DNA from: Methanocorpusculum sp.
GTDB taxonomy: Archaea > Halobacteriota > Methanomicrobia > Methanomicrobiales > Methanocorpusculaceae
DNA: 64,000 bases
Reading direction: 5' to 3'
Assembly (NCBI GenBank): GCA_017387505.1
Contig: JAFOFB010000015.1
Coordinates: 225,469 to 289,468, forward strand
Shown here piece after piece: positions 1 to 64,000 of the stretch. How positions within the stretch are numbered: the first letter of the stretch is position 1; each line of letters starts with the position of its first letter. The notes beneath the pieces are model-generated. The model saw only the letters and a list, made by a program, of their open reading frames with translations. It did not search any database and was not told the origin of the DNA. The translations under genes and the position numbers were made by a program.

Positions 1-2
1 TC

Positions 3-950
3 TTTTCTGCCCGCGTTGAACTTGCAAAATCACAGGCTTACTGCCGCTTTGCTGTAAACGGTTCGTTAAATGAAACAGCAGACATCAAAGGGCTTGCTAA
101 GGCCGGTGTTCTCGCGTTCGGCGAGATGTTTGCAGCTCCATCAAGTTACGGCTCGGCACTAACTCCCGAAGTAATCGCCCGCGTGACAAAAGAAGCCGCG
201 GCTCTTGGAAAGCTAATCACAGTACACGCAGAAGAAGTAGCCCCGGGCGAGGTTCACTCACTTTCAGAACATGCACTGTCCCGTCCTGCATCTGGTGAGA
301 CAAAGACCATCTCTCTTGTAAACTCGCTTGCCCCGGAGAACGCAAAGCTTCACTACTGTCATATCAGCAGTACCGACTCATTCCCGGCAATGAAGCAGGG
401 CTCAACATTTGAGGTAGCCCCGCACCACTTGTTCCTCTCATATGAGACTGCCAAAAACGCGGCAGACACACACATGAGAATGAATCCTCCGCTTCGTGAG
501 GAGTCAGAGAGAAAGAATCTCCTTTGTGCCTTCGATAAAATTGATGTGATAGCTTCAGACCATGCCCCGCACACTCTCGAAGAAAAGTCCGCAGAGTTTG
601 CATCTGCACCATCCGGAATACCGGGTGTTGAGACGATGCTTCCGCTCTTAATGAATGAGGTACATGCAGGCCGCATGAATCTGAATGCGGTAATCGAAAA
701 AACCGTAACCAATCCGAACAGGATTTTAGGAATCGAGTCTCCGGCATTTGTGCCCGGAGCACGCGCAGACTTTGCAGTCTATGCAGAGTCCCCTGTAAAA
801 ATCGATGCCGAAAACCTCCACAGCAAATGCGGATGGTCTCCGTATGAAGGAATGTACGGCCTCTTCCCCGAGATTACTGTGGTCTCCGGCGTGTGTGCCT
901 GGAAGGAAGGCGTGTTCTCCCGTGAGGGAGCCTGCTTCCTTCAGGGATAA
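3..950 (+). CDS. pyrC: Dihydroorotase (PyrC), 5'-truncated by window edge
   Basis: This frame is open from the first bases of the window, so the N-terminus lies outside. The visible 315 residues match the C-terminal part of dihydroorotase, the zinc amidohydrolase that cyclises carbamoyl-aspartate to dihydroorotate in pyrimidine synthesis. The SDHAPH motif near base 556, followed by a Gly-rich PSGIPGVETMLPLL stretch, is characteristic of the family and holds the catalytic Asp. An internal ATG at 126 is not the true start, because family-like sequence continues upstream of it. The gene ends with TAA and converges on the phosphatase gene on the other strand, with a short T tract between them. 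Confidence 0.93.
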   Translation, partial: FSARVELAKSQAYCRFAVNGSLNETADIKGLAKAGVLAFGEMFAAPSSYGSALTPEVIARVTKEAAALGKLITVHAEEVAPGEVHSLSEHALSRPASGETKTISLVNSLAPENAKLHYCHISSTDSFPAMKQGSTFEVAPHHLFLSYETAKNAADTHMRMNPPLREESERKNLLCAFDKIDVIASDHAPHTLEEKSAEFASAPSGIPGVETMLPLLMNEVHAGRMNLNAVIEKTVTNPNRILGIESPAFVPGARADFAVYAESPVKIDAENLHSKCGWSPYEGMYGLFPEITVVSGVCAWKEGVFSREGACFLQG

Positions 951-960
951 CCCTCCTTTT

Positions 961-1641
961 TTAGAAATATTTGGCAAGCGCTTTTGCCACAGCGTCCCCG
1001 TACGGCTCATCAAGAACCACAGAACCAACGGCCTTAGCGTCTTCTGTCCCATTCGACGGCACAACGGAAAATCCTGCAAGCTTTAACATAGACACATCGT
1101 TTACAGAATCTCCTGCCGCAAGGAAGTCTGATGTTTTAAGCCCCATCTCTTCTGCGAGTTTCTCAAAAGCTGCACCCTTGGACAGTCCCGGGGTATGCAG
1201 GTGGATTGCAAAGCCGGTATCCACAGCAACAACCCCCATGCCCTCTATAATCTCGTTTACTTTCCCGATAGACACATCACGGGAGAATGCAACATCAGAG
1301 TGGCGAAGCTCCGCACTGAAAAGCCGAAGTTCTCCCTCCTTCGGGCAGACAGCTTCACGGATTTTTTCGTATGCCTGCATACAAAGCGCTTTGTTCCCGG
1401 CAACAGTCCGCGTACCAAGGAATCCTTTCCTGTACACCCCTCCGTTTTCGGCAATAACATTGCCGTCTGTCCCTATCATATGCGACAGACAATCAAGGAA
1501 ACAGAGAGTGTTTCCGGATGCGAGAACAACCGGGATATCGGCATCTATCAGGCGGCGAATCTCTTCCACAACCTTTGTTGAAAGACGGCGGCGGTTATCT
1601 GTAAGCGTGCCGTCAATGTCGGTGATAAATGCCTTGTACAT
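961..1641 (-). CDS. Archaeal phosphoglycolate phosphatase, HAD superfamily
   Basis: A 226-residue HAD hydrolase. The nucleophile motif DIDGTLTD lies at residues 8-15, and the late acidic motif GDSVNDVSML lies near residue 178. Length and the Cof-like cap placement match the archaeal phosphoglycolate phosphatase group (TA0175-like), which dephosphorylates 2-phosphoglycolate in the cytoplasm. Related sugar-phosphate or sucrose-phosphate phosphatases share the same motifs, so the substrate is inferred. The gene is convergent with pyrC and divergent from radA, with about 250 bp between its start and the radA start. Confidence 0.85.
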   Translation of the reverse strand: MYKAFITDIDGTLTDNRRRLSTKVVEEIRRLIDADIPVVLASGNTLCFLDCLSHMIGTDGNVIAENGGVYRKGFLGTRTVAGNKALCMQAYEKIREAVCPKEGELRLFSAELRHSDVAFSRDVSIGKVNEIIEGMGVVAVDTGFAIHLHTPGLSKGAAFEKLAEEMGLKTSDFLAAGDSVNDVSMLKLAGFSVVPSNGTEDAKAVGSVVLDEPYGDAVAKALAKYF

Positions 1642-1716
1642 ACTCTTATTTTTGTGTCCGAAGGATATAACAATTCTCTGATTCTAACCCCAAATTGAGC
1701 GTATTTTCAAACCTTC

Positions 1717-1816
1717 GCGAAAGTGCGTTTTAAGCTTATATGTGGATTTGATTTCAAATCAAATCGATTTGCAGGCTCTAAATTTTAGATTTTTTTGAAG
1801 AGGAGGGCACTTTCGC
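1717..1816. repeat. Widely spaced inverted 10-mer pair upstream of radA
   Basis: GCGAAAGTGC occurs at 1717-1726 and its exact reverse complement GCACTTTCGC at 1807-1816, leaving 80 bp between the arms. The second arm is part of the longer element joined to the radA TATA box. The same pair, in the same orientation and with a 79-bp gap, occurs at 34664-34762 upstream of the putative ncRNA and mutS. This looks like a two-site operator; the binding factor is unknown. Confidence 0.6.
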
Positions 1817-1842
1817 ACCGCGCGGTCAGGGGTTTATATACT
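1805..1842 (+). promoter_or_regulatory. radA promoter with shared 22-bp element and TATA box
   Basis: A 22-bp G+C-rich block (1805-1826) is followed by a TATA box, TTTATATACT, at 1833-1842. Position for position, 35 of 38 bases are identical to 34751-34788. The TATA box predicts a start near 1860, about 30 nt before the radA start codon at 1893. The block sits where BRE and upstream regulator sites lie in archaeal promoters, but it is much longer than a BRE. Confidence 0.65.
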
Positions 1843-1892
1843 CGAAGGTTGATGTATTAGTATATCTCATACGATAAAGGAGAAAAGAAGAT

Positions 1893-2882
1893 ATGTCATC
1901 TGTTGATATTGAAGATTTACCAGGAGTAGGACCGGCAACCGCAGACCGCCTCCGCGAGGCAGGATACTTAACCGTAGAATCTATAGCCACGGCTTCACCT
2001 GCTGACTTATCCGAAGCCACCGAGATTGGAGAAACCACCGCAAAGAAAATCATCCGCGCCGCAGGCGCACTCGCAGACATTGGAGGTTTCAAGACCGGAA
2101 CAGACATCCTCCTTAGAAGAAAGGATGTCTTAAAACTCAAAACCCTTGTCCCTGAGTTTGACGAAATGCTCGAAGGCGGTCTCGAAACACAGGCAATCAC
2201 CGAAGTCTACGGCGAGTTCGGTTCCGGTAAATCCCAGATTGTTCACCAGATGGCAGTCAACTGTCAGCTTCCACCAGAGCTTGGCGGTCTTGGCGGTTCA
2301 TGTCTCTACATCGATACAGAAAACACCTTCCGCCCGGAGCGTATCGAACAGATGGTAAACGGTCTTGAGTTCAAAAAACTTCCTGAAGGCTACGAGATTC
2401 CGCCTGTAGAAACCTTCCTTGCAAACATCCACGTCGCACGCGCCCACTCATCCGATCACCAGATGCTCTTAATCGACGCAGCACGTGAACTCGCAACCCA
2501 GATGGAGCTTGAAGGAAAACCGGTCAAACTCGTCATCATCGACTCCTTAACCGGTCTTTTCCGTGCAGAGTATGCAGGACGCGGAACTCTTGCAGGCCGT
2601 CAGCAGAAGCTCAACCGCCACATGCACGACCTCTTCAAACTCATCGACAACTTAAACGCAGTAGGTATTGTTACAAACCAGGTCATGGCAAGCCCGGGTG
2701 TTCTCTTCGGAGACCCGACAAGACCGATTGGAGGAAACATCGTCGGACACACAGCAACATTCCGTATCTACTTAAGAAAGAGCAAAGGCGGGAAACGTAT
2801 TGCGCGCCTTGTAGACAGCCCGAACCTTCCGGAAGGAGAAGCCGCATTCTCTGTTGAGATGGACGGTCTCAAAGAGGCATAA
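1893..2882 (+). CDS. radA: RadA recombinase
   Basis: A 329-residue archaeal RecA/Rad51 homologue that forms ATP-dependent filaments on single-stranded DNA for strand exchange. An N-terminal helix-hairpin-helix region (about residues 8-60, beginning [13 protein letters not shown]) precedes the ATPase core, with Walker [10 protein letters not shown] near residue 107 and Walker [12 protein letters not shown] near 213. Its length is typical of euryarchaeal RadA without an intein. It is transcribed alone, with AAGGAG a few bases before the ATG. Its promoter carries an element shared with the region upstream of mutSL, suggesting joint control of repair genes. Confidence 0.97.
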
Positions 2883-2921
2883 ATCTCCAAAATTCCTCCT
2901 ACTATTTTTGCCCGTCATAGA

Positions 2922-2933
2922 AAGTATATATCC
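2922..2933 (+). promoter_or_regulatory. TATA box of the ABC-transport module
   Basis: An AGTATATATC-type box lies about 30 nt upstream of the ATG at 2960. This fits an archaeal promoter with a very short leader. Confidence 0.45.
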
Positions 2934-2959
2934 TGACGTGACATCATAATAAATCAGAT

Positions 2960-4141
2960 ATGAAATCATCATCCTGTCTTAAATTCCTATTAGTGACAGC
3001 CGTCTTCGCCCTGGTTTTTGTAAGCGCAGGCAGTGCGGCTGTTACCGAACCGTCCTGTGACGTAAGTCTCACACTTACCCCGAGCACCTTAATTCCTGGA
3101 GAGACCGGACAGCTTGTTGTAGTTCTCCAGAATACAGGCGAGACGCCTCTTACAATCTATAAGATAGCTATCACCGATTCATGGGACGTAGTATCAGTCA
3201 CCCACCCGGCACTCAAAACTCTTGGTTCAATAGGTGTTGGCAAATCAATGACTCTTACCTTCCCGATTACCGCAAACGAAAAGGAAGGAACTTTCTACCC
3301 GTCACTCTCCGTAGAGTTATCGAACAACATCCAGAATACCTTCATCAAATACCCGTTCGCAGTAACCGTTGACAGCAAATCCGTCTCTCTTTCCGTAGTT
3401 GAGCGTCCGGAATACTTCGAGCCTGACACCACTCAGGTTGTCGGTCTCTCTATTGGAAACCTCCGCTCCAACTAGATCGACTCTGTCACCGTCACCGCAT
3501 CCGGCGAAGGAGTCTCCTGTGAAGAAGGCATGGTCTTTGCAGGCTCTCTGACACCTGGAAGCTCCAAAGATGTCTTCTTAACCGTCATCACCTCTGACAA
3601 GACCGAAGAAATCAGCCTTGATGTCAGTTACAAGAACGGAGCAAACTGGCACACCGAAAGCCTCACCATCCCGGTTGAAGGCGGTGAGCTCAAAACAGGA
3701 GCAGAACTTTTCATCAACAACGTAGAAGTTACAACCTCTGCCGGATACACCACAATTACAGATGACGTAAACAACGCAGGACTTGCAACTGCAAAGGGAC
3801 TTGTTGTAACCCTTGAAGGGGCAGAAGCTGTCCAGCCGTACCCAGTCTTTGTCATCGGCTCTCTTGACTCCGACGGACTGTCAGAATTCGAATTAACCTT
3901 CAAAGACGTAGAATCCGACAGCGTCAACCTTGTCTTCACCTACAAAGATGAGAACGGAAACACCTACGTCCAGAAAGAATCCGCACCTATTTCCACATCC
4001 CCAAGTGTTGGAAACAGCACAACCGGCGGAAACCCGGTTCTTGCAGGAATCGCTGTAGTTCTTCTTATCTTAATCGTTGGAGGCGCAGTATTCCTCGTCT
4101 GGAAGAAAGGAAATCTGATTCCAAAGAAAGAGAAAAAGTAA
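2960..4141 (+). pseudogene. CARDB-like surface protein interrupted by in-frame TAG
   Basis: One reading frame of 393 codons is split only by TAG at 3473-3475 (codon 172). The halves are 2960-3475 and, from the next in-frame ATG, 3530-4141. The N-terminal half has a signal peptide (hydrophobic about residues 8-26, ending SAGSAA) followed by beta-rich CARDB/Ig-like sequence. The C-terminal half continues that fold and ends in one membrane helix followed by a Lys-rich tail, giving an extracellular, C-anchored protein. It lies 12 bp before a MacB-like ATPase and permease and is probably their surface partner. Coding character is undisturbed across the TAG, so this is a recent nonsense mutation, a sequencing error, or a recoded codon. 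The function of the intact protein is not known. Confidence 0.75.
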
Positions 4142-4153
4142 CGGAGTTTTATC

Positions 4154-4837
4154 ATGGATGATGCCCCGGTTGTTGAGTTAATCGACGTATCCAAAGTCTA
4201 TCAGATGAAAGCAGGAGACGTCTATGCACTCAACCACGTAAACTTCTCGGTCAAACGCGGAGAGTTCGTCGCAATTATGGGACCGTCAGGTTCAGGTAAA
4301 TCCACTCTCATGAACATGATTGAATGCCTCGATGTCCCGACCTCCGGCACGATTAAAATAAACGGTGTATCCACTACAGACATGACGGATGATGAACTAA
4401 CCGAATACCGCTTAAACACAATCGGCTTCATCTTCCAGAAGTTCAACTTAATCAGCCTCTTAACCGCGTACGAAAATGTCGAGTACCCGCTGATTTTAAA
4501 ATACGGACAGCGTGACCACTCCGAGCGTGTCAAAAAGCTCCTCACAATGGTCGGATTTACCGAAGACCGCATGCAGCATACCCCGTATGAACTCTCCGGA
4601 GGTCAGCAGCAGCGCGTATCTATCGCCCGGGCTCTTGCAAATGACCCGACATTCCTTCTCTGCGACGAACCGACAGGAAATCTCGACTCAAAGATGAGCA
4701 CGCAGATTATGGAAATCTTAAGCGACCTGCACAAACAGGGAAGAACCCTTGTTATGGTCACCCACAACCCGGAGACCGCAGAGTATGCGGATAGAGTAAT
4801 CATTATCAGGGACGGTGAGATCGTTGGCGAAGAGTGA
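4154..4837 (+). CDS. ABC transporter ATPase, MacB/LolD type
   Basis: A 227-residue ATP-binding subunit. Walker A GPSGSGKST is near residue 43, the signature LSGGQQQRVSIARAL near 146 and Walker B LLCDEPTGNLD near 167. The short Q-loop spacing and TGNLDS ending are typical of the MacB/LolD/FtsE group, which powers mechanotransmission rather than classic import. The next gene, a FtsX/MacB-fold permease, overlaps it by 23 bp, so the two are translationally coupled. The substrate cannot be told from sequence. Confidence 0.92.
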   Translation: MDDAPVVELIDVSKVYQMKAGDVYALNHVNFSVKRGEFVAIMGPSGSGKSTLMNMIECLDVPTSGTIKINGVSTTDMTDDELTEYRLNTIGFIFQKFNLISLLTAYENVEYPLILKYGQRDHSERVKKLLTMVGFTEDRMQHTPYELSGGQQQRVSIARALANDPTFLLCDEPTGNLDSKMSTQIMEILSDLHKQGRTLVMVTHNPETAEYADRVIIIRDGEIVGEE

Positions 4838-6068
4838 TGAAAAAACCCTGTGGCAGAAGATTTATTCTCCGATGATTATTGCTCTTGCCCTTCGCAATCT
4901 GAAACTGAACAAGTTCAGAACCATTCTATCCATGATTGGTATTGTGATTGGTGTCTTTGCCATCTGCTCGATGGGTATGGTAAGCGCCGGCTTTACCGAT
5001 GAGCTCGACAACATGATCTCCGACACTGCAGACACCTTAACACTATCGCCGCTTGGTGAAAAGGTTGTTGGAGGGGCCACGGCTGTCGGATTTTCAGAAA
5101 AGGATGTTCGAAACATCGAACTTGCAACCAAGTCCGTTACAAAAGAGTACTCGCTTATCCCATACTACACAACATACAAGCCTGTAACTATTGGAAAAGA
5201 GATGGGAACCGTATCTGTTTACGGTCTCGAATCAAACGACATGGGCCCTCTGGTAACCCTTGTCTCTGGAACATGGCCTAAGGGCGGAACCAACGTAATC
5301 GTCGGAGAACAGTTCGCAGAGGACAACGACTTAAGAATCGGAAGCCGCATCTCATTCCTTGGCGTAAACGGTCAGGAAATTACCTGCCGTGTCGTAGGCC
5401 TCATGGAAAACACAGGAATGCTTACCTTCGGCATCTCGACTGACAACTCCGTTCTTGGAACCACTGAATGGTACTCATCGATTGTCGGAAACAACCACGG
5501 TCTCTACAACAACATCATCATCAAAGCTGCTGACCCGACGAAACTTGCGGCAATAGATGAGGCTATCGACAAAAAGATGAACGGAAAACCTGACAAAGAT
5601 TCCGACGACACCGTCTCCATCTTAAACTCCTATGAGCTTATGGACATCTTTGATGAGATGATGAACATGAGTTCAATCTTTACGACCATCATCTCGGCAA
5701 TCTCACTTCTCGTGGCAGCTGTAGCCATCACGAATGTGATGCTCATGAGCGTCAAAGAAAGAACACGCGAGGTTGGAATCCTTAGAAGTATTGGAACATA
5801 CCGCAGTCAGATTCTTCAGATGTTCCTCTACGAAGCAGGACTTATCGGTTTGATAGGCTCGATAATCGGAGCTATCATCTCCCTTATCATCGCTCCGATC
5901 TTCATGATAATCATGGGACTCACATTTTCTGCAGTGTTTTCCATATCGGTACTCTTATACATCCCGCTTGGAATCGCTGTAGGTCTTGTAGTATGTCTTG
6001 CATCCGGACTCTATCCGGCATGGAAGGCCGCAAACTTAAACCCGGTTGAAGCTATGTCAACCGACTAA
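4815..6068 (+). CDS. MacB-like ABC permease (FtsX/MacB fold)
   Basis: A 417-residue membrane protein with the MacB layout: one N-terminal helix (RTILSMIGIVIGVFAI, about residues 37-52), a large extracellular domain of about 200 residues, and three C-terminal helices. The conserved RTREVGILRSIG segment precedes the second helix and PAWKAANLNPVEAM ends the protein. The start is probably GTG at 4815, overlapping the ATPase gene; TTG at 4824 is an alternative. With the ATPase and the interrupted surface protein it forms a three-gene unit that could act on cell-surface components. A run of nine T follows the stop. Confidence 0.88.
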   Translation: MRSLAKSDEKTLWQKIYSPMIIALALRNLKLNKFRTILSMIGIVIGVFAICSMGMVSAGFTDELDNMISDTADTLTLSPLGEKVVGGATAVGFSEKDVRNIELATKSVTKEYSLIPYYTTYKPVTIGKEMGTVSVYGLESNDMGPLVTLVSGTWPKGGTNVIVGEQFAEDNDLRIGSRISFLGVNGQEITCRVVGLMENTGMLTFGISTDNSVLGTTEWYSSIVGNNHGLYNNIIIKAADPTKLAAIDEAIDKKMNGKPDKDSDDTVSILNSYELMDIFDEMMNMSSIFTTIISAISLLVAAVAITNVMLMSVKERTREVGILRSIGTYRSQILQMFLYEAGLIGLIGSIIGAIISLIIAPIFMIIMGLTFSAVFSISVLLYIPLGIAVGLVVCLASGLYPAWKAANLNPVEAMSTD

Positions 6069-6123
6069 CACTTTTTTTTATCCACCAACTATTTTACAGA
6101 AGAGTGACAATTATTTTTCAGGT

Positions 6124-7389
6124 ATGCATTCGATACTTAGAGAATGTATGAGCGGGGATTACTACTCTCTCGAAGTTGTTTCGAAAAATGAGAATATCTC
6201 AACAGAAAAACTTGCACGAAATATCACATCCGGCCGATGCATTGTTTTGAAAAATGACAAAAGAGCCTACACCCCGTGCGCAATAGGCGAAGACGTTAGT
6301 GTAAAGGTAAATGTAAACATTGGAACATCCGGCATCACCTGCTCTCCTGAAATGGAGATTGAAAAGGCAAAAGCCGCAATCAGTAACGGGGCTGACGCGA
6401 TTATGGACTTATCAACCGGCGGGGATATTGTATCCATGCGCCGCGAGATTCTAAAGCTCGACATTCCTGTCGGCACTGTTCCGATTTATGAAGCAGTTCG
6501 CCGTGCCGGAAACGTTGTTGATTTGGATGCGGACACACTCTTCAATACTATCCGCGACCAGGCAAAAGAGGGTGTTGACTTCATGACGCTTCACTGCGGG
6601 GTAAACCTCGAGGTACTCGATGCGTTAAAACTTGACCCGCGGACTATGGGGGTTGTTTCCCGCGGCGGTTCATTCCACACAGCCATAATGCTTGCAACAG
6701 GCGAAGAAAACCCGCTCTACAAAGAGTATGACTATCTCTTAGAAATTCTGGATGAGTATGACATCCCAATCCCCTTAGGCGACGGCATGCGCCCTGGAGC
6801 ATACGTGGATTCTGTAAAGCTTGCCAAGTCTCAGGAGTATGTAACACTTGGAAAACTCGCACGCCGTGCATTTGACAAAGGAGTATTCCGCATGATAGAA
6901 GGCCCGGGACACATGGACTATTCAGAGATTTCCTACAACGTGAAGATGATAAAGGAAATCACAGGTTTTGCCCCGCTCTACCTCTTAGGCCCTCTTGTAA
7001 CAGATATAGCCCCCGGATACGACCACATAACAGGAGCTATCGGAGGGGCTGCTGCGGCATCTGCCGGAGCAGACTTCCTCTGCATGGTATCCCCATCCGA
7101 ACACTTAGCCCTCCCGAACAAAAATGACATCATAGAAGGAACAAGAACTGCAAAAATCGCAGCACATGTCGGAGACCTTGCAAGAAAACGCGAGTCGGCA
7201 CTTGCCTGCGAAAATGAAATGGGCGAAGCACGCCATGCTCTTGACTGGGAAAGACAGTACGCTGCATCGATGTTTGGCGAGCATGCAAAAGCAGTCCACG
7301 AAAGAGACGGCGAGTGCGAAACCTGTTCGATGTGCGGGGACTTATGTGCGATAAAAATCGTCGAGCAGGCTTTAGAAAAGAAAATCTAA
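6124..7389 (+). CDS. thiC: Phosphomethylpyrimidine synthase ThiC
   Basis: A 421-residue non-canonical radical SAM enzyme that converts aminoimidazole ribotide to hydroxymethylpyrimidine phosphate for thiamine synthesis. The C-terminal [4Fe-4S] motif CETCSMCGDLC (Cx2Cx4C) is near residue 398. The conserved GTSG, MDLSTGG and RMIEGPGHMDY segments are present. The frame is open back to an ATG at 6046 inside the upstream permease gene, but that extension has no family resemblance and crosses a T tract, so ATG 6124 is preferred. The gene is shorter than bacterial ThiC (about 600 residues), as is usual for the archaeal form. Confidence 0.94.
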   Translation: MHSILRECMSGDYYSLEVVSKNENISTEKLARNITSGRCIVLKNDKRAYTPCAIGEDVSVKVNVNIGTSGITCSPEMEIEKAKAAISNGADAIMDLSTGGDIVSMRREILKLDIPVGTVPIYEAVRRAGNVVDLDADTLFNTIRDQAKEGVDFMTLHCGVNLEVLDALKLDPRTMGVVSRGGSFHTAIMLATGEENPLYKEYDYLLEILDEYDIPIPLGDGMRPGAYVDSVKLAKSQEYVTLGKLARRAFDKGVFRMIEGPGHMDYSEISYNVKMIKEITGFAPLYLLGPLVTDIAPGYDHITGAIGGAAAASAGADFLCMVSPSEHLALPNKNDIIEGTRTAKIAAHVGDLARKRESALACENEMGEARHALDWERQYAASMFGEHAKAVHERDGECETCSMCGDLCAIKIVEQALEKKI

Positions 7390-7464
7390 CTCACATTCTA
7401 TTTTTTAGAAATAAACTCGATAAGCAACGGGGACTTTTTAAAAATAGTAGAGGATAAAATCCTC

Positions 7465-8301
7465 TTACTCCGCATAAATCGCAGAGATTAACTCAGGCAT
7501 TACCTTTTCGAACTTAACACCGTACCAGTGCTCTGCATCTTCCTTCGTAATTTCGATACAGCGTACGGTGTAGTCTGCGGCAATCTTTGCGGAGGTGAAG
7601 GCGTCTTTTCCGTTCATGAGTGCCCCAACGAATGCTGATGCATAGACATCACCGGTGCCGTGACAGCCTCTTTCAATTCTGTGGTACTCGTAGTAGGACT
7701 TCTCTTTATTCTCGAAGACGACAACACCTGTTCTTCCAGGCTTGTATCCCACCCCTGTCAGGACAATCATCTCTGCGCCGAGGGCTTTGAGTTTTGCAAG
7801 GAGCTCGTCAATGTATGCCTCATCGTACTCTTCCTTGTACTCCATTCCGGTGAGCATGCAGGCTTCAGTGATATTCGGGAGGATGATATCTGCCTTTGCA
7901 CAGAGCTTTTTCATCTCTTCAACATAGGTCATATCGAATGCCGGATAGAGAACTCCTCCATCGGCCATTGCCGGGTCAACGATGTTTAAACTATCCTCTG
8001 TTCCAAGGTCGTTCATAATCGAGATAACATCAGCAATCATCTCAGGAGTTCCAAGGTATCCAGTGTATATTGCGTTGAACTTTACGCCTACTTCTTTCCA
8101 GTGGGCATGAATCTTTGGAATATCTTCTGCCAGGTCGCGGACGGTAAATCCGGTAAATCCGCTTGTGTGGGTGGATAAAACTGCTGATGGGATTACTGCC
8201 GTTTCAATACCGCAGGCTGAGATAATCGGGAGTGCAACGGTTAGAGAACACTGTCCGAAACAGGATATGTCCTGAATGGTAAGAACCCGTTTGTCAGTCA
8301 T
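7465..8301 (-). CDS. PfkB-family pyridoxal/pyridoxamine kinase-like protein
   Basis: A 278-residue ribokinase-fold protein closest in layout to pyridoxal kinases (PdxY/PdxK). It starts with a DISCFGQCSLTVALPIISACG segment in place of the usual phosphate-binding start, has NITEACMLTG in the middle, and carries the anion-hole/catalytic motif RGCHGTGDVYASAF near residue 210, with Asp as base. It would phosphorylate vitamin B6 compounds or a hydroxymethylpyrimidine-like alcohol. The thiC gene next door is convergent, so it does not prove a thiamine role. The start ATG at 8301 is well supported by the conserved N-terminus. Confidence 0.82.
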   Translation of the reverse strand: MTDKRVLTIQDISCFGQCSLTVALPIISACGIETAVIPSAVLSTHTSGFTGFTVRDLAEDIPKIHAHWKEVGVKFNAIYTGYLGTPEMIADVISIMNDLGTEDSLNIVDPAMADGGVLYPAFDMTYVEEMKKLCAKADIILPNITEACMLTGMEYKEEYDEAYIDELLAKLKALGAEMIVLTGVGYKPGRTGVVVFENKEKSYYEYHRIERGCHGTGDVYASAFVGALMNGKDAFTSAKIAADYTVRCIEITKEDAEHWYGVKFEKVMPELISAIYAE

Positions 8302-8346
8302 GGTTAAACTCCGTATTTGTATTTTTTTTGTATGCGTTTTCGGGAT

Positions 8347-9414
8347 TTAACTGTTGTCCTGCGCCCTGCACTCAACGGCTATTTTGATAACGCCGTCTTT
8401 TCTGTTCTCAAAAATATCATATGCCTCTTCGATTCTTTCAAGCGGATATGTGTGAGTTATAAGAGGCTCGGTGTTTATCTTCCCCTCAGCTATCAGAGAA
8501 AGTGTTTCATCACAGTCACAGCCGTCAACACCTCCTGTTTTGAATGTCAGATTTTTGCCGTACATATCCGGAAGCGGCAAAATCTGCGGTGAGTCATAGA
8601 GAGCAACGACTGTAACAAGACCATTCGGTCTTGCGCATTTCCATGCTAAGCTAAATGTTGTGTTCGCTCCTGCGACTTCGAGCACGACGTCAGCTCCCCC
8701 ATGTTCGCTGTTGTCCTTGACAAATTCAAGGCATCTGTCAGGAGTTACAGTAAGGACTTCCGGGTAGTGTTCTTTGACGAAGCGGATTCTCTCAACGTCT
8801 TTTTCGCAGACGATTATCCGCTTTGGATTTTTCAGCATTACGCAAAGAAGAGTGCAGATTCCGGTAGGTCCGGCACCAATGATCAGCACCGTATCCTCTT
8901 CTGTAATCTCAGAGATTCGTGCCGCCCAGAATCCTGTAGCAAGAACATCTCCGACTAATAGTGCCTGACGGTCTGTGACGCAGTCCGGGATTTTGTTTAG
9001 ACCTGTGTCTGCGAAAGGCACTCTCACATACTCAGCCTGACCGCCGTCTATGCGGCATCCAAGTGCCCATCCTCCGTTTTTGTCGGTGCAGTTGTTGACA
9101 TATCCTCTTTTGCAGAAGAAGCACTCACCGCAGAATGTTTCAACATTGACAGTTACGCGGTCTCCGGGTTTTACATGTGTTACAGCAGAACCTGTCTCTT
9201 CTACAATGCCTACCATCTCGTGTCCTACAGTAACTCCTTCAACCGCTCTTGGAACGCTTCCGTGCTTTATGTGCAGGTCGCTTGAACAGATGCTTGCAAG
9301 CGTGACTCTGACAACTGCATCCCGCTCATGCTGGATTACAGGTTTTGGTTTTTCTACAAGGGCGAACTTTCCTTTTGAGATATATGTACAGGTCAGCATT
9401 GTATTTATGCTCAC
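8347..9414 (-). CDS. Zinc-dependent alcohol dehydrogenase family protein
   Basis: A 355-residue medium-chain dehydrogenase. The GHEMVGIVEETG segment near residue 67 contains the catalytic zinc His-Glu pair. A structural-zinc Cys cluster (CGECFFCKRGYVNNC) follows near residue 95, and a Rossmann motif GAGPTGICTL lies near 180. The likely reaction is NAD(P)-linked oxidation of a secondary alcohol or polyol, possibly allowing use of alcohols as electron donors, but substrate and cofactor are not determined. The gene is monocistronic; the protein begins MSINTMLTCTY, and the ATG at 9399 is a possible alternative start. Confidence 0.84.
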   Translation of the reverse strand: MSINTMLTCTYISKGKFALVEKPKPVIQHERDAVVRVTLASICSSDLHIKHGSVPRAVEGVTVGHEMVGIVEETGSAVTHVKPGDRVTVNVETFCGECFFCKRGYVNNCTDKNGGWALGCRIDGGQAEYVRVPFADTGLNKIPDCVTDRQALLVGDVLATGFWAARISEITEEDTVLIIGAGPTGICTLLCVMLKNPKRIIVCEKDVERIRFVKEHYPEVLTVTPDRCLEFVKDNSEHGGADVVLEVAGANTTFSLAWKCARPNGLVTVVALYDSPQILPLPDMYGKNLTFKTGGVDGCDCDETLSLIAEGKINTEPLITHTYPLERIEEAYDIFENRKDGVIKIAVECRAQDNS

Positions 9415-9527
9415 GTCTTAATTTATTGTTTAATGTAAGTAAGGTTTTGGCTTTGGAGTAAAGTATTTTCAAAGTCTTTGGGTGTATTTAATAGAGGTAT
9501 CCGGGGCCTTAGAATACACAACAAACT

Positions 9528-9547
9528 AAATAAAAAAAAGAAGATGA
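9528..9547 (-). terminator. T-rich terminator of fwdDB
   Basis: On the minus strand a tract of eight T in a T/C-rich context lies directly after the fwdDB stop codon, as expected of an archaeal U-tract terminator. Confidence 0.4.
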
Positions 9548-9549
9548 GA

Positions 9550-11271
9550 TTACTTTCTCTCAGCCTTTAAGCGTCTGACTTCTTCTAAAATCTTCGTTAA
9601 GATAACCTCATCAGACGGCATATCGGTATTAAATGCCTTCTTCACGTGGATTGGAACACCGTCTAAGCGGTATGCAGTACCTTCTGCATCAATACCAACA
9701 GATGCTACCGGGATGTGGACCTTTGCGACCGCTGTCGAGAGGGAAATGAACGGATCGAGGACCACAGTATTGATATTTGCAAGATGGGCTACAGTCTCTC
9801 TCGGGAAGTGTGCGCCAAGATCGGTTCCGATGATTAAAACCGCATCCGCCTCATGGTTTGCTAAGATATCAACACCGCTGGTTTCTCCAGGGTTATAGTG
9901 CACAATACCTCTGGAATAATCAACTGCGTGCGGATATCCTGCCGCAAGAGAGAACATCTGGTTTGTACCATCCACATTCCAGTGACCGCGAAGAGGAGTT
10001 AACGTGTACTTCGTGTGGCGGTTGAGTTCATCAACTAACTCGATACCTGCTCTTACATTCTTGTACTTGCCGCGGGACTGTGTCAGACCGATTCCGGTAA
10101 AGAACGAACCAAACTTTGCAGAGAGCAGAATATCTGCAAGCTTAAAGATAACATTTCTCTCAACACCTGCAACGGTCTCAGGGATAACATCCCTTTCTCC
10201 ACGCACACAGGCGCGAAGAGCATTGAACAGAGCAAAGTCTCCTCCAGGCTTTACCTGCACAAACACATCAGCGAGCTTTGCTGTCTCCGACTCTCTGATA
10301 TCGACTACGATAACAGTTCTGTTGCCTCTTCCCTCCTCGCGGAAAGCACCGGTCGAGAAGGTCGAATAACGGGATAAGTGTCTCGGGTGTGCGGCAATCG
10401 GGTTGCATCCCCAGTACACAATAACATCAGCTCTGTTCTTAATCTGACCAAGAGTACATCCCGGGTGCCCGACCTCCTGGACTGCCATAATTGTTGGACC
10501 ATGACACTCGGAGGAACAGTTATCCATGACTGCCCCGACCTCCTCAGCGATTTCAAGACCGATGTGCATAGCTTCTGTTGAAGTGCCCGACCATCCGTAG
10601 AAGAGCGCACGCTTTGCCTCAACGAACATCTTTGCAACCTTCTTTACTGCATCGTCAAAGTCGGTCTCAACCCACTTGTCACCCTGACGCTCGATTGGAG
10701 TCACCATTCTGCCCTTGGAACAGAACTTACCGGTACATAAGATACATCCGTTAACGACATCAGTTACAACGCCGTCTTTTACGTGAAGCTCAAGGTCGTC
10801 GCAGAGACATCCGCAAAGCGGGCATGCCGCATGCTGAACAACCTTTTCTCCCTGCTCAGCACCCGGAAGCACAATGCCTTCAGGTACTTCGTAGCGAAGC
10901 CCTCCTAAGTGCTCCATCAAATCCCATGCGGATTCGAGCGGACGGTCAGTCGGCTCGACCTCGACAGCCATGCCCTTAAAGTCCGGCGCACCTGTTGCGT
11001 GAGTCTTCTCATGCAGGATAAAGTTTGCATGCGGACCGCACGGAATAAAAACAACCCCTTCAGGGGTTTCCGGAGACTCGCGGACATAGAATACTGTCTC
11101 GCCTGCGGTACTCGAGATTAAGACATGGTCTCCTTCCTCAACACCGATTTCCATACAGTCCATCGGATGAAGGAAACAGTACGAAGTCTCGCGTGAGTAC
11201 TCCGGAGTATCCTTATTGTACAGCTGGGCTCCCTGCTCAGGAGTTCGCCCGCTGCTCATCATCATCTTCAT
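9550..11271 (-). CDS. Fused formylmethanofuran dehydrogenase subunits D and B (FwdDB/FmdDB)
   Basis: A 573-residue protein joining two subunits that are usually separate. Residues 1 to about 130 match FwdD, the molybdopterin-dinucleotide-binding beta barrel (MSSGRTPEQG near the start). The rest matches FwdB, the Mo/W catalytic subunit that reduces CO2 to formate before transfer to methanofuran. The FwdB part has the [4Fe-4S] ligand motif CPLCGCLCDD near residue 151 and the metal-ligand Cys in SSECHGP near residue 255, a Cys rather than selenocysteine. The start is set at the ATG of MKMMMSSG because GAGGGAAGAG lies just before it; an upstream ATG at 11328 lacks support. The mobB gene diverges from it. 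Confidence 0.9.
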   Translation of the reverse strand: MKMMMSSGRTPEQGAQLYNKDTPEYSRETSYCFLHPMDCMEIGVEEGDHVLISSTAGETVFYVRESPETPEGVVFIPCGPHANFILHEKTHATGAPDFKGMAVEVEPTDRPLESAWDLMEHLGGLRYEVPEGIVLPGAEQGEKVVQHAACPLCGCLCDDLELHVKDGVVTDVVNGCILCTGKFCSKGRMVTPIERQGDKWVETDFDDAVKKVAKMFVEAKRALFYGWSGTSTEAMHIGLEIAEEVGAVMDNCSSECHGPTIMAVQEVGHPGCTLGQIKNRADVIVYWGCNPIAAHPRHLSRYSTFSTGAFREEGRGNRTVIVVDIRESETAKLADVFVQVKPGGDFALFNALRACVRGERDVIPETVAGVERNVIFKLADILLSAKFGSFFTGIGLTQSRGKYKNVRAGIELVDELNRHTKYTLTPLRGHWNVDGTNQMFSLAAGYPHAVDYSRGIVHYNPGETSGVDILANHEADAVLIIGTDLGAHFPRETVAHLANINTVVLDPFISLSTAVAKVHIPVASVGIDAEGTAYRLDGVPIHVKKAFNTDMPSDEVILTKILEEVRRLKAERK

Positions 11272-11352
11272 ATTCTCTTCCCTCTCGTATATACTCAATA
11301 TGTTTCGGGTAAAAAGTAATAAATCCAACTCACGCGAAACTCTTAACAGTTA

Positions 11353-11784
11353 ATGAAAATTATCAATATTATCGGCCACTCCAACAGCGGAAAGACAACT
11401 ATTGTAAAAGAGTTAGTCCCGATGCTTGCCAAAAATTACAAAGTCGGCACGATAAAACACATGGGACACCACATCTTTGAACTGCCTGCAGGCAAAGATA
11501 CAACGCTTCATTATGAGGCAGGTGCCTCCTGCGGAACAGGAATTGATGCGGAAAAATGTGTTCTTACACTCAGAGGGACTGATGTTTACACCATTTTAGA
11601 CATCTACGTTCTTCTCGGGTATGACTACTGCGTTATTGAAGGCTTCAAGGACGAACAGTTCTCCTGTGTCGTTTTAGGAGACTTAACAACAGCAACGAAT
11701 GTCATCTTAAGAGACGCATCCCCTGCAGAGATTTTTGACGCGCGCGACTCTTTCGAGGATTACACCCCAAGATTCCATGTCTGA
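11353..11784 (+). CDS. mobB: MobB, molybdopterin-guanine dinucleotide biosynthesis adapter
   Basis: A 143-residue P-loop GTPase with Walker A GHSNSGKT at residues 8-15 and the family segment KHMGHH near residue 37. MobB assists MobA in attaching GMP to molybdopterin to give the bis-MGD-type cofactor. Its position about 80 bp from the divergent fwdDB gene suggests it serves formylmethanofuran dehydrogenase. The stop codon overlaps the taw1 start by 8 bp (ATGTCTGA), so the two are co-translated. Confidence 0.88.
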   Translation: MKIINIIGHSNSGKTTIVKELVPMLAKNYKVGTIKHMGHHIFELPAGKDTTLHYEAGASCGTGIDAEKCVLTLRGTDVYTILDIYVLLGYDYCVIEGFKDEQFSCVVLGDLTTATNVILRDASPAEIFDARDSFEDYTPRFHV

Positions 11785-12700
11785 AAAGCCAAAGACACCC
11801 CGCGAACTGCTCCATAGTCAGGGATACAACTTCATAAGCGAAGACAGCAGTGTTGCTGTAAAACCGTGTCTCTGGTGCAAAAGGGCTGTCCGGGGCGGGG
11901 ATTCCTGCTACAAAAATCAGTTCTACGGAATCGAGACCGTAAAATGCGTTCAGATGACGCCGACTCTTCGCTGTAATCAGCGGTGTATCTTCTGCTGGCG
12001 GTCTATAGAACAGGAAATCGAAGACACACGTGTCTTAACTCCGGAAGAGATTATCGCAAAAATCCCGGCTCTTCAGAGAAAGGGACTGTCAGGAGACAAA
12101 CCGTTCTCTGATGCCGCATTCTGGGAAGAGGCAACAACAAACCCAACCCAGTTTGCAGTTTCTCTATCGGGAGAGCCGACACTCTATCCGCATCTGGCAG
12201 AACTCATCGAGCGCTTAAAGGAAGGAGACCACAGCGTATTTGTGGTCTCGAACGGTACAGTCCCTGAGATGGTGGAAAAAATCCGCCCGACTCAGCTTTA
12301 TCTCTCGCTTGACGCTGTAGATTCGAAAAGTTACGAGGAAATCTGCAATCCGATAGGAGATGCTGAGTACATGTGGCAGAATGTTATGAAGTCCTTCTCT
12401 CTTCTCAAAAAGAAGGAGGAAGAAGGAGTCAGAACAGCTGTCCGCATAACCTTGGTTGCCGGGCTCAGTGAAGACTGGGCCTTAGGCTTTGCAAAGATTA
12501 TCGATACTTCACAACCAATGTATGTGGAGATAAAAGGATACATGTATCTTGGATACAGTCGAATGAGATTATCAGAATCGTCTGTGCCGGACATGGATTC
12601 AATCCGTAAGTTTGCATCAGATATCGCTGATGTAATAGGATACGAAATTATGGACGAAAACGTGCCAAGCCGCGTTGTCTGTCTGAGGAGAAAAACATGA
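11777..12700 (+). CDS. taw1: tRNA 4-demethylwyosine synthase Taw1 (TYW1), radical SAM
   Basis: A 307-residue radical SAM enzyme with the CNQRCIFCW motif (CxxxCxxC) near residue 66 and an N-terminal Cys group (CLWCKRA, then [10 protein letters not shown]) that matches the second cluster of archaeal TYW1. It joins pyruvate carbons to N1-methylguanosine-37 of tRNA-Phe to form the tricyclic wyosine base. The open frame reaches back to 11735, but ATG 11777 is chosen because the family N-terminus starts there. It overlaps mobB and, at its 3' end, sepS (ATGA). Confidence 0.92.
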
Positions 12701-14277
12701 GATTTGACGTTGAGGAATTCAAAGAACGCCGTAAAACCGATTTCGAAGGTGCATGGCATGTGGGTCCGTCTGTTATTACCCCGCCTGTATCGTCTGCTGT
12801 ATATCCGCGCTACACATACAAGCGTGCAAAGGTTCACCCGATTTATGACACCATTGCCCGCCTGCGCGCAGCATACATGAGCATGGGCTTTGACGAGGCT
12901 ATGGTACCAGTCTTCATCGACGAGTCTGATGTTTACCGCCAGTTCGGACCGGAAGCCGCCGCAGTCTTAGACCGCGTTTACTATGTAGGAGGTCTTCCAA
13001 GACCAAACGTTGGAATCTCCAACGAGCGTCTCGCAAAGATTGCAGAAATCATCGGTCACCCGCTCGAGGAAGGAACCGAAGAGAAGCTGATGAAGTGTCT
13101 GCACGGATACAAGAAGGGTAAGTTCGACGGAGACGATTTAACCCACGAGATGTCAGTGGCATTAAAGGTCGATGATGGTGTTGTCGTCCACATCTTAGAC
13201 ACTGTCTTCCCGGAGTTCAAGAACTTAGCACCGGAATCCTCCAGAACAACGCTTCGTTCCCACATGACAAGCGGCTGGTTCATCTCTCTTGCCCAGATGT
13301 GGGACAAGAGCCCTCTTCCAATTCGCATGTTCTCTGTTGACCGCTGTTTCCGCCGCGAGCAGGAAGAGGATGCAACACACCTTAGAACCTATCACTCTGC
13401 ATCCTGTATCGTTGCAGGAGAAGACGTCACCGTCGAGGAAGGAAAAGCTGTAGCTGCAGGTCTTCTTTCCGCATTCGGATTCACCGAGTTCCGTTTCCAG
13501 CCGGATGAGAAGCGCTCCAAGTACTACATGCCGGAAACCCAGACCGAGGTTTACGGAAAGCACCCGGTTCACGGATGGGTCGAGGTCGCAACCTTTGGTA
13601 TCTACTCTCCGTCAGCTCTTGCAGAGTACGGTGTCGGTGTTCCTGTAATGAACCTCGGAATGGGTGTCGAGCGCTTAGCCATGGTCTTAACCCAGGCTGA
13701 GGATGTTAGAAAGCTCTCTCACCCGCAGCTCTACGCCCCGGACTACGCCGATGCAGAAATTGCACGCGGTGTAGGTCTCAAGGAAGAGCCGCAGACAATC
13801 GAAGGCCGTCTTGCTGTCCGCGCAATAATGGAGACTGCCGCCGCAAACGCAAAGGCACAGTCCCCGTGTTCCTTTGCCGCATGGGAGGGCGAACTCTTCG
13901 GTCAGAAGGTCGAAATCTCCGTTGCCGAGCCGGAAGAGAACTCTACTCTCCTCGGTCCTGCCGCACTCAACGAAATCTTTGTTAGAAACGGCGCAGTATT
14001 AGGTGTTCCAGATACCGAGAAGTTCAAGGAAGTAAGAGAGGAAGGCACTCCTGTTGGAATTTCCTTCCTGTTTGCCGCCGCAAACCTTGCTGTTGCAAGA
14101 ATCGAGGAGGCAGCACGTCTTGGAGAGACTGCAAGCGTTCAGATTAAGATGTCCAAGCACCCAAGCGACATCAACATTAAAATCGAAGAGTGGGCAATGC
14201 GTTACATCACCGATAACAAGAGAAAGATTGATTTACGCGGTCCGGTCTTCATGACGGTCTCCTCAAAACTTCTCTAA
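12697..14277 (+). CDS. sepS: O-phosphoserine--tRNA(Cys) ligase (SepRS)
   Basis: A 526-residue class II synthetase that charges tRNA-Cys with O-phosphoserine, the first step of the indirect Cys-tRNA route of methanogens lacking CysRS. The characteristic N-terminus ([20 protein letters not shown]), a TSGWFISLA segment, the class II motif 2 region with [11 protein letters not shown] near residue 210, and [10 protein letters not shown] (motif 3) near residue 325 are all visible. Length agrees with the family. The SepCysS partner is not in the window. It overlaps taw1 by 4 bp and is followed closely by the fumarase genes. Confidence 0.96.
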
Positions 14278-14287
14278 AGGAGGTCTC

Positions 14288-15106
14288 ATGCCTTCTCCTT
14301 TTTTTGAAAAAGTCGCTTCAGCAGTCGAGGCGGCGATTCATGATGCGGAAACAGAGCTTCCCGCTGATGTTATTTCAGCCCTGACCCGTGCCTATGAGAT
14401 AGAGACGAGTGCTGTTGCAAAGGGCGAGTATGAGAATATTTTTGAAAACCTGAGGATTGCAAAGGAGCGCGATGTTCCAATCTGTCAGGACACAGGTCTG
14501 ATTGTTATTTATATCACGCTTCCGCCGTATGTGCCGTACTCTGCGGAGCTTTATGAGGCGGCGGCGGAAGGGGTCCGCCGGGCAACTGTATCAGTGCCTC
14601 TTCGGCCAAACGCGGTAGATCCTGTTTCCCGTCACAATTCGGGCAATAACTGCGGCGAGGGGATGCCTTCGATTCACATATCTCCTGGTGATAAGTTCAC
14701 TGTGACTGTTCTTCCAAAGGGTGCAGGTTCGGAGAATATGTCGCAGATTAAAATGATGCTTCCATCCGAGGTTGGAAGTATTGCGGATTTCGTCTGCGAG
14801 GTTGTAAGGACTGCAGGATCACGCCCCTGTCCGCCGATGGTTGTGGGTGTTGGAATAGGCGGTACTTTTGATTCCGCTCCGGCTCTGGCTAAAGAGGCTC
14901 TCCTTTTGTCGATTGATTCTATGGATGAGTTTGAGCAGTCTATCTGCGATAAGATTAATGAGCTTGGAATTGGGGCTATGGGTCTTGGAGGAAAAACGAC
15001 TGCGCTTGCTGTCAAGGTTAAACGCGGGGCGTGCCATACGGCAAGTCTTCCGGTGGCTGTGAATATTCAGTGCTGGTGCTGTAGACGTCGGAGGGTTGAG
15101 TTATGA
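14288..15106 (+). CDS. Fumarate hydratase class I, alpha subunit
   Basis: A 272-residue subunit of the [4Fe-4S] two-subunit fumarase/tartrate dehydratase family. Cluster cysteines are visible in PICQDTGL near residue 60 and HNSGNNCGEGMP near residue 120. Hydration of fumarate to malate fits the incomplete TCA branch used by methanogens for biosynthesis. GGAGGT lies directly before the ATG. The stop overlaps the start of the beta-subunit gene by 4 bp. L-tartrate dehydratase is an alternative that cannot be excluded by sequence alone. Confidence 0.88.
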   Translation: MPSPFFEKVASAVEAAIHDAETELPADVISALTRAYEIETSAVAKGEYENIFENLRIAKERDVPICQDTGLIVIYITLPPYVPYSAELYEAAAEGVRRATVSVPLRPNAVDPVSRHNSGNNCGEGMPSIHISPGDKFTVTVLPKGAGSENMSQIKMMLPSEVGSIADFVCEVVRTAGSRPCPPMVVGVGIGGTFDSAPALAKEALLLSIDSMDEFEQSICDKINELGIGAMGLGGKTTALAVKVKRGACHTASLPVAVNIQCWCCRRRRVEL

Positions 15107-15597
15107 GGCTTACTACTCCTTTAGGTGATGAGGTTTTGTCGCTTAATGCAGGCGACCGCGTTCTTTTGTCAGGTACTGTGTATACTGCACGCGATGAGGC
15201 TCATTTGAGGATTTTAGAGGAGGGTTTTCCGTTCAATCCTGAAGGTGCTGTGCTTTATCACTGCGGCCCTGTGATTTCGGATAATGAGGTGGTAGCGGCG
15301 GGCCCCACGACCTCTGCCCGGATGAATAAGCTCACCAAACCGATGCTTGATGCAGGGGTTTGCGGTCTTATTGGAAAAGGGGGTATGTCTGATGAGGTTG
15401 TTGAGGCTTTGCGCGGCCGAGGGGTTTATTTTGCGTTTACCGGGGGCTGTGCGGCTCTTGCTGCTTCGTGTATGAAGCTTAAAGGTGTGCATTATGCGGA
15501 CCTTGGTATGGCTGAGGCGGTGTGGGAGATTGAGCTTTCTGATATGCCGCTTGTTGTGGGGATTGATTCGAAAGGGAACAATTTGTTTAAGAGATAG
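15103..15597 (+). CDS. Fumarate hydratase class I, beta subunit
   Basis: A 164-residue swivelling-domain subunit matching the C-terminal part of class I fumarase. Conserved segments include LSGTVYTARDEAH near residue 27, YHCGPV near 49, GPTTSARM near 67, GKGGM near 88 and FTGGCAAL near 108. It forms the active enzyme with the alpha subunit encoded immediately upstream. It ends with TAG, the only gene of about 60 read here that does, and codons here are more T/G-ending than in neighbouring genes. Confidence 0.88.
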   Translation: MRLTTPLGDEVLSLNAGDRVLLSGTVYTARDEAHLRILEEGFPFNPEGAVLYHCGPVISDNEVVAAGPTTSARMNKLTKPMLDAGVCGLIGKGGMSDEVVEALRGRGVYFAFTGGCAALAASCMKLKGVHYADLGMAEAVWEIELSDMPLVVGIDSKGNNLFKR

Positions 15598-15745
15598 AGG
15601 ATATGCCAAAGGCATATTCCTCTGATTTTTTTGTTTCTGCGGCTGTCTGTTTGTCGAAGATAGTTCAGGTGTATGCTTCGGATTTGCTCTTTTGCCATTT
15701 CAAGCAGGGGTTTGGTTTCTGTTGGGATGTGGATATTCAAACGTT

Positions 15746-15859
15746 TCATTCAGCTCTCCGTGTTTTGATGTCGTTTCTTACAAGCCGCATGAGTGTAGCG
15801 CTTGTGTTTTTGTTCGCCGGATATTGTTTCCAGGCATCCAGGACTGGTTTTTCCCGCAT
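15746..15859 (-). CDS. Possible small gene with RHH-like sequence, likely remnant
   Basis: The minus strand has a short frame ending at TGA 15748-15746, with an in-frame ATG at 15859. The frame is open further upstream, where it reads VTISIS before that Met. The peptide MREKPVLDAWKQYP then SATLMRLVRNDI resembles the helix-strand pattern of ribbon-helix-helix regulators. The next frame on the same strand starts at 15749 in an ATGA overlap (MKRLNIHIPTETKPLLEMAK) and runs into the antisense of the fumarase gene. The overlap suggests two former coupled genes, now cut off. No family is recognised with confidence. Confidence 0.25.
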   Translation of the reverse strand: MREKPVLDAWKQYPANKNTSATLMRLVRNDIKTRRAE

Positions 15860-15940
15860 GGAGATTGAGATTGTTACATGTTTTGTTATCTTTTCACCAC
15901 GATGGATGAGTTTGGGGAGTCTGTTTTTAATGGTGTGTAT

Positions 15941-16184
15941 GACAATTTGGGTGAGGCGGGATTGTTTGTCATACGAACAATATTTTTAATCTAACGAATA
16001 TTTGGGCTGTGTTTTTGGAACTGAGGTTTGTATGCGGCTGAATTGGGGTGTGAATTTTGTGTGACAATTTGGGTGGGGGAGGATTGTTTGTCATACGAAC
16101 AATATTTTTGACTCAACGAATATTTGGGCTGTGTTTTTGGAACTGGGGTTTGTATGTGGCTGAATTGGGGTATGATTTTTGTAT
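15941..16184. repeat. Two tandem copies of a 122-bp repeat
   Basis: Copy 1 is 15941-16062 and copy 2 is 16063-16184, each starting GACAATTTGGGTG; a third start (GACAAATG) follows at 16185. The copies differ at scattered positions only. Each contains the near-perfect inverted repeat ATTGTTTGTCATACGAACAA (starting 15961 and 16083) and a stretch ending in AATTGGGG. No coding frame is conserved. This could be an iteron-like protein-binding array or a duplicated non-coding transcript. Confidence 0.75.
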
Positions 16185-16230
16185 GACAAATGTACGTATG
16201 TACATTAAAAAAGGATATGGGGGGGGTTGG

Positions 16231-16256
16231 TGTGCGCATGTACGCATATGCGCACA
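16231..16256. repeat. Perfect inverted repeat, 9-bp arms
   Basis: TGTGCGCAT (16231-16239) and ATGCGCACA (16248-16256) flank an 8-base centre. It lies just downstream of the tandem repeats, in DNA without genes. Hairpin or dimer-binding site are both possible. Confidence 0.45.
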
Positions 16257-16340
16257 AGGTGGTTGGAGTTCGATTTTTTGTGTACGTATGTATCTTTTTG
16301 GCTTTGTTTGATTCACTTCAGTGTCATGCGAGGATTCTCC

Positions 16341-16396
16341 GCCGAAAAAGACGCGGCTTAGTAGCTTCGCTCCCTCGCCATTAGCAGGCGGGAACT
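16341..16396. repeat. Dispersed intergenic repeat, copy A
   Basis: A CCGAAAAAG-ACGCGGC block is followed by a 21-bp stretch (16365-16385) beginning CTTCGCTCCCTCGCC that is identical to 18496-18516, then GGCGGGAACT. Both copies flank the acyl-CoA synthetase gene. No transposase is nearby, so this may be a non-autonomous element or a decayed insertion. Confidence 0.5.
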
Positions 16397-16446
16397 CCAC
16401 CAAAAACCCAAGTTGCTCCGCGTTATCACTCGCCAAACACAAAACA

Positions 16447-16465
16447 CACAGAAAACAAAAAAAAG
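16447..16465 (-). terminator. T-rich terminator of the acyl-CoA synthetase gene
   Basis: The minus strand reads a run of eight T followed by GTTTTCTGTG shortly after the stop of the acyl-CoA synthetase gene. Confidence 0.4.
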
Positions 16466-16491
16466 AAGGATGGAAAATTAAACCGCAGAAA

Positions 16492-18177
16492 TCAGGCCTC
16501 GCCCATCTCCTGCTTCTGGAGAGTCACATAATCAACCTTATTCATCTTAGTAAGCGGCAGAGCATCGATAACCTCCACCTTCGTTGGAATACTCCAGCGG
16601 TTCATCTTGTCCTGGGCATAAGCGATTAACTCCGCACCAATAGTCTCGGCATTTGCACCCTCAGCCGGAACAACGAACAGCTTAACTCTCCTGTCCTGCT
16701 TGTATGGAGTTGCAACCGCACAGCACTGCGCAACTAACGGGTGGTCTGCGAAAACATCCTCGATTAAAGACGGGTAAACATTGTAACCGTTCACCTTAAC
16801 CATCCTCTTATGTCTCGAGCGGAAACAAAGAAGACCGTCAACCTTCTGCACAACATCGCCCGTGTGGAGCCACACACGACCATCATCGTGCTTCATCATA
16901 ACAGCCTTTGAAGCCTCCTCGTTCTTGTAGTATCCGGTCATCATACCAGGACCGAAGTAACAAAGCTCTCCTTCCTCGCCCTCAGCAACAGGAGTCGTAG
17001 TTCCCGGCTCTGTGATGCAGATCTCAACACCGCCAAGCGGAACACCGATACATCCGTTTGGAAGGAATCCGTACTCATTCGGAGTTAAGATACATGCACC
17101 GCACGACTCGGTTAAACCGTATCCTGCTCTGAACTTTACCTTCGCATTGTTCTTCTTTAAGAGTTTGTTGTACTTATCGGTTAAGTCGTTGGAGACACGG
17201 TCACCGCCTGATACGACAAGCTTCACATCTGATAAGTCATAGTCCTGAAGCATCGGGAAGAGACGCTCGAACATGGCAGGAACTCCAGGGATGAAGATGA
17301 CGTGCTCTTTTTTAATCTGCTTGAAACATCCTTTTGTCTCGAATCTCGGGACAAGGACGACCTTCATTCCGGAAATCATCGGTGCGTGGATACAGACAGC
17401 AAGACCGAATGCGTGGAAGATTGGAAGAAGTGCCAAAAATCCGTCCTCGACATCGGTGTTTCCTTCTCCGACCTCGACTAACATCTGCATGGAGATGGAG
17501 TTTAAGGCATAGTTGGAAATCATAACCGCCTTGGATACTCCGGTTGTGCCGCCAGTGTACATGAGAACCGCGGTGTCTTCTGCCTTTCCTTCCTCTGCCG
17601 GGAGTACAAATCCGCTCTTGAGCTTCTTTTCTCCTTCCTTGAGGAATGCAGTCCACGGGGTAATCTTTCGAACTTCCTTGGCAGGGCCGTACTTCTTCAT
17701 GGCGATGCCGTATCCAATCTTCATTGCAGTTCCGACCGGGTTTGACGGGAAGTATCCTCCTGTTTTGCAGCGGATGACTTCGACGTCGCGTCCTGATACA
17801 AGCTCTTCGTTTAACTCAACGGTAAAGACGAATCTGCTTTCGGTTAAGTCGATTGCGTGCTGGATTTCCTGAAGGGAGGATAACGGGTGCACCATGTTTG
17901 CGACAGCTCCGATTCTGTTAATCGCATAGATGGCTATAACTCCCTGCGGGATGTTTGGTGTAAAGACGGTGATCGATTCTCCTTTTTTTACTCCGCGTGA
18001 GAGAAGGGCTGCGGCGATGCAGTCAACTTCATGCATGAACTGTTTCCAGGTGATGTGGTTTCCGTAGAATGCGAGAGCAACACTCTTGTCACCTGAGCGT
18101 TCATATCCGCGAAGTAAGGATTCATAGAGAGAACGCTTGTCTTCTTCAGTGTAATGTAATGCTTCCAAAATCTCCAT
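16492..18177 (-). CDS. AMP-forming acyl-CoA synthetase (fatty-acid-CoA ligase-like)
   Basis: A 561-residue ANL-superfamily enzyme. The phosphate-binding motif MYTGGTTGVSKAVM is near residue 205, GYGLTESCG near 345, the HTGDVV Asp near 436, and hinge plus KVNGYNVYPSLIEDV near 465. The catalytic Lys region TKMNKVDY is at the C-terminus. It would activate a carboxylic acid as acyl-AMP, then thioesterify it to CoA; chain length is not predictable. GGAGG precedes the ATG, and a TATA box lies about 45 bp upstream. Repeat-rich non-coding DNA lies on both sides, so it may be an acquired gene. Confidence 0.86.
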   Translation of the reverse strand: MEILEALHYTEEDKRSLYESLLRGYERSGDKSVALAFYGNHITWKQFMHEVDCIAAALLSRGVKKGESITVFTPNIPQGVIAIYAINRIGAVANMVHPLSSLQEIQHAIDLTESRFVFTVELNEELVSGRDVEVIRCKTGGYFPSNPVGTAMKIGYGIAMKKYGPAKEVRKITPWTAFLKEGEKKLKSGFVLPAEEGKAEDTAVLMYTGGTTGVSKAVMISNYALNSISMQMLVEVGEGNTDVEDGFLALLPIFHAFGLAVCIHAPMISGMKVVLVPRFETKGCFKQIKKEHVIFIPGVPAMFERLFPMLQDYDLSDVKLVVSGGDRVSNDLTDKYNKLLKKNNAKVKFRAGYGLTESCGACILTPNEYGFLPNGCIGVPLGGVEICITEPGTTTPVAEGEEGELCYFGPGMMTGYYKNEEASKAVMMKHDDGRVWLHTGDVVQKVDGLLCFRSRHKRMVKVNGYNVYPSLIEDVFADHPLVAQCCAVATPYKQDRRVKLFVVPAEGANAETIGAELIAYAQDKMNRWSIPTKVEVIDALPLTKMNKVDYVTLQKQEMGEA

Positions 18178-18218
18178 CCTCCATGTAAATATGGAACAGT
18201 ATCTAATTATCTGTCTGA

Positions 18219-18229
18219 TAGGGTATATA
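18219..18229 (-). promoter_or_regulatory. TATA box of the acyl-CoA synthetase gene
   Basis: On the minus strand ACTTATATACC lies 42-52 bp upstream of the ATG at 18177. This gives a leader of about 20 nt containing the GGAGG ribosome-binding site. Confidence 0.5.
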
Positions 18230-18329
18230 AGTCCTTGTAGGATTTACCTGACACCATGTTGGTTATGTGATATTATACTTGTGGTCGAAAGGGGGTGCGC
18301 ACATGTGTTGTGTATTGGTGTTTTGGTGT

Positions 18330-18560
18330 GTGATGTCACGCCGGAGCGGCTGCTAACCGCGCCGCTCTATTCGGCGGGTCTCTCTTAATCCCGCACCGAA
18401 AAAGTCGCGGCGGTTGCAAGCCCTTCGGTCTTTCGCACGCTATTCTGTCGTGCTCATGACTTGAGCAAGCTCTCGTCTTGCTCATAGCTTAATCTCTTCG
18501 CTCCCTCGCCATTAGCCAAGCGGCGCGGCGGGAACTATCCTAAACCCGCACCAGAACAGA
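18330..18560. repeat. Dispersed intergenic repeat, copy B, in a 530-bp gene-free spacer
   Basis: The spacer 18178-18705 has no credible gene. Its centre is G+C-richer than its ends and holds CCGAAAAAG-TCGCGGC (from 18396), short near-repeats of TTGCTCAT/TGCTCATGACTTGAGC, and the 21-bp block identical to copy A (18496-18516), followed by GGCGGGAACT. A weaker relative is on the opposite strand at 48130-48250. The nature of the element is unknown. Confidence 0.45.
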
Positions 18561-18705
18561 CTCATAAATCAAGTTAGAGTCGAGGACAAAGGAGCGGTTC
18601 GTATTTTTGTAGCCCGACATCGCCGGCTACTCAAAACAAAACACACAGCCAAAAACCACTCTCAAAAATAATATCAATCCTAAACGCCCTACATATATAA
18701 CATAT

Positions 18706-20283
18706 ATGGACGCAGACGACGAAGCACTCAAACCAATTTATCAGGAGATAATCTCCCTTATCCTCTTCGAGCCTGGAAAAGATGTCCAGGCTCAAAAGCT
18801 TGCCGTCTGCCGTAAATACTCACTCGACATGATGCCGAAGAACTCGGCAATCCTGCGTGCTGCATCTCCTGACGTCTACGAAACCGTTCGCGAAAGGCTT
18901 CTCGTAAAACCCACGCGTACCCTCTCCGGCGTTGCCCCTGTTGCTGTCATGACCTCTCCGCACCCGTGTCCTCACGGAAAATGTCTGCCGTGCCCGGGAG
19001 GTCCTGAGCACGAATTCCAGTCTCCGCAGAGTTACACAGGAGAAGAACCGGCAGCACTTCGTGCACGTCAGAACGACTACGACCCGTACAAAATGGTCAC
19101 CGCCCGCTTAGGACAGTTCCAGCTCTTAGGACACCACGTCGTCAAGGCTGAACTTATCGTCATGGGCGGAACAATGACAGCACGCCCTGACGAGTATCAG
19201 ACATGGTTCGTCTCGGAATGTCTTCGTGCGATGAACGAATACACAGGGACTAAGTCCGCCGCAAAGGACATCGACTCTCTCATGATTGAGAACGAAACAG
19301 CCTCCGTTCGCTGTATCGCAACAACCTTCGAGACCCGCCCTGACTGGTGTCTGGAAAAGCACATCAATAAGATGCTCGACTTAGGTGTCACAAAAGTAGA
19401 ACTTGGATTCCAGCACACCGAAGACGAACTGTTATACATCAACAAACGCGGCCACACAGTCGGAGACAGCGTTCTCTCAAACACACTCCTCCACGATGCA
19501 GGAATCAAAGTGGGATTCCATGTCATGCCGAACTTATACGGCAGTAACATGGAGCGTGACAAGAGGATGTTTGACACACTCTTCACCGACCCGAGATTCT
19601 GCCCCGACTTCCTCAAAATCTACCCGACATTAGTAACGCCCGGGGCAGAACTCGAAGAGCTCTGGTTAAAGGGCGAGTACGAAACCTACGACGAGGACGA
19701 ACTCGTTGACCTCCTCGCATACGCAAAATCCCGCCTGCCTGAGTATGTCCGCTTACAGCGTATTCAGCGCGATATCCCGGCAAAACTCATCGTCTCCGGC
19801 TCTATCCATGGACACATCAGACAGATGGCACAAAAGCGCTTAGAAGAGCATGGGGGCAGATGCCGCTGTATCAGATGCCGCGAGATTGGACGCAGACCAT
19901 CAAACGCAGTCGATGAAGACCGCGTCTTCTCCTACCGCTGCTGCGGAGGAGACGAGCACTTCATCTCAACCGTTGCAGGCGATGCGCTAATAGGCTTTGT
20001 CCGCCTGAGATTCCCGGGACGCGTGTTCCGCGAGGAGCTCGACGGAGCGGCTCTCGTTCGCGAGCTCCATGTTTACGGAAGCATGGTGCCGCTTGGTGAA
20101 GAAGGCAAAGGTTCTGATCGTCAGCACCGCTCGTATGGAAAACAGCTCCTCGCACGCGCCGAAGAGATGGCACGCGAAGCAGGGTATGAAAAAGTCGCAA
20201 TTATGGCCGGCGTTGGTGTCCGTCCCTACTATCACAGACAGGGATATCAGCGTAAAGGACCATATATGATTAAGGATTTATGA
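18706..20283 (+). CDS. Elp3, tRNA uridine-34 carboxymethyl-forming enzyme
   Basis: A 525-residue archaeal Elp3 with an N-terminal radical SAM domain and a C-terminal GNAT acetyltransferase domain. The CPHGKCLPCPGG cluster motif is near residue 88. A central Zn-type CRCIRCREIG motif sits near residue 387, and GNAT signatures (ELHVYGSMVPLG, SYGKQLLARAEEMAREAGY) are near 440-500. It modifies wobble uridines using acetyl-CoA and SAM. A TATA-like ACATATATAAC lies only 16 bp upstream of the ATG. The stop overlaps priS by 4 bp. Confidence 0.93.
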   Translation: MDADDEALKPIYQEIISLILFEPGKDVQAQKLAVCRKYSLDMMPKNSAILRAASPDVYETVRERLLVKPTRTLSGVAPVAVMTSPHPCPHGKCLPCPGGPEHEFQSPQSYTGEEPAALRARQNDYDPYKMVTARLGQFQLLGHHVVKAELIVMGGTMTARPDEYQTWFVSECLRAMNEYTGTKSAAKDIDSLMIENETASVRCIATTFETRPDWCLEKHINKMLDLGVTKVELGFQHTEDELLYINKRGHTVGDSVLSNTLLHDAGIKVGFHVMPNLYGSNMERDKRMFDTLFTDPRFCPDFLKIYPTLVTPGAELEELWLKGEYETYDEDELVDLLAYAKSRLPEYVRLQRIQRDIPAKLIVSGSIHGHIRQMAQKRLEEHGGRCRCIRCREIGRRPSNAVDEDRVFSYRCCGGDEHFISTVAGDALIGFVRLRFPGRVFREELDGAALVRELHVYGSMVPLGEEGKGSDRQHRSYGKQLLARAEEMAREAGYEKVAIMAGVGVRPYYHRQGYQRKGPYMIKDL

Positions 20284-21419
20284 AGCCGGCAACCCTCGAG
20301 TTCCTCAAAAAACGCTTCTCTGCGTACTATAACGGAGAATTAAAAGGAGCGGGGGCTGTCTTCACCCCCACATCCATGCCTCAGCGCGAGTGGGGTTTTC
20401 TCTTCTTCAGCGAAAGCGTCAAAGCCGGAATGCGCCGTCACTTAACCTTCCCGGACGAGACCGACCTTTCGGCATATCTCAAAACCATGAGCCCTGCGCA
20501 TGTGTACTACTCAACAGCATACTATGCGCACCCGTCCGCTGCAACGATGGCTGAGAAGGAATGGCTCGGCGCTGATTTAATCTTCGACCTCGACGCAGAC
20601 CACATCGTAAAAGGCGCATACGACATGATGCTTGCCCGCGTCAAAGAGGACTTGTACAAGTTAATCGACATGCTGACAGGAGAGCTCGGCTTTTCGAAGC
20701 ATGACCTTCGAATCAACTTCTCAGGAGGCCGCGGATATCATATCCATATCCCGACACTTGCCGTTCGAAGCTTTTCAAGCGCCGAGCGCCGCGAGCTTGT
20801 AAACTATGTCTCAGGCACGGGACTATCTCTTGAGACTATGCTTTCGTCTCCGAAAGCAGACGGCTGGCAGGGACGGTATCGTGCGGCGCTTTCCGGTGAA
20901 CTTGAGCGCATCCAGAACCTCCCGGCTCTCGAAGCCCGCGCTTATTTGTCAGGACTTTCCGGCATCTCTGAAAAGTCTGCGGATTACTTCTACAAGAGCT
21001 TAGGCGAGCTTCGCGGAAAGTTCCAGATAAACCCTGAAAGCCTTAAGGAAAACAAGGTCATCAAAGCTTTAACAAGCCCTGAGAACGAGGTCTTCCAGGG
21101 TGCGGTCCTTGAGTATGCGGCGCAGGCCGATGAGCCGGTTACAACTGATATCAAGCGCTTAATCAGACACCCGGGAAGCCTTCACGGGGGTTCCGGAATG
21201 AGAGTAACTCCAATTCCTTTGGAGGACTTAGACGACTTCGACCCGTTAATCGACGCAGTGGTCTTTGGCGAAGATTTGGTAACCGTTACTGCTAAGTTCA
21301 AGGTAACGATGCCGATTCTTGGAAACACCTATGAAGTGCCAGAGGGAACATCAAAAGTTCCGGAAGCTCTGGCTGTATTCCTCTGCGCCAGAGGGATAGC
21401 TGAACTTGGAGGTGCATGA
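20280..21419 (+). CDS. priS: DNA primase small (catalytic) subunit PriS
   Basis: A 379-residue archaeo-eukaryotic primase subunit that synthesises primers for chromosomal replication. The catalytic motif DLIFDLDADHI is near residue 101, and INFSGGRGYHIHI, with the invariant Ser-Gly-Gly and His, is near 145. A third Asp-containing region lies near RHPGSLHGGSGMRV (about residue 300). It overlaps elp3 upstream and the GINS gene downstream, and the PriS-GINS pairing is a familiar archaeal arrangement. PriL is not in the window. Confidence 0.95.
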   Translation: MKPATLEFLKKRFSAYYNGELKGAGAVFTPTSMPQREWGFLFFSESVKAGMRRHLTFPDETDLSAYLKTMSPAHVYYSTAYYAHPSAATMAEKEWLGADLIFDLDADHIVKGAYDMMLARVKEDLYKLIDMLTGELGFSKHDLRINFSGGRGYHIHIPTLAVRSFSSAERRELVNYVSGTGLSLETMLSSPKADGWQGRYRAALSGELERIQNLPALEARAYLSGLSGISEKSADYFYKSLGELRGKFQINPESLKENKVIKALTSPENEVFQGAVLEYAAQADEPVTTDIKRLIRHPGSLHGGSGMRVTPIPLEDLDDFDPLIDAVVFGEDLVTVTAKFKVTMPILGNTYEVPEGTSKVPEALAVFLCARGIAELGGA

Positions 21420-22120
21420 TGGGAAGAATCACGACCTCGGATCTTCACGGATACTTAATCGACGAGCGCTCATCAGGCTCACTATCGGAAATCCCGGCAA
21501 CTCTCTATGAGGAAATCCAGGCCGACATGGTATCTCTTCGTGCTCAGGCGGCGGCATCTGACGACCCGTTTGGAGAGGGTGCGCAGAGTCTGATTAAGGA
21601 ACGCGAAAGTCTGCGCGAGTACCTGCGCGACCTGTATGCAGTCCGCACCCAGAAGATTTTAAATCTCGCCCTTGCAAGGGCTAACGGGGACGAAATCGAC
21701 CGCAGCGAGCTCCAAATGATGGTGCCCGGAGAGCGCGCATTGTTCGAAGTAGTATTCGAATCATGTACCTCATGCAGAAAAGCTCTTTTAGATGGGAAGC
21801 CAACATTAGAGATTACTGCATACAGTTATGTCTCTCCGGCGGCACAGATAGATGCGGAAGCTTCACCCGCACTACCTCCACTGCCGCCTGATGCGGAAAT
21901 CCCGCCTGAAGAGGCCGCGGATTTCCTGATGGAAAACGTAGCAGGACCCGCTCCCGAATCGTACAGTATCTTAGCTGTACATTCCAACATTCCAGAATTT
22001 CAGGATTATAACGGACGAATTTACTCTCTTTCGCCAGGAGATGTTGTGTCCCTGCCTCCACAGATGGCAGATATTCTGTGTAAAGACAACAAAGCATTAA
22101 GTATCCGTATTCGTAAATGA
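21416..22120 (+). CDS. GINS subunit, Gins51 type
   Basis: A 234-residue protein with an alpha-helical A domain first (about residues 1-130, ending CTSCRKALLDG) and a short beta-rich B domain last (about 185-234, VHSNIPEFQDYNGRIYSLSPGDVVSLP). This A-then-B order marks the Sld5/Psf1-like archaeal Gins51, which links MCM to primase and GAN nuclease at the fork. An acidic, Pro-rich linker joins the domains. The start overlaps the priS stop (ATGATG; either Met possible). Confidence 0.85.
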   Translation: MMGRITTSDLHGYLIDERSSGSLSEIPATLYEEIQADMVSLRAQAAASDDPFGEGAQSLIKERESLREYLRDLYAVRTQKILNLALARANGDEIDRSELQMMVPGERALFEVVFESCTSCRKALLDGKPTLEITAYSYVSPAAQIDAEASPALPPLPPDAEIPPEEAADFLMENVAGPAPESYSILAVHSNIPEFQDYNGRIYSLSPGDVVSLPPQMADILCKDNKALSIRIRK

Positions 22121-22122
22121 AT

Positions 22123-22167
22123 AATGATATTTAGTGTGGCTTAGCTTACGCTTTCAAAGCGTCAGCT
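22123..22167 (+). promoter_or_regulatory. Promoter and inverted repeat upstream of rpl44e
   Basis: A weak TATA-like AATGATATTT lies at 22123-22132. An inverted repeat, AGCT-t-ACGCTTT-c-AAAGCGT-c-AGCT, spans 22143-22167, centred near the predicted transcription start. It could be an operator or a leader hairpin. Confidence 0.4.
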
Positions 22168-22194
22168 GCTCAATCCTTAGAAGGGGTAAATATT

Positions 22195-22473
22195 ATGAAG
22201 AAACCAGTAAAGTTCAACACCTACTGCCCATACTGCCGCAAGCACACTGAGCACGAGGTTGAAAAGGTAAAGAAGGGAAGAACCACCGGTCTCCACTGGA
22301 TCGACCGCCAGAAGGCACGCAGAAGCAAGATCGGAAACCGTGGTAAGTTCGGCAAAGTTCCGGGAGGAGACAAGCCGACCAAGAAGATTAACGTCCGCTA
22401 CCGCTGCAAAGAGTGTGGAAAAGCACACCTTCGCCCAGGCTTCCGCGCAGGCAAATTCGAACTTACGGAGTGA
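22195..22473 (+). CDS. rpl44e: Ribosomal protein L44e (eL42)
   Basis: A 92-residue zinc-ribbon protein of the large subunit, near the E site. Zinc pairs are YCPYCRKH near residue 11 and CKECGK near 72. The [14 protein letters not shown] segment and the GGDKPTKK stretch are family landmarks. AAGGGG precedes the ATG. It is the first gene of the rpl44e-rps27e-aIF2alpha-nop10 cluster typical of archaea. Confidence 0.96.
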
Positions 22474-22479
22474 TTGAAA

Positions 22480-22668
22480 ATGGTAAAAGCAAATCGCGAA
22501 AACCGGAGCAAGTTCCTGAAAGTAAAGTGCCCGGACTGTGAAAACGAACAGCTCGTCTTTGACAAGGCAACCTCTGTTGTCGAGTGTACCGTCTGCGGTC
22601 GTGTTCTCACCGAACCAACCGGTGGAAAGGCAATCATCAAAGCTGACGTTATCGCATCCTTTGAATAA
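22480..22668 (+). CDS. rps27e: Ribosomal protein S27e (eS27)
   Basis: A 62-residue zinc-finger protein with KCPDCENEQ and ECTVCGRVL Cys pairs. The start is taken as ATG 22480 ([12 protein letters not shown]), 6 bp after the rpl44e stop; a TTG at 22474 would add two residues but has no support. Confidence 0.95.
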
Positions 22669-22689
22669 AATAGTGGAAAATTACATCAA

Positions 22690-23460
22690 ATGAGTGGAAA
22701 GTGGCCAATTGAGGGAGAACTCGTCGTCTGCAGTGTCGTCGAAGTCAAAGACTTCGCGGCATTTGTAACTCTTGACGAGTACGAAAAGCGAGAAGGACTT
22801 ATTCCGATTGCGGAGGTAGCCCGCGGATGGATTAAATATATCCGTGACTACATCCGTGAAGGACAGAAAGTTGTCTGTAAAGTCTTAAGCGTTGATACTG
22901 CCCGCGGCCACATTGACCTCTCTTTAAAGGATGTAAACGAACATCAGCGCCGTGAAAAGATTCAGGACTGGAAGAACGAGCAGAAGGCACACAAGTGGAT
23001 CGGATTCGCATCCGAGGCATCCAAGGTTCCTGCAAAGGAGTACGAGGATGCTATGTACGCTGAGTATGCTTCTCTTTACTCCGCGTTCGAAGACATCGTC
23101 TTGGAGCCGGAAAAGACCTTAGCCAAGTTTGATTTATCTGATGAGGCAAAGGCTGCTCTCCAGAAGATGGCTGAGGAGAATGTTAAGATTCAGAAGGTTA
23201 CAATCAGTGCCATTTTAGAACTTATCTCCAACAAGCCGGACGGTGTAAACATCATCCGCAGAGCTCTTAGAAGCGCTGCTCCGAAGATTGACGGTGCTGA
23301 GATTGAGATTCTGTATCTTGGAGCTCCAAACTACCGCATCAAAGTGACCGCAACCGATTACAAGAAGGCAGAGCGTGCATTAGAGAAAGCCTCTGATGCG
23401 GCTATCGGTGTCATGGTTCGTGCGGAAGGCACTGGAAAGCTTATTAGAAAACAGAAATAA
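22690..23460 (+). CDS. Translation initiation factor aIF2 alpha subunit
   Basis: A 256-residue protein with an N-terminal S1/OB domain (about residues 5-85, WPIEGELVVCSVVEVKDFAAFVTL region), a helical middle domain, and a C-terminal alpha-beta domain (about 175-256). It is part of the aIF2 heterotrimer that brings initiator Met-tRNA to the ribosome. It lies 21 bp after rps27e and 9 bp before nop10, in the usual archaeal order. Confidence 0.95.
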   Translation: MSGKWPIEGELVVCSVVEVKDFAAFVTLDEYEKREGLIPIAEVARGWIKYIRDYIREGQKVVCKVLSVDTARGHIDLSLKDVNEHQRREKIQDWKNEQKAHKWIGFASEASKVPAKEYEDAMYAEYASLYSAFEDIVLEPEKTLAKFDLSDEAKAALQKMAEENVKIQKVTISAILELISNKPDGVNIIRRALRSAAPKIDGAEIEILYLGAPNYRIKVTATDYKKAERALEKASDAAIGVMVRAEGTGKLIRKQK

Positions 23461-23469
23461 GGATTTGAA

Positions 23470-23637
23470 ATGTCTGGTCATATTCGCATCTGTCGGATAG
23501 ACAACATTCACACTCTTTTGAAAATTTGCCCGGTTTGCGGGAACGAAACCGTTTCAGTTCATCCTGCGCGCTATTCGCCGGAGGACAGGTATGGTAAGTA
23601 CCGCCGGCTTTTAAAAGACGCTCATGGAAGAAGTTAA
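23470..23637 (+). CDS. nop10: Nop10, H/ACA RNP protein
   Basis: A 55-residue protein too short for routine ORF calling. It starts MSGHIRICRIDNIHTL and carries the zinc pair ICPVCGNET followed by HPARYSPEDRYGKYRR, the hallmark Nop10 core. It belongs to the box H/ACA pseudouridylation complex with Cbf5, Gar1 and L7Ae. The start follows aIF2 alpha by 9 bp and the 3' end overlaps the PAC2 gene by 14 bp. The first zinc pair of some archaeal homologues is reduced to a single Cys here. Confidence 0.92.
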   Translation: MSGHIRICRIDNIHTLLKICPVCGNETVSVHPARYSPEDRYGKYRRLLKDAHGRS

Positions 23638-24382
23638 CGTTCACTGGTATGTGGAAGATGTGTCGGCACATTCGTGCGAAGTCGCAGTCGCTGGACTTCC
23701 CGGAGTCGGACATGTCGGGAAATTGGTTGTTGATCATTTAATCCGTTCTTTAAACGCGGTAAAGGTTGCCGAGATTACGTCAACGTTTTTCCCGCCACAG
23801 ATGTATCTCTCAGAAGAAGGTGTTCTGCGGTTCCCGCGAAATGAGATTTTCTTTGCAGAAGCGGCAGAAGGACGCCCTGCTATGCTTTTTTTGGCCGGAG
23901 ACTGCCAGAGTGTAGGGCCTGAAGGTCACTATAAGTTAGGTGAGGCCTATGTTAAGGTGTTCTCGCTTCTTGGAGTTCGCCGGATTTATACTCTCGGAGG
24001 TTACGGTGTTGGGCGCCTTGTTGAGCATCCAAGGGTTCTTGCAGGTCTTTCTCACGCTTCGTTAAAGGAGGCTGTGGTTGAAGCAGGTGCGGTCTCAAAC
24101 GGTGTTGAGCCTGTTGGAGGCATTATCGGTGCGGCAGGTCTTTTAATCACATACGGTCGTCTGTCCGGTATGGAAGGCGTCGCTCTCCTTGGCGAGACCT
24201 CTGGTTATCTTGTCGATCCGGTCAGTTCTACTGCTGTTCTCGATGTTTTAGAGAAGCTTGTCGGATTTACCGCAGACAGAACCGAGCTTTCCAAGCTCGC
24301 AGAGGAGATGCAGGCTGATTTATCTGCTCTGACCTCTTCTATGCAGCAGAACTCGGCAGACGATCTTCGCTATATTGGATAA
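23624..24382 (+). CDS. PAC2-family proteasome assembly chaperone-like protein
   Basis: A 252-residue protein with the PAC2 start (VAVAGLPGVGHVGKLVVDHL, about residues 21-40), then TLGGYGVGR near 124 and GGIIGAAGLL near 165, the archaeal PbaA/PbaB pattern. Homologues bind the proteasome core or assist its assembly. It overlaps nop10 and is followed at once by the EndoQ-like gene. The exact role in this organism is inferred from family only. Confidence 0.85.
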   Translation: MEEVNVHWYVEDVSAHSCEVAVAGLPGVGHVGKLVVDHLIRSLNAVKVAEITSTFFPPQMYLSEEGVLRFPRNEIFFAEAAEGRPAMLFLAGDCQSVGPEGHYKLGEAYVKVFSLLGVRRIYTLGGYGVGRLVEHPRVLAGLSHASLKEAVVEAGAVSNGVEPVGGIIGAAGLLITYGRLSGMEGVALLGETSGYLVDPVSSTAVLDVLEKLVGFTADRTELSKLAEEMQADLSALTSSMQQNSADDLRYIG

Positions 24383-24383
24383 T

Positions 24384-25511
24384 ATGGAGTTAAACGCAGA
24401 CTTTCATATCCATTCCAGATTCGCGATGGCTACGTCTCCGGATTTATCTCCGGAGACTATTCTTGCAGGCTGTAAGACCAAGGGTCTGGATGTTGTGGCA
24501 ACAGGTGACGCTCTTCATCCTGTCTGGCGCAGAATGTGGGAGTCGTTTATGGAAAACGATTCCGGCGTTGTGGTAATCCCGCAGACGGAAGTCGAAGACG
24601 AGCGCCGCGTGCACCACGTTATTCTGATGGAGACTTTAGAGCAGTTCGATGAGCTTCAAGAGAGGCTTACACCGTACTGTTCTCACTTGGAAACAGCAGG
24701 CAGACCTCATGTTTATGCATCGGGCGAGACGCTCGCACGAGAGGTTCACGAGCTTGGCGGATATATTGGTCCTGCCCATGCTTTTACTCCGTGGACTTCT
24801 CTTTTTGCGGCCTTCGAAAAGCCGTCGGACTGTTACCGCTCGGAAAAGTTTGATTTCTGCGAGCTGGGCTTATCGGCTGATTCGACCTATGGTGCCGGAA
24901 TCGAGGAGTTTGCAGATGTTCCGTTCCTTACAAATTCTGATGCACACAGTCAGTATCCGACAAAGCTCGGCCGCGAGTTCAACCGCATTTCCGTGCAGAA
25001 GAAAACGCCTCGCTCTGTTCTCGATGCGGTAATGTCTTCGAACATTACGTTAAACGCAGGCTTCTTCCCGGAGGAAGGAAAGTATAACAGAACTGCGTGC
25101 ACCAGATGTTATGTTCAGTTCTCGTACGAGGAGGCAGAAGCTAACAAATGGAAGTGCCCGGACTGCAAAGGCAGAATTAAGCTTGGTGTGCGCGAGAGGG
25201 CTTTTGCGATGTCTTCGATTCCGGCAACACCGCGCCCGCCGTATCTGAAGATGATTCCGTTAGGTGATGTCATCGCCCGTGTTCTGGGTGTTTCATCTCC
25301 AAATACCAAGAAGGCAAAGGCTCTGTATTCAGCATTTATCGAGCGGTTTGGAAACGAGATTTCTGTTCTGCTTGAAGCGTCGGAATCAGAGATGGCAGAG
25401 GTATCAGAAGGCGTTTCATCTGCTGTTGTTTCGATGAGGGAAGGCAGGGTTCTTCTCTTCCCCGGAGGCGGGGGCAAGTACGGAAGCTTTGCTTTCCCTA
25501 CTGTTGAATAA
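24384..25511 (+). CDS. PHP-domain endonuclease Q-like protein
   Basis: A 375-residue protein. The N-terminal PHP metal site is visible as DFHIHSRFAMATS near residue 5, ATGDALHP near 41, a QTEVED region near 74 and FLTNSDAHS near 185. A four-Cys zinc finger (CTRCYVQF, then KCPDCKGRI) lies near 240-265, and a small helical C-terminal region follows. This order matches endonuclease Q, which nicks DNA 5' of deaminated bases such as uracil and hypoxanthine. The start is ATG 24384, 1 bp after the upstream stop. The polymerase-type PHP exonuclease family is the main alternative. Confidence 0.8.
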   Translation: MELNADFHIHSRFAMATSPDLSPETILAGCKTKGLDVVATGDALHPVWRRMWESFMENDSGVVVIPQTEVEDERRVHHVILMETLEQFDELQERLTPYCSHLETAGRPHVYASGETLAREVHELGGYIGPAHAFTPWTSLFAAFEKPSDCYRSEKFDFCELGLSADSTYGAGIEEFADVPFLTNSDAHSQYPTKLGREFNRISVQKKTPRSVLDAVMSSNITLNAGFFPEEGKYNRTACTRCYVQFSYEEAEANKWKCPDCKGRIKLGVRERAFAMSSIPATPRPPYLKMIPLGDVIARVLGVSSPNTKKAKALYSAFIERFGNEISVLLEASESEMAEVSEGVSSAVVSMREGRVLLFPGGGGKYGSFAFPTVE

Positions 25512-25579
25512 TTCTTTTTTTTGTTGGATACATTTGGTCAAAGCACAACATACATATTATCAGCCGCCAACATCATTGT

Positions 25580-26497
25580 ATGATTACTGTTTTATCCGGC
25601 GGAACCGGTACTCCGAAACTTATTCGCGGTCTCCGTCAGATTCTCCGGGACAATGAGATAACAGTCATTGTAAATACTGCAGAGGACCTGCATCAGTCAG
25701 GCCACTATGTGTCTCCTGATGTTGATACTGTAACGTATCTCTTCGCCGGAATCCTGAATACTGATACCTGGTGGGGAATCAAAGGGGATACTCTTGATAC
25801 CTACCACGCTATGGAAAAAATCGGCTACAAAGAGCCGCTTCCGCTTGGAGAGCGTGACCGTGCAACAAATATTGCAAGAACTTCTTTTATGCAGTCCGGC
25901 ATGACCCTGACTGAAGCCACACAGAAGATTTGCGAAGGATACGGAATCTCCGCAAAGATTCTTCCAATGTCCGACCAGGAGGTAACCTCCTATGTCGTAA
26001 CAGAAGACGGAAGTCTCATGCATTACCAGGAGTACTGGGTTGGAAAGCGCGGAAATGTTCCAATCACAGGAATCCGCCGCGTAACAGCAGACGAATCTCC
26101 GCTTATGGCAACGGACGCTGTAATATCAGCCATTGAGGAAAGCGACGGCGTCTTAATTGGTCCTTCAAACCCTGTTACAAGTATTGGTCCTATTCTTGAG
26201 TGCGGCGGTGTTCGCGAAGCACTTTCAAAGAAGTTTGTCGCAGCCGTTAGTCCGTTTATCGGAAACAGACCTGTAAGCGGTCCTGCCGCGGCTCTCATGA
26301 CTGCATGGGGATATGAACCGAATTCGGCTGGAACCCGCAAGGTTTACGGAGATGTTGTGGACTTGTTCGTCCAGGATATGAAGGATACTGTCGAGGTCGA
26401 GGGAGCTATGAAGCTCGATACTATGATGACCAATCTGAAAAAGGCCGAGTCTCTTGCATGGGATATCTTATCCTACATGCCGGGACTTTCCAGATAA
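25580..26497 (+). CDS. cofD: 2-phospho-L-lactate transferase CofD (F420 biosynthesis)
   Basis: A 305-residue enzyme that couples lactyl-2-diphospho-5'-guanosine (or the enolpyruvyl form) to Fo to give F420-0. The N-terminal LSGGTGTPKLIRGLRQIL motif, NTAEDLHQSG near residue 35, SPDVDTVTY near 48 and IGPSNPVTSIGPIL near 193 are diagnostic. A TATA-like CATATTATC lies about 25-30 bp upstream, so the transcript may be nearly leaderless. F420 is the hydride carrier for the CO2-reduction pathway encoded elsewhere in the window. Confidence 0.95.
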   Translation: MITVLSGGTGTPKLIRGLRQILRDNEITVIVNTAEDLHQSGHYVSPDVDTVTYLFAGILNTDTWWGIKGDTLDTYHAMEKIGYKEPLPLGERDRATNIARTSFMQSGMTLTEATQKICEGYGISAKILPMSDQEVTSYVVTEDGSLMHYQEYWVGKRGNVPITGIRRVTADESPLMATDAVISAIEESDGVLIGPSNPVTSIGPILECGGVREALSKKFVAAVSPFIGNRPVSGPAAALMTAWGYEPNSAGTRKVYGDVVDLFVQDMKDTVEVEGAMKLDTMMTNLKKAESLAWDILSYMPGLSR

Positions 26498-26509
26498 TTT
26501 TTTTATCGC

Positions 26510-27775
26510 TTACTGAAGGCTTGAAAGAATTTCTGAGATATCGGCTGTATTAATCCAGCCTTCCTCGACCTTCATTCGAACTCCGCAGAGCATTCCTGTG
26601 ACAGTGACAGAAAATCCGGGCTCCGGCAGATTGTCTCCCTGGAGCACATAAACACCTTCTGCATTCTCAAGCGTCAGGCCGAAGGTTCTTAGAACAATAC
26701 GGCCTGAGATTTCTGCCGGTACTTCTTCGCCGGAGACCACGCGGATTACAGAGCCGCTTCCAACAGATAACTCAAGGCCTGAGAATCTGCTTGGTTTGGC
26801 GACTGCATTTATAATCTCGACACTGTCTCCTTCGAGGATTACCTTGTCTGCTTCTTCACGCCAGAGGGCAACGGATAAGATGTCTCCGTCTTCTCCTTTT
26901 ATCTTGATGTTTCGAACTCTTGACTCGGTGTTTCTGCGGGTTGTAAAGGTTCGAACCTCGGATATTGAAGATACGGTGCCTGTTACAACAGGCATCTGGC
27001 CTTCTTCGACATCGCCTGCGTCGATTGTGAGAACCGGAACCGGTGTCGGGTGCGGGGTAACAACTGCTGTGTCCTGTGCTATGTACTCGACTATTCCGTC
27101 GTCCTCTTTTCGAACAACTCCTGTGATGGATACTGATGTTCCCTCATCCACGTCCGAGAAGTTCTCAGGAGACCAGGTAACAAGTCTTGTTGTTCCGCTC
27201 TCGTCTCCGACCAGTATCTCCTGAAGGTGTGAGATGTCTCCGTTCTTTTTTACGATGTCGCGGACCGGGTGGAGGTAGAGAATTTTTACAACAAACGGAG
27301 CTTTGAGCTCTTCGGATGTCGGCGGCTTTTTGGTCTCGACAATCTCAACCGCACTCTCGCGCATTGCAACAAAAGAGATCTCTTTTCGTCCGAAGCGCGG
27401 CTTTCCAATCACTTCGATGACCGAGCCTTCGGAAAGTTCCACAACTGCGGCCGCCTGGTCGTCCCAGAGGGTGGTCTTTGTAGTACCTGTCGGGTCTCCA
27501 AGGATTAAGGTTGCTAATATTCCAGGCTCTTCACCTTCGCGCCTGAACTCGCGCGGTCCCTCAATTGATATAATCTTTCCAAAAAAAGAGACGATGCCGG
27601 CCTCGGACTTTGGTATGTCTCCGATTTTTACATGACTGCGGCCTAAGTCTTCAACGACTAACATTGCCGCGGTCACTTCATCGACGACACCACCTAAGGA
27701 GGCTGACTTTTCTTCCACACGCTCTTCAAACTCCTCTCTGGTCATCAGGTCGGATACGAGCGCGTAGTGCATCAT
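26510..27775 (-). CDS. Replication protein A-like multi-OB single-strand DNA-binding protein
   Basis: A 421-residue protein made of successive OB folds, at about residues 60-150, 165-255, 265-355 and 360-415. Each has the ATLILGDPTGTTKTTLW-like beta pattern, seen again as EILVGDESGTTRLVTW. No zinc-finger Cys group is visible. This is the euryarchaeal RPA type that coats single-stranded DNA in replication and repair. Its 5' end is the last bases before lysA's stop; it is read in the same direction and may be co-transcribed. The start could be either Met of MMHYALV. Confidence 0.85.
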   Translation of the reverse strand: MMHYALVSDLMTREEFEERVEEKSASLGGVVDEVTAAMLVVEDLGRSHVKIGDIPKSEAGIVSFFGKIISIEGPREFRREGEEPGILATLILGDPTGTTKTTLWDDQAAAVVELSEGSVIEVIGKPRFGRKEISFVAMRESAVEIVETKKPPTSEELKAPFVVKILYLHPVRDIVKKNGDISHLQEILVGDESGTTRLVTWSPENFSDVDEGTSVSITGVVRKEDDGIVEYIAQDTAVVTPHPTPVPVLTIDAGDVEEGQMPVVTGTVSSISEVRTFTTRRNTESRVRNIKIKGEDGDILSVALWREEADKVILEGDSVEIINAVAKPSRFSGLELSVGSGSVIRVVSGEEVPAEISGRIVLRTFGLTLENAEGVYVLQGDNLPEPGFSVTVTGMLCGVRMKVEEGWINTADISEILSSLQ

Positions 27776-27776
27776 T

Positions 27777-29084
27777 TTATTTTCTGTGCCAGGATGGGAT
27801 GACCACGTTTCTGGTCATATCTTCGAAGGTTTCAGCGCGGCGCATGAGTTCTGCCTGTCCGGCGTTAACGAGTACTTCTGCACAGCGAGGTCTGGAGTTG
27901 TACTGGGAAGACATTGCATATCCGTATGCTCCGGCATCAAGTACAGCAATGAGGTCTCCTGCGACTACTTCCGGGAGTTTTCTGTCGTCTGCTAAGATGT
28001 CTCCGGTCTCACAAATCGGGCCTGTGACAGTGTATGTGCCTGCATCTTCTGCGTCTGCTTTGTTTGCGACAACGACCTCGTGCCAGGAGTCGTACATGGC
28101 AGGTCTGATTAAGAGGTTGAATCCTGCATCAACATTGACAAAGGTCTTGTGGACTTTCTTTACGGAGTTGACGCGGGTTAAGAGTACGGTGGATTCTCCA
28201 ACCATCCAGCGTCCGGGCTCTACCCAGAATGCCGGAGAGATTCCGTTTTCTTTGCATGCTTCAACAAAGACAGGCATAACAGCTTCTGCGTACTCTTCCG
28301 GTGTTGGTGCGGCGTCAGCGTTTTCTCCTCTGTGGTACGGGATTCCAAGTCCTCCGCCGAAGTCAACGAACTCGAGTTTGACACCGAGTTTGGTGATTTC
28401 TGCGGCTACTTTCATGATGACTCCGCATGCAATGCCGAATGGTTCGACTTCTAAAATCTGGGAGCCGATGTGACAGTGCATTCCAACAGGTACGATGTAT
28501 TCCATTGAGAGTGCTTCGCGGTATGCGTCAAGAATCATGTCTGCCGGGATTCCGAACTTGCTGTTCTTGATACCTGTTGCAATCTTCGGGTGGGTCGGGA
28601 CGTCGATTTCCGGGTTGCAGCGGAATCCAATCTTGACCTGCTTCTTGAGCTCTTTGCTGATTGCGTCAATCTGGCGAAGCTCGTCGACAGAGTCAACGGA
28701 GATTTTGATTCCGTTCTCGATTGCTGCGCGAAGGTCTGCTTCGGTCTTGGAGCTTCCGTTGAAGAGGAGCTTTTCAGCAGGCATTCCGGCTTCCAAGGCT
28801 GCTCTCATTTCGCCGAGGGAGAAGACGTCAGCACCTGCTCCTTCTGCGGCAACGGTTCTCATGATGACCGGGTTTTCGTTTGCCTTTGCGGCGTAGAGAA
28901 GCTGTACGTTGTCTGTGTACTTCTTTAATGCTGCTTCGTAGCGGCGGAAGTTTTCGACGATGTGGATTTCATCGGTTACATAGAGCGGGGTGCCGAACTC
29001 TTCTGCGAGTTTGACACAGTCTGCGCCTCCGCAGAAGAGGTGTCCGTCCTGGATAGAAAGGGAGGTTGGGAGGTTGAGTTTCAT
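27777..29084 (-). CDS. lysA: Diaminopimelate decarboxylase LysA
   Basis: A 435-residue PLP enzyme producing lysine from meso-DAP. The PLP lysine lies in LLYAAKANENP near residue 54. HCHIGSQI-type segment GMHCHIGSQILEVE, FGGGLGIPY, EPGRWMVGES and CETGDILADDRKLP are all in order. GAGGAAA precedes ATG 29084, which follows the dapL stop by 1 bp. The longer frame to 29105 would overlap dapL. With dapL it forms the last two dedicated steps of a DAP lysine operon. Confidence 0.95.
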   Translation of the reverse strand: MKLNLPTSLSIQDGHLFCGGADCVKLAEEFGTPLYVTDEIHIVENFRRYEAALKKYTDNVQLLYAAKANENPVIMRTVAAEGAGADVFSLGEMRAALEAGMPAEKLLFNGSSKTEADLRAAIENGIKISVDSVDELRQIDAISKELKKQVKIGFRCNPEIDVPTHPKIATGIKNSKFGIPADMILDAYREALSMEYIVPVGMHCHIGSQILEVEPFGIACGVIMKVAAEITKLGVKLEFVDFGGGLGIPYHRGENADAAPTPEEYAEAVMPVFVEACKENGISPAFWVEPGRWMVGESTVLLTRVNSVKKVHKTFVNVDAGFNLLIRPAMYDSWHEVVVANKADAEDAGTYTVTGPICETGDILADDRKLPEVVAGDLIAVLDAGAYGYAMSSQYNSRPRCAEVLVNAGQAELMRRAETFEDMTRNVVIPSWHRK

Positions 29085-29085
29085 C

Positions 29086-30243
29086 TTAGTTTCCTCTAAG
29101 GCCACACTCTTTCATGCGCTCGATTGCCTCATTGATGCGGTCAACGGTTCTGGTGATTGCAAAGCGGACGTAGCCTTCTCCGTTCGGGCCGAATCCGTTT
29201 CCAGGGGTTACGACGATTCCTGCTTCGTTGATCATCTTTTCGGTGAATGCGGCAGAGTCGTCGACTTTCATCCAGACGTAGAAGGTGGCTTTTGGTACAA
29301 AGACGTTGAATCCAAGGGAGCGAAGTCCGGAGACGAGTGCGTCGCGGCGTTCCTGGTAGATTGCGCATGCGTTTTTGACGCAGTCCTGCGGTCCGGTTAA
29401 GGCGGTGATTGCTGCTTTCTGGACTGCATCGAAGACGCCTGAGTCGATGTTGGTCTTAACGCGTCCGAATGCGCTGATTAAGTCTTTGTTTCCGCAGGCC
29501 ATTCCGATACGCCATCCGGTCATGTTGTAGGTTTTGGATAAGGAGTGGCATTCAATTCCCACGTCCATAGCCCCTGATGCCTGGAGGAAGGATGGGGCTA
29601 CATATCCGTCGTAGGAGATTTCGGAGTATGCGTTGTCGTGGACGACGATGATGTCGTTGTTTTTGGCAAACTCAACGGTCTCGTCGAAGAACTTCATCGG
29701 AGCGACTGTGCCTGTCGGGTTGTTCGGGTATCCGATGAACATGAGTTTTGCATCGCGGACGACTTCTTTCGGGATTGCGTCGTAGTCCGGGAGGAAGTTG
29801 TTCTCTTCTAAAAGCGGCATTAAGTGACACTTTCCTTCTGCGAAGAGGGTGGAGGTCTTGTAAACCGGGTATCCCGGATCTGCGGCGAGGACGTATTCTC
29901 CCGGGTTTACGAATGCTTCCGGAATATTTGCGATTCCTTCTTTGGAACCGATAAGGGCTAAGACTTCGGTCTTCGGGTCGAGTTTGACGCCGAATCTGGT
30001 GTCGTACCATTTGGCGACTGCTTCGCGGTATTCGAGCATTCCAAGGTAGTCCGGGTAGTGGTGGTTTGCCGGGTCGCGGGCGGCTTCGCATAACGCGTCA
30101 ACAATGTGTGCTGGTGTTGGAAGGTCCGGGTCTCCGACACCAAGGTCGATTAAGTCAACACCTTCGGCACGCTTCTGGGCTTTGATTGCGTCAATGCGTG
30201 CGAATAAGTATGGGGGTAAATTGTCAAGACGTTTTGCGTACAT
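29086..30243 (-). CDS. dapL: LL-diaminopimelate aminotransferase DapL
   Basis: A 385-residue class I/II aminotransferase that makes LL-DAP directly from tetrahydrodipicolinate. MYAKRLDNLPPYLFARID is the usual DapL/AspC-like start. LGVGDPDLPTP near residue 36, YPNNPTG near 168 and the PLP Lys in HSLSKTYNMTGWRIG near 235 are visible. The frame extends to 30306, but Met at 30243 fits the family. TATA-like AATATATATAC lies immediately upstream and TTTATCC about 30 bp upstream, so a leaderless transcript is likely. LysA follows directly. Confidence 0.93.
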   Translation of the reverse strand: MYAKRLDNLPPYLFARIDAIKAQKRAEGVDLIDLGVGDPDLPTPAHIVDALCEAARDPANHHYPDYLGMLEYREAVAKWYDTRFGVKLDPKTEVLALIGSKEGIANIPEAFVNPGEYVLAADPGYPVYKTSTLFAEGKCHLMPLLEENNFLPDYDAIPKEVVRDAKLMFIGYPNNPTGTVAPMKFFDETVEFAKNNDIIVVHDNAYSEISYDGYVAPSFLQASGAMDVGIECHSLSKTYNMTGWRIGMACGNKDLISAFGRVKTNIDSGVFDAVQKAAITALTGPQDCVKNACAIYQERRDALVSGLRSLGFNVFVPKATFYVWMKVDDSAAFTEKMINEAGIVVTPGNGFGPNGEGYVRFAITRTVDRINEAIERMKECGLRGN

Positions 30244-30295
30244 TTTCAGTATATATATTGGTTCTCTATTGGATAAAGTACTGTGGTACGGTGAT

Positions 30296-31090
30296 TTACC
30301 ACTCAAGTTTCATGCCGACACCTACTTCGCCTACTGGTATTTTCTGATTGATTGCAGAGCGTACGGCAAAGGATGTGCAGTGGCATGGATAGAGTTCTTC
30401 TAAATCGAGAGAGGTGAGGTATTCGATTGTTTTTTCGACTCTTTCGTTTACGGTTTTTAAGTGGAAGCCGCCGATGATTCCTTTGACCGGTTTGTTGAAG
30501 ATAGATTTTGCGTGCTCTACTATGTTGCAGATTCCAGAGTGCGAGCATCCTGTAATAATATAGATGAATTCTTCTGTTTCGTATACGAGTGCCGAGTCTT
30601 CCATTACATAGTCCGGTTCGAACTGTCCTCCTGTGTCGCGGACGCCGAACTGAACGCGCTTTTCGAAATCATTTGTCTCTGGTATTTCTCCAAGGAAGGT
30701 GATGTGTTCTGATACCTTCTGCGGTTCTTTTGAGAGGAACATCTCGTATGGAATGTCTGTTTCCAGAAGCATTGAGCCTGCATTTCTTCCGTCATCGTAC
30801 TGTTTTTCGGCTAAGGTGTCCGGGTGCGCAACAAGGCGCGCGTGTGGCAGTGCGCGGATTAGATGCGCAAGTCCGCCTGTGTGGTCGTCGTGTCCGTGCG
30901 AGAGTACAAGAGTATTTACTTTTCTGATGTCAAGTCCCATGCGTTCTGCATTTCTTAAAAAGACGTCAGAATATCCGCAGTCGAAGAGGATTGTCTCTTC
31001 TCCGTCTTCGATAAAATAGGATAGTGCTGGTTCTCCGAGGTAGTATTTGTCGATATATGTATTGTTGTCTGCAAGAACTGTCAGTCGCAT
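30296..31090 (-). CDS. MBL-fold metallohydrolase
   Basis: A 264-residue metallo-beta-lactamase-fold protein with LSHGHDDHTGGL near residue 65 as the first metal motif, GCSHSGICNIVEHA near 190 and HCTSFAVRSAI near 240. This pattern resembles the MJ0888-type group annotated in some genomes as dihydropterin-related phosphate synthases. The start is ATG 31090 (MRLTVLADN); the frame runs on to 31210 but has no similarity there. Substrate unknown. Confidence 0.78.
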   Translation of the reverse strand: MRLTVLADNNTYIDKYYLGEPALSYFIEDGEETILFDCGYSDVFLRNAERMGLDIRKVNTLVLSHGHDDHTGGLAHLIRALPHARLVAHPDTLAEKQYDDGRNAGSMLLETDIPYEMFLSKEPQKVSEHITFLGEIPETNDFEKRVQFGVRDTGGQFEPDYVMEDSALVYETEEFIYIITGCSHSGICNIVEHAKSIFNKPVKGIIGGFHLKTVNERVEKTIEYLTSLDLEELYPCHCTSFAVRSAINQKIPVGEVGVGMKLEW

Positions 31091-31189
31091 GAAGATATAT
31101 TCGGTGTCTTGAAAGTTAGTTATATCTCCTCTGCCGGCGTCAAGTATATTATGTCTGAGGTCTAACATGTAAAGACTGTTAATGTCATC

Positions 31190-31213
31190 GTTATGGACAT
31201 ACGTGCCCATAAC
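31190..31213. promoter_or_regulatory. Inverted repeat between the MBL gene and rps19e
   Basis: Perfect arms GTTATGG (31190-31196) and CCATAAC (31207-31213) lie in the divergent spacer, about 45 bp before the rps19e start. It could be an operator or a leader hairpin of the ribosomal operon. Confidence 0.35.
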
Positions 31214-31256
31214 AAATCGTGCCGAAAGGTACGAGGCTTACAGTGAGGTTTGTCTA

Positions 31257-31706
31257 ATGACTACAGTATTTGACATTCCAGCAAACGACCTGATCAACAA
31301 GGTTGCAGAGGAACTCAAGAACGTTTCTGAGATCCAGGCACCAGAGTGGGCAGAGTTTGTTAAAACTGGAGTACACAAGCAGATGCCGCCAGAGAATCCA
31401 GACTGGTGGTACATCCGTTCCGCAGCAGTGCTGCGCAGAATCTATGTTGACGGCCCGATTGGTGTCGAGCGCATGCGTACCGTCTACGGTGGTATGCAGG
31501 ACCGCGGCAGCAAGCCGTCCCACTTCAGAAAAGGAAGCGGAAGCATTGCACGTAAAGTCATGCAGCAGCTCGAAGCAGCAGGTTTCATTGAGAAAGTTAC
31601 CGACGGCAGAGCAGTTTCCGCAAAAGGCCGCAAGTTCCTTGACAACATCGCACACTCCTTAAAGGAAGAGGCAGTCAAGGCAGCACCGGGCCTTGCAAAG
31701 TACTAA
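31257..31706 (+). CDS. rps19e: Ribosomal protein S19e (eS19)
   Basis: A 149-residue small-subunit protein with the family core [20 protein letters not shown], then [18 protein letters not shown] and [16 protein letters not shown] 31257 follows GTGAGGT; an upstream frame to 31182 is not supported by the family. It heads the operon rps19e-pdcd5-PP-loop-rpl39e-rpl31e-aIF6-rplX-pfdA. Confidence 0.96.
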
Positions 31707-31734
31707 ACACTGACATAAAATACAGGTGAAAAGA

Positions 31735-32067
31735 ATGGGAGACGATGCAGAACTCGCAGAACTTCGCCGTCAGCGCATGATGCAGATGCAGCAGCAGCAG
31801 ATGGCAGAACAGGAACAGCTTCAGCGTCAGCAGCAGATGCAGGCACAGATTCAGTCTGTACTCATGCAGGTCATGGAGCCGGCAGCACGTGAGCGCTTAA
31901 ACACTATCCGCATCACCAAGCCGGAGTTCGCCGCATCCATTGAGCAGCAGATTGTTTCTCTTGCCCAGTCCGGACGCCTTCGTCAGAAAATCACCGACGA
32001 CCAGCTCAAGAATCTGCTCGCACAGATTGTTCCCCAGAAAAAGGAATTCAACATCCGCAGGGTTTAA
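31735..32067 (+). CDS. PDCD5-family DNA-binding protein
   Basis: A 110-residue helical protein. The Gln/Met-rich N-terminus (residues 12-45) is a likely extended helix, followed by the compact PDCD5 three-helix core (ARERLNTIRITKPEFAASIE, then LAQSGRLRQKITDDQLKNLL). Homologues bind DNA non-specifically. The start is ATG 31735; a GTG 9 bp upstream is less likely. It lies between rps19e and the PP-loop gene, the common archaeal order. Confidence 0.92.
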   Translation: MGDDAELAELRRQRMMQMQQQQMAEQEQLQRQQQMQAQIQSVLMQVMEPAARERLNTIRITKPEFAASIEQQIVSLAQSGRLRQKITDDQLKNLLAQIVPQKKEFNIRRV

Positions 32068-32666
32068 TGAAAGCAGGTGTTCTCTTCAGCGGCGGTAAAG
32101 ACAGCAGTCTTGCAGCCACCCTTCTTGCAAGGGATTATGAAGTGGAGTTACTTACCTTTGTTTTCGACGAAAACCATGCAGTCCCGTCCATCAAAGCGGC
32201 GGCAGAGGAGTTAGGTTTCCCCTGGAAGAAACTGACCTTTGCGCCAGGTTTCCTTGATGAAGTCGTAAATATGATTGTCTCAGACGGACATCCCGCAAAC
32301 GCGATCAACGAAATCCACCGACGGTCTCTCGGTGCTGCAGCCCAAGAATATGAGGTGGTCGCAGATGGAACGCGGCGTGATGACAGGGTTCCTATGCGGA
32401 CCAAGTCTGAAGTACAGAGTCTTGAGATGAAGTACGGCGTAAGTTATGTACGCCCGCTTCTGGGAATCGGAAAAACCGAAATCATACGTCTCGCAGAGAG
32501 ATTCTACGATATCGCCTACGGCGAAACCGGAGAAATCGCAAACGGAGATTATGAAAGTGAAATCAGAACTGAAATGGTTCGCCGGGGAATCGACTATGTT
32601 CCTTTGTTCCCGAAGAATCATGAGCAGTCACTGGTTATTAGAAAAAAAGTGGTGAACAAACCATGA
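32067..32666 (+). CDS. PP-loop ATPase-like protein of the ribosomal operon
   Basis: A 199-residue protein with the adenylation P-loop [15 protein letters not shown] at residues 6-20 and [12 protein letters not shown] near 132. Members of this archaeal group sit beside PDCD5 and L39e and are thought to adenylate a carbonyl or tRNA base, but no reaction is established. It overlaps the pdcd5 stop by 1 bp and the rpl39e start by 4 bp, so it is translationally coupled. Confidence 0.75.
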
Positions 32667-32815
32667 GCAAACTTACCAAAGGCCGCAAAATTCGTTTTGC
32701 AAAGGCAACCCAGCAGAACCGCAGAGTTCCGGCCTGGGTCATGATTAAGACAAAGCGTAACGTTGTGTCTCACCCGAAGAGACGCAGCTGGAGACGCAGC
32801 ACGCTGAAGGTGTAA
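32663..32815 (+). CDS. rpl39e: Ribosomal protein L39e (eL39)
   Basis: A 50-residue, very basic protein ([20 protein letters not shown] at the start, PRRPSWRRST-like end seen as [12 protein letters not shown]). It is too short for routine ORF calling. It lines the peptide exit tunnel. The start overlaps the upstream stop by 4 bp and rpl31e follows after 4 bp. Confidence 0.95.
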
Positions 32816-32819
32816 GAAA

Positions 32820-33083
32820 ATGGTAGAAGTACAAAAAGAACAGATCTACATTATCCCGCTTCGTGATGTAAAGCGTGTCCCGTGCTACAAACGCGCAAAC
32901 GCTGCAATCAAAGACATCCGCGGATTCCTTGAGCATCACATGAAGAGTGATGACGTTAAGCTCGACAAGTCCATTAACGAGGCTGTCTGGGCACGCGGAT
33001 CTCAGAAACCGCCAAGACGTATCCGTGTTCGTGCAATGAAGTTCGACGACGGACAGGTCCAGGCAGAACTTGCTGAGGAGTAA
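32820..33083 (+). CDS. rpl31e: Ribosomal protein L31e (eL31)
   Basis: An 87-residue large-subunit protein. [20 protein letters not shown] at residues 9-28 and [20 protein letters not shown] near 50-70 are the family core. It ends 4 bp before aIF6. Confidence 0.95.
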
Positions 33084-33087
33084 TTAA

Positions 33088-33759
33088 ATGGATGATCCCA
33101 CCCTGTCACTGAATGGCGACCCGAACATTGGTGTTTATGCACGTGTCTTTGATGACATCGCATTCGTCCCAATAGATGCGCCTTCTGAGTTCAAGTCCAA
33201 GATTGCAGAATACCTGGAAGTTGAGGTTATTGAGACCTTTATTCAGGGCTCCTCTGTAATCGGTCTCCTGTTAACAGGAAACTCTAACGGATTCGTTGTG
33301 TCCGGTCTCATTCAGGATTCAGAACTTGATCTTCTCCAGGAGTATGGAGATGTCCTTCTCCTTGGCGAGGAAATGAACGCGGCAGGGAATGTAATTCTGA
33401 CTAACGACTCATTCGCCGTTGTGCACCCGGACATGTCGTCTGAGATGCGCAAGATGGTTGGTGAGTTCCTGAAGGTTCCGACAATTCCTATGTCTTTTGC
33501 AGGCGTTGGTACTGTTGGTATGACTTGTGCCTGTACCAATGCAGGAATCCTTCTTCCGGCACGCAGTGCTCCGGAAGAGATTTCCGCAATGGAAGAGGCT
33601 ATTCCCTTAGAGGACTTCCCGGTCGGTACCGGCTCGGTTAACATGGGTTCCAATTTAATTGGAACCGGTCTTCTGATTAACAACAAGGGTTACCTTGCAG
33701 GAAACACTACCACCGGTTTCGAGCTTGGCAGAATTGAAGATGTATTTGGATTTCTGTGA
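33088..33759 (+). CDS. eif6: Translation initiation factor aIF6
   Basis: A 223-residue pentein-fold protein that binds the large subunit and prevents premature joining. Five related repeats are apparent, with GDPNIGVYARVFDDIAFVP near the start, GNVILTNDSFAVVHPDM near 102, and GTVGMTCACTNAGILLP near 144. It lies between rpl31e and rplX, as in most euryarchaea. Confidence 0.95.
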   Translation: MDDPTLSLNGDPNIGVYARVFDDIAFVPIDAPSEFKSKIAEYLEVEVIETFIQGSSVIGLLLTGNSNGFVVSGLIQDSELDLLQEYGDVLLLGEEMNAAGNVILTNDSFAVVHPDMSSEMRKMVGEFLKVPTIPMSFAGVGTVGMTCACTNAGILLPARSAPEEISAMEEAIPLEDFPVGTGSVNMGSNLIGTGLLINNKGYLAGNTTTGFELGRIEDVFGFL

Positions 33760-33771
33760 GGTGAATTAAAA

Positions 33772-33957
33772 ATGCCGAAATTCGAGGTTAAGGGTCACTT
33801 CTTAAACGATGGAAAGATGAGACCTTTCACAAAAGTAGTCGCAGCACCTTCCGAGAAGCTCGCAGGAGAGTTTACTCTTGCAACTTTTGGAAGCAAGCAC
33901 AGACTTGAACGCAAGTATATTAGCATCGAATCCGTTCAGGGTGTAGATGGCAACTAA
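33772..33957 (+). CDS. rplX: Ribosomal protein L18a/LX (eL20)
   Basis: A 61-residue protein with the LX pattern FEVKGHFLNDGKMRPFTKVV and ATFGSKHRLERKYI. The short archaeal form covers one half of eukaryotic L18a. Its end overlaps the pfdA start by 11 bp. Confidence 0.93.
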   Translation: MPKFEVKGHFLNDGKMRPFTKVVAAPSEKLAGEFTLATFGSKHRLERKYISIESVQGVDGN

Positions 33958-34387
33958 TACTAACCAGGCAGCTCTGGAGCAGGAGATTAAATCCCTCCAG
34001 TCTTATGCCGCAGAGTATTCGGAGCAGTATGGTCTCTTATCCGAACAGCTGAAATTTATGGAGGCTGCAAAGGCTGAGGCACGCTCTTCGATTGAGGCCC
34101 TTGAAGCACTCGTTGCAACCGAGGGCGAGGCAGCAGTTCTTCTTCCGCTTGGAGGAGGAGTTACTGTTAAAGCAACTCTGCACGATACAAAGAATACGCT
34201 TGTAGGCATCGGTGCAGGTGTCTCAGTGGAAAAGTCCACCGAGGAGGCAATTGCTTTCTTAAAGGACAGAATCACTGAGATGGATGCATCAGGAAAGCGC
34301 TTAACCGAGTCTCTTGGTAAGCTTTCCGAGCAGATGCGTGCTGTTGAACAGAGGATGCAGGAAATCTATGCATCTGTTCAGCAGTAA
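33947..34387 (+). CDS. pfdA: Prefoldin alpha subunit
   Basis: A 146-residue protein with two long coiled-coil arms (about residues 5-50 and 95-145) joined by beta hairpins containing LPLGGGVTVKATLHD and VGIGAGVSVEKS. It assembles with the beta subunit into the hexameric co-chaperone. The usual downstream partner ftsY is absent here; instead a T-rich terminator and a long non-coding region follow. Confidence 0.93.
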   Translation: MATNTNQAALEQEIKSLQSYAAEYSEQYGLLSEQLKFMEAAKAEARSSIEALEALVATEGEAAVLLPLGGGVTVKATLHDTKNTLVGIGAGVSVEKSTEEAIAFLKDRITEMDASGKRLTESLGKLSEQMRAVEQRMQEIYASVQQ

Positions 34388-34394
34388 AGCTGAT

Positions 34395-34511
34395 TCTTTT
34401 TTTAGACTGTTTTGAATTTATTATTGTTAAGTCGTTTGCTGTGGTTATTTGTGGATTATGTTTTGTTATATTACAGGTATTAATCATCAGTAAAAATCAT
34501 TGATGATTTTT
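34395..34511 (+). terminator. Terminators after the ribosomal operon
   Basis: A run of seven T follows the pfdA stop near 34396. Further on, arms AAAAATCAT (34492-34500) and ATGATTTTT (34503-34511) make a strong hairpin, which in the reading direction ends in T. The rest of 34388-34660 shows no gene. Confidence 0.4.
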
Positions 34512-34663
34512 GTATCATCCATATTTCTATGATTAATTATCTGAAAGTATTTACCCTGAGGTATAAGCAAACTCATCAGTTTATTCCAGGCTGTCTAGAT
34601 ATTGAGCAGGATGATAAACCAAACACAGAACACAAAAAACCATTAATACAAAAACCACTATCT

Positions 34664-34762
34664 GCGAAAGTGCAAAGAGAACAATTCCAATGTTAAAATC
34701 CAAAATAAACGTCTCTCATTTCTTCAAAAAATAACATAAAACAAAAAACCGGGCACTTTCGC
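34664..34762. repeat. Widely spaced inverted 10-mer pair upstream of ncRNA/mutS
   Basis: GCGAAAGTGC at 34664-34673 and GCACTTTCGC at 34753-34762, with 79 bp between. This is the same arrangement as 1717-1816 upstream of radA. The intervening sequences are not similar, so only the sites and their spacing are conserved. Confidence 0.6.
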
Positions 34763-34788
34763 ACCGCGCGGTATGGGATTTATATACT
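34751..34788 (+). promoter_or_regulatory. Promoter with the radA-like 22-bp element and TATA box
   Basis: The 22-bp block at 34751-34772 is identical to 1805-1826, and the TATA box TTTATATACT at 34779-34788 is identical to that of radA at the same spacing. The predicted start, about 25 bp downstream, coincides with the 5' end of the folded RNA at 34806. Confidence 0.65.
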
Positions 34789-34805
34789 TGAGAATTGAAT
34801 CATAA

Positions 34806-35099
34806 GATGCCGGCCTAACTAGCTGAGCAGTATAAAGGGAGGTGATATTATTCTCCACATAAGTTTTTTCGTGTTTGGCATTCTTATTGCCTTGTCCCGT
34901 GAAATCAGGGCATGGTATCTGATACTGACCAAAAAACATTGAGGGGTCAAACCCTCATTGTTTTCTCCCTTCATGGGGCTGACAGGCAAATGATTATATC
35001 TCTGGAAGACTAATTATTTGCTGTAAACTTGTGTGGAGTATAACCGGTCGGGAGGAGTAGTTAACCGCCCATTATGACCGGAATCACTTCCTTTCTTTT
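34806..35099 (+). ncRNA. Putative structured non-coding RNA of about 280 nt
   Basis: The region has no convincing reading frame but many long complementary arms. The ends pair: GATGCCGG at 34806-34813 with CCGGAATC at 35078-35085 (7 of 8 bp). A 14-bp helix joins 34853-34866 to 35025-35038 with one G-U pair. Inside it, a 12-bp hairpin joins 34985-34996 to 35011-35022, and a 13-position hairpin with one mismatch joins 34933-34945 to 34952-34964. A competing hairpin, CCGGTC (35044-35049) with GACCGG (35076-35081), shares bases with the terminal helix. A pyrimidine tract at 35087-35099 could terminate it. It lacks the SRP GGAAG-AGCA and RNase P GAGGAAAGUC landmarks. It could instead be the leader of mutS. 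Confidence 0.6.
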
Positions 35100-35253
35100 G
35101 ACGTATTTTCTGTATTCTATTTTCTTTGTTTCCGGGTTTTGTATTGACATGATAATTCAAAACGATTAGTGTGAACTGGTCATGGACAAAGGAACGGGGA
35201 TCCTACACAAACACACAACCCTCTTACCTTCCAAAAGCCAATATTATAACACT

Positions 35254-37857
35254 ATGGCACCTGAAAAAAAGCTCACCCCTGCTATGCAGCAGGTAAAAAT
35301 GTTCAAAGAACAGTATCCTGACTGTATCCTGTTCATGCGCATGGGAGACTTTTACGAAACCTTTTTTGAAGATGCCGAAATATGCTCACGCGAACTTGAC
35401 CTGGTGCTGACATCCCGATCCAAAGACCCCGAAGGAAACCCGATTCCACTCTCCGGAATACCATACCATGCCGTAGACTTATACCTGCCCCGCATGGTTC
35501 GAAAAGGATACAAGGTTGCCATCTGTGAACAGGTAGAAGACCCGAAACAGGCAAAAGGAGTCGTAAAACGCGACGTAATCCGCGTAGTAACGCCAGGCAC
35601 AGCTATAGACGCCGACATAATCCCCGGACAGGGAGCACACTATCTGATGGCGGCAAACCCTGACCTGAAAAAAAATATAATCGGCCTCGCCTTCCTCGAC
35701 ATCACAACAGGTGAATTCTTCATCAAAGAAATACCCGCATCGGAAGGCTTCTCCGCTCTCGCAACAGAAATCGAACGCTACTCACCGCTCGAAATCCTTG
35801 TGCCGCAAGACACTCCGGCAGACTTAATCCCGTTCCTTGCATCAACAGGCCGTGTCATTACTCCGGCACGTTCCATCTTCTTTGACAACGCAGAGCAGAC
35901 CTTATGCGAACAGTTCGGCGTAGCCTCTCTGGATGGATTTGACACAAGCTCAGAGCTTTGCCTCTCTGCTGCGGCGGCGGCCGTCTGTTACAGCAAAGAA
36001 ACACAGAAAGTGTCTCTTTCTCATATCCAGGGCTTCTCGAAAAAGTACGACACTGACGCAATGATTCTCGATGCCGTATCGCTTCGAAACCTGGAAATCC
36101 TAACTCCGCTTAGAGGAGATAGAAACGACACGACACTCTTTGGATTCTTAAACAGAACCAAGACGCCAATGGGGGCCCGCGCCCTTCGCAGCGTCTTAAC
36201 AAGACCATCGACATCTCCATCCGAGATTAACTTACGCCTCGATGCAGTGCAGTACTTTGTCGAGCGTCCGGTGCTTCTCTCATCTGTTCGAAACGTTCTT
36301 GCCCGCCTTTCAGACATTGAGCGTATCGCAGGCCGCATCTCGTATGGAAACGCATCTCCGCGTGACCTGCTCTCGCTGTCCGCAAGTCTTTCCGCGATTC
36401 CAGCCCTATCAGAAGAACTTGCATCCGTCGATGGGCTTCTTCGAGACAAACTCTTAGAGATTCCTGAGTTTGCCGGAATCTCTGACTTAATCCTCTCTGC
36501 AATCGTAGAAGAACCGCCGGTAGTTTACAAAAACGGAAATGTCATTCGCGCAGGCTACAGCGAAGACCTGGATGCACTACGCGACGTTGTTGCAAACGGC
36601 AGAAGCTGGATTGCTGAACTCCAGAACACCGAGCGCGAAAGAACAGGCATCAAGTCATTAAAAATCGCCTACAACAACGTCTTTGGATACTACATCGAAG
36701 TAACGAAAGCAAACTTAGACAAAGTACCGCTTGAGTACGAGCGAAAACAGACAACCGCAAGCGGCGAGCGCTTCACAATCCCTGCACTTCGCGAGCGTGA
36801 AGCACTGATGGCTCAGGCCGATGACCGGATGCTTGCTCTCGAAATCCAGCTCTACGAGGAACTGATTGAAATCCTTCGAGGGTATGTCCGCGAACTTCAG
36901 TCTGCGGCAGCGGCAGTTGGTGTAATCGACAACCTCGCCTCATTTGCCGACCTTGCCTTAACAAATGACTACGTAAGGCCGGAACTTGTCGAAAGCCCCG
37001 AGCTCTTAATCCGCGACGGACGCCATCCGATTGTCGAAGACGCAGTGCCTGGGGGATACGTTCCAAACGACACCGAGATGAGTGCTGTTGAAAAACAGAT
37101 TCTCATCTTAACCGGAGCGAACATGGCGGGTAAATCCACCTACATGCGAAGCGTTGCACTTCTTTCAATAATGGCTCAGACAGGCTCTTTTGTTCCGGCA
37201 CGCTTCGCAAGAGTTGGAATCGTTGACCGCGTGTTTACAAGAGTTGGAGCATCCGATGACTTAGCCGGCGGTCAGAGTACCTTCATGGTCGAGATGTTAG
37301 AGCTTGCAAACATCTTAAACAACGCAACCGAGAGAAGTCTCATCCTCTTAGACGAAATCGGACGCGGAACAAGCACTGTTGACGGATACTCAATCGCACG
37401 CGCTGTTCTCGAGTACCTGCACGGAAAAGGTGCGGCAGGTCCGAGGACACTTTTTGCAACGCACTTCCATCAGCTCATATCTATTGAGAGCGAACTTCGC
37501 CGCGTCAAAAACTACCACTTCGCAGTAAAAGAGGACGCACATGACATCACCTTCCTTAGAAAACTCATCCCCGGAGCGACTGACAGAAGTTACGGTATCC
37601 ATGTCGCAAAGATTGCGGGCGTTCCAAAGAAAGTCTTAACGAGAGCAGAAGAGGTCTTAAAGTCCGCACTCCGCGAGGATGCAGTATCTGGAGGACAGAA
37701 GTACTACACACAGATGCTTCTCTTCGATTCCGCACCTGCAGAAGCAGAGCCGTCAGCGGTCGAAGAGCGCCTGAAAGAAGTCAATCCGAATGATATCACA
37801 CCAATGCAGGCATTAATGCTCGTCAACGAACTCAAAGCCTTAATGGAGAAGAAGTAA
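35254..37857 (+). CDS. mutS: DNA mismatch repair protein MutS
   Basis: An 867-residue MutS1. The mismatch-reading motif FMRMGDFYETFFEDAE (Phe-x-Glu type) is near residue 30. Walker A LTGANMAGKSTYMR is near 617, and the ABC-type stretch DEIGRGTSTVDG near 700 and ATHFHQL near 735 are also present. The frame starts at 35182, but the first 24 residues have no family resemblance, so ATG 35254 (MAPEKKLTPAMQQ) is preferred. The stop overlaps the mutL start by 1 bp. A bacterial-type MutS-MutL pair is patchy in archaea and was probably acquired from bacteria. Confidence 0.95.
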   Translation: MAPEKKLTPAMQQVKMFKEQYPDCILFMRMGDFYETFFEDAEICSRELDLVLTSRSKDPEGNPIPLSGIPYHAVDLYLPRMVRKGYKVAICEQVEDPKQAKGVVKRDVIRVVTPGTAIDADIIPGQGAHYLMAANPDLKKNIIGLAFLDITTGEFFIKEIPASEGFSALATEIERYSPLEILVPQDTPADLIPFLASTGRVITPARSIFFDNAEQTLCEQFGVASLDGFDTSSELCLSAAAAAVCYSKETQKVSLSHIQGFSKKYDTDAMILDAVSLRNLEILTPLRGDRNDTTLFGFLNRTKTPMGARALRSVLTRPSTSPSEINLRLDAVQYFVERPVLLSSVRNVLARLSDIERIAGRISYGNASPRDLLSLSASLSAIPALSEELASVDGLLRDKLLEIPEFAGISDLILSAIVEEPPVVYKNGNVIRAGYSEDLDALRDVVANGRSWIAELQNTERERTGIKSLKIAYNNVFGYYIEVTKANLDKVPLEYERKQTTASGERFTIPALREREALMAQADDRMLALEIQLYEELIEILRGYVRELQSAAAAVGVIDNLASFADLALTNDYVRPELVESPELLIRDGRHPIVEDAVPGGYVPNDTEMSAVEKQILILTGANMAGKSTYMRSVALLSIMAQTGSFVPARFARVGIVDRVFTRVGASDDLAGGQSTFMVEMLELANILNNATERSLILLDEIGRGTSTVDGYSIARAVLEYLHGKGAAGPRTLFATHFHQLISIESELRRVKNYHFAVKEDAHDITFLRKLIPGATDRSYGIHVAKIAGVPKKVLTRAEEVLKSALREDAVSGGQKYYTQMLLFDSAPAEAEPSAVEERLKEVNPNDITPMQALMLVNELKALMEKK

Positions 37858-39695
37858 TGGGAAAAATCCGTGTTCTCGATGAGGAAACAATCAACCACAT
37901 AGCAGCAGGCGAAGTGGTTGAGCGTGCGGCATCTGTGGTCAAGGAGCTTGTCGAAAACGCAGTTGATGCAAAGGCGAAGAAGATTATAATCGACCTCGCC
38001 GCAGACACTGCGACAGTGAAGCGGATTTCCATCACCGACGACGGCGTTGGACTGAGCGCAGAAGACGCAGTTCTCGCATTCCGTCAGCATGCAACAAGCA
38101 AAATCTCAAAGCCCGATGACCTCGCAGAGATTGTAACTCTCGGTTTCAGAGGCGAAGCTTTAGCAAGTATTGCGGCTGTATCCAAAGTCACGTTCACCTC
38201 AAAAGAACGCGGCTCATCAGAACCTGAAGCCGTGCAGGTCGTAATTCACGGCGGTGAACTGATTCGCCAGACCTTTGTCGGAGCGCCGGAAGGAACGACA
38301 ATTATTGTGGAGGATTTGTTCTACAACACCCCGGCACGCCGCAAATTCCAGCGCTCGGTGTCCACAGAGCTTTCGCACATCTATGACATGGTCGAAAGAA
38401 TCGCTCTAGCCCACCGCGAAATATCCTTTGTTCTCCTCTATCAGGGAAAGGAGAGATTTAGAACCTACGGCACAGGCTCTTATCCTGACGCTGTTGCGGC
38501 AGTCTTTGGAACAACCTTCGCCCGCGACCTGCTTCCGGTCGAAAAAACAGGAGGCATCGCCGAGGTATCAGGTTATGTTTCAAAGCCCGGATGCAATATG
38601 CGCCCAACTCCTACCCGCTTCTATCTGACAATCAACGGCCGCCAGATTACATCCAAGTCTCTTCAGTGGGCTGTTCGCGAAGGGTACGGCACGCTTCTTC
38701 CAAAGGGCATGTATCCTGCTGCTTTTTTAGACATCAAAATCGACCCGCGCGAAGTGGATGTCAACGTACATCCGACCAAACGCGAGGTGCGCCTTTCAAG
38801 AGAAAGGGATGTGGGTTCAGCAGTTCGAGACGCCGTATATACTGCTCTTCATGATGACGAAATCTTCTCCGCAGCTCCTGCATCGGTAAAGCCTGAACAG
38901 CAGAAACTCTTCGAGGAAAAGAAAGAGGAGGAAGCAGAAGTGCGTGCGGAAAAGACATATGTGCCTGCAGAGCAGACTCCATCTCCAAAACGCAGCCTGC
39001 ATGAAGCTGTCATGTCTTATCTGACACCGCAGGCACCGGCAGAGCCTGTCCGCTCATCTCTTCGCCAGACCGAGATTCAGTTAAGGCGTACTGAGACTTC
39101 GGCAGAGGAAAAGGCAGACGTTGAAGTGCCTGAGGTCTTAGGACAGATAGGGGACACATACATCGCCTGCCGGAATGCGAAGGGTGAGCTTGTAATCGTA
39201 GATCAGCATGCAGCACACGAGCGTGTAATGTACGATCAGCTCTTAAAGAAAGTCGAGGAAAAGAAGGCATCTCAGGAACTCTTAGCACCTGTAACACTCA
39301 CACTATCTCGGGCAGAATCTGCACGCATGCCTGAACTTTCGGAAATCTTAGCACAGGCAGGTTATGTAATCGAACCATTCGGTCAGGATGTCTGGGCTGT
39401 TCGTTCGGTTCCTGTAATCTCATCAAGACTTGGTGATGTAAAAGTCATTCACGAAATTATCGCCGAAGCCGCAGGCATCACTGAGAAAAACCCAGAGCGT
39501 GTATTAGATAGGGTTGTAAAAACTGTTGCCTGCCGTGCTGTTGTTAAAGGAAACACGCCTCTTACCAAAAACCAGATGGAGCGTCTCTTAAGACAGCTTT
39601 CGGAGACTGATTCACCTTATACATGTCCTCACGGAAGACCTACAGCGCTTGTTCTCTCGAAGGAAAAACTCGCCTCAATGTTTCTTAGGACTTGA
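37857..39695 (+). CDS. mutL: DNA mismatch repair protein MutL
   Basis: A 612-residue GHKL ATPase that couples mismatch recognition to strand incision. The N-terminal ATPase motifs VKELVENAVDA near residue 28, DDGVGL near 60 and GFRGEALASI near 98 are intact. A low-complexity acidic linker spans about 340-410. The C-terminal domain has the metal motif DQHAAHE near 447, ACRAVVKGN near 560 and CPHGRPT near 592, so endonuclease activity is expected, consistent with no MutH. The last Glu of DQHA-X2-E-X4-E is Asp here. Confidence 0.95.
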   Translation: MGKIRVLDEETINHIAAGEVVERAASVVKELVENAVDAKAKKIIIDLAADTATVKRISITDDGVGLSAEDAVLAFRQHATSKISKPDDLAEIVTLGFRGEALASIAAVSKVTFTSKERGSSEPEAVQVVIHGGELIRQTFVGAPEGTTIIVEDLFYNTPARRKFQRSVSTELSHIYDMVERIALAHREISFVLLYQGKERFRTYGTGSYPDAVAAVFGTTFARDLLPVEKTGGIAEVSGYVSKPGCNMRPTPTRFYLTINGRQITSKSLQWAVREGYGTLLPKGMYPAAFLDIKIDPREVDVNVHPTKREVRLSRERDVGSAVRDAVYTALHDDEIFSAAPASVKPEQQKLFEEKKEEEAEVRAEKTYVPAEQTPSPKRSLHEAVMSYLTPQAPAEPVRSSLRQTEIQLRRTETSAEEKADVEVPEVLGQIGDTYIACRNAKGELVIVDQHAAHERVMYDQLLKKVEEKKASQELLAPVTLTLSRAESARMPELSEILAQAGYVIEPFGQDVWAVRSVPVISSRLGDVKVIHEIIAEAAGITEKNPERVLDRVVKTVACRAVVKGNTPLTKNQMERLLRQLSETDSPYTCPHGRPTALVLSKEKLASMFLRT

Positions 39696-39701
39696 AAAAA
39701 G

Positions 39702-40067
39702 TTAAGGATAATTCCTTTTTTCCGGAATAACCCCGCGAACTCCTCCACGCGGGTTTTCCACATCACCTGCGTACCTTGGAATCAGATGTACATGCACATG
39801 GAAAACAGTCTGGCCTGCCGCTTCTTTGCAGTTGATTCCGATATTATATCCATCCGGCGAAAACTCAGCATCAAGCAGAGCTTTTCCCTCGCGAATGAGG
39901 GAAAATATTGCTTCCTGCTCATCATCTGTTAAGTCAAACCAGTCTGCAACGTGTCGTCTCGGCATCACCAAAAGGTGTCCGGGAGATACAGGGAATGCAT
40001 CATATCTTGCAAACGCCAGCTCATTTCCAAGGATCTCTCCCTCTCCCCCGCAGAACGGACAGCTCAT
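39702..40067 (-). CDS. HIT-family protein
   Basis: A 121-residue histidine-triad protein with FHVHVHLIP near residue 92 as the catalytic triad motif and an N-terminal CPFC pair. Family members hydrolyse or transfer nucleotides (for example AMP-lysine or dinucleoside polyphosphates). The 5' end overlaps the archaeosortase gene by 4 bp on the same strand, so the two are probably co-transcribed, though no functional link is known. Confidence 0.87.
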   Translation of the reverse strand: MSCPFCGGEGEILGNELAFARYDAFPVSPGHLLVMPRRHVADWFDLTDDEQEAIFSLIREGKALLDAEFSPDGYNIGINCKEAAGQTVFHVHVHLIPRYAGDVENPRGGVRGVIPEKRNYP

Positions 40068-40912
40068 CTCTTTCTCACCAGAGCGCGAAGGTCTGTAACA
40101 TACACATCCAAAATATCGCGGATACTCGAAAGCAGACCCGGCGAGAACTTAAACATCAGGAAAGCAATCAGGATAATCAGCAGGAAAGCTCCGCCTTCGC
40201 ACATCACATTATGCGACCAGAAATAACTTGCAAAGCCTGGAATTGTCGGATGCGTTACAACATCCTCAAACCACGGGAACCACTGACCGAAGTAAGCCAT
40301 AATCACAAACACATTGCGGAAAACGTTTACCACATAGATTGGAATACTCACCAGAAGAATTAACGCAATCTTCTTGCCCCAGGACGTCTTAGTCAGGAAA
40401 ACAACCCCGATTAATATGGCTATGGCTGTAATTCCTGTACATCCGAGAATAATCTGATCTCTGTATCCGTGCGCATATCCCGGAATCAGCCACACAGACT
40501 CAAACATATTCCAGGCATACATCTTAAACGGATAATCAATCAGATGGAAAAACTGCTGAACAAAGAAAACCACCGTCTTGATAAGCCAGTTTCCGAGAGG
40601 CTCAAATATCGCAAACGGCGCGTAAATAATCGCGGCAACACCTGCTCCGCGAGTAAAGTTTTGAACAGGCTCATTATCTGCTAAAAGGCGCTTAATTGTG
40701 ATATAGAGAAGCGGCAGACAAAGAACAATCAAAACCGGATAGAACACATTTCCTTCATGGAAAATAAGCTCCGGGAGCATGCACACAAATCCGGCAACAA
40801 GGGCTGACCATGCGGCAATTCCAAAATATTTCTGATATTTGCCTGGGATATAGAACAGCACAAAGCAAATAAGTGCAGTCATGAAGCATATGACTTTCAG
40901 GATATCAAGCAT
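40064..40912 (-). CDS. artA: Archaeosortase A-like membrane transpeptidase
   Basis: An integral membrane protein of 282 residues with about seven or eight helices. The exosortase/archaeosortase catalytic triad appears as Cys in ILGCTGITA (near residue 160), Arg in VNVFRNVFVI (near 203) and His in FWSHNV (near 238). Archaeosortases cleave PGF-CTERM-type C-terminal signals and attach surface proteins to a lipid anchor. The ATG at 40912 is used; TTG at 40957 would add 15 residues. Target proteins ending in PGF-CTERM are not seen in this window. Confidence 0.8.
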   Translation of the reverse strand: MLDILKVICFMTALICFVLFYIPGKYQKYFGIAAWSALVAGFVCMLPELIFHEGNVFYPVLIVLCLPLLYITIKRLLADNEPVQNFTRGAGVAAIIYAPFAIFEPLGNWLIKTVVFFVQQFFHLIDYPFKMYAWNMFESVWLIPGYAHGYRDQIILGCTGITAIAILIGVVFLTKTSWGKKIALILLVSIPIYVVNVFRNVFVIMAYFGQWFPWFEDVVTHPTIPGFASYFWSHNVMCEGGAFLLIILIAFLMFKFSPGLLSSIRDILDVYVTDLRALVRKR

Positions 40913-41015
40913 AATCAGATAACTGTATTTCCCTATAGGATTATAGTCTTTATTCAATGGGCAGGGGCTTTCTGTCCGTAAATACTATTAAGCACGAGGT
41001 ACAACTTTATATTCT

Positions 41016-41336
41016 ATGATGTTCTGTCCAGAATGCGGGAAACTCATGAAGTCCAAGGATGGCAAACTCACCTGCTCCAAATGCGGTTACGCAGAAGAAA
41101 TCACTGCAAAAGAAAAAGAGCAGATGAGAAAAGTCGCCTACATGCAGGAGAATGATATCTTAATCGTTGACGGCGACGAAAACATCGGAACTAAACCGAC
41201 CCTTGCTGTCACCTGTCCAAACTGCGGTCACGACCTTGCAGAATGGTGGCTTAGACAGATTAGAAGCGCTGATGAATCCGAAGTCAGATTCTTCCGCTGC
41301 ACCAAATGCCGTCACACCTGGCGTGAGTACGACTAA
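41016..41336 (+). CDS. Transcription factor S (TFS)
   Basis: A 106-residue TFIIS/RPB9-like factor with two zinc ribbons: FCPECGKLM with LTCSKCGY at residues 3-25, and VTCPNCGHD with FFRCTKCRHTWREYD at the C-terminus. The second ribbon has the catalytic Asp-Glu (SADESEVRFF) that stimulates RNA cleavage by backtracked RNA polymerase. The gene is single and divergent from artA. Confidence 0.95.
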   Translation: MMFCPECGKLMKSKDGKLTCSKCGYAEEITAKEKEQMRKVAYMQENDILIVDGDENIGTKPTLAVTCPNCGHDLAEWWLRQIRSADESEVRFFRCTKCRHTWREYD

Positions 41337-41402
41337 AATCATCATACCAGAATGCCGATGCGGGCATTTATCTCTTCTTTTTTACTCTCAAACAAACCGA
41401 GT

Positions 41403-41411
41403 CTTTATATA
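41403..41411 (+). promoter_or_regulatory. TATA box of tbp
   Basis: CTTTATATA lies about 25-30 bp upstream of the ATG at 41434, predicting a leaderless or nearly leaderless tbp transcript. Confidence 0.55.
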
Positions 41412-41433
41412 GCTGTGTGTTAAATTATAACAT

Positions 41434-41994
41434 ATGTCAACTTTTCCTGCTGAGTCATTGAAAATTGAAAATGTCGTAGCATCAACAAAGCTCAGCGATT
41501 CTCTGGACCTTGTCTCTCTTGCAGCACAGATTCCGGGAGCTGAGTACAATAAGAAGCGCTTCCCGGGTGTTGTTCTTCGCATGCAGGAGCCAAAAATTGC
41601 GGCATTGGTTTTCGGTTCCGGAAAAGTTGTTTTAACCGGTGCAAAAAGTATCCCAAGTCTTGCCGAAGGTCTTAATGCACTTGTCAAGCTGATGAAGGAT
41701 TTAAAGGTCGAGATTAACGACAATCCGACATACAGTATCCAGAATATCGTAACATCCGCAGACCTTGGTTCCCGCATCAACTTAAATAAAATCGCAATGA
41801 GTTTAACGCTCGATAAAATCGAGTACGAGCCGGAACAGTTCCCGGGACTTGTGTACCGCTTGGATGACCCGAAGGTGGTTGTTCTTCTGTTCGGCTCTGG
41901 AAAACTGATTATCACCGGCGGAAAAGTCAGCGACGATGCAGAACGCGCTGTAAATAAAATCTATCAGGACTTACAGAACCTGAAGATGCTATAA
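41434..41994 (+). CDS. tbp: TATA-box-binding protein (TBP)
   Basis: A 186-residue protein of two direct repeats of about 90 residues. Each contains an EPKIAALVFGSGKVVLTGAK / DPKVVVLLFGSGKLIITGGK strand pair with the DNA-intercalating Phe residues. It nucleates transcription at archaeal TATA boxes together with TFB. A run of eight T follows the stop, which faces a convergent gene. Confidence 0.96.
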   Translation: MSTFPAESLKIENVVASTKLSDSLDLVSLAAQIPGAEYNKKRFPGVVLRMQEPKIAALVFGSGKVVLTGAKSIPSLAEGLNALVKLMKDLKVEINDNPTYSIQNIVTSADLGSRINLNKIAMSLTLDKIEYEPEQFPGLVYRLDDPKVVVLLFGSGKLIITGGKVSDDAERAVNKIYQDLQNLKML

Positions 41995-41997
41995 TAC

Positions 41998-42008
41998 TCT
42001 TTTTTTTC
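41998..42008 (+). terminator. T-tract terminator of tbp
   Basis: CTCTTTTTTTT directly after the tbp stop codon. Confidence 0.45.
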
Positions 42009-42014
42009 AAAAAA

Positions 42015-42479
42015 TTATCCGTGGTAGAAGTACTCTGCACTTCCGTATGCCACGGTGTTTCCGTCACGAAGGGCCATGATTACATCGTCCATGGTGGAAT
42101 CAGGAGACAGCACAAGGCGGTCGTTTCTTCCAAATACCTGGAATAAGAGTTTGTCTCTAACACCAAGTCCCGGGGATGGTCCATGCCACATGTGCTCTCC
42201 AAAGTCATTAACTCCCTGTACTGCCGGGAACGGGAACTTTGGAGCAGGCCCCTCCTCATATCCGGGCGGTACATGCCCTACAGACGGGATGTTCCAGATT
42301 ACCCAGATGCACTTGTTCTTCTCTTCTCCTGACTTATTCTGAACAATAACTGCTAAGTACTGAAGGTCCTTTGGAACTCCTTCGAGCATGATTCTTGGTG
42401 AGATGTTTCCTCCGTTTAAGGTGCTTGATGGGGTGATGCCGTTTACGCCAAGATTAATAGTGATTGAATCCATACTCAT
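42015..42479 (-). CDS. YbhB/YbcL-type PEBP-like protein
   Basis: A 154-residue phosphatidylethanolamine-binding-fold protein. NGGNISPRIMLEGVPKD near residue 22, WVIWNIPSVGHVPPGY near 58 and GVNDFGEHMWHGPSPG near 90 follow the bacterial/archaeal YbhB pattern with the anion pocket. Its physiological ligand is unknown. The gene converges with tbp. Confidence 0.82.
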   Translation of the reverse strand: MSMDSITINLGVNGITPSSTLNGGNISPRIMLEGVPKDLQYLAVIVQNKSGEEKNKCIWVIWNIPSVGHVPPGYEEGPAPKFPFPAVQGVNDFGEHMWHGPSPGLGVRDKLLFQVFGRNDRLVLSPDSTMDDVIMALRDGNTVAYGSAEYFYHG

Positions 42480-42522
42480 ACATCAGCAGGAAAGATTAAT
42501 AGATTATGGATAGGGGCAAAAA

Positions 42523-43377
42523 ATGAAGAAGCTTACAATATATACTGACGGGGCATCCCGCGGCAACCCCGGGCTTGCCGCCTGCGCCTGGATAATTCTT
42601 GACGGCTTAGATGTTTTAGAGGCTGAATCTGCCGGAGCAGGCGAGAATACAAATAATTTTGCGGAATATACTGCATTAATCAACGCTCTGCGTTCAGCTA
42701 AGAAATACTGTACAGCAGAAGAAACTGAGCTTGATGTGTACTCGGACAGTGAACTGATGATAAGGCAGGTGACAGGTCAGTATGCTGTGCGTTCTCCATC
42801 CCTAAAACCTCTATACTCGGAAGTGATGAGGCTCTCAAAGGATTATGCTTCTGTGTCGTACACTCACGTGCCGCGTGAGAATCCGTATGTCAGTTCCTGC
42901 GACTGGATGTGCAATCAGGCTCTTGATATGCTAAAGAAAAGAGAAGACGAGCGCCGCTCTGTTCCAAAACCCGTGTGTACGCCTGTTGGAATTGTTTACT
43001 CTCCGTACAAAGAGAAGGGCTCAGCGCCAAGGCAGGGCAGAATTACAAACGACATCAGCGAGATTGAGATTTATCCCGAGTTCTCCAAAGCCCTTGACGG
43101 TCTTTCTGCCGGGGATGACATATTTGTCCTATGCTGGTTTGACCGCTCAGACAGGGCTGTTCTTATGACAAAATCAGGAAGAGACCCAAACGGCCCTCCG
43201 CGTGGTGTCTTTTCGACACGAAGCCCTGCAAGACCGAATCCGATTTCTTTAACGTTTGTAAAGCTTTTGGAAATCAACGGCTGCAGGCTTTCTGTCCGCG
43301 GTCTTGAGATGTATGACGGAACACCTGTTCTTGATATCAAGCCGTATTATGCTGATATTGACAGTCCGGATGTCTGA
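42523..43377 (+). CDS. Fusion of RNase HI-like domain and TrmO (TsaA) methyltransferase
   Basis: A 284-residue two-domain protein. Residues 1-135 resemble type 1 RNase H: IYTDGASRGNPG supplies the first Asp (D8), FAEYTALINAL the Glu, VYSDSELMIRQ the second Asp, and a CDWMCNQAL segment the last acidic site. Residues 150-284 match TrmO: PVGIVYSPYKEKG, then RGVFSTRSPARPNPISL and the ending DIKPYYADID. TrmO N6-methylates t6A37 of tRNA-Thr with SAM. No stop or frameshift lies between the parts. The reason for the fusion is unknown. Confidence 0.86.
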   Translation: MKKLTIYTDGASRGNPGLAACAWIILDGLDVLEAESAGAGENTNNFAEYTALINALRSAKKYCTAEETELDVYSDSELMIRQVTGQYAVRSPSLKPLYSEVMRLSKDYASVSYTHVPRENPYVSSCDWMCNQALDMLKKREDERRSVPKPVCTPVGIVYSPYKEKGSAPRQGRITNDISEIEIYPEFSKALDGLSAGDDIFVLCWFDRSDRAVLMTKSGRDPNGPPRGVFSTRSPARPNPISLTFVKLLEINGCRLSVRGLEMYDGTPVLDIKPYYADIDSPDV

Positions 43378-43424
43378 TTCGACTACAATCTTTATTGTCT
43401 GAAACAGACATACAAATACTATTC

Positions 43425-44549
43425 ATGGATGTGATAAGAAAACAGCTGATTCTGCTTTTATGCTCGACAGCTTTGCTTATCGCATCACCCTTTGTTGATT
43501 TCCGTATTTTAGCGCTCGCTGGAATTATTTTTTCGGCGCTGATGTATTTTATTGGAAACATTCGCTACTTTTCAATCGGCGCCGCGGTTTTATCTCTTCT
43601 CTATGGAATTGGTATCATTCCGGCATCAGCTTTCTTCGGACCTCTTGTGATGGTGCTGTTTGGAGAGCTGCTTCGTACACTTTCGGTAAAGACAGGTCAT
43701 TCTCTGGCTGTGTTTGGCGCAGGCTCTGCTGCTGCTCTTATCTTTGCGATGCTTTATACGAAGGAGTTTGAGCCGATTGTGGGTTCTCTTGCCATTGTTC
43801 TCTTTGAGGATCTGGAGTTTTTAGTTGACCTTAGAACTCTGGCATTCGCGATTCTCCTTTGTGCGGCATTTGGATATTTTGCATACCGTGCGAAGACTAT
43901 TGATTTAACAGGAGTATTCTCTGCGGTTCTCTTCGGTGTTATTCTTATCTCGTTTACGGGTACTGTTTCGTGGTTCATTATTATTCTGGTGTTCTTTATT
44001 TTAGGCTCGGCATTTACGAAGTTTAAGTATTCGGAGAAGGAGTTTTTAGGGGTTGCGCAGGGTAAGCACGGTAAACGCGGATATAAGAATGCGTTTGCGA
44101 ATGCAGGAGTTGGTGTTGCCGCGGCGATTCTTTTCGGGGTTACCGGCGATATGATTTATGCGGCGGTGTTTCTTGGTTCTGTTTCGACAGCGACAGCGGA
44201 CACTCTTGCAAGCGAGATTGGAGTGACAGGCGGAAATCCGGTTATGATTACGACTTTGAAGCGCTGTCCTCCGGGGACAAACGGAGGAGTTACACTTATC
44301 GGTGAAGCGGCATGTGTTATCGGCGCTTTGATTATCGCTGGGCTTGGTTTCCTTCTTGGAATTGCTCCGTGGTATGTGTGTCTTATATCGGCCGCGGCCG
44401 GAGTTGCAGGTACTAATCTGGATAGTTTATACGGTGCGGTTTTAGAGAATCGCGGTGTGTTTGGAAATTCCGGCACAAATCTCCTGGCGACACTTTCAGG
44501 CGGTCTGGTGGCTGCCGGGCTGTATGCGGTTTTTATCTTTGTTTTGTGA
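43425..44549 (+). CDS. DUF92 (TIGR00297/TMEM19-like) membrane protein
   Basis: A 374-residue polytopic protein of about ten helices. The DUF92 signature region includes GKRGYKNAFANAGVGVAAA near residue 215, STATADTLASEIG near 255 and PGTNGGVTLIGEAAC near 282, then GTNLDSLYGAVLENRG near 333. Related eukaryotic and cyanobacterial proteins act as phytyl- or prenyl-phosphate kinases, so a role in archaeal isoprenoid or lipid metabolism is possible but unproven. The start is ATG 43425; a TTG 30 bp upstream is less likely. Confidence 0.82.
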   Translation: MDVIRKQLILLLCSTALLIASPFVDFRILALAGIIFSALMYFIGNIRYFSIGAAVLSLLYGIGIIPASAFFGPLVMVLFGELLRTLSVKTGHSLAVFGAGSAAALIFAMLYTKEFEPIVGSLAIVLFEDLEFLVDLRTLAFAILLCAAFGYFAYRAKTIDLTGVFSAVLFGVILISFTGTVSWFIIILVFFILGSAFTKFKYSEKEFLGVAQGKHGKRGYKNAFANAGVGVAAAILFGVTGDMIYAAVFLGSVSTATADTLASEIGVTGGNPVMITTLKRCPPGTNGGVTLIGEAACVIGALIIAGLGFLLGIAPWYVCLISAAAGVAGTNLDSLYGAVLENRGVFGNSGTNLLATLSGGLVAAGLYAVFIFVL

Positions 44550-44552
44550 GGG

Positions 44553-45254
44553 TTAGAAAACCCACATCCAGCCCTGCTCTTTTAACACCTGTTCAGCTTC
44601 TCTAAACTCAGGCATCAGCCTTTCAACCTCGGCCCAGAAACTATCCTGATGATGCCGATGCTCTAAGTGTGCTACCTCATGCACCACTAGATACCGGATA
44701 ACCAGCTCCGGCGCTAAAAGAACACGCACATTCAAAATAATGCCGTTTTTTGGCGTACAGCATCCCCACTTTCTCTGCTGCTCGCGAATGCGAAGCATCG
44801 GAGGCTCAACACCTGCTGCTTTTGCGACCTCTGATACAATCGGTCGAAGATGCTTCAACCCCTCACGGCGGAAAAGAAAAATCACAGCCTCACGGAAGAC
44901 GTCAGCTTCTGTTCCGGCAGGGCCTGTAAGTAACAGCTCCCCCTCCAAAATTTCTGCTCTGACCTTATCTCCTTCGATGCGGCGAATTGTAAGCTCCCGT
45001 CCGAAGAATGGAATCGTCTCGCCTTCTGCGTAGTATCTTTCAACCCGCTTTCTGCTCTCGAACTTTGCTCGATGGCGGACAATCCATTCCGCTTTGCTTT
45101 GGGCAAATGAAACGGCTTTTTCTTCTGTAACGTGCGGCGGAATCCTTAGGATAACCTCTCCTGTCTCCTTTACAGTGAGTCCAATCGTCCGCCTCTTCGC
45201 AGAATGGATGATTGTTAATGGAATCTCCTCGCCGTCGAATACCACCGCACTCAT
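44553..45254 (-). CDS. YgjP-type (DUF45) metallopeptidase-like protein
   Basis: A 233-residue protein with the zinc motif VVHEVAHLEHRHH near residue 190 and the family segment RKWGCC near 163. The N-terminal half is beta-rich, with basic residues. YgjP homologues are described as metal-dependent hydrolases, and one has UTP pyrophosphatase activity. It is convergent with the DUF92 gene (3 bp apart) and divergent from the JAMM gene. Confidence 0.82.
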   Translation of the reverse strand: MSAVVFDGEEIPLTIIHSAKRRTIGLTVKETGEVILRIPPHVTEEKAVSFAQSKAEWIVRHRAKFESRKRVERYYAEGETIPFFGRELTIRRIEGDKVRAEILEGELLLTGPAGTEADVFREAVIFLFRREGLKHLRPIVSEVAKAAGVEPPMLRIREQQRKWGCCTPKNGIILNVRVLLAPELVIRYLVVHEVAHLEHRHHQDSFWAEVERLMPEFREAEQVLKEQGWMWVF

Positions 45255-45295
45255 AGATTAGATTATCATATCTGCGTGCCAATATATCTAACTGC

Positions 45296-45664
45296 ATGTT
45301 TGTCCGCGGGATAGAGAAAGAAACCCTTATGCTCCTTCTGGAAATGGGAAAGTCCTCACACCCGAATGAATACATGGTAATGTTAGGGGCAGAAGGAGGT
45401 ATCATCAACACCGTCTACCCGATAGCAGGCACAGTCACCGGCGAAGACTCAGCATCCATATTTATGGATATGATTCCTCTTGGAATGGGTTTTGTCGGAA
45501 CTGCACACAGCCACCCCGAAGGCCCTGTCAGTCCATCTGACATGGACCTCTCAACATTTGTCGAGACAGGACAGGTTCACATCATAACAGGCAATCCTTT
45601 CAGTGAAACCTCCTGGCAGGCATATGACAGACACGGACAGCCAAAACATCTGGATATCGTATAA
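45296..45664 (+). CDS. JAMM/MPN-domain metalloprotease-like protein
   Basis: A 122-residue single MPN domain. The JAMM motif is intact: Glu in SHPNEYMVML near residue 25 and HSHPEGPVSPSDMD near 71-84. Archaeal proteins of this size remove ubiquitin-like SAMP modifiers. Target and partner genes are not in the window. RibL follows after 1 bp, suggesting one transcript for JAMM-ribL-DUF2284-PAPS reductase. Confidence 0.85.
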   Translation: MFVRGIEKETLMLLLEMGKSSHPNEYMVMLGAEGGIINTVYPIAGTVTGEDSASIFMDMIPLGMGFVGTAHSHPEGPVSPSDMDLSTFVETGQVHIITGNPFSETSWQAYDRHGQPKHLDIV

Positions 45665-45665
45665 T

Positions 45666-46100
45666 ATGAAAAAAATCGTAGCAACCGGAACCTTTGACAT
45701 CCTCCACCCGGGACATGTACACTTCCTCTCCGAATCCAAAAAACTTGGAGACGAGCTTTGGGTAATCGTCTCCCGCGAAACAAATGTACGCCACAAGCCG
45801 TCTCCGATTGTTTCCGAAGAACAGCGTCTCATGATGATTAAGAGCCTCAAGTGTGTTGACCACGCAATCTTAGGCGACAAAGAGGATATGTTCCGCCCGA
45901 TTCGCGAAATCGACCCGGCAGTAATTACTTTAGGCTTTAATCAGTACTTCGATGACGAAAAGCTCCGCACTCAGCTTGCAGAGCGCGGTATTAATGCCGA
46001 GGTTGTAAGGATTGGAGCATACACAGGTTCCCAGTTCACATCCTCCACGCAGATTATCGAAGAGGCTATCCGCCGCAGAGGAAATAATGAACACGATTGA
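45666..46100 (+). CDS. ribL: FAD synthetase RibL
   Basis: A 144-residue cytidylyltransferase-fold protein with TGTFDILHPGHVHFL at residues 7-21 and the ISSxx-type segment seen as SSTQIIEEAIRRR at the end. It adenylylates FMN to FAD in archaea; glycerol-3-phosphate cytidylyltransferases share the fold. ATG 45666 follows the JAMM stop by 1 bp, and upstream frame to 45603 is not conserved. It overlaps the DUF2284 gene by 14 bp. Confidence 0.88.
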   Translation: MKKIVATGTFDILHPGHVHFLSESKKLGDELWVIVSRETNVRHKPSPIVSEEQRLMMIKSLKCVDHAILGDKEDMFRPIREIDPAVITLGFNQYFDDEKLRTQLAERGINAEVVRIGAYTGSQFTSSTQIIEEAIRRRGNNEHD

Positions 46101-46686
46101 GGAAGAAATCGAAAAGCTGACTGCATTTGCCCGCGAGCGCGGGGGAGACGCCGCGGCAATTCCTGCTTCGGCTGTTGTTACTGCCGAGTGGGTTCGGATG
46201 AAGTGTTACTTCGGGTGTCAGGGTTTTGGACGCAGATTCGGATGTCCGCCGTACTCGCCAACTCCGAAAGAGACTGCAGAAGTCTTAAAGGAGTTTAAGA
46301 CTGCACTTCTCGTCCGCTTCGACGGAGACATTGGCGAAGCAGGACCTGAGCGTCTTGTAACTCGTGAGCTTACATCATATGTTCAGCAGATGATGTACGA
46401 TATGGAGAAGATGGCCTTCGAGGATGGATTCTACAAGGTTCTCTGTTACACGGGTCACCAGTGCGGATGGTGCAAATCCTGCGCCGCAAAGGAAAAAGGA
46501 GCTGTTGCCTCGGACTGCCGGCTTCGCAAAAAGATGCGTCCGAGTATGGAAGCCGCAGGAATTGATGTGTACGCTACAGCCCGTGCCGCCGGCTGGGAGC
46601 TTGGAATTCTTACATGTACTGATGTTCCGGGCGGAAAAAAGCTCGATTCACCTATGACCACTGTTATGATGCTTTTACTGGAGTAA
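46087..46686 (+). CDS. DUF2284 cysteine-rich metal-binding protein
   Basis: A 199-residue protein rich in cysteine: KCYFGCQGFGRRFGCPPYSP near residue 39 and HQCGWCKSCAAKEKG near 125, then C at SDCRLRKKMRPSMEAAGID. This Cys pattern defines DUF2284, probably an iron-sulphur protein. The function is unknown. The start is ATG 46087, inside the ribL 3' end. Confidence 0.82.
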   Translation: MNTIEEEIEKLTAFARERGGDAAAIPASAVVTAEWVRMKCYFGCQGFGRRFGCPPYSPTPKETAEVLKEFKTALLVRFDGDIGEAGPERLVTRELTSYVQQMMYDMEKMAFEDGFYKVLCYTGHQCGWCKSCAAKEKGAVASDCRLRKKMRPSMEAAGIDVYATARAAGWELGILTCTDVPGGKKLDSPMTTVMMLLLE

Positions 46687-46690
46687 AATT

Positions 46691-48127
46691 ATGGCTCAGA
46701 GAAGACCTGCAAAAAATTCACCGTTCTTAGCATCGGTTCCGTTTTACTGGTGTGATGTCTGCCACGCCCCTGTTATGGGACGTATCTGTACCTGCGGGGC
46801 AAAAACACGCCCTGTATCTGTAACTCCGCCAGGAGATGTCCGCCCTGCATTTGAGAGAGACAGAAATCTTGTAAACCGCATCTTTGAGGAGCAGTTCGGT
46901 GTTCCGCTGATTCCGGATGATCAGATAGCCATCCTCAACAAGGTCCCGGATGAGGACAGAATGGAGGAGATTATTTTAGGCGGCGCTGTTGTGTGTGCAG
47001 TCCGTTTCCTTCCGGCAGAGAACCGCTGGGAGGTCCTGCCCCGCGAGGCTGCGGCTGAGTTTGCCTCTCCAACAAAACGCATCATTAAAGTAACAGATGA
47101 GGCGGCAGGATACATTAAAGACGGAAGCAGTGTGTTAATGCCGGGTGTGACTTTTGTCTCGCCTGATATTGCAGTAGGTGACGCCGTCTTTGTGATGAGC
47201 GAGGCAGGAGAGTGTGTGGCAGTCGGACGCGCCAAGATGTCCTACGAGGAAACTGTGGGAGCCACCCGCGGTCAGTTGGTTCGCACCCGCAGAACCCAGA
47301 AGCCTGTAGTTGACACTCACCCGACCACCTGGGATGGGGCAATCAGGGCGAATAAGAATATCCTTGATATCTACGAGAACAAGTCTGTTGAGTTCGTAAA
47401 AGATGTGCTCTCCAAGAATCCTGAGCTAACTCCTACTGTTTCTTACTCGGGCGGAAAAGACAGTCTGGTAACTCTTCTGATTACCTTAAAGGCAGGATTA
47501 AAACTGCCGATGATTTTCGCAGACACCGGGTTAGAGTTTCCTGAGACTCTCCAGAACGTCAAAGATGTTTCTGAAAAGTATGGTCTGACAGTAATTACTG
47601 AGAGCGGAGGTGAAGGGTTCTGGAAGGAGTTTGAGGTACAGGGTCCGCCTGCGGTTGACTTTAGATGGTGCTGTAAGTCCTGTAAGTTAGCTCCGGTCAA
47701 GAAGCTTATCGAGAAGAACTGGGGAGAGGCAGTGTCCTTTATTGGTCAGCGCAAGTTTGAGTCTGCAAAACGTATGCAGAGCCCGCGTGTATGGCGTAAC
47801 AAGAATGTGCTCTGCCAGCTTTCGGCAGCTCCGATTCAGCACTGGACAGCTATGCATGTATGGCTTTATCTGTTCCGCGAGGGAGCTCCGTACAATCCGC
47901 TCTACGAGTTAGGTCTGGATAGAATTGGATGTTTCATGTGCCCGTCATCTGATGTCGCATGCATGAAGGACATCGAAGCAAGATATCCAGAGATGTGGGC
48001 TGACTGGGAGGCAAAGCTTTCAGCGTGGGGAGATGCACACGGTATGCCTGCTGAATGGGCTGAAAAGAGTCTGTGGCGTATCCGCGAGAGAAACGAGGAA
48101 GACGCGGATACTGACAGCCACTTCTAA
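46691..48127 (+). CDS. PAPS-reductase-family protein with zinc ribbon and PUA-like domain
   Basis: A 478-residue archaeal protein. An N-terminal zinc ribbon (CDVCHAPVMGRICTC, about residues 21-35) is followed by a domain ending in a PUA-like segment (about 135-205, DGSSVLMPGVTFVSPDIAVGD part). The PAPS reductase domain follows, with the PP-loop YSGGKDSLVTLL near 257. Fe-S-type cysteines WCCKSCKLAPVK near 328 and CFMCPSSDVAC near 415 suggest a [4Fe-4S] cluster. It may act in sulphur assimilation or RNA thiolation; the PUA-like region favours an RNA substrate. Confidence 0.78.
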   Translation: MAQRRPAKNSPFLASVPFYWCDVCHAPVMGRICTCGAKTRPVSVTPPGDVRPAFERDRNLVNRIFEEQFGVPLIPDDQIAILNKVPDEDRMEEIILGGAVVCAVRFLPAENRWEVLPREAAAEFASPTKRIIKVTDEAAGYIKDGSSVLMPGVTFVSPDIAVGDAVFVMSEAGECVAVGRAKMSYEETVGATRGQLVRTRRTQKPVVDTHPTTWDGAIRANKNILDIYENKSVEFVKDVLSKNPELTPTVSYSGGKDSLVTLLITLKAGLKLPMIFADTGLEFPETLQNVKDVSEKYGLTVITESGGEGFWKEFEVQGPPAVDFRWCCKSCKLAPVKKLIEKNWGEAVSFIGQRKFESAKRMQSPRVWRNKNVLCQLSAAPIQHWTAMHVWLYLFREGAPYNPLYELGLDRIGCFMCPSSDVACMKDIEARYPEMWADWEAKLSAWGDAHGMPAEWAEKSLWRIRERNEEDADTDSHF

Positions 48128-48129
48128 TC

Positions 48130-48250
48130 GCCCGTATGCCTGCGGCGGGCAAGAGGCGCTGAAGGCGACTCAAGCCATGAGCAAGGCTCGAAGAGATTTG
48201 CAACCCTTGAGGGCATGAGCTCTTCGAGCTTTAGCCCTTTGTGTTTTGGT
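48130..48250. repeat. Weak relative of the dispersed intergenic repeat
   Basis: On the minus strand this spacer has TTGCAAATCTCTTCG and TTGCTCATGGCTTGAG, similar to parts of 18410-18500. The similarity is partial and I am not sure of common origin. Confidence 0.3.
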
Positions 48251-48327
48251 CGTTAGAAATACAAATCTGAGATTTTATCTCCTACTTTTTCAATACTGCT
48301 TCTGACAACTTTTCTACAGTGGGTGCT

Positions 48328-48780
48328 TTACAGCAGTTCCAACATGTCCTGAGCGTTTGTGTCAGGCTTTACCTTGTACAGCACAGCGTCTAGGATGCCG
48401 TCTTCATCAATCAAGAACGAAGAGCGGACAACACCCATGCTTACTTTTCCGTAGAGCTTCTTCTCCTGCCAGACCCCGTACTTCTGAATAGCGTCAAGTT
48501 CTGTGTCAGAGACTAAGATAAACGGCAGGTTGTGCTTTTCTGCAAACTTCTGATGAGATGCCTCTGAATCTTTGCTGATTCCGATAACTACTGCGTTCTT
48601 TTTTGTGAACTCATCGTTTAAGGCGGCGAAAGCAACAGCCTGTCTCGTACATCCTGCGGTGTTGTCTCTTGGGTAGAAGAAGAGGACTACCTTCTTTCCT
48701 TTGAAGTCTGAAAGGGTAATGATATTTCCATCTTTGTCCGGCAGAGAAAAATCAGGGGCCTGCATGCCTGCTTCTAACAT
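48328..48780 (-). CDS. Peroxiredoxin, BCP/PrxQ type
   Basis: A 150-residue thiol peroxidase. MLEAGMQAPDFSLPDKDGN is the usual PrxQ start and YPRDNTAGCTRQA near residue 40 carries the peroxidatic Cys; the resolving Cys five residues later in many PrxQ proteins is not present, so a 1-Cys or intermolecular mechanism is likely. The frame runs up to 48897, but the extension is not family-like. It is divergent from the aldehyde dehydrogenase gene. Confidence 0.87.
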   Translation of the reverse strand: MLEAGMQAPDFSLPDKDGNIITLSDFKGKKVVLFFYPRDNTAGCTRQAVAFAALNDEFTKKNAVVIGISKDSEASHQKFAEKHNLPFILVSDTELDAIQKYGVWQEKKLYGKVSMGVVRSSFLIDEDGILDAVLYKVKPDTNAQDMLELL

Positions 48781-48869
48781 ATATCTAAATGGTGCGTGTA
48801 AGATAAAGATGATTGCGGATTGGGGAATGATTATCTGTATGCGAATGCAAGATATCTCATAATACAGGT

Positions 48870-50237
48870 ATGAACATCGAGGAAATTCTAATCTCACAGA
48901 GGGCTTTTTTCAAGACCGGCAAAACCTTGTCTTTGGATTTTCGTATCGAACAGCTAAAAAAGCTGTATGCGGCGGTTAAAAAATACGAGGCTGAGATTGC
49001 TGACGCTTTAAATGAGGATTTGGGAAAGAGTACATATGAGAGTTATATGTGCGAGACGGGTCTTGCCTTGTCTGAGATATCCTATATGATAAAGCACACC
49101 AAGCGTTTTTCGAAGGAAAAGCGTGTTAAAACGCCGCTTGCGCAGTTTGCTTCAAGAAGTTATAAGAAGCTGTCTCCATATGGAAATGTGCTTATTATGA
49201 GCCCCTGGAATTATCCGTTTATGCTGACTATTGACCCTCTGGCGGATGCGATTTCTGCCGGAAACACGGCTGTTGTTAAACCAAGTGCCTACTCTCCTGC
49301 CACAAGCCGTATTGTAGAAAAGATTGTGTCAGAATGCTTCGAGCCTGAATATGTCGCGGTTGTTACAGGAGGGCGGGCTGAAAATACCGAGCTTTTGAAT
49401 CAGAAGTTTGATATGGTATTTTTCACGGGAAGCCAGAATGTTGGACGGGAAGTTCTGCGCCGTACAGCAGAAAATCTAACCCCTGCTGTTCTTGAGCTTG
49501 GCGGAAAGAGCCCGTGTATTATTGATTCGTCTGCGAAAATCAGGCTTGCCGCGAAGAGGATTGTGTTTGGCAAGTTTTTGAACTGCGGACAGACCTGTGT
49601 TGCTCCGGATTATATTTTATGTGACAGTTCTGTAAAAGAGGAGCTTACTGCATCTCTCATAGATGAGATTTCAAAACAGTTCGGAGAGCGTCCTCTTGAA
49701 AATCCTGATTACGAGCATATCATTTCAGACAAGCACTTCGAGCGGCTTTCAGGTCTAATCGAGCCGGGGAAGGTTCTCGCCGGAGGCGAAACTGACAGTG
49801 TACGTCGAAAGATTGAACCGACTTTGGTGTCAGCATCCTTTGATGATTTAGTTATGCAGGAGGAGATTTTCGGACCAATCCTTCCGATTTTAACATACGA
49901 TGATTTCGGCGATGTCATATCTATTCTGTCAGAGAAGGAAAAGCCGCTTGCACTTTATATCTTCTCGGAGAATTCTGCACACATAAATGAGGTTACAGAG
50001 CGCCTTTCATTCGGCGGCGGGTGTGTGAATGATGTGGTGATTCATTTAGCAACGTCTGAGATGGGCTTTGGCGGTGTTGGCGAAAGCGGTATGGGATGCT
50101 ATCACGGAAAAGCGGGCTTTGATGCTTTCTCGCATACAAAAAGCATTGTCGATAAGAAGACTTGGATGGATTTGCCGATGCGGTATCAGCCGTACCGCGG
50201 GTTTTATGGGAAACTTCTGAAGATTTTCCTTCGGTAA
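48870..50237 (+). CDS. Aldehyde dehydrogenase, class 3-like
   Basis: A 455-residue NAD(P)-dependent enzyme, short like class 3/fatty aldehyde dehydrogenases. SPWNYPFMLTIDPL near residue 111 binds substrate, FTGSQNVGREVL near 190 binds cofactor, LELGGKSPCIID near 210 carries the base Glu, and FLNCGQTCVAPDYI near 237 carries the nucleophile Cys. Substrate unknown; medium- or long-chain aldehydes are plausible. Codons are less biased than in the neighbouring mcr genes. Confidence 0.88.
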   Translation: MNIEEILISQRAFFKTGKTLSLDFRIEQLKKLYAAVKKYEAEIADALNEDLGKSTYESYMCETGLALSEISYMIKHTKRFSKEKRVKTPLAQFASRSYKKLSPYGNVLIMSPWNYPFMLTIDPLADAISAGNTAVVKPSAYSPATSRIVEKIVSECFEPEYVAVVTGGRAENTELLNQKFDMVFFTGSQNVGREVLRRTAENLTPAVLELGGKSPCIIDSSAKIRLAAKRIVFGKFLNCGQTCVAPDYILCDSSVKEELTASLIDEISKQFGERPLENPDYEHIISDKHFERLSGLIEPGKVLAGGETDSVRRKIEPTLVSASFDDLVMQEEIFGPILPILTYDDFGDVISILSEKEKPLALYIFSENSAHINEVTERLSFGGGCVNDVVIHLATSEMGFGGVGESGMGCYHGKAGFDAFSHTKSIVDKKTWMDLPMRYQPYRGFYGKLLKIFLR

Positions 50238-50244
50238 AAAATAG

Positions 50245-51228
50245 TTATGGATAAAGGACAGCACCATGGTTCTGTCCTTTGGTGAATAAGATGTCTGCAG
50301 AGTCTCCAAGGACATCCTGCATCTCTTTTACTGCTGTTGTGTCGTGTACGTCGTACACTCCAAAGAGGGTTGGTCCAAGGGAACTTAATCCGACACCAGG
50401 GATTCCTGCTTCCTTCATGAGGTTCATGGTCTGTGTGACCTCAGGCGGCTGGAGCTGGAACTCGCATTTTTTGAATGCAATCTCCTGAATGCGGTTGATG
50501 CATGCAGAAAAGCCCTCAAGGTCATGTTCGATTAAGAACGGAATAAGGTTCATGAAGATGATGTGGGATAAGAGTTTGACCTCGTCTTTTGGAAGCGGAC
50601 AGCAGGTCTGGAAGATGTTGATTTCTTCTCTTCCGCAGAAGTATGCTCCGATTTTTGGTCTGACCAGAGCAATGCCCCATTCTTCAGGGAAGTCGTATCT
50701 GCCGATTAATACCGGCGGGATAGGTTCGGATGCAGAGGACGGCATGAAGTCTTTCTTCTGTTTTTTGCTGTGTCCGCCGTCAACGATAAATCCTCCAAGG
50801 TCGAAGCCGTGTGCTCCGATACCGGATGTTCCGGCCCTTCCGACGATTTTTGCGAGCTCAACGCTTGGCAGGTGGATTCCTGCGTGCTCGGTCATGAGCT
50901 TGGCTGTGGCTAAAGCAATCTGGGTGCCGGAGCCAAGGCCTGAGTGGGACGGGTAGGTTTTGTTTACAGTAAATGCAAACGGGTCTTCAATTCCAAGCTC
51001 TGCTCTTACGCGGTCTGCTGCACGGTTAATTTTCAGGGTGTACTCGTCGATAACCGCCTGCGGCAGATTTTTCTCGGCAAACTCAATGGAGTTTCTGTCG
51101 CTTTCCGCTAAGTTCATTGAGTAACCAGGTTTTTCGATAGTAAGGCCGATTCCCCCATCGACTCTGCCATATGATCCGTTTAAGTCGATTAAGGCGATGT
51201 GTATTCGAGATGGTGTGTCTATACGCAT
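50245..51228 (-). CDS. Beta-ribofuranosylaminobenzene 5'-phosphate (RFAP) synthase
   Basis: A 327-residue GHMP-fold enzyme that condenses 4-hydroxybenzoate or 4-aminobenzoate with PRPP, the first committed step of tetrahydromethanopterin synthesis. PSRIHIALIDLNG near the start, YPSHSGLGSGTQIALATAK near residue 97, GTSGIGAHGFDLGGFIVDGG near 140 and PGVGLSSLGPTLFG near 280 match the family. ATG 51228 is chosen; a GTG at 51252 would add eight residues. Confidence 0.9.
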   Translation of the reverse strand: MRIDTPSRIHIALIDLNGSYGRVDGGIGLTIEKPGYSMNLAESDRNSIEFAEKNLPQAVIDEYTLKINRAADRVRAELGIEDPFAFTVNKTYPSHSGLGSGTQIALATAKLMTEHAGIHLPSVELAKIVGRAGTSGIGAHGFDLGGFIVDGGHSKKQKKDFMPSSASEPIPPVLIGRYDFPEEWGIALVRPKIGAYFCGREEINIFQTCCPLPKDEVKLLSHIIFMNLIPFLIEHDLEGFSACINRIQEIAFKKCEFQLQPPEVTQTMNLMKEAGIPGVGLSSLGPTLFGVYDVHDTTAVKEMQDVLGDSADILFTKGQNHGAVLYP

Positions 51229-51394
51229 GGTATCGGTATTTCTGTTAATCACGTGTTACCGCTGAGATAATATAGATTTCCCAAGGTGCTTGCGCTTTAT
51301 GGTGCTGAGCGCATGAAATACACTCACTTTTGTAACACTGTGTTTTTGTTTCGTAGCACTCTTAATATGTGTCTTTTGAAAAATCCTGAATTGT

Positions 51395-51478
51395 ATTATA
51401 TATTCTTCGAAATCTAACTGCATTTTTCGTTTACAGGTGAAAAATTGCTTCAACTCCTAAAAGGGGAATCCTTATATT
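51395..51478 (+). promoter_or_regulatory. Candidate TATA boxes of the mcr operon
   Basis: Two TATA-like sites lie upstream of mcrB: ATTATATATT at 51395-51404 and CTTATATT at 51471-51478. They predict starts near 51430 and 51500 and leaders of about 260 or 190 nt. The first is the stronger match. Confidence 0.5.
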
Positions 51479-51502
51479 GACACAATTTCAAACAATTTAA
51501 TG

Positions 51503-51689
51503 TCCCGAGAGGGGGTGGGCTCTATCTCCCCGGATGAGTTCGCCTGACCCGCCTGAAAAGGCTGGTCTTGGACGTGTAGAGAAACCCGTCACTGACCGCC
51601 AGTAATTACTAAAAGTAACGACAGCAAATTTCAGGGAAAGTAACGGAAAACAGCCAAAAGAAAAATTACCTTAATTAAGAGGCAAAATT
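51503..51689 (+). promoter_or_regulatory. Structured mcr 5' leader
   Basis: This untranslated stretch is G+C-rich near its start and holds a 9-position hairpin: GACC-c-GCCT (51546-51554), a GAAA tetraloop, and AGGC-t-GGTC (51559-51567). A G/C-rich arm pair (GGGG near 51531, CCCC near 51548 region start) may form another stem. The last 80 bases are A-rich and end with AAGAGG before the ATG. It could affect mRNA stability or translation of the very highly expressed mcr genes. Confidence 0.45.
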
Positions 51690-53000
51690 ATGGCAAAATA
51701 CGCAGATGTAATTGACCTTTACGATGACAACGGAAAGCTCTTAAAGAGCAACGTTCCACTCGAAAAGATCAGCCCAGTCGTCAACCCGGCAATCAAGTCC
51801 CTCGTTGACAACGCAAAGAGAACCGTCGCAGTCAACCTTGGTGGTGTTGAGGCAGCATTAAAGAGCGGTAAGATCGGAAAGCACACTCAGATCCTTGGCC
51901 GTGAACTCAACCTTGACATCGCAGGCAACATCGACGCAATCGAAGCAAAGATCAAGCAGTACGTCTCCGTTGAGGAAGGCGACGACACCGAGATCAAGCG
52001 CTTCAACGATGGTAAGCTTCTCTTAGTCAAAGTCCCGAAGGCACGTATCGAGGCAGCAGCAACCTACGACGCATCCCTTCTCTCTGTTGCAGCAGCAACT
52101 ACCTACGCACTTGTCGAGGAGTTCAACGTTGACATGTTCGACGCAAACACCGTCAAGGCAGCAGTCTTTGGTTCCTACCCGGTCTCCCAGGACCTTGCAG
52201 GTGGAGCATGTTCCATGATCATGTCCATCCCGCAGAACAACGAGTCCCTCGGTTACGCACTCCGTAACGTTCCGGCAAACCAGACCGTTATGATGACCCA
52301 CCGCAATGCAATGCAGGGTGCAGCACTCGCAGCAACCTTCGAGCAGGCAGGTCAGTTCGAAATGGCAAACGCAATCGGTCCATTCGAGCGTGCACAGCTC
52401 TTAATGTACGCATACCAGGGTCTTAACGCAAACAACATCGTCTACGACCTTGTCAAGGCAAACGGTCAGACCGGTACTGTTGGTACTGTCATGCAGTCCC
52501 TTGTCGAGCGCGCAGTAGAAGATGGTGTCATCACCCAGACTGCAGGCAACGGCGGCTACTTCAAGCCATACGAGACCAAGGACCCAATGCTCTGGAATGC
52601 ATACGCATCCGCAGGTACCCTTGCAGCAACTATGGTCAACGCTGGTGCAGGACGTTTCGCACAGGCAGCATCCTCCACTCTGCTTTACTTCAACGACATT
52701 CTTGAGCACGAAACTGGTCTCCCAGGTGCAGACTACGGACGTCTCATGGGTGCAGCAGTCGGATTCTCCTTCTTCTCTCACTCCATCTACGGTGGAGGAG
52801 GACCGGGTATCTTCAACGGAAACCACGTTGTTACCCGTCACGCAGCAGGAAACGGTATGCCGTGTATCGTTGCAGCATGTGCACTTGATGCAGGAACCCA
52901 GATGTTCTCTCCAGAAGGAACTGCAAAGATCTACGGCGAGACCTTCGGCAGCATCGAAGAGTTCGCACACCCGCTCCAGGCAATTGCAAAGGCAATTTAA
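51690..53000 (+). CDS. mcrB: Methyl-coenzyme M reductase subunit beta
   Basis: A 436-residue subunit of the nickel F430 enzyme that forms methane from methyl-CoM and CoB. Its length and landmarks, such as YADVIDLYDDNGKLL at the start and SIYGGGGPGIFNGNHVVTRH near residue 368, match McrB; the latter region lines the CoB channel. It is the first gene of mcrBDCGA. Codons are strongly biased to C-ending forms, as in highly expressed genes. Confidence 0.98.
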   Translation: MAKYADVIDLYDDNGKLLKSNVPLEKISPVVNPAIKSLVDNAKRTVAVNLGGVEAALKSGKIGKHTQILGRELNLDIAGNIDAIEAKIKQYVSVEEGDDTEIKRFNDGKLLLVKVPKARIEAAATYDASLLSVAAATTYALVEEFNVDMFDANTVKAAVFGSYPVSQDLAGGACSMIMSIPQNNESLGYALRNVPANQTVMMTHRNAMQGAALAATFEQAGQFEMANAIGPFERAQLLMYAYQGLNANNIVYDLVKANGQTGTVGTVMQSLVERAVEDGVITQTAGNGGYFKPYETKDPMLWNAYASAGTLAATMVNAGAGRFAQAASSTLLYFNDILEHETGLPGADYGRLMGAAVGFSFFSHSIYGGGGPGIFNGNHVVTRHAAGNGMPCIVAACALDAGTQMFSPEGTAKIYGETFGSIEEFAHPLQAIAKAI

Positions 53001-53039
53001 GCCGGCCAAGATTTCTGCGTAAGCAGATTAGGAGATTGA

Positions 53040-53513
53040 ATGACAGAAGCAAACTATCCACAGTTAAGAATCACCCCAACCAGATTCCTGAATCCGGAAA
53101 CCACCGAGGATTTACTCGACAAGATATTCGCAGTAGGCGGTGTCCGCCGTATGGTGTTAAACGGTCCGAATCTTCCGGTAACGGTACCGTATGGTCCGGC
53201 CAGAGGAGCTCCGAACCCGCACTCTTACAGACGTACTATCAAGGTTTGCGGAGAAGACTTTGAACTTCGTGTTCATGTCGGAGACATCCTTCTTGAACTT
53301 GAGGACGAGTCAGTAATTCCGGCTATCAAGGAGGCATGCGATGCAGTCTTCGCCGATAAGTTCCCGTATGGATTCGGTAAGGGCAGATTTATGCGGTCCA
53401 ACTTTACGTTATCCGACTACGCCAAGTATGGTGTTGTAGAGGATGACCGTATTCTTGGAATGAGCGATCCGAAAAGCAAACAGCGACCTACAATTATTCA
53501 GGGTACGAAATAA
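53040..53513 (+). CDS. mcrD: Methyl-coenzyme M reductase operon protein D
   Basis: A 157-residue accessory protein with QLRITPTRFLNPETTEDLL near the start, VRRMVLNGPNLPVTVPYGPA near 35-55 and RRTIKVCGEDFELRV near 63. McrD is not part of the purified enzyme and is implicated in assembly or activation. Its codon use is weaker than in mcrB, G and A. It overlaps mcrC by 1 bp. Confidence 0.95.
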   Translation: MTEANYPQLRITPTRFLNPETTEDLLDKIFAVGGVRRMVLNGPNLPVTVPYGPARGAPNPHSYRRTIKVCGEDFELRVHVGDILLELEDESVIPAIKEACDAVFADKFPYGFGKGRFMRSNFTLSDYAKYGVVEDDRILGMSDPKSKQRPTIIQGTK

Positions 53514-54130
53514 TGCCTCTCGGACGTGTTACTCAACTTGTAGACTGCAGACATAGTATGGGAATGGGTAAAGGAGGCTCCCTTGCCCAGAGGGGAACCA
53601 TCTCTGAATGCAAAAATCTTGACGTCATTATCGTGGGTATGTCCCCCGGCCGGAGACATATTACAAAACCCGTCTGCGACATTACGTCAGCACTGCGGCA
53701 GCAGGGGATTGAATACAGCGTAAGTACCCTGGTGCTGAACGCCGGCAGCGGAGTTCCACCTGACGCAGAGATTGGAGGGGTAGCACTCGGCTCAAACTTC
53801 GGTATTACCGACCGCGAAATCGAGCAGATAGAACGCCACAAAGTGGCTGTTCTTCACCACGGAAACATTCGATCACACGTAGTTCACAAGTGCCGTAAAA
53901 TTCTGCAGCAGTGCAGCGTTGATGCTGTTGTTGTCTGCCAGGCTCCGACGGACTACGAGGACTTTGCACGTGCGGGCGTAAAGACTGCATATGTTATGCC
54001 GAAACCTGACGATGTCAAAACAAAAGGCATTGTCAAAGGAATCGTCACAGGAATCACCAGAGGACAGACTCCTAGCCGTGTAGCAATGTCGAATGTCATT
54101 CATGAAGTATTACGAATAATGAAAACTTAA
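53513..54130 (+). CDS. mcrC: Methyl-coenzyme M reductase operon protein C
   Basis: A 205-residue McrC with VTQLVDCRHSMGMGKGGSLA near residue 6, GMSPGRRHITKPVCDIT near 43 and TGITRGQTPSRVAMSNVI near 182. McrC is a component of the ATP-dependent activation complex that reduces Ni in F430. ATG overlaps the mcrD stop. Confidence 0.95.
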   Translation: MPLGRVTQLVDCRHSMGMGKGGSLAQRGTISECKNLDVIIVGMSPGRRHITKPVCDITSALRQQGIEYSVSTLVLNAGSGVPPDAEIGGVALGSNFGITDREIEQIERHKVAVLHHGNIRSHVVHKCRKILQQCSVDAVVVCQAPTDYEDFARAGVKTAYVMPKPDDVKTKGIVKGIVTGITRGQTPSRVAMSNVIHEVLRIMKT

Positions 54131-54152
54131 CCAAAAATTAGGTGAAAAAACT

Positions 54153-54917
54153 ATGGCATACACACCACAGTATGGACCAGGAACATCCCGCGTTGCAGAA
54201 GTTCGCCGCAACCAGATGAACCCAAACGTTAAGCTCCAGAAAATGCGCAGCGTCACCGATGAAGACCTCGTTCTCATTATGGGACACCACGCACCAGGAG
54301 CAGCATACGGATCTGCACACCCGCCACTCGCAGAGCAGGGTGAACCAGACTGCCCGATCAGAAAGCTTGTTGCACCAACCGAGGGAGCAAAAGCTGGTGA
54401 CCGTGTCAGATACATCCAGTTCGCAGACTCTATGCTGAACGCACCATGTCAGCCATACCAGAGATCCTACCTCGAGATGTACCGCTACCGCGGTATCGAC
54501 CCGGGAACACTCTCTGGACGTCAGATCATCGAGTGCCGCGAGCGTGACCTTGAACAGTACGCACGCGAACTCATTGAGTCCGAACTCTTCGACCCAGCAA
54601 CCGTTGGTATCCGTGGTGCAACTGTTCACGGACACTCCCTCCGTCTCGCAGAGAATGGAATGATGTTCGATGCAGTACAGCGCTGTATCCTCGACGACGA
54701 CGGAATCGTCAAGTACGTCAAGGACCAGGTCGGAAACCCGCTCGACCGTAAGGTCGCAGTCGGTAAGCCGATGGACGCAGCATGGCTCAAAGAGAACACC
54801 CCGATGTTCCACTCCCTTGTTGGAACTGCACTCCGTGATGACACAGAGTACGTTGCATACGTCCAGCGCATCCACGCACTCCGTACCAAATACGGATTCA
54901 TGCCAAAGGAGGACTAA
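54153..54917 (+). CDS. mcrG: Methyl-coenzyme M reductase subunit gamma
   Basis: A 254-residue subunit with [19 protein letters not shown] at the start, [18 protein letters not shown] near residue 45 and [18 protein letters not shown] near 116. It forms the (alpha-beta-gamma)2 enzyme with McrA and McrB and contributes to the F430 site. GGTGA precedes the ATG; mcrA follows after 2 bp. Confidence 0.98.
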
Positions 54918-54919
54918 AC

Positions 54920-56626
54920 ATGGCTAAAGTAGAAAAGACCCAGAAACTTTTCCTTGACGCACTCAAGCAGAAGTTCCCACAGCAGGATGTTGCATCCACC
55001 ACCACCGAGTTCTACAAGTTCAACGGTGTCCACCAGTCTGCACGTAAGACCGAGTTCCTTAAGGAGAACGAGGCAATCGTTGCAAAGCGCGGTATCTCCA
55101 TGTACGACCCGGACCACTGCCACTTAGCAGGTGTCCCAATGGGTCAGCGTCAGCTCATGACCTACGAAGTCTCCGGAACCGGAACCTTCGTTGAGGGTGA
55201 TGATCTCCACTTCGTCAACAACGCAGCAATGCAGCAGATGTGGGACGACATCCGCAGAACTGTAATCGTTTCCATGGATATGGCACACCAGACTCTCCAG
55301 AAGCGTCTCGGTAAGGAAGTTACTCCGGAAACCATCAACGAATACCTCCACGTCGTTAACCACGCAATGCCAGGAGGAGCAGTCGTTCAGGAACACATGG
55401 TTGAAACCCACCCGGCTTTAACCGATGACTGTTACGTCCGTGTCTTCACTGGTGACCAGGAGCTCGCAGACTCTCTCGACTCCCAGTACGTCATCGACAT
55501 CGAGAAGCTCTTCCCGAAGAAGCAGGCAGAGGCACTCCAGGCAGCAGTCGGCAAGTCCCTCTGGCAGTGTGTCCACATGCCAACCATCGTCGGAAGAACC
55601 TGTGACGGTGGAACTACCTCCCGCTGGTCCGCAATGCAGATCGGTATGTCCTTCATTGCAGCATACCGCATGTGCGCAGGAGAAGCAGCAGTCGCAGACC
55701 TTTCCTTCGCAGCAAAGCACGCAGGTGTCATCAACATGGCATCCTCCCTGCCAGCACGCCGTGCACGCGGTCCGAACGAGCCAGGAGGAATTCTCTTCGG
55801 TAACTTCGCAGATATGATCCAGGCAGACCGTGTCAACCCGTACGACCCAGCAAAGGCAACCCTTGAAGTTGTCGGTGCAGGAGCAGTCCTCTTTGACCAG
55901 ATCTGGCTCGGTTCCTACATGTCTGGTGGTGTCGGATTCACTCAGTACGCAACTGCAGCATACACTGATAACATCCTCGACGACTTCGTCTACCACGGTA
56001 TGGACTACATCCACGACAAGTACAACGTCGATGTTACCAACCCGAACCCGAACGACAAAGTCAAGCCAACCCAGGAAGTTGTCAACGACATCGGTACTGA
56101 AGTCAACCTCTACGGTATGGAGCAGTACGAGCAGTTCCCGACCATGATGGAAGACCACTTCGGTGGATCCCAGCGTGCAGCAGTCCTTGCAGCAGCATGT
56201 GGTACTACCACTTCTATCGCAACCGGTAACTCCAACGCAGGTCTCAACGCATGGTACCTGTCCCAGCTCATGCACAAGGACGGATGGTCCAGACTTGGTT
56301 TCTTCGGATACGACCTTCAGGACCAGTGCGGTTCCGCAAACTCTCTCTCCATCAGACCAGACGAAGGATGTATTGGAGAATTCCGTGGACCGAACTACCC
56401 GAACTACGCAATGAACGTCGGTCACCAGGGAGAATACGCAGCAATCGTCGCATCCGCACACATTGGACGCGGTGACGCATGGTCCCTCTCCCCGCTTATC
56501 AAGATCTGTTTCGCAGATCCAGCACTCAAGTTCGACTTCGCAAACCCACGTGCAGAATTCGCAAAGGGAGCAATCCGCGAGTTCATGCCAGCAGGAGAGC
56601 GCGGACTTATCATCCCAGCACAGTAA
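54920..56626 (+). CDS. mcrA: Methyl-coenzyme M reductase subunit alpha
   Basis: A 568-residue catalytic subunit. Sites modified in known McrA are present: the methyl-His and methyl-Arg region [15 protein letters not shown] near residue 280, the thioglycine and methyl-Cys region [16 protein letters not shown] near 460, and the diagnostic [20 protein letters not shown] near 340. The GGVGFTQ region is the one amplified in mcrA surveys. The sequence is of canonical methanogen type, not alkane- or ANME-like, in these motifs. Confidence 0.98.
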
Positions 56627-56628
56627 GA

Positions 56629-56660
56629 GGATTATTTATAATCCCCTTATTTTCTCATTT
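56629..56660 (+). terminator. Hairpin terminator of the mcr operon
   Basis: GGATTA (56629-56634), a TTTA loop, and TAATCC (56639-56644) form a perfect stem followed by CCTTATTTTC, just after the mcrA stop. Confidence 0.6.
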
Positions 56661-56899
56661 CGTCAGACTCTAAAACGCGCATTTTTCTTTTCATTTATAT
56701 ATTCTCGATTCTATCTATGAGAAGAAGGATTTTAAAGGACTTTTTGCACAACTTTATTTTACATGAAATAAAGTGCAATTTATTATAAAAATGTAATTTG
56801 AGTTATCAAAAATTACTTTGTTTTATTTTTCGACATTTCATGTATCTATGGGTGTAATTTTAGAAATTGACGAATTTTCGTGTCTCATTTTTCGCATAG

Positions 56900-57088
56900 A
56901 TTATATACTCATCAGTAACAAACATTTTAGTGTCCACACTTTGTACTCCATTCTTAAGAGTGGTAACGTTTTACGAACACTTGAGACGCATCCTTCGTTT
57001 CTTTCGGCATATCTATGCCTGGAAACAACTTAGGTTCCGGAAAATTATCCACAAATCCGGAAACAAAAAACTCAAGGGAGAATCTTAC
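56900..57088 (+). promoter_or_regulatory. mtr operon promoter and leader
   Basis: The spacer 56627-57088 is very A+T-rich to about 56900 and has no gene. ATTATATACT at 56900-56909 is a good TATA box, predicting a start near 56928 and a 160-nt leader. The leader holds a repeat of TCCGGAAA, and GGGAG before the mtrE start at 57089. The frame open upstream of mtrE lies inside this leader and is not coding. Confidence 0.55.
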
Positions 57089-57973
57089 ATGCAAGAAATT
57101 ATTATCGGCATTGGAGTAACTGCCCTTGCGGGAGCTCTCGCAGCGGTTGCAGGTGCAGCTGAAGATACTGAGTCCAACATCGGATCACAGGGTGACCCGA
57201 ACTCTCAGGTTCAGCTCGCACCGCAGATGGGATACACTCACCGTATCTACAACAAAGCAGTGAGTGGAGAACCACCGGCATACACCCTGTGGGTGACCCT
57301 TGCTTGTGGTGTTGCATGGGCATTCCTCATGATGGGAATGAATGCAATCCTCGCAATTGTCTTAGGAACAGTTCTCGCAACTATCGTGCAGGGAGTTTAC
57401 GCAACTACTGCATACCTTGGAAGAACCGCAAGTCTTTCCAAGTTCGGACAGCCGGTCTTTACTGATGTTCTGAAGTCAGTAACCACCGTGACCATGGGTC
57501 ATGCATTTGTAGCAATCTTTACCACCGTGGTAATTTGTTACCTTCTCGCAACTGTAATTGGCCACCCGTTCAGCCTTCCGCTCCTCGGTATCGTATGGGG
57601 TCTTGCACTTGGTGCAGCAGGTTCCGCAACCGGAAACCCGTACTACGGTAAGGAGCGTCAGTACCAGAACCAGAAGTTCGGTGCTGGTGTCCCGATTTCT
57701 GCATCCGGAAACATCGTCCGCTACGCAGAAGCAGGTCAGAGAAGCTCTATCGACAACGGTTTCTTCACCGCAAAGTTCGGAGGACCAGCATCTGGTCTCT
57801 GTTTCGGTTTAATCGTCTTCTTCGAGCTGTGGCGTACCGTCCTCTTCGAGCACTACCTCGCAGGATGGGGAGCAGTCATCGCAGGTGCAGTCATCATTAT
57901 CATCTTCATGGTAATTGACCGCTATGTCGAGAAATGGGCACGTGAGAACTACGGTCCATACACGGAGGCATAA
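57089..57973 (+). CDS. mtrE: Tetrahydromethanopterin S-methyltransferase subunit E
   Basis: A 294-residue membrane subunit with about six helices; GALAAVAGAAEDTESNIGSQ near residue 15 and LGAAGSATGNPYYGKERQYQ near 173 are MtrE landmarks. With MtrC and MtrD it forms the Na+-conducting membrane part of the complex. It begins the mtr operon. The start is ATG 57089 after GGGAG. Confidence 0.96.
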   Translation: MQEIIIGIGVTALAGALAAVAGAAEDTESNIGSQGDPNSQVQLAPQMGYTHRIYNKAVSGEPPAYTLWVTLACGVAWAFLMMGMNAILAIVLGTVLATIVQGVYATTAYLGRTASLSKFGQPVFTDVLKSVTTVTMGHAFVAIFTTVVICYLLATVIGHPFSLPLLGIVWGLALGAAGSATGNPYYGKERQYQNQKFGAGVPISASGNIVRYAEAGQRSSIDNGFFTAKFGGPASGLCFGLIVFFELWRTVLFEHYLAGWGAVIAGAVIIIIFMVIDRYVEKWARENYGPYTEA

Positions 57974-57975
57974 AT

Positions 57976-58776
57976 ATGAGCGCAATTGCAGCAAAAGCAG
58001 GAGCTGACGCTGGCGCATTCCAGCCGGTTCCGTCAATCATCGCCCTCGTCCTTGCAATCATCGTTATTGCAGTCGGATTCGTCCTTGGCGTTGGGCAGAC
58101 TCTTTGCTTAATCGTTCTCGGCGCAGCCTTAATCGCATTTGGTGTCCACTTCGTCCCAGTCGGAGGAGCTCCGGCAGCAATGGGTCAGGCACCAGGTATC
58201 GCAACCGGTGTCCCGATGCTTGCAGCAGGTGCAGGTCTCGCAGGACTTTTCGGTGGTGCATGGGCAGCAGAGTTAGGTTTAGCAGTCGCACTCGCTGGTG
58301 GAGCAATCGGCGGTGCATTAATGATGGCAATCACCTGTTTAATGGTGAACATGTCCTACGTCTTTGGTATGGGTATCCCACCGGCATCTGGTAAGATCGA
58401 GAAAGATCCACTTACCGGTTACACTCAGCCAGAGTTCAAGTCCCAGGGTACTGAGGGTCACGGACTTCCATTCATCTCCTACGTTGGCGGTGTCATTGGT
58501 GGTCTCCTTGGTGGTCTTGGTGGAACACTCATCTACCTTGAACTTCTCGCATTCTACGAGGCAGTAATGCCGGCAGCAGACGCTGTTGGTCTTGCAGGTA
58601 TCCTCGCAGTTGCAATGTTCCTTGTTATTGCAGTGCTTGCTGCATACAACATTACCGGAACTATCGAAGGTCCGCACGACCCGAAGTTCAAGAGATTCCC
58701 ACGTGCAATTATCGCAGCAATCCTCGCATCTGGTCTCTGCGGTCTTCTTGCACTCTTACTTGTGGCGTTAGTCTGA
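57976..58776 (+). CDS. mtrD: Tetrahydromethanopterin S-methyltransferase subunit D
   Basis: A 266-residue integral membrane subunit with about six helices rich in Ala and Gly. GVHFVPVGGAPAAMGQAPGI near residue 56 and NMSYVFGMGIPPASGKIEKD near 123 match MtrD. It lies 2 bp after mtrE and 10 bp before mtrC. Confidence 0.96.
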   Translation: MSAIAAKAGADAGAFQPVPSIIALVLAIIVIAVGFVLGVGQTLCLIVLGAALIAFGVHFVPVGGAPAAMGQAPGIATGVPMLAAGAGLAGLFGGAWAAELGLAVALAGGAIGGALMMAITCLMVNMSYVFGMGIPPASGKIEKDPLTGYTQPEFKSQGTEGHGLPFISYVGGVIGGLLGGLGGTLIYLELLAFYEAVMPAADAVGLAGILAVAMFLVIAVLAAYNITGTIEGPHDPKFKRFPRAIIAAILASGLCGLLALLLVALV

Positions 58777-58786
58777 GGTGTAAAAA

Positions 58787-59605
58787 ATGTCAGTAAAAGT
58801 TGAAGCATCCCACGGTGGAATCCCGCACGGCAAGATTGCCGCAGCAGGAATCATCATTGCACTGGTATCTCTTTACATCGCCGTCATCGGCCATGAGGTC
58901 CTTGGCTTCGATTACTTTGCCTTCTTCGGCGGTATCGCAGCAATTGGTGCCTTAATCTGGGGTAACAGCGCAATCAAAAGACTTTGCAGCTACGGTATCG
59001 GAGCAGGTGTTCCGTCCGCAGGTATGCTTGCATTCGGTTCCGGTCTCTTTGGAATGTTCCTTGGTATCGCAATCGGTGCAATGACCTCTGTCTGGATTAT
59101 CCCGGTTGCAGTCTTAGTTATCGCACTCATCACTGGTGTCATTCTTGGATGGATCGCAAACACCGTCCTTAACATGAAGATTCCGGTCATGATTCAGTCT
59201 CTCGCAGAACTCGCAGCAGTTGGTGCACTGACCACCCTTGGTCTCCGCACTGTTGCAATTGGCGGTCTTGAGCTTGAAGCAGGATTCGTCTTTGTAGCTG
59301 TCGGTTTCATCGCAGTTGCATTCATGCTCGGTGCAATCGCACTCCAGCACCCGTTCAACGCTTGCCTTGGTCCAGGAGAGACTCAGGACAGAACCAACAT
59401 GCTCGTTATCGAGTGTGGTTTCCTTTCCATGATTATCATGGCAGTCATCTCCTTCGTTGCAGTCTCTGCAGTCGCAGGATGGATTTCCTTAGTCATCGCA
59501 ATCATCGGATGGGCAGTGTCCTACAAGAAATACATCGCATTATCCAAGCGCGATGCAGCAGCATGGCTCGACGCAAAGCCGTTCGTCGATGCGGAGGAAG
59601 AGTAA
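58787..59605 (+). CDS. mtrC: Tetrahydromethanopterin S-methyltransferase subunit C
   Basis: A 272-residue integral membrane subunit with about seven helices. KRLCSYGIGAGVPSAGMLAF near residue 64 and ACLGPGETQDRTNMLVIECG near 190 are characteristic. It forms the membrane core with MtrD and MtrE. Confidence 0.95.
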   Translation: MSVKVEASHGGIPHGKIAAAGIIIALVSLYIAVIGHEVLGFDYFAFFGGIAAIGALIWGNSAIKRLCSYGIGAGVPSAGMLAFGSGLFGMFLGIAIGAMTSVWIIPVAVLVIALITGVILGWIANTVLNMKIPVMIQSLAELAAVGALTTLGLRTVAIGGLELEAGFVFVAVGFIAVAFMLGAIALQHPFNACLGPGETQDRTNMLVIECGFLSMIIMAVISFVAVSAVAGWISLVIAIIGWAVSYKKYIALSKRDAAAWLDAKPFVDAEEE

Positions 59606-59618
59606 GGAGGAAACAAAA

Positions 59619-59909
59619 ATGGGATATGTACTTGTATTACCTGAATTTGGCCTCGTCGCAGACCCAGTAGCTGGTGTCGTTACGACCGCAGGTGTCTCCT
59701 ACCAGCCTGTCATCGATCAGGTTGCAGAACTCGAAAAGATTGCAGATGACTTAGTCAACATGCTTTCCGGCGAGGGCAACTTCTTAAACAGCTTCCCAGG
59801 CCGTGAAAAGACCTTAACCAAAGCAGGAGCAATCACTGCACTGTGGTACGGTCTTGGCGTTGGACTTGCAGTAGCATTCGTCCTCGCACTTGCACTTGGA
59901 GGTATCTAA
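59619..59909 (+). CDS. mtrB: Tetrahydromethanopterin S-methyltransferase subunit B
   Basis: A 96-residue protein with a soluble N-terminus ([20 protein letters not shown]) and a single C-terminal helix ([20 protein letters not shown]). The start is ATG 59619 after AAGGAGG; the frame extends into mtrC but that part is not family-like. MtrA follows after 1 bp. Confidence 0.94.
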
Positions 59910-59910
59910 A

Positions 59911-60414
59911 ATGGCTGACAAGAAATCCCCGGCAGCAGGATGGCCAATCATCCAGGGTGACTACCACACTGGTGACGCAAACAGCCCAGTCGCTGTTATC
60001 ACTATGGGTTCCCACCTTGATGAGACCGCAATCTGTGCAGCAGGTGCAGCACTTGCAGGATCTTGTAAGACCGAAAACCTCGGTATTGAAAAGGTCGTTG
60101 CAAACATCATCTCCAACCCGAACATCCGCTTCGTTCTTCTCTGTGGTACTGAAGTTAAGGGTCACTTAACCGGTCAGTCCTGGGTTGCAATGCACGAGAA
60201 CGGTGTTGAGGGTGGAAAGATCGTCGGTTCCAAGGGAGCAATTCCGTTCCTCGAGAACCTGACCGCAGAGCACATCAAGCGCTTCCAGGAGCAGATTGAA
60301 CTCGTCAACATTATGGAGACCGAAGACCTTGGTCAGATCTCCGCAAAGATTGCAGAGTTAACTGCACGTGACCCGGGAGCATTTGGTGCAGACCCAATCG
60401 TAGTTCAGATTTCT
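59911..60414 (+). repeat. Direct repeat of the MtrA corrinoid domain, copy 1
   Basis: These 504 bp recur at 60849-61352 (offset 938 bp). The encoded peptides differ only at residues 49, 92, 101 and 134, and silent differences are few in the first half. This suggests a recent duplication or continuing gene conversion. Confidence 0.9.
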
Positions 60415-60645
60415 GACGACGAGGGTGGAAGCGAAGAAGCTGTCGCTGGTGAGGAAGAACCATTAACCGGCGAGATGGCACTCATTACCTCCCGTATCAA
60501 GGCAATCCAGATGATGGTTACCGACATTGGTTACCGCAACAGATTCGCATCTGGTGTCTACGGTGGTAAAGTTGAAGGTGTCATGATTGGTTTAATCCTT
60601 TCCTTACTCGTCTTCGGAGCACTCGTTGGAGTACAGGTGATTTAA
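59911..60645 (+). CDS. mtrA: Tetrahydromethanopterin S-methyltransferase subunit A (corrinoid)
   Basis: A 244-residue subunit of normal MtrA build: a soluble corrinoid-binding domain (about residues 1-168), an acidic linker, and a C-terminal segment with one membrane helix ([18 protein letters not shown], 223-240). His85 in [12 protein letters not shown] corresponds to the lower ligand of cobalt in characterised MtrA. It carries the methyl group from H4MPT to coenzyme M. The first 168 codons are almost identical to those of the second copy at 60849. Confidence 0.96.
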
Positions 60646-60646
60646 A

Positions 60647-60847
60647 ATGGCAGGATCTACTATTAGAATGGCCGCCATTGACAAGATGGTGGATGACATC
60701 AGATACAAAGGACAGATTCTCGCCAGAACCAACAAGGTCGAGTCCGCATTCAGCGGTAACGCACTCCTTGGATTCGGTGTTGGTGTTGCACTCTCCCTCG
60801 TTCTGATCCTCGGTCCAGTCCTTGCTATGTTCCTTGGAGGTCTCTAA
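60647..60847 (+). CDS. mtrF: Tetrahydromethanopterin S-methyltransferase subunit F
   Basis: A 66-residue protein. The [20 protein letters not shown] segment near residue 16 matches MtrF, followed by one membrane helix ([20 protein letters not shown]). It lies 1 bp after mtrA and 1 bp before the MtrA-MtrG fusion gene. Confidence 0.88.
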
Positions 60848-60848
60848 A

Positions 60849-61352
60849 ATGGCAGACAAGAAATCCCCGGCAGCAGGATGGCCAATCATCCAGGGTGACT
60901 ACCACACTGGTGACGCAAACAGCCCAGTCGCTGTTATCACCATGGGTTCCCACCTTGATGAGACCGCAATCTGTGCAGCAGGCGCAGCACTTGTAGGATC
61001 TTGTAAGACCGAAAACCTCGGTATTGAAAAGGTCGTTGCAAACATCATTTCCAACCCGAACATCCGCTTCGTTCTTCTCTGTGGTACTGAAGTTAAGGGT
61101 CACTTAACCGGTCAGTCCTGGACTGCAATGCACGAGAACGGTGTCGAAAACGGTAAAATCGTTGGCTCTAAGGGAGCAATTCCGTTCCTTGAGAACCTTA
61201 CCGCTGAGCACATCAAGCGCTTCCAGGAGCAGATTGAGCTCGTCAACCTTATGGAGACCGAAGACCTTGGTCAGATCTCCGCAAAGATTGCAGAGTTAAC
61301 TGCACGCGACCCGGGAGCATTCGGTGCAGACCCAATCGTTGTCCAGATTTCT
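60849..61352 (+). repeat. Direct repeat of the MtrA corrinoid domain, copy 2
   Basis: The partner of 59911-60414. Similarity stops abruptly after the codons for DPIVVQIS, where the linker to MtrG starts. Confidence 0.9.
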
Positions 61353-61592
61353 GAGGGCGGCGACGAGTCCGGAGGAGCTGCAACTGTTGCATCCGCAAAC
61401 CCGCAGTTCCTTGAAATCGAGAAGCGCCTTAACGCTATCGAGAAGAAAATTGAGTTCACGGACGCAGAAATTGCAATGCGTACCGGTAGAAAGATTGGTC
61501 GTGACATCGGTATCCTCTACGGTCTCGTAGCAGGTACTATCGCATTCCTGGTGATCGCTTTCACTTGGATGTCCGGCTTATTATTCATCTAA
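60849..61592 (+). CDS. MtrA corrinoid domain fused to MtrG
   Basis: A 247-residue protein. Residues 1-168 repeat the MtrA corrinoid domain with four substitutions and keep the cobalt-ligand His85. A short linker (169-183) leads to residues 184-247, a complete Mtr[20 protein letters not shown], then [15 protein letters not shown] and a terminal membrane helix. MtrA's own anchor region is absent. It occupies the expected mtrG position, and no separate mtrG exists here. The protein would put a second corrinoid domain in each Mtr protomer. The start is ATG 60849; the upstream extension overlaps mtrF and is not conserved. Confidence 0.93.
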
Positions 61593-61605
61593 TTGAGGTG
61601 CCAAC

Positions 61606-62628
61606 ATGTTCAAGTTTGAAAAAGAACAGCAGGTCTTTGACTTTAACGGAACTAAGATCGGAGGACAGCCGGGAGAATACCCGCGTGTCATGTCCCCGTC
61701 GATCTTCTACAACAAACACGAGATCGTCTTAAACGATCACACTGGTGAGATTGACAAAGCAAAAGCAGAAGCACTCTGGAACCGCTGTCAGGAATTAACT
61801 GACATCACTGGTAACAAGTTCTTCCTCCAGATCCTTGCAGAGCACGGAGAGGCTTTCGAGTCCTACTTCAACTGGTTCGACAGCATCGACAGCAAGACTG
61901 CATTCCTCATGGACTCTTCCGCACCGGAAGCACTGGTTCACGCAACCAAGTACGTCACTGAGGTTGGTCTCGCAGACCGCGCTATCTACAACTCCATCAA
62001 CGGATCCATCCTTCCGGAGAACATCCAGGCACTCAAAGAGTCCGATGTCAACTCCGCAATTGTCCTCGCATTCAACCCAGGAGAGCCAACCGTCGCAGGA
62101 CGTGAAAAGGTTCTTACTGAGGGTGGCGTTGCAGGTCAGGAGAAGGGTATGCTTCAGATCGCAGAAGAGTGCGGTATCACCCGCCCGATCCTCGACTCTG
62201 CAGCAACTCCGCTCGGACTTGGTGCAGCAGGATCCATGCGCGAAATTCTCGCATGCAAAGCAATCCACGGTCTCCCGACAGGTGGTGCATACCACAACAT
62301 GACTGTTTCCTGGACCTGGCTCAAGCGCTGGAGAAAGAACGTCTTAGCAGATGGATACAAGGGTAAGGACCTTCTCTTCGAACAGATGGCACACCACCAC
62401 TTCGGAGGAATGGAGGGTATCCGCCAGACTGCATGGTCTTCCGCAGATGTCGGATGTAACATCATGGCAATGACCCTTGGTGCAGATTTAATCATGTACG
62501 GTCCAATCGAGAACATGGAAGGTGCAGCAACCGCAGCAGCATTCTGTGATATCGTTATGGCAGAAGCATTCCAGGACTTCGGCGGAACTCCAGCAGTTAC
62601 CGACGGTCCAATCAACAAACTTATCTAA
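61606..62628 (+). CDS. mtrH: Tetrahydromethanopterin S-methyltransferase subunit H
   Basis: A 340-residue TIM-barrel subunit that transfers the methyl group from methyl-H4MPT to the corrinoid of MtrA. FKFEKEQQVFDFNGTKIGGQ at the start, LMDSSAPEALVHATKYV near residue 102, and MSVSWTWLK-type segment seen as NMTVSWTWLKRWRKN near 231 are family landmarks. It is soluble and peripheral. It closes the mtr operon. Confidence 0.97.
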   Translation: MFKFEKEQQVFDFNGTKIGGQPGEYPRVMSPSIFYNKHEIVLNDHTGEIDKAKAEALWNRCQELTDITGNKFFLQILAEHGEAFESYFNWFDSIDSKTAFLMDSSAPEALVHATKYVTEVGLADRAIYNSINGSILPENIQALKESDVNSAIVLAFNPGEPTVAGREKVLTEGGVAGQEKGMLQIAEECGITRPILDSAATPLGLGAAGSMREILACKAIHGLPTGGAYHNMTVSWTWLKRWRKNVLADGYKGKDLLFEQMAHHHFGGMEGIRQTAWSSADVGCNIMAMTLGADLIMYGPIENMEGAATAAAFCDIVMAEAFQDFGGTPAVTDGPINKLI

Positions 62629-62639
62629 GTTTGTTCCCC

Positions 62640-62663
62640 AAAAAGGGGACTTCCCCTTTTTGT
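62640..62663 (+). terminator. Hairpin terminator of the mtr operon
   Basis: AAAAAGGGG (62640-62648), loop ACTT, CCCCTTTTT (62653-62661): a perfect 9-bp stem ending in a T tract, just after mtrH. Confidence 0.75.
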
Positions 62664-62717
62664 TTCGCACTCTCTTTTCCGAAACTTCCCTATACTTTCA
62701 GACCAAATAGTTAGTTA

Positions 62718-63251
62718 ATGGTCAGGGCTTTTATCGCAGTCGAACCTTCTGCAGAAATCAGGAATGAAATTTCTGTCGCAGGTCAGGAACTACGCGGCGC
62801 GGGACGTCTTTCTTTTGTCTCACCGAATTTAATGCATATTACACTCAAATTCTTAGGCGAAGTTCCTGAATCGCAAATCCCGAAAATCACTGCCTCGCTT
62901 GATGGAATTTCAGCATCTCCATACACACTTCAGGCATCAGGTATCAGTACCTTTGGTCGCCCGCCGCGTGTAATCAAAGCCGAAGTGCATGACAGCGGAG
63001 CAACAGCCGCTCTTGCCTTGGATGTTGAATCCCGTATGGCAAAGCTGGGATTTGCACGCGAAGAAAAGCCGTTTTCACCGCACATCACAATTGCCCGTGT
63101 AAAAGAATATTCTCCGGCTCTTTTACCGAAAATTAATGGAATCAAAGAACGTAACTTTGGAGAATGTGATATCTCTGCTGTTCTCTTAAAGAAAAGTGTC
63201 TTAACGCCGTCAGGTCCAATATATAGTACTATTCATCGGGTGGAATTATGA
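62718..63251 (+). CDS. thpR: RNA 2',3'-cyclic phosphodiesterase ThpR (2H family)
   Basis: A 177-residue 2H phosphoesterase with the two catalytic motifs HITLKFLGEV near residue 36 and HITIARVKEY near 119. It opens 2',3'-cyclic phosphates at RNA ends and was once called 2'-5' RNA ligase. Its stop overlaps the start of the CCA-adding enzyme gene by 4 bp, a common archaeal pairing that suggests tRNA-end processing. Confidence 0.92.
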   Translation: MVRAFIAVEPSAEIRNEISVAGQELRGAGRLSFVSPNLMHITLKFLGEVPESQIPKITASLDGISASPYTLQASGISTFGRPPRVIKAEVHDSGATAALALDVESRMAKLGFAREEKPFSPHITIARVKEYSPALLPKINGIKERNFGECDISAVLLKKSVLTPSGPIYSTIHRVEL

Positions 63252-64000
63252 GAAACGAATACGAAACCGCAGTCTTATCACGCATTCTCCCAAGCGACGC
63301 GGAACGCGTAGAGTCTCATCTGATGGGACAGAAAATCATCGACGCTGTTTATGAGGCAGCCGGCGTTCCCGCAATGATGACCGGCTCTGTTGCCCGCGGA
63401 ACCTGGGTAAAAGGAGACAAAGATATAGACGTCTTCATGCTCTTCCCGCCGGAACTATCCCGCGAAGAACTGCAGGAAAAAGGACTCGCTGCAGCATATG
63501 CAGTTGTCGAAAAGTTCGGCGGAACATCCGAGGAAAAATACGCAGAGCACCCCTACCTTAACGCAGTAATCGAAGGATACGACGTTGACTTAGTCCCGTG
63601 CTATCAGGTCGCATCCACCGCCGAAATGAAATGCGCAGTTGACAGAACTCCGTTCCATACCCGATACCTCATAGACAAAATCGCCCCGCTTCGCGAAGAC
63701 GTCCTTCTCCTAAAACAGTTCTGCAAAGGCGGAGGAGTCTACGGCTCCGACCACATGACAGGCGGCTTCTCCGGCTATCTTTGCGAACTGTTAATCCTCC
63801 ACTTCGGCGGATTTACCAACTTCATGCAGGCAGCCTCCAAATTCCGCTACGGAGAAGTAATAGACATCGAAAAATACTACGAAGACAAAAAAACAGTCCG
63901 CTCACTCTTCACAGACCCGTTAATCGTAATCGACCCGACCGACAAACACAGAAACGTAGCAGCCGCCTTAACACCAACACGCTTCTCCGAGTTCATGGAA
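63248..64000 (+). CDS. cca: CCA-adding tRNA nucleotidyltransferase, archaeal class I (3'-truncated by window edge)
   Basis: The frame is open from ATG 63248 to the end of the window, 251 codons without a stop. The nucleotidyltransferase motif GSVARGTWVKGDKDIDVFML near residue 44 gives the two catalytic Asp residues, and YDVDLVPCYQ near 113 the third. The KDLLLLKQFCKGGGVYGSDH-like region follows. The enzyme adds or repairs CCA ends of tRNA. It is translationally coupled to thpR. Confidence 0.93.
   Translation, partial: MRNEYETAVLSRILPSDAERVESHLMGQKIIDAVYEAAGVPAMMTGSVARGTWVKGDKDIDVFMLFPPELSREELQEKGLAAAYAVVEKFGGTSEEKYAEHPYLNAVIEGYDVDLVPCYQVASTAEMKCAVDRTPFHTRYLIDKIAPLREDVLLLKQFCKGGGVYGSDHMTGGFSGYLCELLILHFGGFTNFMQAASKFRYGEVIDIEKYYEDKKTVRSLFTDPLIVIDPTDKHRNVAAALTPTRFSEFME

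What the first reader, a model, noticed from the sequence alone, without database searches (positions are those of the whole stretch)
34806..35099. Structured approximately 280-nt RNA of no recognised class
The predicted transcription start from a strong TATA box falls exactly at the 5' strand of a helix that pairs with 35078-35085. Inside are 14-bp, 12-bp and 13-position helices, with no reading frame and a pyrimidine tract at the end. SRP and RNase P landmarks are missing. A hairpin at 35044-35081 competes with the terminal helix, so the RNA might switch between folds. It shares its promoter element with radA.
Basis: partly seen in the sequence, partly recalled or inferred. Interest (0 to 1): 0.8.

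Follow-up and report, generated by a model that had tools for sequence, protein, structure and literature searches.

The report
Archaeal toxin-like gene with antisense RNA
What looked like one mysterious folded RNA in a methane-making gut archaeon is more likely a pair of tiny genes, one for a 30-residue membrane peptide and one for an RNA tailored to silence it, a layout known from bacterial self-poisoning systems.

Summary
The fold is real (z -6.0, no Rfam match), but the interpretation changes. The element is a multicopy family in Methanocorpusculum: 42 copies of its 3' unit in 8 of 25 genus genomes, none elsewhere in the order. A terminator-like hairpin overlaps the stop. The 3' third has its own TATA element and encodes an RNA with 16-21 bp complementarity to its own ORF start, a hairpin whose loop pairs with the 5' leader loop (strong covariation), and an anti-Shine-Dalgarno segment. 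In 25 of 25 copies the private complementarity (mean -25.1 kcal/mol) beats every differing copy's. Solo 3' units exist, and in two genomes a transposon separates the units. The 5' promoter carries a box shared with radA, an RPA-like gene and two further repair-type genes.

Best reading: a type I toxin-antitoxin-like module with a tandem, same-strand antisense RNA, probably DNA-damage inducible; my searches found none described in Archaea. Transcription, toxicity and repression are inferred, not shown.

The parts
34664..34673 (+). GCGAAAGTGC, inverted copy of the upstream box, about 120 nt before the end of the TATA box
   Evidence: sequence; an inverted copy at a similar distance (-123 to -125, in two loci -158/-159) was found before 10 of 12 box sites in G002 and G018; none was found at the 8 G014 sites
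34753..34772 (+). upstream box GCACTTTCG-N5/6-CGCGGT, shared with radA and other repair-type genes
34779..34786 (+). TATA box TTTATATA of unit 1; predicted start about 34806-34809
   Evidence: sequence; conserved in most copies
34809..34827 (+). 5' hairpin H1 with loop UAACUA (34816-34821)
   Evidence: covariation of the stem; of the loop with 35058-35063
34838..34846 (+). Shine-Dalgarno GGAGGTGAT
   Evidence: pairs with 35084-35091 in 95.1% of cells
34850..34942 (+). 30-codon peptide ORF, proposed start ATT, stop TGA; hydrophobic peptide ending SREIRAWYLILTKKH
34933..34964 (+). terminator-like hairpin followed by U-rich stretch
   Evidence: (8 of 12 pairs with compensatory changes)
34984..34999 (+). 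internal promoter of unit 2: AGGCAAATGATTATAT
   Evidence: TATA invariant in 23 aligned rows, TATA-like in 40 of 40 units, kept in solo units
35025..35105 (+). unit 2: predicted antisense RNA (ends approximate)
   Evidence: spacing from TATA; covariance-model hits to the region
35027..35043 (+). antisense segment, pairs with about 34847-34866 (start codon and first codons)
   Evidence: -21.4 kcal/mol for this copy, mean -25.1 over 25 copies, non-cognate mean -8.1
35044..35081 (+). hairpin H2, loop UAGUUA (35058-35063) kisses the H1 loop
35082..35091 (+). anti-Shine-Dalgarno segment AATCACTTCC
35092..35126 (+). pyrimidine/U-rich end, likely archaeal-type termination
   Evidence: sequence, conserved in type across copies

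Best explanation
The locus is a type I toxin-antitoxin-like module made of two transcription units on the same strand. Unit 1 (about 34807-34967) is a short mRNA: 5' hairpin H1, near-perfect Shine-Dalgarno, non-AUG start, a 30-residue membrane peptide with a basic end, and a terminator-like hairpin. Unit 2 (about 35025-35105), from its own TATA promoter, is an antisense RNA: its 5' tail pairs with the start codon and first codons, its hairpin loop kisses the H1 loop, and its 3' end covers the Shine-Dalgarno. Normally the antisense RNA keeps the peptide untranslated. The box upstream of unit 1, shared with radA and other repair-type genes, would raise the mRNA above the antisense RNA after DNA damage, so that the peptide is made and acts on the membrane. 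Read-through RNA would be silenced by the same pairing in cis. Shown at sequence level: the family, conservation of the ORF, private complementarity, covariation, internal TATA element, solo 3' units, shared box. Inferred: separate transcripts, repression, induction, membrane location, toxicity.
For: Purifying selection and hydrophobicity of one frame only. Private 16-21 bp antisense pairing in 25 of 25 copies although target segments share only 36% identity. Kissing-loop covariation: 25 cells changed on both sides against 7.4 in shuffles, 0 of 500 shuffles reach the covariation score. Hairpin covariation. TATA-like element before the antisense segment in 40 of 40 units examined. Seven solo 3' units of 42, unrelated DNA upstream but TATA kept. 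In G002 and G018 a transposon lies between the two units, which still match at -29.6 kcal/mol. Patchy, multicopy spread within one genus. Box shared with radA, an RPA-like gene and others. Parallel to TisB/IstR-1, a 29-residue SOS-induced toxin with an antisense RNA (PMC4147584 passages), and to solo orz antitoxins in E. coli (PMC11264685 passages).
Against: No expression or toxicity data. The non-AUG start is unusual; the ORF start is inferred. In 3 of 25 copies the frame is also open from an AUG at the RNA's 5' end. Complementarity and covariation are equally expected from pairing within one long RNA. SD/anti-SD pairing shows no covariation beyond chance. The isolated 80-nt unit 2 folds no better than shuffles (z -0.27). 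In predicted folds the SD is only partly open in the mRNA alone (mean 0.43 unpaired against 0.21 in the full-length RNA). Four of seven solo units match no known peptide gene better than -18.8 kcal/mol. Not all copies have the repair box. No similarity to any known toxin family.
Confidence: 0.7

Rival explanations
1. One ~290-nt self-silencing mRNA: the 3' part is a cis-acting fold-back element, as in hok mRNA, and no separate antisense RNA exists. The peptide is made after 3' processing or a change of fold.
For: Full-length RNA folds extremely well and buries the SD on average (0.21 unpaired); all pairings are possible in cis; most 3' units sit directly behind their 5' unit.
Against: Terminator-like hairpin between the parts, invariant internal TATA, seven solo 3' units with TATA kept, and transposon-split pairs.
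Confidence: 0.15
2. The same RNA-controlled layout, but the peptide is a regulated beneficial small membrane protein or secreted antimicrobial peptide, not a self-toxin.
For: No toxicity data; DNA-damage-type promoter box.
Against: Many private copies, patchy presence, solo antisense units that match peptide genes of other genomes and decay of copies fit an addiction or toxin logic better. No signal peptide visible by eye.
Confidence: 0.1
3. A CreTA-like module: the toxin is an RNA and the 3' unit is a CRISPR-like guide.
For: RNA-controlled modules of this kind exist in archaea (abstract starts); the 3' unit has a variable ~18-nt part beside a constant hairpin.
Against: The complementarity lies at the ORF start, not in the promoter; the hairpin loop covaries with the mRNA leader loop; the peptide is under selection. 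Repeat-like flanks and Cas dependence were not tested.
Confidence: 0.02

Closest known systems
TisB/IstR-1, E. coli type I toxin-antitoxin
   Same: About 30-residue hydrophobic peptide; antisense RNA with about 20 nt of complementarity; toxin under the DNA-damage regulon while the RNA is not (PMC4147584 passages)
   Different: IstR-1 is divergently encoded and binds a standby site in the 5' UTR; here the RNA is encoded downstream on the same strand and covers SD, start and first codons, with a kissing loop. No sequence relation.
hok/sok
   Same: Multicopy; structured toxin mRNA with possible fold-back of its 3' end (PMC4147584 passages)
   Different: Sok overlaps on the opposite strand and acts through mok; peptide unrelated
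zor/orz
   Same: Antisense RNA not encoded opposite the toxin; solo antitoxin genes exist (PMC11264685 passages)
   Different: Divergent layout, E. coli, unrelated sequences
CreTA
   Same: RNA-controlled toxin module reported in archaea (abstract starts)
   Different: RNA toxin repressed at transcription by a CRISPR-like guide with Cascade

Membership tests
Type I toxin-antitoxin | Toxin gene encodes a small (<60 residues) hydrophobic peptide | tested here: met
   30 residues, mean hydropathy +1.99 over the first 17 codons (+0.10 and -0.53 in the other frames), synonymous bias
Type I toxin-antitoxin | Antitoxin RNA is complementary to the toxin mRNA | tested here: met
   16-21 bp private complementarity in 25 of 25 copies
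Type I toxin-antitoxin | Antitoxin is a separate RNA | tested here: inconclusive
   Internal TATA, solo and split units support it; no transcript data
Type I toxin-antitoxin | Peptide is toxic when expressed | not testable with these tools
   needs experiment
Type I toxin-antitoxin | RNA blocks translation or triggers decay of the mRNA | not testable with these tools
   needs experiment; predicted duplex covers SD and start
Known type I toxin protein families | Sequence match to a library model | tested here: not met
   4 peptides: 0 Pfam and 0 NCBIfam hits at E<=10; 26 peptides: PADLOC 0, Pfam five single-member hits at E 0.049-0.17, PDB 0
Rfam families | Match at gathering score | tested here: not met
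   0 in 64 kb
CreTA | Guide segment matches the toxin promoter | tested here: not met
   It matches the ORF start
CreTA | CRISPR repeat-like flanks, Cascade dependence | not tested
   no search made for repeats or cas genes

The most novel reading that the evidence does not exclude
A type I toxin-antitoxin family native to Archaea with a new layout: a tandem same-strand antisense RNA that combines an antisense tail, a kissing hairpin and an anti-Shine-Dalgarno resembling the 16S rRNA tail; non-AUG toxin starts behind a near-perfect Shine-Dalgarno; private specificities among up to 11 antisense units per genome; solo antitoxin genes that match toxins of other strains; and placement in an archaeal DNA-damage regulon, convergent with SOS-driven TisB.
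Probability: 0.6. Interest if true: 0.93.

Novelty: new variant of a known kind. Interest (0 to 1): 0.87.

Why it matters
A 2025 paper states that type I systems were known only from Proteobacteria, Firmicutes and Tenericutes and reports the first cyanobacterial case (PMC12390103, passages). An archaeal family would carry the principle into another domain of life, and its many orthogonal copies are a natural library for how antisense specificity evolves. The shared box makes a methanogen DNA-damage regulon directly testable, and suggests that archaea, like E. coli, attach silenced membrane peptides to it. The consistent non-AUG starts raise a question about archaeal translation initiation.

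Tried and rejected
Rfam: nothing at threshold and only chance-level hits below it. tRNA/tmRNA: none in the window. Carriers: no match in IMG/VR by a DNA pattern, nor in PLSDB or INPHARED by blastn. Wider spread: the peptide profile matched 9 of 232 genomes of the order, all in the genus; the RNA model matched 8 of 231, all in the genus (with stricter filters). An empty-site comparison at the prefoldin-mutS junction failed: my mutS motif was found in 1 of 24 loci, the window's own; the motif was narrow, so absence elsewhere is not shown. A first box pattern was mis-spaced and found nothing, corrected. The TATA-to-initiator distances printed are partly wrong because the initiator pattern caught earlier matches in some rows; I use that call only for the presence of a TATA-like element and for the duplex energies. 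In one search the non-cognate minimum of -29.0 comes from a sample of 96 pairs that kept near-identical copies as non-cognate; one search excludes partners whose target is 90% or more identical. Structure prediction was not used: a 30-residue helix would say little.

Rows dropped before counts: searches use 25 copies. One search listed 34 peptide hits; four were left out of the alignment (one ORF tail cut by a contig end, three distant relatives), and five of the remaining 30 were left out (two cut by a contig end, two split by a transposon, one degenerate). Covariation counts use 23 rows (two near-identical copies left out). One search examined 40 units for a TATA element: the 25 paired ones and 15 others; G000_C21 and the fused copy G009:C14:125158 were left out of the 42.

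Full report
WHERE. The genome is a Methanocorpusculum: contigs of its same-genus relatives G002, G018 and G023 have the same lengths as contigs of records named Methanocorpusculum sp. from goat and water-deer gut. The element lies between a prefoldin gene and mutS (Pfam).

OBSERVATION. The + strand of 34806-35099 folds far better than shuffles (z -6.0). The complement does too, as expected of long inverted repeats (z -4.1). No Rfam family fits.

A FAMILY. blastn with 34700-35190 matched 21 of 61 genomes, but many of these matches are the promoter box alone; long copies are in the window's genome and a few relatives. A peptide profile from 19 copies matched 9 of 25 genus genomes, two of them (G004, G006) only weakly at E about 0.001-0.002, and none of the other genomes among 232 of the order. 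A covariance model of the 3' third matched 42 places in 8 of 25 genus genomes (11 in the window's genome, 11 in G002, 6 in G018, 5 in G006, 3 each in G008 and G009, 2 in G023, 1 in G010) and in the order only those 8 of 231. The two single-contig genomes of the genus, G014 and G016, have none.

UNIT 1, THE PEPTIDE. A Shine-Dalgarno of the form GGAGGTGAT (with small variations) precedes a frame of about 30 codons. In the 25 full copies the codon 5-6 nt after GGTG is AUA (10), AUC (8), AUU (5), ACG (1) or CUG (1); three near-identical copies also have an AUG one codon earlier. In three distant copies of G006 about the same place holds GUG, UUG or AUG (read). The start is inferred from position, not shown; since isoleucine is an ordinary residue too, this is a caveat. 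Codon differences lean to synonymous changes: 809 of 1115 single-base codon differences in the last 12 codons and 391 of 781 in the 9 codons before (24 distinct stretches, all pairs). The frame is hydrophobic (mean +1.99, against +0.10 and -0.53 out of frame) and ends in an SREIRxWYQLLKKK-like basic tail; E and R are invariant in 26 aligned peptides, S and W nearly so. No family or structure match was found. The stop codon sits inside a hairpin with 8 of 12 pairs compensated, followed by U's: terminator-like.

UNIT 2, THE ANTISENSE RNA. After the hairpin comes an AGGnAAA-TATA element (TATA invariant in 23 rows; TATA-like in 40 of 40 units), then about 27 nt further a TGTAA-like stretch, the predicted start of an RNA. 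Its first ~18 nt pair with the copy's own start codon and first codons: 16-21 bp, -19.2 to -29.9 kcal/mol, mean -25.1, against -8.1 for non-cognate pairs. No non-cognate is better in any of the 25 copies, and the cognate beats every copy with a differing target by at least 6.9 kcal/mol although targets share only 36% identity on average. A hairpin follows whose six loop bases pair with the leader loop: 96.4% of cells paired, 25 cells changed on both sides (7.4 in shuffles), covariation score 0.482 against 0.161, 0 of 500 shuffles as high; sliding by 1-3 columns destroys it. Loop pairs include UAACUA/UAGUUA, UAAUGA/UCAUUA, UAACGA/UCGUUA, UAACAA/UUGUUA and UUACCA/UGGUAA; four rows have a mismatch at one position and one row at another. 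The last part, AUCACCUCC-like, can cover the SD; it pairs in 95.1% of cells but without covariation beyond chance, as expected if the SD is fixed by the ribosome. One subgroup has SD GGAGGTGGA with TCCACCTC. Against a strong independent fold of unit 2: the 80-nt stretch 35027-35106 folds no better than shuffles.

TWO UNITS OR ONE? Of the 42 3' units, 25 follow a full 5' unit. Three more in G006 and one in G008 (ORF disrupted) also follow one; one follows an ORF tail at a contig start (G002:C15:82) and one a degenerate ORF (G000:C21); two are separated from it by a transposon (G002:C39, G018:C3); seven are solo (G000:C5:140174, G000:C14:331, G002:C17:36698, G002:C14:999, G002:C49:6265, G018:C9:57707, G006:C225); one is a deletion fusion (G009:C14:125158) and one lies near a contig end (G006:C83) (my reading). 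The solo units keep a TATA-like element while the DNA above it differs. In G002 and G018 an insert of about 4.7 kb sits between the terminator hairpin and the 3' unit's promoter; in G002, where I read it, it holds two DDE transposase genes. The two halves still match at -29.6 kcal/mol in both. In G018 that peptide has lost its otherwise conserved Trp. Three of the seven solo units match a known peptide gene strongly (-28.1, -25.0, -21.2), each time one in another genome; the other four do not (-13.7 to -18.8). The assemblies are incomplete, so absence of the partner is provisional.

CONTROL. The 5' promoter of the window copy carries GCACTTTCG-N5-CGCGGT-NN-GGG-N-TTTATATA. The genome has 12 such sites at up to 3 mismatches, backward-read control 0: four before copies of this family; one each before radA (NCBIfam equivalog), an RPA-like gene, a gene that matches rSAM_link_UDG below its cut-off, and a gene that I read by eye as HhH plus RNase-H-like (0 NCBIfam hits); four with no convincing long ORF. 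By eye the same four repair-type genes follow the motif in G002 and G018, and in G014, with a variant box, although G014 has no copies of the family. In one search, 15 of 34 copies show CACTTTCG somewhere upstream; others have plain promoters. That the box means DNA-damage induction is my inference from its genes. The Sulfolobus UV motif A(N)TTTC (PMC5817253, passages) also fits ACTTTC, which may be chance.

COMPARISON. By function it most resembles TisB/IstR-1 (PMC4147584, passages); solo antitoxin genes have a precedent in orz (PMC11264685, passages). That type I systems were known only from three bacterial phyla before one cyanobacterial case is from PMC12390103 (passages). My searches for archaeal type I systems and for Methanocorpusculum small RNAs or toxin-antitoxins (listings and abstract starts only) showed none; most subscription journals and preprints are not covered.

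VERDICT. The architecture is strongly supported by sequence; transcription, toxicity and regulation await experiment.

Noticed in passing
L165 and L174, from 1501 on (G000:C4:31971, G000:C22:74098): Two near-identical stretches without a convincing ORF behind the same repair-type promoter box, containing GTAGCCGGGGTGAAGCTACCCGGTTGCAG: perhaps a second small RNA of the regulon; no Rfam match.
   Followed up: partly
L171, L187, L179 (G000:C14:316891, G002:C22:50098, G018:C1:27199): Behind the same box, a conserved stretch CACCCCTCGGGAGCGAGAGTCTCTAACAGTGCCC...GGCACATTACGAACCCGCTTCCAAACCCC in three genomes, no convincing ORF, no Rfam match: candidate small RNA.
   Followed up: partly
window 1807-1840 and G002, G014, G018: A promoter box that marks radA, an RPA-like gene, a radical-SAM repair-type gene and an HhH/RNase-H-like gene across the genus, often with an inverted copy ~120 nt upstream: a candidate DNA-damage regulon.
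   Followed up: partly
L047, L044, L157 (G002:C14:999, G002:C17:36698, G000:C14:331): Three solo antisense units directly follow small genes that by eye look RelB/DinJ-like (one) or GxxExxY-like (two).
   Followed up: no
L164 (G009:C14:125158): A deletion derivative in which the leader, SD and a few codons are fused to the antisense segment, losing ORF and internal promoter.
   Followed up: no
L101, L103, L111 (G000:C15:553, G002:C54:22020, G009:C10:4117): Distant relatives of the peptide with an AUG and no recognisable 3' unit.
   Followed up: no
L032, L033, L057: In three copies the peptide frame is also open from an AUG at the very 5' end of the predicted mRNA (MPASPTGQ..., MPVRPAG..., MPGVMTLS...): possible leaderless longer form.
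   Followed up: no
window 35182-39695: mutS and a mutL-like gene lie behind the element; my narrow mutS motif was found next to the prefoldin gene in 1 of 24 loci, so the gene order here may be recent.
   Followed up: partly

Follow-up and report, generated by a model that had tools for sequence, protein, structure and literature searches.

A second MtrA corrinoid domain fused to MtrG in the mtr operon of Methanomicrobiales

In methanogenesis, Mtr links the transfer of methyl groups to the export of sodium. The locus described here raises the question of why an mtr operon should carry a second MtrA corrinoid domain in one frame with MtrG, and whether such a gene is real, old and of use to the complex. 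The window, that is, the whole stretch of DNA analysed, comprises 64,000 nt from Methanocorpusculum sp. (GCA_017387505.1, contig JAFOFB010000015.1, positions 225,469 to 289,468, forward strand). It contains a complete mtr operon in the order mtrE-D-C-B-A-F-(A'G)-H, located 3' of the mcr genes, with all genes on the plus strand. The operon begins with mtrE (57089..57973), an open frame whose start was set by its ribosome-binding site and whose name rests on gene order and sequence, followed by mtrD (57976..58776) and mtrC (58787..59605), open frames that match mtrD and mtrC, respectively, of other mtr operons as tblastn queries. Next stands mtrB (59619..59909; TIGR04166, 91.8 bits against a cut-off of 50), with its start placed from the sequence at a stretch of 11 protein letters not shown here. 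The gene mtrA (mtrA-1, 59911..60645) encodes 244 aa with a corrinoid domain and its own membrane anchor (TIGR01111, 335.7 bits), and is followed by mtrF (60647..60847; 66 aa; NF009776, 76 bits against a cut-off of 64), by mtrA'G (mtrA-2b, 60849..61592; 247 aa), in which the MtrA corrinoid domain is fused to MtrG, and by mtrH (61606..62628; TIGR01114, 349.2 bits). The frames of mtrA, mtrF and mtrA'G are all open, start with ATG and have a ribosome-binding-like sequence upstream. Elsewhere in the window, at 35182-37857 and 37857-39695, neighbouring genes resemble the mismatch-repair proteins MutS and MutL when read by eye. MutS and MutL are uncommon among archaea.

For the fusion to be called, the NCBIfam cut-offs of mtrA (TIGR01111, 249 bits) and mtrG (TIGR01149, 50.65 bits) were applied, and A'G exceeded both in one frame in the profile search (297.2 and 68.2 bits, respectively). 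Residues 1-168 (60849..61352) match PF04208 with 283.5 bits over profile positions 1-171 of 173, which is the whole MtrA corrinoid domain, and the cobalt-ligand His85 (61101-61103) is kept in both mtrA and A'G. The two MtrA domains share 95% DNA identity across 522 nt that begin at the ribosome-binding site and end near codon 169, beyond which they are no longer similar. A linker of Gly, Ala, Ser and acidic residues follows (61353..61397), in which in-frame ATG, GTG and TTG are absent, and it leads to the MtrG part (61398..61589), one long helix that TIGR01149 matches at residues 184-237. This tail covers positions 11-64 of the 70 in the MtrG profile, with about ten N-terminal residues missing, and the MtrG part is near-complete, not full. 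Genome-wide, we counted two MtrA domains, one MtrF and one MtrG, the last being the fused copy; the MtrG search of the genome found no stand-alone mtrG. Because MtrG has no other source in this genome, essentiality of the fusion is plausible as judged from gene content. Accordingly, the first-pass annotation, made from the DNA letters, had correctly read the gene order around 59911-61592, the retention of MtrA residues 1-168 with His85 and the lack of a separate mtrG. It had also stated that the MtrA anchor was exchanged for a full MtrG, of which the fusion stands and the word full does not.

In the predicted model of A'G (mean pLDDT 72, built from only 14 sequences), residues 1-165 form a globular domain, the linker that starts near residue 170 is of low confidence, and a single helix spans residues 185-245. 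Compared by Foldseek with the cobalamin-bound (5LAA) and apo (5L8X) structures of MtrA, the globular domain gave TM scores of 0.85-0.88 by target length. As modelled, the A' domain has the fold of MtrA.

Close matches in named genomes came from Methanocorpusculum species, with protein identities of at most 97%, in agreement with a place of the window in this lineage of Methanomicrobiales. MtrG was present in 85 of 100 relatives, mostly inside a frame of about 230-320 aa. We fetched 79 operon regions and added the window to make the full set. Both full copies in an identical layout were found in 70 operons of the order, including the window, and one further operon has both copies with the mtrA copy slightly cut. 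Nine operons end at a contig end within the repeated mtrA domain or the linker (L125, L126, L132, L134, L148, L151, L158, L172 and L177), and in such broken assemblies searches for mtrA, mtrF and mtrG miss or truncate genes. Among all of these fetched operons, no counterexample to the fusion was found in Methanomicrobiales; the fetched genomes of the order for which the fusion was not listed are broken at contig ends. Genomes of the order without any MtrG match are mostly incomplete, and three of 77 good-quality genomes lacked MtrG. On the other hand, when 394 genomes of the phylum were surveyed, the MtrG frames listed outside the order were 73-143 aa long and are therefore unfused. With 70 operons of the order showing this fusion in full, chance is excluded. 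The A'G architecture is thus the normal mtr operon of Methanomicrobiales and not a local oddity. The comparison with related genomes proposed by the first-pass annotation has in this way borne out the fusion itself, whereas a reading of the fusion as something new or local is not supported, considering that the arrangement is order-wide and has been in print since 2015.

MtrF surveys of two phyla were run to look for further fusions. In families f10 and f12, long MtrF frames turned out to be [AF] arrangements with one MtrA domain, and no MtrA-MtrF fusion of the Methanococcales type was found in the second phylum surveyed, where this group is probably absent from the sample. Family f14, taken to be relatives of Methanocella, includes two genomes with an MtrA-MtrF fusion beside a normal mtrA (L198 and L199) and one with a single mtrA (L200), and the parallel fusion is therefore patchy within this family. 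In the phylum of G429, many genomes have a single operon mtrA plus a second MtrA elsewhere, of about 185-200 aa, which looks too short for a membrane anchor. Extra corrinoid domains are therefore common there by another route.

The history of the two copies was followed in a tree of 140 MtrA domains, both copies from each of 70 genomes. The copies pair by genome or small clade, so that 61 label changes are needed against one for a single origin, and a single A'G clade was rejected (AU p = 1.35e-05). Paralogs within a genome have a mean identity of 96.9% versus 76.8% for orthologs, and a median dS of 0.086 versus 1.36. The likeness of the copies, at 0.90-0.98 before codon 170, is about 0.3 beyond it, and likewise falls off over some 15 bases ahead of the start codon. 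In all 70 operons, A'G is flanked by mtrF and mtrH and shares the junction motif, around NPQ-[FIY]-[LV]-E, as well as the conserved MtrG part. Read from these sequence comparisons, the order-wide pattern fits concerted evolution of one ancient fusion that would have been kept uniform through gene conversion. In the five-genome clade of the window, A'G forms a separate branch (support 100/99), and the copies have therefore been distinct since the common ancestor, with no full-length conversion since. Ten genomes have widely diverged copies (dS > 0.5), yet dN is about 0.10 or less. The most diverged pair, in operon L179 (genome G072), is 84% identical in protein with a dS of about 1.15, and is a natural case of lapsed conversion where the copies could be functionally told apart.

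With regard to the function of the extra domain, D17, K53, T54, E55, N56, G58, N65, H85 and I111 are invariant in 140 of 140 domains, their roles in contacting cobalamin and in the His-Glu-Ile linkage being transferred by alignment from published MtrA work. In recently converted genomes this conservation is a weak argument for function, because gene conversion itself copies residues into A'G, and it is the diverged lineages that carry the argument. Among A'G orthologs of clades where the copies stayed apart, dN/dS is 0.05-0.06, which fits strong purifying selection on the extra domain, and both copies are under purifying selection. We also considered a decayed or cofactor-free A' domain, which the invariant binding residues and the low dN/dS make unlikely.

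Near-identical repeats do break assemblies, as in the nine fetched operons that stop in the repeat or linker, and it might be argued that near-identical MtrA copies were wrongly chained here and that the fusion is not real. However, the same gene order with both copies occurs in single-contig genomes (G014, G016, G033, G045 and others), and the five close relatives form their separate, well-supported A'G clade, so that we regard an assembly error, including the chimera against which the first-pass annotation had warned, as practically out of the question. The grouping of copies by genome in the tree could also be produced by a recent tandem duplication and fusion in each lineage, instead of by conversion of one ancient fusion. 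This would need dozens of identical events, considering that the mtrF-mtrH position, the junction motif and the MtrG part are shared by all 70 operons; moreover, homogenisation is confined to the domain and does not extend to the tails. We consider separate duplications to be extremely improbable.

If the fusion is real and old, the protein could still be cut, or MtrG could be made from an internal start, leaving the complex with an ordinary MtrG and a detached corrinoid domain. Many relatives do carry ATG or GTG in frame close to where the domain ends, and the linker is of low confidence in the model, as if disordered. In the window, however, the junction scan found no ATG, GTG or TTG at codons 161-209, and the first Met after the junction, residue 210, lies within the conserved helix and has no ribosome-binding site; several other genomes likewise have no such codon in that stretch. 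As far as can be told from these codons, no start at the junction would release the separate MtrG that the first-pass annotation had allowed for, and we judge a cut or separately translated product very unlikely. An intact fusion may also act mainly by docking or structurally supporting MtrH, or by dosage, without itself turning over catalytically. In favour of this, complexes with a single MtrA work without the extra domain, and MtrH has been modelled as a dimer binding MtrA domains. Against it, the cobalt ligand, the Glu-Ile linkage and all checked polar contacts to the nucleotide tail are kept, even in pairs with a dS near 1. A role in docking or dosage is therefore unlikely, although it deserves more weight than the three preceding explanations.

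We consider it probable, with good though not full confidence, that mtrA-2b goes back to an ancient in-frame fusion of an additional MtrA corrinoid domain with MtrG, kept in every sampled complete operon, that A'G stands in the place of MtrG as a second methyl shuttle, and that the copies are kept alike by conversion. In the solved Mtr complex (8Q3V), MtrG is a long stalk helix adjoining MtrA, with its N-terminus in the cytoplasm. Given this description and the lack of any other MtrG, A'G would take the place of MtrG in the central stalk. In solved Mtr, MtrA tethers its corrinoid domain through a disordered, Glu- and Gly-rich linker, and the A'G linker is similar in make-up. A'G may accordingly be pictured as holding a second tethered corrinoid domain that, like the first, would pick up methyl groups at MtrH and deliver them to MtrCDE, and gene conversion, in keeping both domains alike, would let both fit the same surfaces of MtrH and MtrCDE. 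The two corrinoid domains per protomer expected by the first-pass annotation agree with the fusion and the intact cobalt ligand, and up to six such domains might be present per trimer, for three MtrCDE units. Related lineages work with a single MtrA, and the reaction as such therefore does not require the second domain. Our searches brought up neither biochemical nor structural data for an Mtr that carries the fusion, with no such structure in the PDB and nothing relevant in the literature on its proteomics.

A further reading is tentative, and we give it slightly less than an even chance. In a two-armed Mtr with two cobamide-loaded domains per protomer (six per trimer), one domain could take up a methyl group at MtrH during the docking of the other at MtrCDE, and the sodium pump would turn over faster; the MtrF fusions of Methanococcales and Methanocella would then be independent inventions of this solution. 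A second corrinoid domain was gained independently in at least three lineages, and is kept near-identical via long-lasting gene conversion, which points to the number of corrinoid arms as relevant to how the pump works.

The MtrA-MtrG fusion is already known, and this genome extends a published case by one species. Working with eight Methanomicrobiales, Methanocorpusculum labreanum among them, Wang et al. 2015 (G3, PMC4632066) gave the gene the name mtrA-2b and established its gene conversion through tree tests, GENECONV and RDP; a 2018 survey (PMC6053082) recovered mtrA-2b again. The published mtrA-2b shares with A'G the order Methanomicrobiales, the operon slot flanked by mtrF and mtrH, a normal mtrA preceding mtrF, the joining of an MtrA domain to MtrG and homogenisation with mtrA-1, and there is no difference of substance, with about nine times as many genomes examined here. 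The same paper described mtrA-2a, an MtrA-MtrF fusion in Methanococcales and Methanocella arvoryzae. Like A'G, it adds an MtrA domain to a single-helix stalk subunit and coexists with a normal mtrA, but its fusion partner is MtrF and not MtrG, and it is the type present here in L198 and L199. A study in PNAS Nexus 2023 (PMC9982363) noted that mtrF and mtrG are often fused and that other lineages have an [AF]F operon. The [AF]F arrangement of TACK, Methanoliparia and ANME-1 resembles A'G in joining MtrA to an MtrF-like anchor, but has a single MtrA domain and a duplicate mtrF; the f10 and f12 genomes also have one MtrA domain. With the solved Mtr complexes (8Q3V and 9QTQ), A'G shares its parts by sequence, the A' part matching the MtrA chains and the tail matching the MtrG chains, whereas in those complexes MtrA and MtrG are separate proteins and MtrG has no cofactor domain. 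The solved structures that we found, from Methanothermobacter and Methanosarcina, thus both come from species with a separate MtrG, and the question is therefore directly testable with a complex from Methanomicrobiales.
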